From the NCBI GenBank assembly GCA_001314685.1, contig LJNT01000071.1:1-35851 (forward strand): a stretch of 35,851 nt of DNA, read 5' to 3'. This document shows positions 1 to 35,851 of the stretch, piece after piece. The DNA is from Rhodobacteraceae bacterium HLUCCA09. GTDB taxonomy: Bacteria; Pseudomonadota; Alphaproteobacteria; Rhodobacterales; Rhodobacteraceae. A program made the position numbers and the translations under genes. The notes beneath the pieces are model-generated. The model had not been told where the DNA came from. It ran no database searches and saw only the letters and a program-made list of their open reading frames with translations. Position 1 is the stretch's first letter; each line of letters begins with the position of its first letter.

Positions 1-202
<202 letters not shown>

Positions 203-216
203 GGGGCCTCCGGAAC

Positions 217-263
217 GAAGGCCGCCGGCCACGCCCTTCGGGGCGCGGCCGACGGCCTTTTTC
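217..263 (+). terminator. Rho-independent terminator after ahcY
   Basis: A GC-rich inverted repeat begins GAAGGCCGCCGGCC and closes with GGCC-GAC-GGCC, then runs into TTTTTC. It starts 15 bases after the ahcY stop. The opposite strand also has a short A/T flank, so it may also serve coxG, which ends at 293 on the other strand. Confidence 0.75.
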
Positions 264-292
264 GTCGGGCCGGTAGTGTGGCCGCGCGCCCC

Positions 293-772
293 TCAGGCGG
301 TCCCGGCGTCGGCCTCGGCGCCCTCGTCCTGCGGCTGGAACGTTTCGGCGAAGCAGGCGAAGAACTTGGCCGACAGCTTCTTGGCGGTGCTCGCGACCAG
401 CCGGCTGCCGAGCTGGGCGAGCTTGCCGCCGATCTCGACATGGGCCTTGTAGGCGAGGATCGTGCGCTCCGGCCCATCCTCGGCCAGCGTCACGTCGGCA
501 CCGCCCTTGGCGAAACCCGCCGCGCCCCCGTTGCCCTGCCCGCTGAGGGTGAAATGCTCGGGCGCGCCGCTCGGGTCGAGATGCACGATGCCCGCGAAGC
601 GCGCCTTCACGGGGCCGATCTTGAGCGTGACCTTGGCCACCAGCGCACCCTCGTCGTTGCGTTCCAGCTCCTCGCATCCGGGGATGCACTGGCGCAGCAC
701 CTCAACGTCGTTGAGCCGCGCGTACACTTCGTCGCGCGGGGCCTCGATGACGACTTCCTCGGCGAGATCCAT
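293..772 (-). CDS. coxG: CoxG, SRPBCC-family CO dehydrogenase accessory protein
   Basis: The 159-residue protein belongs to the CoxG branch of the SRPBCC (START-like) fold. In known CO oxidisers CoxG helps recruit or anchor CO dehydrogenase to the inner face of the membrane. The N-terminus has the typical MDLAEEVVIEAPRDEVYARL, followed by the proline/cysteine segment QCIPGCEEL (near residue 30) and KVTLKIGPVKARFAG, all hallmarks of the family. A C-terminal stretch rich in Ala/Glu follows the fold. The start is backed by an AGAAAGGAA ribosome site 6-7 bases upstream. It is the last gene of the minus-strand cox cluster, 55 bases after the nucleotidyltransferase. Family call is firm; its membrane role is inferred from characterised relatives. 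Confidence 0.92.
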   Translation of the reverse strand: MDLAEEVVIEAPRDEVYARLNDVEVLRQCIPGCEELERNDEGALVAKVTLKIGPVKARFAGIVHLDPSGAPEHFTLSGQGNGGAAGFAKGGADVTLAEDGPERTILAYKAHVEIGGKLAQLGSRLVASTAKKLSAKFFACFAETFQPQDEGAEADAGTA

Positions 773-827
773 GGCGTTTCCTTTCTCTTCCGTCCCTGTC
801 CAGTGTTAGCGGTCGCGCGCCCCGGCG

Positions 828-1433
828 TCACCGGCCGGCGTCGGCCATCTCGTCGCGGAGCCGCGCGAGGTCTTCGGCGGTGTCGACATCCGCGAAGAAG
901 GCGGGCGTGTCGCTCTCGAAGCGGTGCACGAGGCCGGGATGGCGCCGGGTAAAGCCGGCGCAGCCGAGGCGCGGCCCGCCGGCAAGCACCGCCGCCCGCG
1001 CCTGCCGCGACAGCACGACTGGGTTGCCCCGTGCCTCGCCCCGCATCGGCACCGTGATGCGTCCTGGCAGCGCGGTGCGGGCAGCAGCGAGCAGGGTTTC
1101 CAGCGCTGGGGCCGTCAGAAGCGCGAGGTCGCCCGGCACGACGAGCGTCAGATCGGCGTCGGGCGCGCGGGCGAGGCCGAACGCGACGCTGCACTGCTGC
1201 CCCTCGGCGACGTCGGGATTGGTGGCGAGGTCGACCGCCAGGCCGGCGAGGCGCGCGCGAACCGCCTCGGCCTGATGGCCGAGCACGACGAGGGGTGGCG
1301 CGGTCGTCACGCCGAGCACCGCGTCGAGCGGGCGCCGCAGGAGCGGGCGGCCGCCCAACTCGGCGAGCAGCTTGTTCGCGGCGCCGAAGCGGGTCGAGAG
1401 GCCGGCGGCGAGCACCACGGCGGCGACGCTCAT
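828..1433 (-). CDS. MobA/MocA-like molybdenum cofactor nucleotidyltransferase
   Basis: This 201-residue protein is a small GT-A fold nucleotidyltransferase. It has the N-terminal nucleotide-binding loop VVLAAGLSTRFGAANKLL (residues about 5-22), then GQQCSVAFGL, the metal-site region LTLVVPGDLALLT, and the C-terminal DVDTAEDLARL. MocA relatives transfer CMP to molybdopterin to make molybdopterin cytosine dinucleotide, the cofactor form that CO dehydrogenases use. MobA relatives transfer GMP instead. The context, inside a cox cluster and overlapping coxF by four bases, favours the cytidylyl role, but the sequence alone does not prove base specificity. The loop reads GLSTRFG rather than the MobA GGxSxRMG form, which also leans to MocA. 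Confidence 0.85.
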   Translation of the reverse strand: MSVAAVVLAAGLSTRFGAANKLLAELGGRPLLRRPLDAVLGVTTAPPLVVLGHQAEAVRARLAGLAVDLATNPDVAEGQQCSVAFGLARAPDADLTLVVPGDLALLTAPALETLLAAARTALPGRITVPMRGEARGNPVVLSRQARAAVLAGGPRLGCAGFTRRHPGLVHRFESDTPAFFADVDTAEDLARLRDEMADAGR

Positions 1434-2191
1434 TGCGCCCCCTTGCGGCGCGCCTGAACAATCTCGGCCAGGATCGACAGGGCGATCTCGTCGGGCGTCG
1501 CGGCGCCGATGTCGAGGCCCGCGGGCGCGGCGACGGCGTCGAGCGCCGCGCGCTCCACCCCCTGCCCCGCCAGCTTGTCGCGCAGCGACGCCGCCTTGCG
1601 CCGGCTCCCCACGAAGGCGACATGCGCCGCGCCCGCGCCCACCGCCTCGGCCAGCGCCTTCGCATCGCCCTTGCCCTGCGTCGCCACCACGACGTAGCGC
1701 TCCCGCGCCGCCCCACCGAGCCGGTCGGTCAGGCGAAAATCGAACGCGCGGGCGAGTGCCCGCAGCGCCTGCGCCACCGGCCCGTCGCCCATCACGACGA
1801 GATCGGGCAGCGGCACGACCGGCTCGACGAAGACGTCCATCGAGCCCTTCGAGGCGCAGCCGTTGCGCTCGTAGATCATGCCGTCGCGCACCTCGCAGGG
1901 CTCGGCCCCCTCGGCGGCCAGCCGGTCGTCGGGGCGCAGCGCCACCAGCACCGGCTCGCCCCGCGCCACGGCCGCGCGGGCCGCCCGGCCGAGCGCGGCC
2001 CGCACGCAGCCGCCGCCCACCCAGCCCTCGATCAGCTCTCCCTGGGCGGTCAGCAGCGCGCGGGCGCCGGCGCTGGCCGCGGTGCTGTCCATCGTCCGCA
2101 CGATGGTGGCGGTGGCGAAGGGGGTGCCCTGCGCCCGCATCTCGCGGGCCAGCGCGTCGATCCGTTCGACCGTGACGGCGGCGGGTTTCAC
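1430..2191 (-). CDS. coxF: XdhC/CoxF-family Mo-enzyme maturation factor
   Basis: The 253-residue protein is an XdhC/CoxI/CoxF family member. These bind molybdenum cofactor and help sulfurate or insert it into xanthine-oxidase-type enzymes. In CO oxidisers CoxF acts with CoxD and CoxE to build the Cu-S-Mo site. Visible signatures are TIVRTMDSTAASAGARAL near residue 30, EGWVGGGCVRAAL in the N-terminal XdhC domain, CEVRDGMIYERNGCASKGSMDVF, and a Rossmann half beginning DLVVMGDGPVAQAL. The C-terminal DIGAATPDEIALSILAEIV is the usual family end. I chose a GTG start that overlaps the coxE stop as GTGA; translation upstream of it belongs to coxE in another frame. It also overlaps the next gene by four bases, indicating translational coupling. 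Confidence 0.9.
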   Translation of the reverse strand: MKPAAVTVERIDALAREMRAQGTPFATATIVRTMDSTAASAGARALLTAQGELIEGWVGGGCVRAALGRAARAAVARGEPVLVALRPDDRLAAEGAEPCEVRDGMIYERNGCASKGSMDVFVEPVVPLPDLVVMGDGPVAQALRALARAFDFRLTDRLGGAARERYVVVATQGKGDAKALAEAVGAGAAHVAFVGSRRKAASLRDKLAGQGVERAALDAVAAPAGLDIGAATPDEIALSILAEIVQARRKGAQ

Positions 2192-3369
2192 AGGCGGGCA
2201 AGCTCCCCTTCCAGCGCGGCGAGGCCGGCCAGCGTGTTGACGGCGTGGACGGCATCGAGATGCGGGCGCGCCTCGGCCATTCCGGCGGCGATGGCGCCGT
2301 GATCGGCCCAGCCCTTCAGCGGGTTGACCCAGACGATCCGACAGCCGCGGCGCCTGAGGCGGGCAAGGGCGGGGCCGATCGCCCCCGTCCCCTCGCTGTC
2401 GTAGCCGTCGGACAGGATGAACACGACCGTGCGCCCGTCGACGAAGGCCGGCGCGTAGCCGCGCGCGAACCGCTCGAGGCACGCCCCGATGCGCGAGCCG
2501 CCGCCGAAGCCCTCGGCCAAGAGGCTCATCCTGTTGAGCGCACGCAGGCGGTCGGGGTCGCGCAGGGCCTCGGTGATGCGCACGAGGCGCGTGTGGAAGA
2601 GGTAGGCGTCGGCCGCGGGGTCGCCCCGCACCAGGCCGGCGAGGAAGGCGAGGAAGGGGCGGGCGTAGACATTCATCGAGCCCGACACGTCGGTCAGCGC
2701 CGCGATCCGCACCGGCCGATCGGGGCGGGCCTTGCGCGGCAGATGGATCGGCTCGCCGCCGCTGGCGAGCGAGCGGCGCACGAGACGGCGAAAGTCGATC
2801 TCTGCCCCCCGCTTGGCCGCGCGGCGGCGGCGCGAGCGGCGGTCGCGCAGCGCCCGGCCCAGCCGCTCGGCAACGCGTTCGGCCTCGGCGATGTCGTCGC
2901 GCGAGACCAGCTCGCGCAGGTCGCGGCGGGCGAGGCTTTCGCCGCGCACGGCCAGCAGGCGCCCCTCGCCGCCGCCCTCGGCCTCGCCCTCGCCGTCTGT
3001 GTCGGGGCTGTCCTGCCTGCCCGCGCCTTCGGCCTGCGGCCCCCTGGCCTCGGCGGTGCTGCGCATCGCTTTCGTGGGCGTGCGGGCAGTGGGCGTGGCG
3101 CGCGTCACCACCCGGCCGCCGTTCATCCAGTAGGCGTCGAACAGCGCGTCGAAGCGGCGGGCCTCGTCGGCGCAGCCGGTGCAGACGGCCTTCAAGGCGG
3201 CGCGGGCCTGCGCGGGGTCGGCCGACTCGACGCAGGTGAGGGCGCGCATCGCCGTCTCGGTTTCCGACACGCCGAGGCGCAGCCCGTTCTCGCGGCAATG
3301 GGCGAGGAAGCCTGCCACGCGCGCGGCCGGCCCCGGGTCGCGCCCGGCGAAGCGGGTGACGCGGCTCAT
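2188..3369 (-). CDS. coxE: CoxE, von Willebrand A domain maturation protein
   Basis: The 393-residue protein is a CoxE-type VWA protein that works with the CoxD AAA+ ATPase in post-translational maturation of CO dehydrogenase. The N-terminal half is helical and ends in a long charged linker (GEGEAEGGGEG, then the Arg-rich DRRSRRRRAAKRG). The C-terminal VWA domain contains the MIDAS metal motif DVSGSM, then a conserved LFHTRLVRIT, the GFGGGSRIG segment and FILSDGYDSEGTG. The family is also found beside other MoxR ATPases, but here it sits between coxD and coxF, which supports the cox assignment. The ATG overlaps the coxD stop as ATGA, so the two chaperone subunits are probably made in step. 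Confidence 0.92.
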   Translation of the reverse strand: MSRVTRFAGRDPGPAARVAGFLAHCRENGLRLGVSETETAMRALTCVESADPAQARAALKAVCTGCADEARRFDALFDAYWMNGGRVVTRATPTARTPTKAMRSTAEARGPQAEGAGRQDSPDTDGEGEAEGGGEGRLLAVRGESLARRDLRELVSRDDIAEAERVAERLGRALRDRRSRRRRAAKRGAEIDFRRLVRRSLASGGEPIHLPRKARPDRPVRIAALTDVSGSMNVYARPFLAFLAGLVRGDPAADAYLFHTRLVRITEALRDPDRLRALNRMSLLAEGFGGGSRIGACLERFARGYAPAFVDGRTVVFILSDGYDSEGTGAIGPALARLRRRGCRIVWVNPLKGWADHGAIAAGMAEARPHLDAVHAVNTLAGLAALEGELARL

Positions 3370-4265
3370 GCTGCCTTCCCCGCGAGGCGCTGCGCGACTT
3401 CGGTCGTCATGTTGGCGCGGTCGGCCCGCGTCTTGAGCAGCGTGGCGAGGGCGGCCTGCAGCACGCCCGGATCGTCGGTCAGGTCGTTCACGCCGAGCCC
3501 CGCGAGCGCGGCGGCGAAATCCAGCGTCTCGGCCACGCCGGGCACCTTGTCGAGGTTCTCGCGCCGCAGCGCCTGCACGAAGCCCACGATCTGCGCGGCG
3601 AGCCGCTCCTCGACCTGGGGGCAACGGGCGGCGAGGATGGCGATCTCGGTCGCGCGGTCGGGGTAGCCGACCCAAGCATACATGCAGCGCCGCCGCAGCG
3701 CGTCGGACAGATCGCGCGTGCCGTTGGCGGTGAGGATCACGATGGGGCGGCTCGTGGCCTCTATCGTGCCGAGCTCGGGGATGGTGATCTGGTAGTCCGA
3801 CAGCACCTCGAGCAGGTAGGCCTCGAATTCCTCGTCGGCCCGGTCGATCTCGTCGATCAACAGCACCGGCGGCTCCTCCTGCCGAATGGCCTGCAACAGC
3901 GGCCGGGCGAGCAGGTAGTCCTCGGAAAACACCCGCTCCTCCACCTGCCGGCCCGTCTCGCCGCCCTCGGCGGCGGCGCGGATGGCGAGAAGCTGGCGCT
4001 GGTAGTTCCACTCGTAGATGGCGTGCGCCGCGTCGAGCCCCTCGTAGCATTGCAGGCGGATGAGCCGCGTGGCGCGGGCCGTCGCCAGCGCCTTTGCGAC
4101 CTCGGTCTTGCCCACGCCCGCCGCCCCTTCGAGCAGGAGCGGCCGGCCGAGCGAGACGGCGAGGTGCAGCGCCATGGCGAGGTCGGGCGCGGCGACGTAT
4201 CCCTGCGCTGCCAGATCGCGGCTCAGGGTGTCGGCACTCCCGATGCTGCCGGCGGCGGGGCCCAT
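3366..4265 (-). CDS. coxD: CoxD, MoxR-family AAA+ ATPase
   Basis: The 299-residue protein is a MoxR-type AAA+ ATPase. In Oligotropha-type systems CoxD drives energy-dependent remodelling of apo-CO dehydrogenase so that sulfur and copper can be added. The Walker A motif is LLLEGAAGVGKTEVAKAL, about residues 40-57, and Walker B is VLLIDEIDRADEEFEAYLL. The sensor region reads IVILTANGTRDLSDALRRRC, with the arginine finger in that last segment. It lies directly upstream of coxE with a four-base overlap. Seven bases separate its start from the DUF305 stop, consistent with one transcript running from coxL. Confidence 0.93.
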   Translation of the reverse strand: MGPAAGSIGSADTLSRDLAAQGYVAAPDLAMALHLAVSLGRPLLLEGAAGVGKTEVAKALATARATRLIRLQCYEGLDAAHAIYEWNYQRQLLAIRAAAEGGETGRQVEERVFSEDYLLARPLLQAIRQEEPPVLLIDEIDRADEEFEAYLLEVLSDYQITIPELGTIEATSRPIVILTANGTRDLSDALRRRCMYAWVGYPDRATEIAILAARCPQVEERLAAQIVGFVQALRRENLDKVPGVAETLDFAAALAGLGVNDLTDDPGVLQAALATLLKTRADRANMTTEVAQRLAGKAA

Positions 4266-4272
4266 ACCGGGC

Positions 4273-4680
4273 CTACTCCGCCGCCTTGCGGGCCAGCCAC
4301 GCGCGCATGAAGGCGATTTCGGCCTCCTGCGCGGCGATGACCTCTTCGGCCAGCTTGCGGATCTCGGGGTCGGTCCCGTGTTCCAGCACGACGCGGGCCA
4401 TCTCCACCGCGCCCTCGTGGTGCGGAATCATCGAGCGGACGAAGTCGATGTCGGCGTCGCCCGTCCATTCGACGGCCATGCCGGCATGCATCCGCGCGTT
4501 GATCTCGTCGAAGGCGGCCGCGGCGGGGCCGAGATCGGCCGTTGCGGCGGCCATGTCGTGCCCGGCGTGGTCGCCGTGCGCGTCGGCGGCATGGGAGGTG
4601 GCGAGCGCCGGCGCGGCAAGGGCGGCGCAGGCCGCGAAGGCGGCGAAGGTCGAGAGGATGTGCATGTTTCCCGTTCTCAT
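4273..4680 (-). CDS. Secreted DUF305 protein, possible copper-binding protein
   Basis: This protein of about 135 residues has a signal peptide (MRTGN then a hydrophobic Ala-rich core ending AAPALA), a His-rich mature N-terminus ([15 protein letters not shown]) and one DUF305 domain. The domain carries the family motifs [20 protein letters not shown] and [20 protein letters not shown]305 proteins are four-helix ferritin-like-fold proteins, and several are linked to periplasmic copper binding. It lies between coxL and coxD in the cox direction, 51 bases after coxL. It is not part of the classical cox set. I infer a copper supply or buffering role for the Mo-Cu enzyme; that is not shown by the sequence. 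An in-frame ATG 15 bases downstream (4665) is an equally possible start; a longer upstream frame lacks signal-peptide character. Confidence 0.85.
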
Positions 4681-4731
4681 GTTGCGGGCCGCCGCACCCG
4701 ATGGCGGCGGCCTCGCGGAGAGTATAGCCAA

Positions 4732-7149
4732 TCAGCCGTGCAGGCCGAGGCCGCTTGCGATCTTCCACACGCGCCAGTGATCGTGGGGCATGTGGCTCTG
4801 GCGCAGCCCGAAGGCGCGGAAGGCGTCGTGCACCGCGTTCGAGAAGGCCGGCACGCCGCCCACGTTGGGGCTCTCGCCCACGCCCTTGGCCCCGATCGGG
4901 TGATGGGGCGAGGGTGTCACGGTGTGGTCGGTCGTGTAATGGGGCGTCTCGACGGCGGTGGGCACGAAGAAGTCCATCAGCGTGCCGGTCTTGACGTTGC
5001 CCATCTCGTCGTAGGCGATCTCCTGCCCCATCGCGATGGCCAGCGCCTCGGTCAGCCCGCCATGCACCTGCCCCTCGATGATCATCGGGTTGATCCGCGT
5101 GCCGCAATCGTCGAGCGCGTAGAACTGGCGGATCTCGGTCTGCCCGGTATCCACGTCGATCTCCATCACGCAGACATAGGCGCCGAACGGGTAGGTCATG
5201 TTGGGCGGGTCGTAGTAGCTGACCGCCTCGAGACCCGGCTCGAGGCCGGGAATCGCCTGGTTGTAGGCAGCGAAGGCGATCTCCTTCATCGTCTTGAACC
5301 GCTCGGGGTCGCCCTTGACCGCAAAGCGGTCGACATCCCATTCCAGATCGTCGTCGTGCACCTCCAGCAGGTAGGCCGCGATCATCTGCGCCTTGGCGCG
5401 GATCTTGCGGCCCGCCATGGCCGTCGCCGCGCCTGCCACGGGCGTCGAGCGCGAGCCATAGGTGCCGAGGCCGTAGGGCGCGGTGTCGGTGTCGCCCTCC
5501 TCCACCGTGATCGAGTCGGCCGGCAGGCCGATCTCGCTGGCGAGGATCTGCGCGAACGTCGTCGCGTGCCCCTGCCCCTGGGAGATCGTGCCGAGCCGCG
5601 CGATGGCCGAGCCGGTGGGGTGGATGCGGATCTCGCAGGAATCGAACATCCCCAGCCCGAGGATGTCGCAGTTCTTGACCGGCCCGGCGCCCACGATCTC
5701 GGTGAAATGGGTCAGCCCGATGCCCAGCAGCTTGCGCGTCTCGCCCCGCCTGAACGCGTCCACCCGCTCGGCCTGTTCGCGCCGCAGGCCGGCATAATCG
5801 ACCGCCGCCAGCGCCTTGTCCCAAGCGGTGTGGTAGTCGCCCGAATCGTATTCCCAGCCCAGCGCCGAGTGGTAGGGGAATTGCTCGGCCTTGATGAAGT
5901 TGATCCGGCGCAGCTCGGCGGCGTCCATCCCCAGCTCGATGGCGAGGATCTCGATCATCCGCTCGATGAAGTAGGCGGCCTCGGTCACCCGGAACGAGCA
6001 GCGATAGGCCACGCCGCCCGGCGCCTTGTTCGTATAGACGCCGTCGACCGAAAGGAACGCCGTGGGGATGTCGTAGCTGCCCGTGCAGATGTTGAAGAAG
6101 CCGGCGGGAAACTTGGTGGGGTCGGCGCAGGCGTCGAACCCGCCGTGGTCGGCGGTGACGTGGCACCACAGGCCCGTGATCTTCCCCTCCTTCGTCGCCG
6201 CGATCCTGCCCTTCATCCAGTAATCGCGGGCGAAGGCGGTGGTCATCAGGTTGTCCATCCGGTCCTCGACCCACTTCACCGGCTTGCCGGTGACGATCGA
6301 GGCGACGGCCGAGCAGATGTAGCCCGGATACGCCCCCACCTTGTTGCCGAAGCCCCCGCCGATATCGGGCGAGACGATCCGGATGTTGTGTTCCTCGATG
6401 CCCGAGATCAGCGACACCACGGTGCGGATGGCATGCGGCGCCTGAAAGGTGCCCCAGATCGTCAGCTTGCCGTTCACCTTGTCCATCTGCGCGACGCAGC
6501 CGCATGGCTCCAGCGGGCACGGGTGGGTGCGGTGGTAGTAGATCATCTCCTCGGCCACCACGTCGGCCTCGGCGATGACCTGCTCGGTCGCCTCGCGGTC
6601 GCCCTGCTCCCAGGTGAAGATGTGGTTGTGGTGGCGGCGGGGGCCGTGGGCACCCTCGGTCTTGCCGGCCAGATCCTCGCGCAACACGGGCGCGTCGGGC
6701 TCCAGCGCCTTGAACGGATCGGTGACGACGGGCAGATCCTCGTACTCGACCTCGACGGCCTCGATCCCGTCTGCGGCGGCGTAGCGGTCGGTCGCCACGA
6801 CGAACGCCACCTCCTGACCCTGAAAGAGTACCTTGCCGTCGGCCAGCACCATCTGCTTGTCGCCGGCCAGCGTCGGCATCCAGTGCAGGCCCAGCGGCTC
6901 GAGATCCCTGGCGGTGATCACGGCCAGAACGCCCGGCACCTTCATCGCGGCCTCGGTGTGGATCGCCTTGACGCGGGCATGGGCGTGGGGGCTGCGCACG
7001 AAGTCGCCGAAGAGCATCCCGGGCAGCTTGATGTCGTCGACATAGTTGCCCTTGCCCTGCGTGAACCGCGCATCCTCGACCCGCTTGCGCGAGGTGCCGA
7101 GGCCCTTGAGCGCGACGGTGCGTTCCTGGCTGTCGGGAAGATCCTTCAT
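4732..7149 (-). CDS. coxL: Aerobic CO dehydrogenase large subunit (form I)
   Basis: This 805-residue protein is the molybdenum-binding catalytic subunit that oxidises CO to CO2. The decisive mark is VAYRCSFR at residues 380-387, with Cys384 as the expected copper ligand; form II relatives carry AYRGAGR instead. Other molybdopterin-binding signs are the [18 protein letters not shown] segment, [12 protein letters not shown], and [20 protein letters not shown], which holds the catalytic glutamate. The N-terminus [20 protein letters not shown] is standard for the family. The ATG overlaps the coxS stop as ATGA. Length and motif order match authentic form I CoxL. It sits in the M-S-L order typical of form I operons and should assemble into the cytoplasmic (LMS)2 complex. 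Confidence 0.97.
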
Positions 7150-7637
7150 TCCGCGGCCTCCTTCGCTGCGTTCATCTCCGCCGCGGCGGCGAGGATGGCC
7201 TTCACGATGTTCTGGTAGCCGGTGCAGCGGCACAGGTTGCCGGCGATGCCGAAGCGCACCTCTTCCTCGGTGGGGCTCGGGTTCTCCTGCAGCAGACGAT
7301 AGGCGCGCGTGATCATCCCCGGTGTGCAGTAGCCGCATTGCAGCCCGTGATGCTCGCGGAACGCCTCCTGCAGCGGGTGCATCGCATCCGGCGTGCCCAG
7401 CCCCTCGACCGTGGTGATCTCGCGGCCCGCCGCCTGCGCGATGAACACGGTGCAGGATTTCACCGAGCGACCGTCGATATCGACCGTGCAGGCCCCGCAA
7501 TGCGAGGTCTCGCAGCCGATATGCGGCCCGGTGATCGAAAGCTGCTCGCGCAGCGTGTGGATCAGCAGTTCGCGCGGTTCGGCAAGCACGTCGCGCGCCT
7601 CGCCGTTCACCGTGATCTGGTAATGTTGCTTGCCCAT
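7146..7637 (-). CDS. coxS: CO dehydrogenase small subunit, [2Fe-2S] protein
   Basis: This 163-residue subunit passes electrons from the Mo-Cu site to the flavin. The N-terminal plant-ferredoxin-like domain has the cysteine set [10 protein letters not shown] plus a later SCTVF cysteine. The C-terminal helical domain has CGYCTPGMI and the closing NLCRCTGY, which bind the second [2Fe-2S] cluster. All eight cysteine ligands are present. Its start ATG is at 7637, 17 bases after coxM, and the end overlaps coxL by four bases. Length is typical of the family. Confidence 0.97.
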
Positions 7638-7654
7638 GGCTGGCTCTCTCTCCC

Positions 7655-8509
7655 TCAGGCCCGGCTGACGGCGCGTTCGATGGCGCGCCGGATCATGACG
7701 CCCGCGACATGGCGCTTGAAATCGACGGGGCCGCGATTGTCCTCCGTCGGGTCGATGTCGGCCCTGGCGGCCTCAACGGCCGCGCCGATGGCGTCGGCCT
7801 CGCAGCCGGTGCCGACGAGCGCCTGCACCGCCGCCTCCGACCACACCGGCACGTCCGACAGGTTGGTCATGGCGATCGAGGCCTGGGTGCAGCGCCCGCC
7901 CTCCATCGTGACCAGCGCGGCGCAGGCGGCGGTGGCGTAGTCGCCGATCTTGCGCTTCTGCTTCTCGTAGGCGTAGCCGCCCGAGGGCACGGCGAAGGTG
8001 ATCGCGGTCAGGATCTCGTCGTCCTCGCGCGCGGTCATGTAGGCGGCCTCGTAGTAGTCGCGTGCCGCCACCGTCCGCTCGCCGCCCGGCCCAACAAGAT
8101 GGAAGGTGGCGCCGAGGCACTGCATCAGGCCCGGCATGTCGTTGCCCGGATCGCCGTTGGCGACGTTGCCGCCCACAGTGCCGCAATAGCGCACCTGCGG
8201 GTCGGCGATCTGCAGCGCGGCCTCGCGGACAAGGGGGGCCGCCTGCGCCAGTTCGGCGCTCGCGATCAGATCGTGCTGCGTGACCATCGCGCCGAGGCGG
8301 ACGGTGCCGCCCTCGACGGCGATGTCGCGCAGTTCGGCGATGTCCTGCAGGTCGACCAGATGGGCCAGGTCGGTCATCCGCAGCTTCATCATGGGGATCA
8401 GGCTGTGGCCGCCTGCGATCACCCGGGCCTCGTCGCCGTGCTCGCCGAGGATGGCGAGGGCGGCGGCGATGTCGCCGGGCCGGTGGTAGTCGAACCGCGC
8501 CGGTATCAT
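7655..8509 (-). CDS. coxM: CO dehydrogenase medium subunit, FAD-binding
   Basis: The 284-residue flavoprotein subunit accepts electrons from CoxS and passes them toward the quinone pool. FAD-binding signatures are [14 protein letters not shown] (from about residue 33) and [19 protein letters not shown] (about 110-130). The C-terminal CO_deh_flav_C domain starts near [10 protein letters not shown] and contains [15 protein letters not shown]. The start at 8509 is preceded by a strong AGGAGCAC ribosome site; upstream codons in the same frame are not family-like. It is the first enzyme gene of the operon and follows a 254-base gap after the MHYT-LytTR regulator. That gap holds several hairpins and a repeated nonamer described separately. 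Confidence 0.96.
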
Positions 8510-8574
8510 GTGCTCCTCCCTGGTGCGTTCTTCTGCCGCATGCAGCCTTGTATGCCGCAGTCGACGAAAGCGGG

Positions 8575-8639
8575 AACGGCGAATGAACGACGCCGGTGGC
8601 CCGGTGCACGAGCTGCGAAATACGCGCACCAACGGCGAA
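8575..8639. promoter_or_regulatory. Direct repeat AACGGCGAA upstream of coxM
   Basis: The nonamer AACGGCGAA occurs at 8575-8583 and again at 8631-8639, 56 bases apart in the same orientation. On the coxM strand it reads TTCGCCGTT. LytTR DNA-binding domains usually recognise short direct repeats, and a LytTR regulator is encoded just upstream. This is a candidate operator only; the spacing is wider than usual LytTR half-site spacing. Confidence 0.3.
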
Positions 8640-8648
8640 GCCGGGGCG

Positions 8649-8742
8649 AACGGCCTTCGAAGGCCGTTGGGTCACGCGGCGTCCGGGGTGACGTGTGAGG
8701 CGGCGAAGGCGCCGCGGGGCCAAGGCGTTTCGAAACGCCTTG
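8649..8742. repeat. Cluster of four hairpins between coxC-like gene and coxM
   Basis: Two perfect palindromes, both centred on TTCGAA, bound this 94-base block. The first is 20 bases at 8649-8668 (AACGGCCTTC and its complement). The second is 22 bases at 8721-8742 (core AAGGCGTTTC and its complement). Between them lie a GTCAC/GTGAC inverted repeat (8671-8692) and a GCGGCG-AAGG-CGCCGC stem-loop (8700-8715). No T-run follows any of them on either strand, so they do not look like simple terminators. They could be REP-like repeats, mRNA processing or stability elements, or binding sites. Confidence 0.65.
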
Positions 8743-8763
8743 CCACCGGCCCCGGCCGTGCCA

Positions 8764-10107
8764 TCAGAGACCCAGCGCGGCGCGGACGTCGGACAGCCGG
8801 GAGCGGGAGACCGGCACCTTCCCCAGCGCCCCGGCACCGTCGAAATAGGCCACGCCGCCGTCCTTCTTACGCTCGAAGGCCGAGACATGCGCGGGGTTGA
8901 TCAGGTAGCTGCGATGCGCCCGCACGAAGGGTGCCGGCGCGAGCCGGCGCTCCGCCTCGGAGATCGACCACGGGCAGAACCCGCGCGCCTCGCCGCGGTA
9001 GATCACCGTGTAATGCCCCTCGGCCCGGAACGCGGCGATGTCGCCGGGATCGGCGAAGAGCGTGCGCCCGTTCTGCTCGTAGGGAACGCCGCGGCGCGGC
9101 GGGACAGAGCCCGGGGCGGGCTGTCCGGCCGACTCGGGCACCATGCCGATGGCGCGCGCAACGGGGGCGCGCGTAACGGGGGCGGGCGCGGCGGGGGCGG
9201 GCGCGGCGGAAACCCGGGCGGCGCGAGCGTCGGGGGCGGGCGCAAGCGCAGAACCTTGCATAGCCGTGGCGAGTGCTGCCCCGGGAGCCGCCATGCCATG
9301 GGTCGTGCCACCAGTCGCCGCGCCGCCAGTCGCCGCGCCGCCAGTCGCCGCGCCGCCCGGAAGGAAGGTCGCTCCCGAGAGCAGGAAACCGCCGCAGATG
9401 GCGAAGGAGGCCAATGTAACCGCGAGCGCCAGCGTTTCGTTGCCCAGCGTCAGCTCGGGCATCCGTGGCACCGGGTCGGCGAAGAAGCGCGTGCCCGCGA
9501 TCGCGAGGTAGTGCAGCGCCACCACCGCCACGGCGAAGCACACCGTCCCGAGCACGATGTTGCGCCGCGTCCGCTCGCCGTAGGCCACGCGGATCGCCAC
9601 GACCGAAAGGCCGAGCGACACGGTGGCCGAGGCGGCGAGGCCGAGCGGGGTGTAGGCGGCGCGGCACGCCTCCATCCCCGCCATCCCGATGTAGTGCATC
9701 GCCAGGATGCCCACGCCGAAGACGAGGCCCGCGAGCGTGACCGTCGCGGCCGTGCGCGCGCGGAAATGCAGCAAGATCAGGCCGAGCCCCACGATCAGGA
9801 TGCCGACAAGCGCCGAGATCAGCGTGGTCAGCGCATCGTAAAAGAACGGGATCGGCAGCTGCAGCCCCAGCATGGCGACGAAATGCATCGACCAGATGCC
9901 GCCCCCGAGCACGATGGCCGAAGCCGCGACGGCCCGCTTGCGCGGCCCCTCGGCGAGGGCCTGCGCCCCGCGGGTGAGGCACAGCCCCGTGAACCCGGCC
10001 ATGAGCGCGATCGCGAATGACGCGACCACGAGCAGCGGATCGTGCGAGACGTCGAGCGGCAGCGTCAGACCCTCCCCTGCCTGATACCCTGGCTTTCGAT
10101 ACGGCAT
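8764..10107 (-). CDS. coxC: MHYT-LytTR membrane regulator (CoxC/CoxH type)
   Basis: This protein of about 447 residues joins an N-terminal integral-membrane MHYT sensor to a C-terminal LytTR DNA-binding domain. The membrane part shows two clear MHYT-type motifs, MHFVAM and MHYIGM, and a degenerate third, LHYLAI, across about seven hydrophobic helices. MHYT domains are proposed to bind copper and sense a gas such as CO or O2. A Gly/Ala/Pro-rich linker with a GGAAT repeat follows. The LytTR domain spans roughly the last 110 residues, including AEGHYTVIY, FVRAHRSYLINPAHV and a KVPVSRSRL end. Oligotropha CoxC and CoxH have the same architecture. It lies directly upstream of coxM in the same direction. 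I chose the MPYRK start, with GGGAA four bases ahead; an ATG 66 bases further upstream is possible. Confidence 0.87.
   Translation of the reverse strand: MPYRKPGYQAGEGLTLPLDVSHDPLLVVASFAIALMAGFTGLCLTRGAQALAEGPRKRAVAASAIVLGGGIWSMHFVAMLGLQLPIPFFYDALTTLISALVGILIVGLGLILLHFRARTAATVTLAGLVFGVGILAMHYIGMAGMEACRAAYTPLGLAASATVSLGLSVVAIRVAYGERTRRNIVLGTVCFAVAVVALHYLAIAGTRFFADPVPRMPELTLGNETLALAVTLASFAICGGFLLSGATFLPGGAATGGAATGGAATGGTTHGMAAPGAALATAMQGSALAPAPDARAARVSAAPAPAAPAPVTRAPVARAIGMVPESAGQPAPGSVPPRRGVPYEQNGRTLFADPGDIAAFRAEGHYTVIYRGEARGFCPWSISEAERRLAPAPFVRAHRSYLINPAHVSAFERKKDGGVAYFDGAGALGKVPVSRSRLSDVRAALGL
9311..9355 (-). repeat. 15-bp in-frame tandem repeat in the coxC linker
   Basis: Three perfect copies of a 15-base unit (CCAGTCGCCGCGCCG on the plus strand) encode repeated GGAAT pentapeptides in the linker between the MHYT and LytTR domains. 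Copy-number change would alter linker length by five residues without breaking the frame. Confidence 0.85.
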
Positions 10108-10271
10108 TTCCCGGCCCGGGCAAAGTAACGACGCGCGGATCGGCGGTAGCCGCGGGCCGACTGCGGCCGGCACGGCGCCGGGAAACGCCCGGGCCCGGCC
10201 GCTGCGGAACTTCGGCCGGGAGGAGCGACTTCTCCCGCAACGGCCCGCCGCGGCAAGATGGGAGAGACGCC

Positions 10272-10757
10272 ATGAAGATCACCAGCCTGAAAGAGCTATA
10301 CATCGCCGAGCTGCAGGAGGCCCGGTCGTTCGAGGGCCAGATCGCCAATGCCCTGGGCGAGCTCGCCGACAGGGCCAGCGACGGCGCGCTGCGCGAGATG
10401 CTCGCGGGCGAGAGGCCGGAGAGCCTGCGCCACGGCGAGCGCGTCACCGCGCTGCTCGAGCGCCACGGCGTCGACCCGCGCGCCCACGAGGACCAGACCA
10501 TGAGGGCCATCCTGGCGGAGGCCGGGAAGTGGGCCGCAGAGATCGACGAGCCGGCCGTGCGCGACGCCGCGCTCATCGCCAGCGTCCAGCGCATCCAGCA
10601 CTACGAGATCGCCGCCTACGGCGCGCTCGTCGCATGGGCGCGGGAGCAGGGCCTCGAGGACGCAGAGACGCTGGCCGGGATCCTCGAGGAAGAGAAGGCC
10701 GCCGACGACAAGCTCAGCACCCTCGCCGGCGAGCGGGTGAACGCCGGGGCATCGTAA
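10272..10757 (+). CDS. Ferritin-like DUF892 (YciE/YciF family) protein
   Basis: The 161-residue protein belongs to the DUF892 family, small four-helix-bundle proteins of ferritin-like fold related to enterobacterial YciE/YciF. The family pattern is clear: the start KITSLKELYIAELQEARSFE, a repeat of helices with E...E..H spacing (MLAGERPESLRHGERV), and QRIQHYEIAAYGAL in the third helix with its metal-ligand Glu and His. The last helix, GILEEEKAADDKLSTLAE-like, is also typical. Known relatives are induced by osmotic or general stress, but no activity is established. A GGGAGAG ribosome site precedes the ATG. It is divergent from coxC and convergent with the deacetylase gene, so it is probably a single-gene unit. 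Confidence 0.88.
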   Translation: MKITSLKELYIAELQEARSFEGQIANALGELADRASDGALREMLAGERPESLRHGERVTALLERHGVDPRAHEDQTMRAILAEAGKWAAEIDEPAVRDAALIASVQRIQHYEIAAYGALVAWAREQGLEDAETLAGILEEEKAADDKLSTLAGERVNAGAS

Positions 10758-10943
10758 GCGCGCACCCGGCTTCACCCTGCGACCGGGGGTCGGCGAGGCG
10801 TGCCATGTGGGTGTCTGTCCTGCTCCGTCGCTTCGTCGGCGGCGCAGGGCGCCTGCCCGACCCGGCTTCGCCAGGCGGCCGTGGGGCACGTGGGCCGCAA
10901 GGGCAGTGCCGCCCCCGGGCGCCCGATCACCCTCGCCCTCGCC

Positions 10944-11963
10944 TCAGCCCTGCGCCCCTTCGATTGCCGCGGCGAGGTTCGGCCCGAGGTCGTCGGAGAG
11001 GTAGCCGCCCTCCTGCACCCAGACGGTCGGCAGGCCCGCCCCGGCGATGGCGCGGGCGATGCGGCGGAAGCCCTCGGTCGTGACCGCGAGACCCTGGAAC
11101 GGGTCGTTGACATGCGCGTCGAGGCCCAGCGCCACCACCAGCGCGTCGCAGCCGAAGGCGTCGATGCGGGCGAGGGCGGTGTCGAGCGCGCGCAGGTAAT
11201 CCTCGTCGCCGGTGCCGCGCGGCAGGGCGAGGTTGAGGTTGGCGCCGCGGCCCGCGCCCTCGCCGCGCTCCTGCGGGTAGCCCCAGAAGAACGGATAGAA
11301 GCGCTCCGGGTCGGCGTGGACCGACACGGTCAGCACGTCGCCGCGGGCGTAGAAGATGCCCTGCGTGCCGTTGCCGTGATGCACGTCGACGTCGAGCACC
11401 GCCGGTCGGCGGCCCGCGCGCAACAGGCGCTCGGCGGCGATGGCGGAGTTGTTGAGAAAGCAGAAACCGCCGGCGAGGTCGGCATAGGCGTGATGCCCCG
11501 GCGGGCGCGACAGCGCATAGACCGCCCCCTCGCCGCCGAGCACGAGGTCGGCCGCCGTCACCGCGCTCTGCGCCGACCAGTAGGCCGAGTCCCATGTATG
11601 GGCGCCGATGGGGCAGGCGGTGTCGGCCTGGTGATAGCCGGCCTGGCCGACGGCGGATCTGGGGTAGCCGTCGGTCCGGGCCGCGGGGTGGATGTTGGGG
11701 ATCACCTCCTCCCCCGCGCCGTCGATGTGCTGCCAGCGGGCGTGGATCGTGCGCAGGAAGTGCAGGTACTCGGCGCTGTGCACGGCGGCGAGGGGGCCCA
11801 TCCCGTGATCCTGCGGCGCCACGAAGCTGCAGCCCGCCCGTTCGGCGGCGGCGCGCAGGCGCGCGATGCGCTCGGGCTGCTCGGGGCTCGGCCGGGGCAC
11901 GCCATTGACAAGGAAGAATTGCGGGTCGTGGCGGGCCTGCCTGTCGTCATGGACGGCTTTCAT
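10944..11963 (-). CDS. Histone-deacetylase-family amidohydrolase (acetylpolyamine type)
   Basis: This 339-residue protein is a class II-like HDAC superfamily hydrolase, close in style to bacterial acetylpolyamine amidohydrolases that deacetylate N-acetylputrescine and relatives. Zinc and catalytic motifs are in order: SRPPGHHAYADLAGGFCFLNN (paired active-site His), LDVDVHHGNGTQGIFY (zinc Asp and His), and VALGLDAHVNDPF (second zinc Asp). The N-terminal QFFLVNGVPRPSPEQPERI matches the polyamine branch, with the inserted L1 loop. An AAAGGAGAG ribosome site lies five bases before the ATG, inside the end of the GNAT gene, which it overlaps by 17 bases. It is the last gene of the amine operon. Substrate is inferred from neighbours, not seen. 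Confidence 0.88.
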   Translation of the reverse strand: MKAVHDDRQARHDPQFFLVNGVPRPSPEQPERIARLRAAAERAGCSFVAPQDHGMGPLAAVHSAEYLHFLRTIHARWQHIDGAGEEVIPNIHPAARTDGYPRSAVGQAGYHQADTACPIGAHTWDSAYWSAQSAVTAADLVLGGEGAVYALSRPPGHHAYADLAGGFCFLNNSAIAAERLLRAGRRPAVLDVDVHHGNGTQGIFYARGDVLTVSVHADPERFYPFFWGYPQERGEGAGRGANLNLALPRGTGDEDYLRALDTALARIDAFGCDALVVALGLDAHVNDPFQGLAVTTEGFRRIARAIAGAGLPTVWVQEGGYLSDDLGPNLAAAIEGAQG

Positions 11964-12441
11964 GGCTCTCCTTTCGCTCTGTCCGGCTCAGTCTGGCGGT
12001 CGCCTCGGGGCCGAGCGTCAGCCGCGCCTGCCCGGTGACGGGGGTGAAGCCCAATCGGTCATAGAAGGTCCGCGCTCGGGGGCTGTCGTCGTAGACGGCG
12101 AGGGCGAGGTAGAGCGCGCCCCAGTGCGCATGCGCGTCGCGCGCCACGGCCCCGAGCAGGCGGCGGCCGAGGCCGGTGCCGCGCGCCGGCGGCGCCACCC
12201 AGAGGTCCGAGACCCAGGCGCCTGCCCCGCCGGTGACGGTGGAAAAGACGGGCGAGTAGAGCGCGAGGCCGCTCCCGCCCGCGAGCAGCGCCCGGAAGGG
12301 CGGCAGGGGGGCGCTCATCGCCGCGGCGAGGCGCGCGGCGTCCATCCGGTGCGGCTCTCCCAGATCGGCCGAGAGGCGGGCGAGGCCGGCGGCAAGCGCC
12401 TCGGCATCCTCCGGGCCGGCCGGGCGGATATCAGGCGTCAT
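11947..12441 (-). CDS. GNAT-family N-acetyltransferase
   Basis: This 164-residue protein has the GNAT fold: an N-terminal IRPAGPEDAEALAAGLARL, the acetyl-CoA loop VSDLWVAPPARGTGLGRRLL (Q/RxxGxG/A type) near residues 77-97, and the C-terminal DDSPRARTFYDRLGF motif B. These enzymes move an acetyl group from acetyl-CoA to an amine; related small GNATs acetylate polyamines such as spermidine or other amines. It overlaps the BKACE stop by four bases upstream and the deacetylase by 17 bases downstream. Acetylase and deacetylase are thus adjacent in one operon. The particular acceptor cannot be read from the sequence. Confidence 0.85.
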   Translation of the reverse strand: MTPDIRPAGPEDAEALAAGLARLSADLGEPHRMDAARLAAAMSAPLPPFRALLAGGSGLALYSPVFSTVTGGAGAWVSDLWVAPPARGTGLGRRLLGAVARDAHAHWGALYLALAVYDDSPRARTFYDRLGFTPVTGQARLTLGPEATARLSRTERKESHESRP

Positions 12442-13367
12442 GGGATCGCGGTCGCCGCCGCCCCCTTCAGCCCGAGCAGGGCGCGCGCCTCGGCGGGGGA
12501 GGCGGGCGTGCGGCCCAGCTCCTCGACGATGCGGCGCACCTTCTCGACCTGCGCGGCATTGGAGGGGGCGAGTTGCCCCGGCCCGATCGTCAGGCTGTCT
12601 TCGAGGCCGACGCGCACGTGCCCCCCCATCGCCGCCGCCATCGCGGCGAAGCGCATCTGGTGGCGGCCCGCGGCGAGCACCGAAAAGGCGTAGTCATCCC
12701 CCAGCAGCCGGTCGGCGGTGCGGACCATGTGGTTGAGGTTGTCGGGGTGCGCATCCATGCCCCCCAGCACGCCGAACACGAACTGGACGAAGAACGGCGG
12801 CTCGACCAGCCCGCGCTCGGCGAAGTGGGCGAGCATGGCGATATGTCCCGCGTCGTAGCACTCGAACTCGAACCGCGCGCCGCGCTCGGCCCCCATCTGG
12901 TGCAGAACGGAGGCGATGTCGCGCGGGGTGTTCTTGAACACCAGGTCGTCGGAGCCCTCAAGGAACGGCTTCTCCCAGTCGTGCTGCCAGTCCGCGATGC
13001 GCTCGGCCATCGGGTAGAGGGCGAAGTTCATCGTGCCCATGTTGAGCGAGCACATCTCCGGCGCGGCGGCCTTCGGCGCGGCGAGCCGCTCGGCGAGGCT
13101 CATCACCGCACTGCCCCCGGTGGAGAGGTTGAGCACCGCGTCGGTGCCCGCCTTGAGGCGCGGCAGGAAGCCCATGAAATGCCGAGGGTCGGCCGAGGGC
13201 CGGCCGGTCTCGGGGTCGCGGGCGTGCAGATGCAGGATGGCCGCGCCCGCCTCGGCCGCGTCTAGGCCCTGCGCCACGATCTCGTCGGCGGTGACTGGCA
13301 GGTGGGGCGACATCGACGGCGTGTGGATCGAGCCCGTCAGCGCGCAGGTGATGAGGATGGCCGACAT
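12438..13367 (-). CDS. BKACE-family beta-keto acid cleavage enzyme (DUF849)
   Basis: The 309-residue protein belongs to the BKACE family (DUF849), zinc-dependent TIM-barrel enzymes that condense a beta-keto acid with acetyl-CoA to give acetoacetate and a new acyl-CoA. The founder is Kce of lysine fermentation. Visible features are ITCALTGSIHTPSMSPHLPVT at the N-terminus, the zinc pair in AAILHLHARDPETGRPS, the LNLSTGG segment, a later FECYDAGH, and the C-terminal VRVGLEDSLTIGPGQLAPSN, a conserved family block. It follows the aminotransferase by six bases. Its neighbour is likely to generate a keto acid by transamination that this enzyme could then cleave. Substrate class within BKACE is not decided here. 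Confidence 0.9.
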   Translation of the reverse strand: MSAILITCALTGSIHTPSMSPHLPVTADEIVAQGLDAAEAGAAILHLHARDPETGRPSADPRHFMGFLPRLKAGTDAVLNLSTGGSAVMSLAERLAAPKAAAPEMCSLNMGTMNFALYPMAERIADWQHDWEKPFLEGSDDLVFKNTPRDIASVLHQMGAERGARFEFECYDAGHIAMLAHFAERGLVEPPFFVQFVFGVLGGMDAHPDNLNHMVRTADRLLGDDYAFSVLAAGRHQMRFAAMAAAMGGHVRVGLEDSLTIGPGQLAPSNAAQVEKVRRIVEELGRTPASPAEARALLGLKGAAATAIP

Positions 13368-13373
13368 GCGCGC

Positions 13374-14720
13374 TCAGACCGGCTCGGGCAGGGCGAACTC
13401 GGCCGAGAACTCGGCAAGCGTCTCGTCGATCAGCGTCGCGATCTCGTCGATCTGCGGCTCGGTCACGATCAGCGGCGGCGCGACGAGCACGTGATCGCCC
13501 GAATACCCGCCGCGCGTGCGCCGGGAATAGACGATGAGGCCCCGCGCATAGGCCATCTCCACGAAGCGGGCAAAGGCCCGCGCGCCCGGCGGCAGCGGCG
13601 CCATCGTCTCCCGGTCGGAGACGAACTCGAACGCCGTCAGCAGGCCCTTGCCGCGAACGTCGCCGATCACCGGGTAGCGCGCCATCAGCCCGCGCAGGCG
13701 TGACAGCAGCACCTCGCCCATCCGCGCGGCGTTGGCGACGAGCCCCTCGCGCTCGATCTCCTCGATCACGGCGAGGCCCGCGGCGCAGGCGAGCGGATTG
13801 CCGGCATAGGTATAGCCGTGCAGGAACCCGCCCGCGTCGAGAATCCGCTCCACGATATCGCGGTGCGCCGCCATCGCGCCGAGCGGCACGTAACCGGCGG
13901 CGAAGCCCTTGGAGAGCACCATGATGTCGGGGCGCGTGCCCGTGTGCTCGGCGGCGCAGAAGGCGCCGGTGCGGCCGGCCCCCGTCATCACCTCGTCGAG
14001 GATCAGCAGGATGCCGTAGTCGCGGCAGACCTCTTCGACCGCCTCCATGTAACCCGCCGGCGGCACCAGAGCGCCGGTCGAGGCGCCGCCCACCGGCTCG
14101 ACGATGAAGGCGAGCACGGTCTCGGGCCCCTCCGCCTCGATCCGCGCCCGCAGCTGGTCGGCGTAGTGGCGGCCCGTGGCCGGGTCGGCAGGGTCGAGCC
14201 CGTCGAGATAGGCGCGCGGGGCCGGAACGCGCGGCATCAGCCGCATCATCGGCAGGAACGGGTCGGTCAGCGCGTCGTAGCCGGTGATCGACAGCGCGCC
14301 GAGGGTCGAGCCATGATAGGAGGGCTCGCGCGTGACGACCTTCCACCGCCCCGGCTGGTCGGTGGCGAGCGCCCATTGCCTGGCGAGCTTCATCGCCGAT
14401 TCCACCGCCTCGGAGCCGCCCGAGACGAAGAAGATCCGGTCGAGCCCCTCGGGCATGAGCGCGGCTGTCCTGGCGGCCAGCGCCTCCGACGCTTCGGTCT
14501 CGAAATGGAGGCGGTAGCCGAAGGTCGCCCGCTCCATCTGCCGCCGCATCGCCTCGAGCACGCGCGGGTTCGAGTGTCCGATATTGCAGACCATCGCGCC
14601 CGACGAGCCGTCGATGTATCGGCGGCCATCCACGTCCCACATGTAGATACCGCGCGCCTGGTCGAGGACGGGGCGGCGCTCGCGCCCCTGGTAGAAAAGG
14701 TGCGAGGGCGCCCGACTCAT
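13374..14720 (-). CDS. Class III PLP-dependent aminotransferase
   Basis: The 448-residue protein is an omega-amino acid or amine transaminase of PLP fold type I, class III. Signatures are the N-terminal SHLFYQGRERRPVLDQARG and the IDGSSGAMVCNIGHSNPRV segment, FVSGGSEAVESAMKLARQW for the phosphate site, ILLILDEVMTGAGRTG with the PLP-ring aspartate, and MVLSKGFAAGYVPLGAM with the Schiff-base lysine. A substrate-side arginine region, RRTRGGYSGDHVLVAPPL, is near the end. The start at 14720 overlaps the upstream ATPase stop as ATGA; a longer frame upstream is unlikely. Position next to an amine transporter and a beta-keto acid cleaving enzyme suggests it converts an imported amine or amino acid to a keto product. 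Confidence 0.92.
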   Translation of the reverse strand: MSRAPSHLFYQGRERRPVLDQARGIYMWDVDGRRYIDGSSGAMVCNIGHSNPRVLEAMRRQMERATFGYRLHFETEASEALAARTAALMPEGLDRIFFVSGGSEAVESAMKLARQWALATDQPGRWKVVTREPSYHGSTLGALSITGYDALTDPFLPMMRLMPRVPAPRAYLDGLDPADPATGRHYADQLRARIEAEGPETVLAFIVEPVGGASTGALVPPAGYMEAVEEVCRDYGILLILDEVMTGAGRTGAFCAAEHTGTRPDIMVLSKGFAAGYVPLGAMAAHRDIVERILDAGGFLHGYTYAGNPLACAAGLAVIEEIEREGLVANAARMGEVLLSRLRGLMARYPVIGDVRGKGLLTAFEFVSDRETMAPLPPGARAFARFVEMAYARGLIVYSRRTRGGYSGDHVLVAPPLIVTEPQIDEIATLIDETLAEFSAEFALPEPV

Positions 14721-15802
14721 GCCCCGCCCCCGGGCAGGGCGGCGCAATCCTGCGGGCGCAGGTGCAGCGTCACCTCCGCGCCCTCGGGGAAAGGCGCCTC
14801 GTCGATCATGTTGATGGCCTGAAGCTGCACGTCGCCCGCGCGCACGAAGTAGCGCACCGCCTGCCCCTGGTAGTCGACGGTCTCGACCCGCGCGTCGACG
14901 GTGGCGGCGCCGTTCGCCTCTGCCTCGCGCGGTTTCAGCGTCAGCTTCTCGGCGCGGATCACCAGCTTGACGGGGCCCTCGCCCCCGATGTTCGGCGCCT
15001 TCTGCGCCGGCACGGGAAGCGAGCCGAAAACCGGGCTCTCGATCACGGCCGTGCCGCCCGAGCGGCGCGTGCAGCTTGCGTCCATGATGTTGGAGGCGCC
15101 GAGGAACTGGGCGACAAACTCCGAGGCGGGCGTGTTGTAGACCTCCTGCGGGGCGCCGACCTGCTCGACCCGGCCGTTCGACATCACCACGATCCGGTCC
15201 GACATCGCCAGCGCCTCGGACTGGTCGTGGGTGACGAAGACGGTGGTCACGCCGATCTGGTCCTGGATGCGCTTGAGCTCCACCCGCATGTCCTCGCGCA
15301 GATTGGCATCGAGCGCCGAGAGCGGCTCGTCGAGCAGCAGCACGTCAGGCTCGATCACGATGGCGCGGGCGAGCGCGATGCGCTGCTGCTGGCCGCCCGA
15401 CAGCTCCTTGGGGTAGCGCGCGCCCATCTGGGGCAGTTGCACGAGCTCGAGCGCCTGGCTCACCCGGCCGGGGATCTCGTCCTTCGGGACATCGCGGTAT
15501 TTCAGGCCGAACGCCACGTTTTCGGCCACCGTCTTGTGCGGAAAGAGCGCGTAGTTCTGGAAGACGAGGCCGAGGTTGCGCTTGTGGATGGGGATGTTGG
15601 TCACGTCCCGCCCGCCGATCTCGATGGCGCCCTCGGTGGGGTCGAGCAGGCCCGCGATCATCCGCAGGTTGGTCGTCTTGCCGCAGCCCGAGGGGCCGAG
15701 CAGCGTGACGAACGCGCCCTCGGGGATCTCCAGCGAGGTCTTGTGGACGGCGGTGAAGGTGCCGAACCGCTTGACGATGTTCCTGAGGTGGACCGAGCTC
15801 AC
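14717..15802 (-). CDS. potA: Spermidine/putrescine-type ABC transporter ATPase
   Basis: This 361-residue protein is a PotA-like ABC ATPase that powers import. Walker A is LLGPSGCGKTTNLRMIAGL, the Q-loop region is GLVFQNYALFPHKTVAEN, the signature is LSGGQQQRIALARA and Walker B is VLLLDEPLSALDANLRE; a switch His is in TVFVTHDQSEALAMSDR. The C-terminal 100 or so residues form the TOBE/OB regulatory domain typical of this group. I chose GTG at 15802, with a GGGACGGA ribosome site just ahead; an in-frame GTG at 15817 is an alternative, and codons before that do not resemble the family. The specificity name potA is by family resemblance and by the operon, not proven. Confidence 0.88.
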   Translation of the reverse strand: MSSVHLRNIVKRFGTFTAVHKTSLEIPEGAFVTLLGPSGCGKTTNLRMIAGLLDPTEGAIEIGGRDVTNIPIHKRNLGLVFQNYALFPHKTVAENVAFGLKYRDVPKDEIPGRVSQALELVQLPQMGARYPKELSGGQQQRIALARAIVIEPDVLLLDEPLSALDANLREDMRVELKRIQDQIGVTTVFVTHDQSEALAMSDRIVVMSNGRVEQVGAPQEVYNTPASEFVAQFLGASNIMDASCTRRSGGTAVIESPVFGSLPVPAQKAPNIGGEGPVKLVIRAEKLTLKPREAEANGAATVDARVETVDYQGQAVRYFVRAGDVQLQAINMIDEAPFPEGAEVTLHLRPQDCAALPGGGA

Positions 15803-15912
15803 ATCCGTCCCTTTCACTACGCCGGCCCGTCGGGGCAGGCCGGGGCCTGTATCGCGCGTGACGGCTACTCCCGGCGCAGAAGAGCGCGGGAAGCGGCCGG
15901 TCAAGGCGGGGC

Positions 15913-15930
15913 GGCCGGCGGGCGCCGGCC
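15913..15930 (-). other. Intercistronic hairpin after the binding-protein gene
   Basis: A seven-base-pair GGCCGGC/GCCGGCC stem with a four-base loop lies 13 bases past the binding-protein stop, in a 141-base gap before the ATPase. There is no T-run. Such hairpins often protect the abundant binding-protein message and reduce downstream expression; here that is inference. Confidence 0.45.
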
Positions 15931-15943
15931 GTCCCTTTCGGCG

Positions 15944-17098
15944 TCAGTAGCCGCGCGCCACGCGGCCGAATTCCTTCGACCAGTCGGCCTCGTTGCCGTT
16001 CCAGTACTCGGGATCGGCGAAGGTCAGGCCCGAGAGCGTGCCGGTCGGGTCGAAGGCCGGCAGCGTGGGGATCTTCGAGCCGAGGTCCACCTTCGTCGCG
16101 TCGAGGGCGGGCGGGTAGTTCTGCCCCTCGGCCACCGCGATCGAGGTCTCGGGGGCGAGCATGAAGTTGAGCAGTTCCTCGCAGGCCGCGACCGGCGAGC
16201 CCTTGATGACGAACAGGCATTCCTGCCAGCCGAAGCCGTTCGGCGGGTCGTAGTAGCCGATGTCGTGGCCCTGCTCCTGCAGCGCGGCGATCCGGCCAGA
16301 CCAGCCTTCGGTGACGTAGATCTCCTCCTCGGCGAGCAGGCTCATCAGCTCGGCGCCCGAGCCCCAGTACTTGAGTGCGAGGTCGCGGTGCTGACGGATG
16401 GCGTCCCAGACCGCGTCCATGTCCTCGATGGTGTTGGGGTCCTGCCCCGTCTGGAGTGCGCCGTACCAGATGCGCGTGCGCCAGTCGGACCAGCCGCCGA
16501 TCTTGCCCTCGTAGGCGGCATCGATGAGGATGCGCGCCCCCTTCTCCTGCATCTCTTCGTCCGAGATGTAGGCGCGGTTGTAGGCCAGCCCCGTGGTGCC
16601 ATAGTTGTAGGGAACGGCCGAGAGCGCCTCGGGCGTGATCGCCCGGTAGGGGGCCACGAGATTGTCCATCACCAGCGAGAAATTGGGGATGTTGTCGAGG
16701 TTCAACTCGGTCGTCAGGTCGAAGTTCTTGTAGCGGGCGTAGTCGAACACGCCCGACAGGTGGGCGATGTTGTATTCGCCCGGCTGGCTCGCGCGCACCT
16801 GCGCGAGATATTCGTCGCCGCCCGAGAAGGTGCCGTCGACCACCTCGATGCCGGTCTCGGCGGTGTAGGGGTCGAAGGCATGCTCGCGGAACGCCTCCGA
16901 CACGACGCCGCCCCAGCCGTCGAAGCGGACCTGGCTCACCTCCTGGGCATGGGCGAAGCGGGCGAAGGGCGTCTGCATCCCGTAGGCGAGGCCCGCGGCC
17001 CCGATCAGGCCGAGAAAGCCGCGGCGGTCGATATCGCCGTTGCGGTAGCGCTCGAGCAGGCGCTCGTAGCGGGTCGTGTCGTCGATCTTGTGGGTCAT
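15944..17098 (-). CDS. potD: Polyamine-type ABC transporter substrate-binding protein
   Basis: This 384-residue periplasmic binding protein has a Tat-type signal: DRRGFLGLIGAAGLAYGMQ around residues 24-42, then an Ala-containing cleavage area near FAHAQE. The mature protein has the type 2 binding-protein pattern (VRFDGWGGVVSEAFREHAFDPYTAETGIEV; AVPYNYGTTGLAYNR; GWQECLFVIKGSPV) typical of the PotD/PotF group. It is unusual for the family to have a 24-residue N-terminal extension (DDTTRYERLLERYRNGD) before the twin Arg, but this is seen in related Rhodobacterales proteins. It is 40 bases downstream of the second permease and precedes the ATPase. The ligand is probably a polyamine or related amine. 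Confidence 0.85.
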   Translation of the reverse strand: MTHKIDDTTRYERLLERYRNGDIDRRGFLGLIGAAGLAYGMQTPFARFAHAQEVSQVRFDGWGGVVSEAFREHAFDPYTAETGIEVVDGTFSGGDEYLAQVRASQPGEYNIAHLSGVFDYARYKNFDLTTELNLDNIPNFSLVMDNLVAPYRAITPEALSAVPYNYGTTGLAYNRAYISDEEMQEKGARILIDAAYEGKIGGWSDWRTRIWYGALQTGQDPNTIEDMDAVWDAIRQHRDLALKYWGSGAELMSLLAEEEIYVTEGWSGRIAALQEQGHDIGYYDPPNGFGWQECLFVIKGSPVAACEELLNFMLAPETSIAVAEGQNYPPALDATKVDLGSKIPTLPAFDPTGTLSGLTFADPEYWNGNEADWSKEFGRVARGY

Positions 17099-17138
17099 CT
17101 CCCTGTCTCCTTGTTCTGTGGGTGGGGTCTGGGGCGGT

Positions 17139-17924
17139 TCACCCGCCGCTTCTGATGGCGAGGGCGCGGGCGAGGGCGAGCCCCAGCAGGGGCAGGCCCA
17201 CGGTCATGACGATCATCACCGTGCCCAGCGCGTTGATCTCGGGCGATATGGAGTTGCGCAGCATCGAGAAGATCTGCGTCGGCACCGTCTCGACGCCCCC
17301 CGGCTTCCAGAACAGCGTGCCGGTGATGTCGTCGAAGCTGATGGTGAAGGCGAACAGTGCGCCCGCGAGCACCGCGGGCAGCATCAGCGGCAGCGTCACC
17401 TCGAAGAAGGTCTGCACCGGCGAGGCGCCGAGCGACAGCGCCGCCTCCTCGATGTCGCGCCGGATCGAGACGAGGCGCGCCTGCACCACGAGGATCACGA
17501 AGGGCAGCGTGAAGATGACGTGACCGAGGAGGAGCAGCGTGAAGCTCTTGTTCACCTCCAGGAAGTTGAGGAACAGAAGCAGCGCCACCGCCAGCACGAC
17601 CTCGGGCACAAGGATGGGCGCGATCAGGAGCGTCGAGATGTAGTTCTCCCCCGGCACGCGGTAGCGCACGAGAGCCAGCGAGGCGAGCACGCCCAGCGTG
17701 GTCGAGATCAGCGCGGTCAGCGTGCCGAGGATCAGCGAGGTGCGGAAGGCCCGCAGGATCGCGTCGTTCTGCGCCAGCTCGACGAACCAGCGCAACGAGA
17801 AGCCCGTCATCGGGAAGGAGCCGAATTGCGAGGCGTTGAACGACAGCAGCACCACGACGCCCACGGGCAGGAACATGAACCCGTAGACGAGCAGCGTGTA
17901 GAGCCTCAGCGCCCCCCAGCCCAT
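17139..17924 (-). CDS. potC: ABC transporter permease (PotC type)
   Basis: The 261-residue inner-membrane permease has the N-terminal YTLLVYGFMFLPVGVVVLLSF helix, about six hydrophobic segments, and the cytoplasmic EAA loop IEEAALSLGASPVQTFFEVTLP, which couples to the ATPase. The FDDITGTLFWKPGG segment is typical of PotC/PotI. Start ATG overlaps the stop of the first permease by one base (TGATG), and its end is 40 bases from the binding protein gene. It forms a heterodimer with the preceding permease. Specificity is inferred from the family. Confidence 0.9.
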   Translation of the reverse strand: MGWGALRLYTLLVYGFMFLPVGVVVLLSFNASQFGSFPMTGFSLRWFVELAQNDAILRAFRTSLILGTLTALISTTLGVLASLALVRYRVPGENYISTLLIAPILVPEVVLAVALLLFLNFLEVNKSFTLLLLGHVIFTLPFVILVVQARLVSIRRDIEEAALSLGASPVQTFFEVTLPLMLPAVLAGALFAFTISFDDITGTLFWKPGGVETVPTQIFSMLRNSISPEINALGTVMIVMTVGLPLLGLALARALAIRSGG

Positions 17925-18790
17925 CAGCCCAGCCCCTTCATCAGCTGCGCCATGCCGAGATAGCGGTTGTAGATCAGCACCAGCGCGCCGAGCACGATCA
18001 GCAGCATCAGCGACAGCGCCGAGCCGAGCGGCCAGTTGAGCTGGGTGATGATCGCCTCGTAGACGAGGTTGGCGAACATCGCGTCGCGCGGTCCCCCCAG
18101 CACCATAGGCGTGATGTAGGTGCCCGCCCCCAGCACGAAGCACAGAAGCGAGCCCGCCGCGAGGCCCGGCAGCGAGAGCGGCAGCGTCACCTGGAGGAAC
18201 GCCTGCCACTTGGTCGCGCCGAGAGAGTTCGCGGCATCCTCGAGGTTGGTGTCGATCCCCTCGAGGCTGACGAACACGTTCAGCACCATGAAGGGCAGCA
18301 GGAAGTGGACGAGGCCGAGGATGACGGTCGTCTCGTTGTAGAGCATCTGGACGGGCTCGGAGAGGATGCCGGCACCCACCAGAAGCGTGTTGAGCGCGCC
18401 CGATGTGCCCAGGATGTTGATCCACGACATCGTGCGGATGATGTAGCTGATCCAGAACGGCAGGATCAGCAGCAGCAGCAGCAGTGCCTTGTTCCCCTTC
18501 GAGCGGGCGATGAAATAGGCGGCCGGATAGCCCATCAGCGCGCAGACGATCGTGGTGATCGCGGCGATCTTGAGCGTGTTGAGCAGGATGTCGCGATAGA
18601 AGGCGTCGGTCAGCGCCTCTTCCCAGTTCTCGAAGGAGAAGGCCGCGATGTCGGCGCCAGTCGCCGAGCTCAGCCAGAACGAATAGACCACGATGAACAG
18701 GAGCGGCACGAACAGCAGCAGGGCCACCGCCGTCAGGGCGGGCGAAAGCAGGATCCAGGGCTGTCGCGCCTCGCGCGCTTCCACCGACAT
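17924..18790 (-). CDS. potB: ABC transporter permease (PotB type)
   Basis: This 288-residue permease is the first gene of the eight-gene amine operon. It begins MSVEAREARQPWILLSPALT followed by a long hydrophobic helix and FVPLLFIVVYSFW. The PotB/PotH marks are ILPFWISYIIRTMSW and the EAA loop LEDAANSLGATKWQAFLQVTLP near the C-terminal third. An FVLGAGTYITPMVLGG segment is strongly conserved in this family. An AGGGAGA ribosome site lies about 11 bases upstream. A divergent LysR gene starts 124 bases away, and the gap likely holds the control region. Confidence 0.9.
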   Translation of the reverse strand: MSVEAREARQPWILLSPALTAVALLLFVPLLFIVVYSFWLSSATGADIAAFSFENWEEALTDAFYRDILLNTLKIAAITTIVCALMGYPAAYFIARSKGNKALLLLLLILPFWISYIIRTMSWINILGTSGALNTLLVGAGILSEPVQMLYNETTVILGLVHFLLPFMVLNVFVSLEGIDTNLEDAANSLGATKWQAFLQVTLPLSLPGLAAGSLLCFVLGAGTYITPMVLGGPRDAMFANLVYEAIITQLNWPLGSALSLMLLIVLGALVLIYNRYLGMAQLMKGLG

Positions 18791-18914
18791 GGTGCGGCGT
18801 GTCTCCCTCGTTGGTCGGGACCGCCTTCTGGCCGGGCGACCTCCGGCCGGAGTTGACGACGCGGCGCCCCATTGAGCAAATAGATACGAAGGATACTTTG
18901 CAGAGGCTTGATCT
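18791..18914. promoter_or_regulatory. Divergent promoter region of the amine operon and its LysR gene
   Basis: This 124-base gap is the only stretch from which the eight minus-strand genes and the plus-strand LysR gene can both be read divergently. A short A/T-richer segment contains two GATAC repeats (18883-18887 and 18892-18896), nine bases apart. A TTGACG at 18853-18858 could be a -35 element for the LysR gene, but no well-spaced -10 is seen. Operator assignment is tentative. Confidence 0.4.
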
Positions 18915-19874
18915 ATGCTCCGCCCCGACGCCCCCGAGCGCATCATGCGAGAGCTGGACTGGAACCTCCTGCGCACCTTCGTCGTGCTGGCGCAGTCGGG
19001 CTCGATCACCGAGGCCGCGGGAAAGCTGCGCCTCGCCCAGCCCTCGGTCTCGGCCGCGCTCAAGCGGCTGGAAGAGCGGGTGGGCAAGCAGCTTGTCGTA
19101 CGCGGCGCGGGGCAGTTCCACCTGACCGAGGCGGGCGAGGCGCTCAGGCGCGAGGCGGTCGAGATCCAGGGCTCGATCCTGCGGATCGCCACGCTGATGC
19201 GCGACGTGACCGACGAGATCCGCGGCCACCTGCGGATCGCGCTGGCCAGCCACGTCGTCTGCCCGCTGTTCGACCGGGTGCTGGCCGAGTTCCACGCCGC
19301 CCACCCCCGCGCCACCGTCTCGCTCGACGTGCGGTCCTCGGCCGAGGCCATCTCGGGCGTGGCCGACAAGAGCGCCTCGCTCGCCGTCTGCCTCGTGCGC
19401 GAGCGCAACCCGCGGCTGGAATACCGCCGGCTCTACCGCGAGTTCTTCGGCCTCTACTGCGGGCCGCCCCACCCGCTCTTCGGCCGCGAGGGCCTGACGC
19501 GGGCCGATCTTGCGGGCCAGTCGGCCGTGGGCTTCGAGACCGACCGGCTCGGCGGCATCCTGCAGGCAGTGACGCTCCTGCGCGCCGAGGCCGAGATGCG
19601 CGACGAGATGGTCGGTGTGTCGAGCCATCTCGAGGAGGTGCGGCGCATGATCGTGGCCGGTCTCGGCATCGGCGCCCTGCCCGTCCATGTCGCCGCCCGC
19701 GACGTGGCCGACGGCCTCTTGTGGCGGCTGCCGCCCTACGACGACCCGCCGCCGGTCGACGTTCACGTGGTCTGGAACCCGCGCACACGCATGAACCGGG
19801 CCGAACGCGCCTTCCTCGCCGCGCTGACCGAGGCCATCGAGGCGACGCCCATCGAGGAGCGGACGTATTCGTGA
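18915..19874 (+). CDS. LysR-family regulator of the amine operon
   Basis: This 319-residue protein is a LysR-type transcription factor. The winged helix-turn-helix lies in residues 11-70: LDWNLLRTFVVLAQSGSITEAA, then KLRLAQPSVSAALKRLEERVGKQLV. The rest is the periplasmic-binding-protein-like effector domain. The DNA-binding helix reads AQPSVSAALKRLE, typical of the family. It is divergent from the transporter-aminotransferase-BKACE operon, the usual arrangement for a LysR regulator and its target. The start could also be the ATG at 18945, ten residues in, where most family members begin; GAGG 13 bases upstream of 18915 gives slight support to the longer form. The effector is unknown; a polyamine or catabolic intermediate is the natural guess. 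Confidence 0.88.
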   Translation: MLRPDAPERIMRELDWNLLRTFVVLAQSGSITEAAGKLRLAQPSVSAALKRLEERVGKQLVVRGAGQFHLTEAGEALRREAVEIQGSILRIATLMRDVTDEIRGHLRIALASHVVCPLFDRVLAEFHAAHPRATVSLDVRSSAEAISGVADKSASLAVCLVRERNPRLEYRRLYREFFGLYCGPPHPLFGREGLTRADLAGQSAVGFETDRLGGILQAVTLLRAEAEMRDEMVGVSSHLEEVRRMIVAGLGIGALPVHVAARDVADGLLWRLPPYDDPPPVDVHVVWNPRTRMNRAERAFLAALTEAIEATPIEERTYS

Positions 19875-20032
19875 GGGGCGGCCGGCGAGCGGCGGGGGCG
19901 GCGCTCGACCCCGGCGAGCGGGAAAGGCGGCGCTTCACCCGACAGGTGAGAGGTGCCGACCGTGCCCATGCCGACCGGTCGGGGCGCCCCTACCCCTGCG
20001 CCTGCAATCCTCCGGGCCGAGGGTCGGGCGCG

Positions 20033-20051
20033 GCCCGGCCTGCGGCCGGGC
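20033..20051. terminator. Possible bidirectional hairpin between LysR gene and cysteine-synthase gene
   Basis: An eight-base-pair GCCCGGCC/GGCCGGGC stem with a TGC loop lies between two converging genes. There is no T-run on either strand, so it is a weak terminator candidate. The same 237-base gap (19875-20111) also holds a CCGACCGGTCGG palindrome at 19971-19982 and nothing that looks coding. Confidence 0.4.
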
Positions 20052-20111
20052 GATGCCTGATCGCGCAAGATACAGGGCGACCGAAGCGGCCAGGGTCGAG
20101 CCTGACCCCCG

Positions 20112-21152
20112 TCAGCCGCCCTCGGCCACGGTCATGTCGGGCAGGTCGCGCTTCGGCCGCGACAGGAAGTCCGGCACCGGCAGCCCCTTCTCGCGCAGGA
20201 AGTCGGCATTGAAGAGGCGCGAGGCGTAGCGGTTGCCGTAATCGCAGAGCACGGTGACGATGGTGTGCCCCGGCCCCAGCTCGCGTGCCAGACGCATCGC
20301 CCCGGCCACGTTGATGCCCGACGACAGGCCGAGGCACAGCCCCTCGCGCTCCAGCATCTCGAAGACCAGCGGCAGGCCCTCGGCATCGGGGATGTTGCAG
20401 GCGAAATCGGGCGTGAAGCCTTGGAGGTTGGCCGTGATCCGCCCCTGCCCGATACCTTCGGAGATCGACGAGCCCTCGGCCTTGAGCTCGCCGTGGACGT
20501 AGTAGTGGTAGAGCGCCGCGCCGTCGGGGTCGGCGATGCCGATCTTGACGCCCCTCGGTTGCAGCGCCTCGGCCACGCCCGCGAGGGTGCCGCCCGAGCC
20601 CACCGCGCAGATGAAGCCGTCGACACGCCCGCCCGTCTGCTCCCAGATCTCTGGGCCGGTCGTCTCGACATGGGCCTGCCGGTTGGCCACGTTGTCGAAC
20701 TGGTTGGCCCAGACCGCGCCGCCCTCCACCTTGTCGGCCAGCGCCTCGGCCAGCCGGCCCGAGTAGCGGACGTAGTTGTTGGGGTTGCGGTAGGGGGCGG
20801 CGGGCACCTCGACCAGCTCGGCGCCCGCGATCCGCAGCATCTGCTTCTTTTCCTCGCTCTGCGTCCGAGGGATGACGATGACGGTGCGAAAGCCCATCGA
20901 GGCGCCCACCAGCGCCAGCCCGATTCCGGTATTGCCCGCGGTGCCCTCGACGATCGTGCCGCCGGGGGCCAGCGCGCCGCGCGCCACCGCGTCGCGGATG
21001 ATGAAGAGGGCGGCGCGGTCCTTCACCGACTGGCCCGGGTTCATGAACTCGCACTTGCCGAGGATCTCGCAGCCCGTCGCCTCGGAGGCACCCTTCAGTC
21101 GGATCAGCGGCGTGTTGCCCACCGCGTCGGCCAGGTCGTTGCGGATCGTCAT
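20112..21152 (-). CDS. Cysteine synthase-family PLP enzyme
   Basis: This 346-residue protein is an O-acetylserine sulfhydrylase-like fold-type II PLP enzyme. Visible motifs: NTPLIRLKGASEATGCEILGK near residue 12, FMNPGQSVKDRAALFII with the Schiff-base lysine, the phosphate and substrate loop EGTAGNTGIGLAL, AVGSGGTLAGVAEAL for the PLP phosphate, and ELGPGHTIVTVLCDYGNRYASRL near the C-terminus. It is of the somewhat longer subtype than standard CysK (about 310), with an EGTAGN rather than EPTSGN loop, so it is better called cysteine-synthase-family than CysK. The ATG has an AGAGGAGG site upstream. It follows oxyR by 55 bases in the same direction, so it may be co-transcribed with that regulator. 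Confidence 0.83.
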   Translation of the reverse strand: MTIRNDLADAVGNTPLIRLKGASEATGCEILGKCEFMNPGQSVKDRAALFIIRDAVARGALAPGGTIVEGTAGNTGIGLALVGASMGFRTVIVIPRTQSEEKKQMLRIAGAELVEVPAAPYRNPNNYVRYSGRLAEALADKVEGGAVWANQFDNVANRQAHVETTGPEIWEQTGGRVDGFICAVGSGGTLAGVAEALQPRGVKIGIADPDGAALYHYYVHGELKAEGSSISEGIGQGRITANLQGFTPDFACNIPDAEGLPLVFEMLEREGLCLGLSSGINVAGAMRLARELGPGHTIVTVLCDYGNRYASRLFNADFLREKGLPVPDFLSRPKRDLPDMTVAEGG

Positions 21153-21207
21153 GGGCTCGGCCCTCCTCTCGCTCGCATTCCGGTTCAATCCCTGCCCGGA
21201 GCCCGTG

Positions 21208-22140
21208 TCAACTCGCGGCCGGCAACGCCCCGCCGCGCAGCCCCTCGGCCGCCCGGCGCACCGCGCCCGCCACCTCGTGCAGCCGGTCGGCGAGCGGCGA
21301 CGAGCGGCGCCAGACCATGCCGATGGTGCGCGAGGGCTGCGGCTCGGGAAAACGCGTCACCGACACGTCGGCCGAGCGCGTCTCGACCGGCACCGCCATC
21401 TCGGGGATGAGCGTCACGCCGATGCCGGCGGCCACCATCTGCACCAGCGTCGACAGCGACGAGCCGTCGAGCAGGTCGCGCGGGCGCCCCGGGCCGCGCG
21501 ACGGCCCGAGATCGCAGAACGACAGCGCCTGGTCGCGGAAGCAGTGGCCCTCTTCCAGCAGCAGCAGGCGCATCCGCGCCAGCGTCTCGGCAGACGGCAC
21601 GGGGCTTCCGGCCTCGGCCGCCGGACGCACCAGCACGAAGGCCTCGGTGAAGAGCGCGACCTCCTCAAGCGCAGGCTCGGAGACGGGCAGCGCCACGATG
21701 GCGGTGTCGAGCCGCCCCTCGGCAAGCTCGGTCAGCAGCTTGGGCGTGACCGTCTCGCGCACGCGGATGTCGAGGCCGGCATGATCTCGCGCGAGATCGC
21801 CCACGATGGCGGGCAGGAGGTAGGGCGCGACGGTCGGGATCACACCGATCCGCAGCCGCCCCGCCAGCCTGTCGCGCGAGGCGCGGGCGAGATCGTCGAG
21901 CTCGTCGACGCCCCGCAGGATGTCGCGCACCCGCGCCGCCACCTCCTCGCCGAACCCCGTGAGCCGCACCTGCCGCGCCCCCCGCTCGAACAGCGGCGCG
22001 CCGAACGCCTCTTCCAGATCGCGAATCTGCATCGAGAGCGCGGGCTGGCTGATCGCGCAGGCCTCGGCCGCGCGCCCGAAATGGCCGTGCCGCGCCAGCG
22101 CCTCGAAATAGCGGAACTGCTTGAGGGTGAGCCCTTTCAT
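21208..22140 (-). CDS. oxyR: OxyR, hydrogen peroxide-sensing LysR regulator
   Basis: The 310-residue protein is a LysR-type regulator with the redox pair of OxyR: HCFRDQALSFC, Cys200 and Cys209, matching the pair C199/C208 that form the activating disulfide. The N-terminal DNA-binding domain begins TLKQFRYFEALARHGHFGRAAEACAIS and continues QPALSMQIRDLEEAFGAPLF. The inducer-binding half contains GVIPTVAPYLLPAIV and MVAAGIGVTLIPEMAV, a conserved OxyR segment. It is divergent from katG, a known target in many bacteria. Its C-terminus is followed after 55 bases by the cysteine-synthase-like gene. Identification is strong. Confidence 0.93.
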   Translation of the reverse strand: MKGLTLKQFRYFEALARHGHFGRAAEACAISQPALSMQIRDLEEAFGAPLFERGARQVRLTGFGEEVAARVRDILRGVDELDDLARASRDRLAGRLRIGVIPTVAPYLLPAIVGDLARDHAGLDIRVRETVTPKLLTELAEGRLDTAIVALPVSEPALEEVALFTEAFVLVRPAAEAGSPVPSAETLARMRLLLLEEGHCFRDQALSFCDLGPSRGPGRPRDLLDGSSLSTLVQMVAAGIGVTLIPEMAVPVETRSADVSVTRFPEPQPSRTIGMVWRRSSPLADRLHEVAGAVRRAAEGLRGGALPAAS

Positions 22141-24553
<2,413 letters not shown>

Positions 24554-24597
24554 GGGGGCGCCGGGGCGCACCCGCCCCCGGCCCTTGCCCGGCACAT

Positions 24598-24631
24598 GCG
24601 GCGGGCCGCCCTGCGCGGCCCGCCGCTTTCG
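24598..24631 (+). terminator. Terminator after katG
   Basis: A perfect 12-base-pair stem (GCGGCGGGCCGC with GCGGCCCGCCGC) and a CCTGC loop are followed by TTTC, 45 bases past the katG stop. The stem is strong, but the T-run is short. Confidence 0.6.
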
Positions 24632-24699
24632 TGCGCAGGCCGCGCGGCGCCTGCCGTTCCCCGCGCGCCACGCTTCCCCGGCCTTTGGGCGCGACAGCT

Positions 24700-24727
24700 T
24701 TGCGAACGTGGCGAAACCCTGTATACA
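24700..24727 (+). promoter_or_regulatory. Sigma-70-like promoter for the SPOR lipoprotein-dac unit
   Basis: TTGCGA at 24700-24705 is followed after 16 bases by TATACA at 24722-24727. This is the clearest -35/-10 pair in the window, and it stands out in the GC-rich surroundings. It lies 97 bases before the SPOR protein start and fits a promoter for the plus-strand gene set that follows. Confidence 0.6.
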
Positions 24728-24824
24728 CCCTGCCAAAACAAGCTCCGTAACGGGGCGATCGAGCAGTGCGGCCGCAATGACGGCCGGAAAAGCGCGGGCG
24801 CAGACCTGCGCGAAAGGGGCGAAA

Positions 24825-25898
24825 ATGGGCAGCAAGCTTTCCTTGTATGTCGGCGTATCCGTTGCGGCCGTGGTTCTGGCCGGGTGCGAAGATGGCACGG
24901 GGCTGGGCTCGTCCCGGCCAGAGACGGCGGCCACCGCGGCCGCCGACAGGCCCGCGGCGACACGGCTGGTCGAGCGCGACGTCGAGGCGCCAGACGTCTT
25001 CCAGATGTCCGGGGCGGGCCTGTGGGACGGGCGCCCCTCGCTCGGCGGTGTCTGGATCGCCCATCCCGAGGCGACCGACCCCGAGCGCGTGATGATCCGC
25101 AACGCCTCCAACGGCGAGACCGTGATCGGCGCCCTGTTCCGGCGCGAGCGCACCGGGCCGGGGCCGCGCTTCCAGGTCTCGTCCGACGCCGCGAGCGCTC
25201 TCGGGATGACGGCGGGCGCGCCGGTCGAGCTGGACGTGACCGCGCTGCGCCGCGAAGAGGCGCCCGAGCCCGCCCCCGAAGCCGAAGTCGAAGCCGAAGC
25301 CGAGGCGGCCGAACCCGCCGCACTGGCAGAGGCCGAGCCGGTCGAGACGGAGGCGCTCGATCCGATCCAGTCCGCAGCCGCCGCGATCGACCGAGCCGAG
25401 GCGAGCGCCGAGCCCGCCGAGCCGGCCACGGCCGAGACGCCGGCCGCCGCCCCAACCGACACCGACACCGCCGCGCCGCAGGCTGCGCCCGAACGCGAAC
25501 GCCGCGGCCTCTTCGCCGGGCTCTTCCGCCGCCAGGCGGCCGAGCCGCTCTCGGCCATCTCCGGGGCGACGGCCGCGGGCGCCACAGCCGGCACCGTCGT
25601 CTCGCCCGAGATCGGATCCGATGAGCCGGCGCCGGAGCCCGCCGCCGCGCGCGCGCCTCAAGCTGCCGGCGGCACCTACATCCAGATCGGCATCTTCTCG
25701 GTCGAGGCCAACGCCAGGGAGGCGGCCGAGGCCATGCGCGCCAACGGGATCGTGCCCAAGATCTACGAGCAGCAGAGCGCCGGGCGCACGTTCTGGCGCG
25801 TCGTCGTCGGGCCCGCGTCGTCGCGAAGCGACCGCTCGGCGCTTCTCCGAAAAGTGAAGGGGCTCGGCTACGCCGATGCCTATGCCGTCTCGAGCTAG
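24825..25898 (+). CDS. SPOR-domain lipoprotein, RlpA-like
   Basis: This 357-residue protein has a lipoprotein signal (a hydrophobic segment then AVVLAGCED, lipobox cysteine at residue 20), a folded part with VWIAHPEATDPERVMIRNASNG and a following GALFRRER-like block that resembles the RlpA/double-psi barrel group, a long acidic Glu/Ala/Pro linker (about residues 145-260), and a C-terminal SPOR domain (YIQIGIFSVEANAREAAEAM through the end). SPOR domains bind glycan strands lacking stem peptides at the division septum. The ATG has AAAGGGGC ahead of it. It lies immediately upstream of the D-Ala-D-Ala carboxypeptidase, so both act on the cell wall. The RlpA-like label is by resemblance; catalytic residues were not checked. 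Confidence 0.82.
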   Translation: MGSKLSLYVGVSVAAVVLAGCEDGTGLGSSRPETAATAAADRPAATRLVERDVEAPDVFQMSGAGLWDGRPSLGGVWIAHPEATDPERVMIRNASNGETVIGALFRRERTGPGPRFQVSSDAASALGMTAGAPVELDVTALRREEAPEPAPEAEVEAEAEAAEPAALAEAEPVETEALDPIQSAAAAIDRAEASAEPAEPATAETPAAAPTDTDTAAPQAAPERERRGLFAGLFRRQAAEPLSAISGATAAGATAGTVVSPEIGSDEPAPEPAAARAPQAAGGTYIQIGIFSVEANAREAAEAMRANGIVPKIYEQQSAGRTFWRVVVGPASSRSDRSALLRKVKGLGYADAYAVSS

Positions 25899-25916
25899 AG
25901 GTGTAATGCGCTGCCC

Positions 25917-27071
25917 ATGACCCGCCTGCTGCCCCTCGCCCTCGCCGCCCTGATCGCCCTCTCGACCGCCGCCCACGCGGCCTTCGAGACTCGCGCCACC
26001 TCCGCCTGGATCTATGACCAGACGACCGGCACGGTGCTGCTCGAGAAGAACGCGCATCAGCCCCTGCCGCCCGCGTCGATGTCGAAGCTGATGACGCTGA
26101 ACATGCTGTTCGAGGCGCTGCGGGACGGCCGCGTGACGCTCGACACGCGGTTCTCGGTATCGTCCAGGGCGCGGGCGATGGGCGGCTCGACGATGTTTCT
26201 CGACGAGACCGACCGGCCCACGGTCGAGAGCCTCATAAAGGGCATCATCGTGCAGTCGGGCAACGATGCCTGCGTCGTCGTGGCCGAGGGGCTGGCCGGC
26301 ACCGATGAGGCCTTTGCCCAGCTGATGAACGAGCGGGCACGGGCGATCGGGCTGACCGACAGCAACTTCGTCAACTCTTCCGGCTGGCCGCACCCCGACC
26401 ACAGGATGTCGATGGCCGATCTCGGCAAGCTGTCGGTGCGGCTGATCGAGGAGTTCCCCGACTACTACAAGTACTTCGCCCTGCAGGAATACGAGTTCGA
26501 CGGGCGCGCACCGTCGAACACGCGCAACCGCAACCCCATCCTCGGTCTCGGCATCGGCGCCGACGGGCTCAAGACCGGTCACACCCAGGAGGCGGGCTAC
26601 GGCCTCGCCGGATCGGCGGTGCAGGGCGGGCGGCGCGTTGTGTTCGTGATCAACGGGCTCGACAGCCGGGCCGCCCGCGCCGAGGAATCCGAGCGGATCA
26701 TCAGCTGGGCCTTCCGCCAGTTCGTCGAGCGCACCGTGGCCGAGAAGGGCACCCGCCTCGCCGAGGTGCCGGTGCATCTGGGCACCGAGCGCAGCGTGGG
26801 CATGATCGTGCCCGAGGACGTGTCGCTGCTGGTGCCCGCGCTGGTCCAGGACCAGCTCGAGGCCGAGATCTCCTACGAGGCGCCATTGGTGGCACCGGTC
26901 CGGGCCGGCCAGCAGATCGGCACGCTGCGGATCGACCTGCCTGACCTCGGCGTGCGCGAGCTGCCGCTCACCGCCGCGAGCGACGTCGCCGAGGGCGGCT
27001 TCCTGCCCCGGATGCGGATGGCGGCCGAGGTGCTGCTGCGCGATATCGCGGGCCGCGCCGCGCCGCTCTGA
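25917..27071 (+). CDS. dacC: D-alanyl-D-alanine carboxypeptidase (PBP5/6 type)
   Basis: The 384-residue periplasmic enzyme trims the terminal D-Ala from peptidoglycan stem peptides. A signal peptide covers the first 21 or so residues (LPLALAALIALSTAAHA). The catalytic tetrad motif is SMSK (Ser54, Lys57), the second motif is SGN in IVQSGNDACVV, and the KTG motif is in DGLKTGHTQEAGYGL. The C-terminal beta domain (VPVHLGTERSVGMIVPEDVSL) and a final amphipathic stretch resemble PBP5, which anchors at the membrane. It starts 18 bases after the SPOR lipoprotein stop and precedes tmk by 11 bases. The symbol is by family similarity. Confidence 0.93.
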   Translation: MTRLLPLALAALIALSTAAHAAFETRATSAWIYDQTTGTVLLEKNAHQPLPPASMSKLMTLNMLFEALRDGRVTLDTRFSVSSRARAMGGSTMFLDETDRPTVESLIKGIIVQSGNDACVVVAEGLAGTDEAFAQLMNERARAIGLTDSNFVNSSGWPHPDHRMSMADLGKLSVRLIEEFPDYYKYFALQEYEFDGRAPSNTRNRNPILGLGIGADGLKTGHTQEAGYGLAGSAVQGGRRVVFVINGLDSRAARAEESERIISWAFRQFVERTVAEKGTRLAEVPVHLGTERSVGMIVPEDVSLLVPALVQDQLEAEISYEAPLVAPVRAGQQIGTLRIDLPDLGVRELPLTAASDVAEGGFLPRMRMAAEVLLRDIAGRAAPL

Positions 27072-27082
27072 GCCGCCGCCGC

Positions 27083-27724
27083 ATGACGGGGGCGACGCCA
27101 CGGGGGCTGTTCGTCAGCTTCGAGGGAATTGACGGGTCCGGCAAGTCGACACAGGCGCGGCGCCTCGCCGAGCGCTTGCGCGCAGGGGGTGCCGAGCCGC
27201 TTCTGACGCGCGAGCCCGGCGGATCGCCCGGCGCCGAGGATATCCGCCGCCTGCTGGTCGAGGGCGATCCGCACCGCTGGTCGCCGACCACCGAGATCCT
27301 GCTGTTCACCGCTGCCCGGCGCGACCACCTGGAGCGCGCGATCCGCCCCGCCCTTGCGCGGGGGCAGACGGTCATCACCGATCGCTTCGCCGATTCCACC
27401 CGCGTCTACCAGGGGGCGGCGCGCGACGGGGGCACCCTGCGGGCGCTGGTGGATCGGCTGCACGTCGAGGTGATCGGCACCGAGCCCGACCTGACGCTCG
27501 TGATCGACACCGACCCCGAGGTGGCGCTGGCCCGCGGGCTTGCGCGACGCTCGGGCGAGGATAGGTTCGAGGATATGGGGCTCGACTTCCAGCACCGCCT
27601 GCGCGACGGCTTCCGCGCCCTCGCCGCCGAGGCGCCCGCCCGCGTGCGGCTGATCGACGGCGACCGTCCGGAGGACGAGGTAGCGGCGGAGGTGGCGGCG
27701 CTGGTCGCCGCGCATGCCCCGTGA
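27083..27724 (+). CDS. tmk: Thymidylate kinase
   Basis: This 213-residue cytoplasmic enzyme phosphorylates dTMP to dTDP. It has the P-loop FVSFEGIDGSGKSTQARRL near residue 10, the TREPGGSPGAEDIRRLL block that contacts dTMP, the TDRFADSTRVYQGAARDG segment, and the LID region LARRSGEDRFEDMG. No ribosome site stands out upstream; it likely depends on coupling to the carboxypeptidase gene. Its end lies 18 bases before holB. The position between a dac gene and holB is common in alphaproteobacteria. Confidence 0.95.
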   Translation: MTGATPRGLFVSFEGIDGSGKSTQARRLAERLRAGGAEPLLTREPGGSPGAEDIRRLLVEGDPHRWSPTTEILLFTAARRDHLERAIRPALARGQTVITDRFADSTRVYQGAARDGGTLRALVDRLHVEVIGTEPDLTLVIDTDPEVALARGLARRSGEDRFEDMGLDFQHRLRDGFRALAAEAPARVRLIDGDRPEDEVAAEVAALVAAHAP

Positions 27725-27742
27725 CGTCCCCGTGAGCCCCCC

Positions 27743-28867
27743 GTGAGCGACGACGACATCCCAGAGGCCGACCGCCTGCCCGGCGCCCCGCACCCGCGCG
27801 AGACGGCGCGGGTCTTCGGGCACGGCGCGGCCGAGGCGGCGTTTCTCGACGCCTACGCGTCGGGCCGGCTGCACCATGCATGGCTGATCGCGGGGCCAAA
27901 GGGCGTCGGCAAGGCGACGCTGGCCTGGCGGCTCGCGCGCTTCCTGCTCGCCCAGCCCCCGGACGAGGGCGGTGGTCTCTTCGGCGCCCCCGAGCCGCCC
28001 GCGACGCTCGACGTCGCGCCCGACCACCCCGTCGCCCGCCGGGTGGCCGCGCTGTCGGAGCCGCGGCTCTTCCTGCTGCGCCGCCCGTGGGACGAGAAGA
28101 CGAAGAAGCTCAAGACCGAGATCACGGTCGACGCCACGCGCAGGCTCAAGGAGTTCTTCGCGCTGTCGGCGGCCGAGGGCGGGCGTCGGGTGGTGATCGT
28201 CGATGCGGCCGACGAGATGAACCGCTCGGCCGCCAACGCGCTGCTCAAGCTGCTCGAGGAGCCGCCCGAGCGCGCCACGCTCCTGCTGATCGCGCACAGC
28301 CCCGCGCGCCTGTTGCCGACGATCCGCTCGCGCTGCCGCATCCTGCGCCTGCGCCCCCTGCCCGCCCCCGACCTCGCCGAGGCGCTGGCCCAGGCGGGCG
28401 CCGAGCCGGTCGAGGGACCGACCGCGCCAAGCCTCGCGGCGCTCGCCGACGGCTCCGTCGGCGCCGCCTTCCAGCTGATCGAGAGCGACGGGCTCGCCTT
28501 CTATGGCGGGCTCGTGCGGCTGTTCACCGCCGCGCCGGGCATCGACCGGCCCGCCGCCATCGCGCTCGCCCAGGAGCCGGGGCCGGAGGGCTTTCCCCTC
28601 GCGCTGCACCTGACCGAGATGTTCCTCGCCCGCCTCGCCCGGGCGGGCATCACCGGCCCGCCCGAGCCCGAGGCGGTGCCGGGCGAGGCCGCGGCCCTTG
28701 CCCGCCTTTCACCAGATGCCGCCGCCGCCCGCGCCTGGGCCGCGGTGGCGCAGGAGGCCGGCGAGCGCGCGCGCCACGGCTTCGCGGTCAACCTTGACCC
28801 TGCCGCGCTCCTCCTCGATATGTTCCTGCGCGTCGACGGGGCCGCCCGCCAGCCCGCCCCGGCCTGA
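27743..28867 (+). CDS. holB: DNA polymerase III subunit delta'
   Basis: The 374-residue clamp-loader subunit. The N-terminal AAA+ module has GPKGVGKATLAWRLARFLL; the NRSAANALLKLLEEPPERATLLLIAHS block and the SRCRILRLRPL segment holding the Ser-Arg-Cys motif are the best family marks. The canonical Walker A Ser/Thr is replaced by Ala (GVGKA), as expected of delta', which does not need to hydrolyse ATP. No zinc-cysteine cluster is visible, as in some alphaproteobacterial homologues. The start is a GTG (27743) in a run of GTGs; an earlier GTG is possible. It precedes tatD by 42 bases. Confidence 0.93.
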   Translation: MSDDDIPEADRLPGAPHPRETARVFGHGAAEAAFLDAYASGRLHHAWLIAGPKGVGKATLAWRLARFLLAQPPDEGGGLFGAPEPPATLDVAPDHPVARRVAALSEPRLFLLRRPWDEKTKKLKTEITVDATRRLKEFFALSAAEGGRRVVIVDAADEMNRSAANALLKLLEEPPERATLLLIAHSPARLLPTIRSRCRILRLRPLPAPDLAEALAQAGAEPVEGPTAPSLAALADGSVGAAFQLIESDGLAFYGGLVRLFTAAPGIDRPAAIALAQEPGPEGFPLALHLTEMFLARLARAGITGPPEPEAVPGEAAALARLSPDAAAARAWAAVAQEAGERARHGFAVNLDPAALLLDMFLRVDGAARQPAPA

Positions 28868-28909
28868 GACGCGCGCCAGCCCAATGCCGCCACATCTCAG
28901 GAGGCCCGG

Positions 28910-29770
28910 ATGCCCACCCCCGCCTCAGGCGAGACCGCGCCCCAGGACGGAGCCCATATCGCCCCGATCACCGACAGCCACTGTCACCTCGATTTCCCCG
29001 ATTTCGCGGGCGAGTTGCACCAGGTGATCGCCCGCGCCGGTGACGCGGGCGTGCACCGGATGGTGACGATCTGCACCAGGCTCTCGAACGAGCCGCAGGT
29101 GCGCGCCGTGGCCGAGACGCATGCCCCCGTCTTCTACGCCGCGGGCACCCACCCGATGTCGGCCGCGACCGAGCCGATGGTCACGGCCGATCAACTCGAG
29201 GCGCTGGCGGCGCACCCCAAGTTCGCAGGCATCGGCGAATCGGGGCTCGACTATCATTACACAGCCGAGAGCGCCGCCGTGCAGCAGGAGAGCCTGCGCG
29301 TGCACATCGAGGCCGCGCGCCGCACCGGCCTGCCACTCATCATCCACGCCCGCGACGCCGACGACGACATGGCGCGCATCCTGACCGAAGAGCATCGCGC
29401 GGGCGCCTATAGCTGCGTCATGCACTGCTTCTCGTCGGGACATGCGCTCGCCGAGGCGGCGCTCGATCTCGGCTTCTACCTGTCGATGTCGGGTATCGCG
29501 GCCTTCCCCCGGTCGACCGACCTGCGCGAGATCTTCGCCGCCGCCCCCCTCGACCGCATCCTCATCGAGACCGACGCGCCCTACCTCGCGCCCCCCCCGC
29601 ACCGGGGCAAGCGCAACGAGCCGGCCTATACCGCCCACACCGCGCGGGTGGGCGCCGAGCTGTTCGGCCTGCCCTATGCCGAGTTTGCGGCCGCGACGGA
29701 GGCCAATTTCGAGCGGCTGTTCTGGAAGGCTGCCGAATGGAGCCGCGCGCGGGAGGCGAAGCGCGCCTGA
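28910..29770 (+). CDS. tatD: TatD-family metal-dependent hydrolase
   Basis: The 286-residue TIM-barrel protein belongs to the TatD/YcfH deoxyribonuclease family. Metal-site motifs are DSHCHLDF at the N-terminus, GTHPMSAA, IGESGLDYHYT, IIHARDADDDM, MHCFSSG and IETDAPYLAP. A strong AGGAGG ribosome site precedes the ATG (28910). The following gene overlaps the stop (TGATG). Exact activity, 3'-5' exonuclease or other, is known only from relatives. No metG lies between holB and tatD, unlike the order I recall from rhizobia. Confidence 0.93.
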   Translation: MPTPASGETAPQDGAHIAPITDSHCHLDFPDFAGELHQVIARAGDAGVHRMVTICTRLSNEPQVRAVAETHAPVFYAAGTHPMSAATEPMVTADQLEALAAHPKFAGIGESGLDYHYTAESAAVQQESLRVHIEAARRTGLPLIIHARDADDDMARILTEEHRAGAYSCVMHCFSSGHALAEAALDLGFYLSMSGIAAFPRSTDLREIFAAAPLDRILIETDAPYLAPPPHRGKRNEPAYTAHTARVGAELFGLPYAEFAAATEANFERLFWKAAEWSRAREAKRA

Positions 29771-30567
29771 TGGGCACCTTGCGCTTCACGATCCTCGGCT
29801 GCGGCTCTTCGGGCGGCGTGCCCCGCCTCGGCGGCCACTGGGGCGATTGCGACCCGACCGAGCCGCGCAACACGCGCCGCCGCTGCTCGCTACTGGTGGA
29901 GCGCGAGGAGGGCGGCGAGACGACCCGCGTGCTGATCGACGCCTCGCCCGATCTGCGCGCGCAACTGCTCGACGCAGGCGTGGGCGAGTTGCAGGGCGTC
30001 GTGTTCACCCACGCGCACGCCGACCACACCCACGGCCTCGACGATTTGCGCATGATCGTCTTCAACATGCGGCATCGTTTGCCCGTCTGGGCCGACGCGC
30101 CGACGCAGGCCGACCTCTATCAGCGCTTCGCCTATGCCTTCGTGCAGCCCGAAGGGTCGAGCTATCCGCCCATCCTCGAGATGAACCCGATCGAGGGCGA
30201 GATCGCGGTCGACGGCCCCGGCGGCACGATCCGGCTCACGCCGTTCGAGGTCGGGCATGGCGATATCGGCGCGCTCGGATTTCGCATCGGGGGCGTCGCC
30301 TACCTGCCCGACGCCAACGCGATACCGGAGGCGAGCTGGGCCGCGCTCGCGCGCCTCGACTGCTGGATCGTCGACGCGCTGCGCCGCCGCCCGCACCCCA
30401 GCCACGCCCATCTCGAGATGACGCTGGGGTGGATCGAGCGCGCCCGCCCGGCCCGCGCGATCCTGACCAACATGCATGTCGATCTCGACTACGCCACCGT
30501 CGACGCCGAGACGCCCGACCACGTCACCCCCGCCCATGACGGGCTGACACTGGCCGTCCCGGACTGA
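29770..30567 (+). CDS. PhnP-like metallo-beta-lactamase-fold hydrolase
   Basis: This 265-residue protein has a metallo-beta-lactamase fold. The metal motif HAHADHTHGLDDLR is strong, with a GCGSSGGVPRLGG segment at the N-terminus, typical of PhnP-like cyclic phosphodiesterases. A DASPDLRAQLL segment and the C-terminal HPSHAHLEMTLGW and LTNMHVDLDY complete the expected ligand set. Start ATG overlaps the tatD stop as TGATG. It follows tatD in most alphaproteobacteria, which suggests a housekeeping role. Whether it acts on cyclic phosphates is unproven here. Confidence 0.87.
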   Translation: MGTLRFTILGCGSSGGVPRLGGHWGDCDPTEPRNTRRRCSLLVEREEGGETTRVLIDASPDLRAQLLDAGVGELQGVVFTHAHADHTHGLDDLRMIVFNMRHRLPVWADAPTQADLYQRFAYAFVQPEGSSYPPILEMNPIEGEIAVDGPGGTIRLTPFEVGHGDIGALGFRIGGVAYLPDANAIPEASWAALARLDCWIVDALRRRPHPSHAHLEMTLGWIERARPARAILTNMHVDLDYATVDAETPDHVTPAHDGLTLAVPD

Positions 30568-30571
30568 GCGC

Positions 30572-31507
30572 TTGGCGGCGCTGCTCGAGGTCATCCTCCC
30601 GGTCTTCCTCGTGATCGGGGCGGGCTACGCCGCTGTCTGGCGCGGCGTCTTCGCCGACAGCGGGGTGGACGGCCTGATGATCTTCACCCAGCGCTTCGCC
30701 ATTCCGTGCCTGCTGTTCCGTGCGCTGGCCGAGCTCGACCTCGGGCAGCACCTCGACATACGGCTGCTCGTGTCGTTCTACGCGGGCTCGGCGGCGAGCT
30801 TCGCCGCGGGGCTGGCGGGCGCGCGGGCGCTGTTCGGGCGGCCCTGGCCCGACGCGGTGGCCATCGGCTTTGCCTGCATGTTCTGCAACACGGTGCTGCT
30901 GGGCCTGCCCATCACCGAGCGCGCCTATGGCGCCGACGCGATGGCGGGCAACTACGCGATCATCGCCTTCCACGCGCCCTTCGGCTACGCGGTGGGGATC
31001 ACCGCGATGGAACTGGTGCGCGCGCGGGGCATGGGCCTGTCGCCCGGTGCCTTCGGCGCCAAGGTGCTGCGTGCGATGTTCTCGAACGCGCTGATCCTCG
31101 GCATCGCGGCGGGCTTCGCCGTCAACCTCCTGGCCATTCCCCTGCCCGGCCCTCTGACCGACGCGCTCGACCTGATGATCCGCGCGGCGATCCCGGCGGC
31201 GCTGTTCGGCCTCGGGGGCGTGCTCTACCGCTACCGGCCCGAGGGCGATCTGCGCCAGATCGGCTTCATGCTCGCGGTGACTCTGCTGATGCACCCGGCG
31301 CTGACCTTCGGCCTCGGCTCGGCGCTCGCCCTGCCGACGGAGGGGCTGCGCTCGGCCGTGGTGACGGCGGCGATGCCCGCGGGCGTCAACGCCTACATCT
31401 TCGCCAACATGTACGGGGTGGCGCGGCGGGTCGCGGCATCGACGGTGCTGATGGGAACAGCGGCCAGCCTGCTCACCGCGTGGTTCTGGCTGGCCGTGTT
31501 GCCGTGA
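30572..31507 (+). CDS. AEC-family transporter (auxin efflux carrier-like permease)
   Basis: This 311-residue integral-membrane protein has about ten hydrophobic segments in two halves, with the family's opening VILPVFLVIGAGYAAVW, TQRFAIPCLLFRALAEL, and a C-terminal AMPAGVNAYIFANMYG. Members of the AEC family move organic acids or other small anions; no substrate can be assigned. The best start is a TTG at 30572, since no ATG or GTG of the right place is seen and the frame opens immediately after the MBL gene. It is followed by the 15-bp tandem repeats and converging lpxC. Confidence 0.85.
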   Translation: MAALLEVILPVFLVIGAGYAAVWRGVFADSGVDGLMIFTQRFAIPCLLFRALAELDLGQHLDIRLLVSFYAGSAASFAAGLAGARALFGRPWPDAVAIGFACMFCNTVLLGLPITERAYGADAMAGNYAIIAFHAPFGYAVGITAMELVRARGMGLSPGAFGAKVLRAMFSNALILGIAAGFAVNLLAIPLPGPLTDALDLMIRAAIPAALFGLGGVLYRYRPEGDLRQIGFMLAVTLLMHPALTFGLGSALALPTEGLRSAVVTAAMPAGVNAYIFANMYGVARRVAASTVLMGTAASLLTAWFWLAVLP

Positions 31508-31524
31508 GCGCGCCCGCTTCGCGG

Positions 31525-31620
31525 CCCGTCACCGTCTGGCCCGTCCCCGTCTGGCCCGTCCCCGTCTGGCCCGTCCCCGTCTGGCCCGTCCGCGTCTGGC
31601 CCGTTCGCGTCTGGCCTGGC
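31525..31620. repeat. 15-bp tandem repeat array
   Basis: Units of GTCTGGCCCGTCCCC run from 31534, with four near-identical copies (31534-31593), a fifth with two changes (31594-31608) and a partial sixth (to 31620). A partial unit also precedes at 31525. It is intergenic, between two converging genes, with no protein role in annotated frames. Such arrays often vary in copy number between strains. Confidence 0.85.
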
Positions 31621-31628
31621 GGCCGCCC

Positions 31629-32552
31629 TCAGGCGACGGCGGAGAGATCTGCGAGGCTGACGCCCATGCCGGGCAGGCGGCGCTGGCACTCGGCGTCGCA
31701 CTCCACCCACTCCACCGCGCCGGGCGTGGCGAAGAGCGCGCGCAAGAGAGCGTTGGTCAGCGCGTGGCCCGCGCGACGTCCCGTATAGGCGCCGAGCAGC
31801 GGCGCTCCGGCGAGCGCGAGATCGCCCAGCGCGTCGAGCATCTTGTGGCGCACCGGCTCGTCGCTGTGGCGCAGGCCGCCGGGGGAAAGCACGCGGTCGC
31901 CCTCGACCACCACCGCGTTGTCGAGCGTGCCGCCCAGGGCGAGGCCCGCCGATCGCATCCTGTCGATGTCGGCGGCACGGCAGAAGGTGCGGCTGTCGCA
32001 CAGCTCGCGCACGAAGGCGCCGTTGCCCATGTCGAGGGAGAGGCGCTGCCTGCCGATGACGGCGTCGGCGAAGTCGATCTCGAAGGCGATCGAGAGCCCC
32101 TCGGCCGGCTCGATACGGGCGAGCGCGCCCTCTGGCCCCCCGACTTCGACCGGGCGGCGCACCCGGAGGGCGCGCACCGGGGCGTCGAGCCGCCGAACGC
32201 CCGCGCCGAGGATCGCTTGCGCGAAGGCCGCGGCCGAGCCGTCGAGGATCGGGATTTCGGGCCCCGTGACCTCGATCATCGCGTTGTGCACCCCGCAGCC
32301 CGCGAGCGCCGCCATCAGATGCTCGACGGTGGAGACCGACACGCCGTCGTCGTTGACCAGACGGGTGCAGAGCGGCACCTGCTCGACCCTGTCCCATCGC
32401 GCCGGGATGTAGGGGTCGGCACCCTTGACGTCGGCGCGACGGAACCAGATGCCGAACTCGGCCGCCGCGGGCGAGATCGTCACCCGCGCCGGCCGCCCGG
32501 TGTGGAGCCCCGTTCCGGTCAGCGCCACGGATCGTCTGAGCGTCGTCTGCAC
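31629..32552 (-). CDS. lpxC: UDP-3-O-acyl-N-acetylglucosamine deacetylase
   Basis: This 307-residue zinc enzyme makes the first committed step of lipid A synthesis. Family motifs: SVALTGTGLHTGRPARVTI at the N-terminus, STVEHLMAALAGCGVHNAMIEV with a zinc His, the GPEIPILDGSAAAF active-site segment, DSRTFCR, and the C-terminal PVRHKMLDALGDLALAG holding zinc His and Asp. The GTG start at 32552, with a GAGGGGGC site ahead, gives the usual length; an upstream frame that opens further left does not look like LpxC. It follows ftsZ in the same direction but is separated by a terminator and a 370-base gap. Confidence 0.95.
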   Translation of the reverse strand: MQTTLRRSVALTGTGLHTGRPARVTISPAAAEFGIWFRRADVKGADPYIPARWDRVEQVPLCTRLVNDDGVSVSTVEHLMAALAGCGVHNAMIEVTGPEIPILDGSAAAFAQAILGAGVRRLDAPVRALRVRRPVEVGGPEGALARIEPAEGLSIAFEIDFADAVIGRQRLSLDMGNGAFVRELCDSRTFCRAADIDRMRSAGLALGGTLDNAVVVEGDRVLSPGGLRHSDEPVRHKMLDALGDLALAGAPLLGAYTGRRAGHALTNALLRALFATPGAVEWVECDAECQRRLPGMGVSLADLSAVA

Positions 32553-32922
32553 GGTCGCCCCCTCGCTTCCTGTCGTCGCGTTTCCACCGACCGTCCCCTG
32601 GTCGGCGCCTGGCCTGCCCGCCTCTTCGGGCGGGTTCGAGACGGGCCTGCGCTGATCGCGCCGGATCGCCCCGTGCCGGGTGCGGCACGGCCGACGCCGC
32701 GCCTGCGCACCCACCCAGAAGTCGCATACAGAGCGGACCGGATAAGAACAATTCAATGAGTGTTACCGTCTGAAACATGGTCCCCGACCCATCGGCAGGA
32801 TCTTGCCGACACATTCACGTCAACAGCCAGACAATTGATATGAAACAAAAAAACGGGCCGGCATAGCCGGCCCGAACTGGAGGTTGCTGCTCGCGCGCTT
32901 CTGCGCTTTTTTCTCGCCTGTG
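32553..32922. other. Intergenic region between ftsZ end and lpxC start
   Basis: This 370-base stretch holds the ftsZ terminator near its right end and an A/T-richer segment around 32728-32846, most likely the lpxC promoter region. A TCGGCA/TGCCGA inverted repeat is at 32792-32809. On the minus strand TTGACG and TTGAAT occur as -35 candidates, but no good -10 lies at the right distance. No coding potential is seen. Confidence 0.5.
32847..32873 (-). terminator. Rho-independent terminator after ftsZ
   Basis: A perfect eight-base-pair GGGCCGGC/GCCGGCCC stem with a three-base loop is followed on the minus strand by GTTTTTTT. It lies 50 bases past the ftsZ stop. This is one of the two clearest terminators in the window. 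Confidence 0.9.
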
Positions 32923-34578
32923 TCAGTTCGCCTGACGCCTCAGGAAGGCAGGAATCTCGATGCGTTCCTGCTCGGGGTTGGTGTCGGGCTCGTCCTCGTA
33001 GCCGCGGGGCGGTATGGTCGCACGGGGTTGCGGGCGCGGCGCCGCCTCGCGGGGCTCGGCCCGCAGGTGCGGCTCGGCGCGGTGGCCCTGTGCCTCGCCG
33101 CCATGCCCCGACATGCGGTTGATGAGCGAGCCGATGCCGAAGCGGCCCGATTGCCCCCGCTCGGCCGCCGCCCGCTCCTCGGTGTGCGCGGGGCCGGCTG
33201 GAATACCGTCCTCCGTCCCGGGGCGGGATCGGCCCACGGCGGCCTGGAGGCGGGCGAGCGTTTCGGCGCTGGGCTGGCCGCGCGTCGCCGGCCCCTTCGG
33301 AGCGACGAATGCTGGCTCTTCTGGCGTCTGATCGCGCGCGGCGGCCGGCGGTTCGGGCCGGTAGGCCGGCGGCGGAAGCGCGTCGTCGGCCGGCGCGTCG
33401 TCATGCGCCTCCCCCACCTCGCGCGGGGGGAAGGTGTCGAACAGGCCCGGCTCCGGCGCCTCGGCGACCTCGGCCTCCCGCTCGGTGGCGGGCGCGGCTG
33501 CCGCGGCCGGGGCCTCGTCGCGCTCCTGCTCGACGGGCTCGACCGTCCGGAGCGTGAGCGGCTCGCTCATCGAGCGGCGCGGGCGCGGAATGTCGTGACT
33601 CGCGGCCGTCGCGTCGATCCCCGTGGCCACGACCGACACGCGCATCCGCCCCTCCATCTCGGCGTCGAGCGTGGAGCCGACAATGATGTTGGCGTCGGGG
33701 TCGACCTCCTCGCGGATGCGGTTGGCGGCCTCGTCGAGCTCGAACAGCGTCAGGTCGTGGCCGCCGGTGATGTTGATGAGCACCCCCTTGGCGCCCTTGA
33801 GGCTGATCTCGTCGAGCAGCGGGTTGGCGATGGCCTTTTCGGCGGCCTGGATCGCCCGATCCTCGCCGTCGGACTCGCCCGTGCCCATCATCGCCTTGCC
33901 CATCTCGTCCATCACCGCGCGCACGTCGGCGAAGTCGAGGTTGATGAGGCCGGGGCGCACCATCAGGTCGGTCACGCCCTTGACGCCCTGGTAGAGCACG
34001 TCGTCGGCAAGGCTGAACGCCTCGGTGAATGTCGTCTTCTCGTTGGCCAGCCGGAAGAGATTCTGGTTGGGGATGATGATGAGGGTGTCGACCACCTTCT
34101 GCAGGCGCTCGACCCCCTCTTCGGCCTGGCGCATCCGCTTGCCGCCCTCGAACTGGAACGGCTTGGTCACGACGCCCACGGTCAGCACGCCGAGCTCGCG
34201 CGCGGCCTGCGCGATGATCGGCGCGGCGCCGGTGCCGGTGCCGCCGCCCATTCCGGCGGTAATGAAGCACATGTGCGCGCCGGCGAGGTGGTCGACGATC
34301 TCCTCGATCGTCTCCTCGGCGGCGGCGGCGCCGATCTGGGCCTTGGCGCCGGCGCCCAGCCCTTCGGTCACCTTCACGCCCATCTGGATCTTCGCGGGCG
34401 CCCGGCTCTGCTGCAGGGCCTGCGCATCGGTGTTGGCGGTGACGAACTCCACCCCCGCGAGTTCCTTCTCGATCATGTTGTTCACGGCGTTGCCACCGGC
34501 GCCGCCCACGCCGAACACGGTGATCCGCGGCTTGAGCTCGGTCTGGTCGTTCTTGGGCATGGAAAGGTTCAAGGTCAT
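32923..34578 (-). CDS. ftsZ: Cell division protein FtsZ
   Basis: The 551-residue tubulin-like GTPase forms the division ring. The GTP site is [21 protein letters not shown], with [15 protein letters not shown] near residue 23, the [17 protein letters not shown] segment, and the T7 loop [18 protein letters not shown] holding the catalytic Asp. The C-terminal 240 or so residues are a long disordered Pro/Ala/Glu-rich tail. It ends [12 protein letters not shown], the short peptide that binds FtsA and other partners. The long tail is usual in alphaproteobacteria. The start at 34578 has GGAG a few bases ahead; the ATG 18 bases inside (34560) has none. ftsA normally lies directly upstream; here a CTERM gene is between. 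Confidence 0.98.
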
Positions 34579-35001
34579 TGCTCCGGTCGCCTGCTGCTGT
34601 CTCGCGGTGCCTCTCGGGGGGCTGTTTTCACCCTCTCCGACCGCCGTCCCCGTGATTTTTCAGCAACCATAGCCGCGGAAGGGCCATTCGTCACGCGGAA
34701 ATCACGATTCAGCCACGAAATCTCGCATGGGACGGCGGGAAACCGCCCTGATCTCGGATGCAGACCCATATGTAGCGATCATGGGCGCAGACACACCGAG
34801 GCACCCGCGGGAGAGCCCTCGCGCGGGGATATGCGGTATCGACGATGAGGGGGCGACTGCTCTGCCTGCCGCCAGGCCTCTGACGGGCCTTGGGCGTGAG
34901 CCTAGCAAGGGCGCACGGCGCCGTCATCCGGAAAATCGCGGACGGGCCCACGCACGAAAAAGGGGCCCGAAGGCCCCTCTGCTACTGCATTGAATGTGCC
35001 G
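34579..35001. other. ftsZ leader and intergenic region
   Basis: This 423-base stretch holds the terminator of the CTERM-protein gene at its right side and the presumed ftsZ promoter. A GGCGG-GAAA-CCGCC hairpin lies at 34734-34747. No well-spaced -35/-10 pair stands out on the minus strand, and no open frame with family resemblance was seen. It is more A/T-rich near 34640-34800 than its neighbours. Confidence 0.5.
34956..34979 (-). terminator. Rho-independent terminator of the CTERM-protein gene
   Basis: A seven-base-pair AGGGGCC/GGCCCCT stem with a CGAA loop is followed on the minus strand by TTTTTC. It lies 23 bases past the stop of the upstream minus-strand gene and would stop its transcription before ftsZ. 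Confidence 0.88.
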
Positions 35002-35640
35002 TCAGCGCTTTCTTCTACGGGCCCGAAGAACCCCCAGAGCGGCGACACCGCCGACCACAAGCGGAAAACTTGCGGGAACGGGGATCGGCGTCGCAGTCAC
35101 AGACACCGCGGCGGTAAACGCGGCCTGACCCCCGTCTTCGGATTCATCGTCGAAGAAGCGGTCGCGAAGGTAGAAGGTCAGAGTGTTTTCGCCCTGCACG
35201 AAGTTGTCCGGACCCGTGAGCGTCACCGAATGGATACTCTCGAAGTTTCCTGTTGCGTCAGTCAGGATCGCGACGTCGTCGCTCGTGCCCATCGTTTCGT
35301 CGCCACTATTCAGTTCGACCCACCCGAAGTTGTCGACTGACCAGTCGAGTTCAAGACTGACGGTTGTGAGGTCGAGGCCGGACAGGTCGAATTTGAATTC
35401 GAACTCTGCGGTGTCATTCGTGTCGGTGTTGCCGACCCAAACCCAGTCGGAAGCCGCACCTCCATCGCCACTTTCCGGCGGATCGGCATAGGCCGCATTG
35501 TCCGACGCAACGCTCGTGCCACCTACCGGGACGATCGAACCACCCCCGGCCTTCGTTTCTCCGTACTGCACAGTTGCAGCGTGAGCCGACACGCATGAGA
35601 CAAGCAACGCAGCAAGGGAAAAAACACTTACTCGAAGCAC
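35002..35640 (-). CDS. Secreted protein with VPLPA/PEP-CTERM-like sorting tail
   Basis: This 212-residue protein has a signal peptide (about residues 1-21, ending SAHA), a beta-rich, acidic and Gly/Asp-rich middle (VWVGNTDTNDTAEFEFKFDL and similar), and a C-terminal tripartite tail: IPVPAS, a hydrophobic helix FPLVVGGVAALGVL, and a basic RARRRKR end. That is the architecture of VPLPA/PEP-CTERM exosortase-sorted proteins, common in Rhodobacterales. No enzymatic family is recognised. The start is GTG (35640) with GGAGA seven bases ahead. It has its own promoter candidate and terminator and is noticeably lower in GC than the neighbouring division genes, which suggests later arrival at this site. 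Confidence 0.83.
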   Translation of the reverse strand: MLRVSVFSLAALLVSCVSAHAATVQYGETKAGGGSIVPVGGTSVASDNAAYADPPESGDGGAASDWVWVGNTDTNDTAEFEFKFDLSGLDLTTVSLELDWSVDNFGWVELNSGDETMGTSDDVAILTDATGNFESIHSVTLTGPDNFVQGENTLTFYLRDRFFDDESEDGGQAAFTAAVSVTATPIPVPASFPLVVGGVAALGVLRARRRKR

Positions 35641-35671
35641 TTTTATCTCTCCTATCCTTATCTGCCTGAAC

Positions 35672-35700
35672 GTTTAACCTTCGCACGTGCGGCAGGTCAA
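35672..35700 (-). promoter_or_regulatory. Promoter candidate for the CTERM-protein gene
   Basis: On the minus strand TTGACC is followed after exactly 17 bases by TTAAAC. The -35 is close to consensus; the -10 matches at only three positions. It lies just past the stop of the upstream division gene and about 30 bases before the GTG start. Confidence 0.45.
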
Positions 35701-35721
35701 GGGCGGTGTGCAGCGGCGCGC

Positions 35722-35851
35722 TCACCAGTTGTCGCGGAACCACCGGATCGCCCGCTTGAGCGAGCGGGCGGGCAGGCGGTCGGCCGGCATCTCGAAGTCC
35801 CACCACTCGTCCTGCGGGTGGGCGGCGAACAGGCACAGGCCCACCGACGAG
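35722..35851 (-). CDS. ftsA: Cell division protein FtsA, C-terminal end (partial)
   Basis: The last 42 residues of a minus-strand protein run in from the right edge. They read SSVGLCLFAAHPQDEWWDF, then EMPADRLPARSLKRAIRWFRDNW and stop. The VGLCLF strand matches the conserved ...TAVGLLLYG end of the FtsA actin-like fold. The last 13 residues (SLKRAIRWFRDNW) look like the amphipathic membrane-targeting helix that ends every FtsA. Its position, the same strand and just upstream of ftsZ, agrees. Too little is visible to be certain, but I know no better candidate. Confidence 0.78.
   Translation of the reverse strand, partial: SSVGLCLFAAHPQDEWWDFEMPADRLPARSLKRAIRWFRDNW

Follow-up and report, generated by a model that had tools for sequence, protein, structure and literature searches.

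A copM gene between coxL and coxD in a form I carbon monoxide dehydrogenase operon of the Rhodobacteraceae

CopM of Synechocystis PCC 6803 (PDB 5ffa, 5fej) is described as a periplasmic and partly extracellular copper-binding resistance protein that lowers the copper content of the cell (PMC4335983). According to the same account, it consists of two DUF305 domains and is encoded in the copper-resistance operon copMRS, whereas the protein reported here has one domain and is encoded in an operon for aerobic carbon monoxide dehydrogenase (CODH); the two share the DUF305/CopM domain and, besides a signal for export that is putative in the protein reported here, Met/His motifs with a His-His pair. 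A single domain, like that of our protein, is present in the DUF305 protein of PDB entries 7vw0 and 7vw1, titled 'dimeric periplasmic protein' without and with cuprous ions, respectively. CODH is stated to need copper (PMC3471820). In Oligotropha carboxidovorans, the enzyme is reported to lie on the cytoplasmic side and to mature at the membrane (PMC6011924, PMC3471820); PMC3471820 assigns CoxD to the insertion of sulfur and names CoxE and CoxF as further requirements for that of copper. An introduced coxMSLDEFG set without CopM is reported to have yielded CODH activity in Ralstonia eutropha extracts, a result that concerns the introduced set and not the R. eutropha genome (PMC6011924). Copper may also be harmful: in a Rubrivivax copA mutant, a putative CO dehydrogenase (CoxSLM) is reported to lose all activity under excess copper, whereas the wild type is unaffected by 100 µM Cu (PMC10434068).

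The window, by which we mean the whole analysed stretch of 35,851 nucleotides from the Rhodobacteraceae bacterium HLUCCA09, carries a CODH cluster on its minus strand. Profile matches identify, in this order, genes for a coxC-like MHYT-LytTR protein (8764–10173), the FAD subunit CoxM (7655–8512), the 2Fe-2S subunit CoxS (7146–7637), and the large subunit CoxL (4732–7149), followed by copM (4273–4680) and by coxD (3366–4265), which encodes an AAA+ ATPase of CODH maturation whose N-terminus differs from those of the relatives compared. Further profile matches then assign coxE (2188–3369; VWA protein, VWA_CoxE), coxF (1430–2191; XdhC/CoxI family), a gene for a MobA/MocA-like nucleotidyltransferase (828–1433), and coxG (293–772). 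The features of a form I CO dehydrogenase operon are all present: the M-S-L gene order, a CoxL that scores 1405.3 bits against TIGR02416 (cut-off 991.15), and an AYxCSFR-type motif, here AYRCSFR. On plasmid pHCG3 of Afipia (Oligotropha) carboxidovorans OM5, the order of the MHYT gene, coxM, coxS, coxL, coxD (MoxR), coxE (VWA), XdhC gene, and coxG is the same, but coxD begins 54 nt after coxL with no DUF305 gene between them, and coxG follows the XdhC gene directly, whereas the window has the MocA-like gene at that place. Elsewhere in the window (21208–24553), inspection by eye suggests a LysR-type regulator gene next to a large ORF that resembles a catalase-peroxidase.

The DUF305 gene between the form I coxL and coxD genes is real and intact. 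The earlier note had described it as a secreted, His-rich gene on the strand of its neighbours with short gaps, and that description holds, with secretion being probable from the N-terminus. The frame at 4273–4680 is open without a break and encodes 135 amino acids from the ATG at 4680, with an alternative ATG at 4665 (the choice between the two is uncertain); the precursor contains nine His and eight Met residues. All three genes lie on the minus strand, with gaps of 51 nt (4681–4731) between coxL and copM and 7 nt (4266–4272) between copM and coxD. The 51-nt spacer can form a GC-rich hairpin, which is no more stable than those of shuffled sequences (z = -0.97), and a simple scan of positions 4200–5000 gave no sigma-70 promoter or terminator around copM. 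The GC3 of copM is 0.912, and the other nine genes of the cluster span 0.872–0.945. It is the sole DUF305 match (E <= 0.001) in the genome, which is 92.7 per cent complete.

In profile searches with the 130-aa form that starts at ATG 4665, the protein matches the NCBIfam model NF049983 (CopM family metallochaperone) at 117.9 bits (cut-off 90) over model positions 2–73 of 73, which places it in that family above the curated cut-off along the whole model, and matches Pfam DUF305 at 70.2 bits (cut-off 27). In a phmmer search, the protein matches CopM of Synechocystis at E = 3.3e-21 and, at E = 8e-14, the single-domain protein of 7vw0/7vw1. The N-terminus is hydrophobic over 15 residues (mean hydropathy 2.09, compared to a maximum of 1.11 beyond residue 40), and, as judged by eye, a cleavage-type motif follows the hydrophobic stretch. 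Residues M64, M68, M84, H87, and H88 are invariant in all 59 CopM loci that were chosen without a motif filter, and all five are present in the window protein; H65 occurs in 50 and M94 in 55 of the 59. The codons of the invariant H87-H88 pair occupy positions 4417–4422 of the minus strand. A 30-row alignment agrees with these counts, its rows having been preselected by a pattern that contains M84 and the His-His pair. An AlphaFold2 model built from 30 sequences has low confidence in the first 50 residues and, from residue 51, a confident three-helix core (block pLDDT 91–98). A structure search with this model returned four PDB chains at E <= 0.001, all from 7vw0 and 7vw1; the top match is 7vw1_B (TM-score of 0.84 on the target, 1.9 A), the dimer with bound Cu(I). 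Membership in a copper-binding family, which the earlier note had suggested, is thereby borne out. Judged from its sequence, the window CopM is probably periplasmic, and family membership suggests that it binds copper.

How often does a copM gene occupy this slot? In a first survey of one genome per genus (198 members of the family, 44 with CoxL above the cut-off), CopM was beside CoxL only in the genome of the window. We initially considered the layout unique to the window and probably incidental, a view overturned when the draw was widened to 394 genomes of the family (coxL at E <= 1e-280 in 103, above the cut-off in 101) and two further carriers appeared; in the newly added genomes, CopM was sought only around coxL. 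Altogether, 124 coxL loci were gathered from family, genus, class, and phylum samples. A coxD gene is visible downstream on the same strand in 117 of them, and locus L304 brings the number to 118; in six of the seven loci without coxD (L005, L085, L095, L228, L230, and L262), the sequence stops at most 184 bases past the coxL match. The seventh, L229 (G008), carries a form I coxL, but coxD is missing from the 3.1 kb behind it, where the ORFs look unlike the usual cox set. CopM lies between coxL and coxD in 3 of the 118 loci: the window, L297 (G1043), and L299 (G1008), the last two from two other genera of the same family. Their CopMs score 120.3 and 117.7 bits, respectively, are encoded on the same strand as the cox genes, and are 57–58 per cent identical to the window CopM over 117–121 codons, with MIAHH where the window has MIPHH; their CoxL lineage differs from that of the window. 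The copM-side hairpin of L299 is also no more stable than shuffles (z = -0.35), and for that of L297 (z = -1.78) 7 of 200 shuffles are equally stable. The arrangement of the window recurs in two other genera, but it is missing from 115 of the 118 clusters, including that of a congener. L304 comes from the genus of G1043 but differs in its CoxL, and its coxD is present without a CopM; CopM was found in none of the five named plasmid cox clusters inspected (of 19 found), among them that of O. carboxidovorans. CopM is not part of the core form I cox gene set, just as the note had held. In the parts of the open-access literature that the search reached, no report of CopM inside a cox cluster was found; the one paper in which DUF305 and 'carbon monoxide dehydrogenase' appeared together proved to concern the unrelated terms DUF3050 and Ni-CODH maturation. 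As a separate observation, 48 of the 124 CoxL sequences fail the AYRCSFR-type pattern, and the four of these that were inspected read SYRCSFR, a variant that matters for motif-based surveys of form I enzymes.

Comparison with the one other genome of the genus among those analysed (G198, locus L062) locates the insertion. Window positions 966–4218 and 4731–14000 are collinear with the congener at 89–90 per cent identity, and the segment between them (4219–4730, minus strand) has no blastn match there; it comprises copM and a replaced 5' end of coxD and measures 512 bp, compared to 237 bp in G198, where no CopM separates coxL from coxD. G198 has a single DUF305 gene, which is located on a different contig and is only distantly similar (42 per cent identity over 59 aa, 41.3 bits). 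The replaced N-terminus of CoxD (4219–4265) is longer in the window and starts with MGPAAGSIGSADTLSRDLAAQGYV, compared to MADWTELATDLAAQGYV in the congener. By eye, CoxD of many relatives begins as that of the congener does, with a Trp near the start. Because the first codons of coxD are replaced in the window and many relatives start as the congener does, the presence of copM looks like the derived state on sequence grounds. The coxL-coxD spacer of the congener (approximately 1382–1450 of L062) also contains a 27-nt inverted repeat with 96 per cent complementarity, and no such repeat was found at window positions 4180–4800.

In a CoxL phylogeny (FastTree only; 122 proteins after two shorter than 600 aa were dropped), the window groups with the congener (support of 1.0) and L297 with L299 (support of 0.98), and the fork that unites both carrier groups has a support of 0.197. 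The CoxLs nearest to that of the window (L062, L259, L016, and L218) come from loci without CopM, as does L292, the nearest to L297 and L299. On this tree, two gains require the fewest changes, and a single gain needs 18 losses. It therefore seems that copM entered the slot at least twice. The independence of the gains rests on the CoxL tree and the junctions because, in the CopM phylogeny (55 hand-picked rows), a single clade of the three cox-linked CopMs is not rejected (AU test; P-value = 0.459). In BLAST searches, the CopMs of L297 and L299 are mutual best matches; with the window CopM as the query, approximately 97 and 105 other CopMs outscore those of L297 and L299, respectively, and with these two as queries, 20 and 30 CopMs, respectively, outscore that of the window.

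On the CopM tree, the nearest neighbour of the window protein is L165 (support of 99/81 with 119 rows and of 94/19 with 55 rows). In L165, L181, L203, and L233–L236, copM adjoins a class I/II aminotransferase gene (Aminotran_1_2); in L146 and L237–L239, it does not. A simple move of copM from an aminotransferase-side site after the split of the window lineage from its congener is unsupported, since that site is collinear and free of copM in both genomes, and it is simpler to assume that copM was acquired from a different lineage of the family. That coxL, copM, and coxD were transferred together as one block can be set aside, given the flanks described above and a CoxL that pairs with that of the congener (97.3 per cent identity). 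The molybdenum hydroxylases beside CopM in L165 and L161 are not of form I (325 and 166 bits, respectively, against the window CoxL) and reveal no shared pattern, and a phage origin of copM found no blastn match.

The main rival to the explanation that we favour is incidental insertion: copM would be a mobile gene for copper tolerance, of general use to the cell, that happened to land where an expressed operon tolerates additional DNA, and it would have no particular connection with CODH. We regard this as a real possibility, although not the likelier outcome. It agrees with the empty slot of the congener and with the scattered contexts of CopM: among the best 80 CopM loci (flanks of up to 10 kb), 25 have a P1B copper ATPase, 3 a class I/II aminotransferase, and none a form I coxL. 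Nor is CopM enriched in genomes with form I CODH, in which it occurs in 6 of 44 compared to 36 of 154 without CODH in the family sample (Fisher's exact test; P-value = 0.21) and in 2 of 16 compared to 35 of 369 in the class sample (P-value = 0.66); CopM is therefore an occasional partner of CODH. Moreover, the slot accepts other genes, as a RidA/YjgF-type gene (PF14588) lies there in L285 and L286 (G977 and G947). Across 116 loci, the window left out, the median of the estimated coxL-coxD gap is 39 nt, and the gap exceeds 250 nt in 8 of 117 loci, which hold CopM (three), the RidA-like gene (two), or coxG (three: L082, L206, and L209). On the other hand, chance alone is unlikely to have brought members of one gene family into this slot in two CoxL lineages. 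With approximately 54 CopM copies across 198 genomes and an assumed 4000 or so genes per genome, a CopM would appear at least once in two further insertions with a probability of approximately 1.4e-4, or 0.014 with a 100-fold bias; these values, of the order of 1e-4 to 1e-2, are rough, as the two RidA loci, whose common CoxL clade has seven tips, could stem from a single insertion or from two. In addition, the copM pair of L297 and L299 has a dN of 0.18 and a dS of 0.73, from which it follows that the gene was kept across genera under constraint.

Because recurrence in the slot seems improbable by chance, a benefit tied to CODH is suggested, and the explanation that we favour, with the case for and against it about evenly balanced, is that CopM is expressed along with CODH and buffers copper in the periplasm while the enzyme is being made, its gene having been gained separately in two lineages. 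Under this scenario, copM would have been acquired between coxL and coxD in the window lineage and would have entered the slot separately in the ancestor of the two other genera (L297 and L299). The gene would be transcribed together with the CODH genes during CO oxidation, and its product would be exported, dimerize, and bind Cu(I) via its Met/His motifs. Induced by CO, CopM would then buffer copper in the periplasm, and copper handling would be linked to the production of a copper enzyme. Free copper may also poison this enzyme. The benefit of such a buffer could be protection or a reserve for supply; the earlier note had likewise named buffering and protection as roles that CopM may have.

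A more specific version, which we consider doubtful, makes CopM a reservoir dedicated to CODH that collects periplasmic Cu(I) and passes it to an importer feeding the CoxE/CoxF step, so that the two lineages would have converged on a private supply line. Direct delivery of copper from CopM to CoxL or to the CoxDEF machinery, the role in supplying the Mo-Cu site that the earlier note had put forward, is unlikely. The need of CODH for copper, the copper-binding family, and the position of the gene next to both coxL and coxD speak for it, but an export-type N-terminus is at odds with an enzyme that matures at the membrane and lies on its cytoplasmic side, and to pass copper inwards from CopM a transporter would be required, of which the slot encodes none. 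Moreover, 115 of the 118 clusters, that of the congener included, do without CopM. Because CODH and its maturation are on the cytoplasmic side and the CopM-free coxMSLDEFG set was active in R. eutropha, as reported in the sources cited above, an exported CopM is probably neither necessary nor rightly placed to supply CoxL. Least probable of all is that CopM serves a different periplasmic copper protein that is used while CO is oxidized, for example a haem-copper terminal oxidase. The compartment would be right, and CO-derived electrons enter the respiratory chain, but no oxidase or oxidase assembly gene is among the ten cluster proteins scanned.

Returning to the co-expressed buffer, we infer that CopM is an optional helper of CODH, neither a core maturation factor nor a direct donor to CoxL. 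The data hint at a real copper link between CopM and CODH, one that bears on the route by which copper reaches the Mo-Cu site and on how molybdenum hydroxylases are shielded from copper poisoning. The genome of the window and that of its congener constitute a natural pair with and without copM. If the dedicated-reservoir version were true, a separate copper supply for a Mo-Cu enzyme would have evolved convergently in some members of the family.
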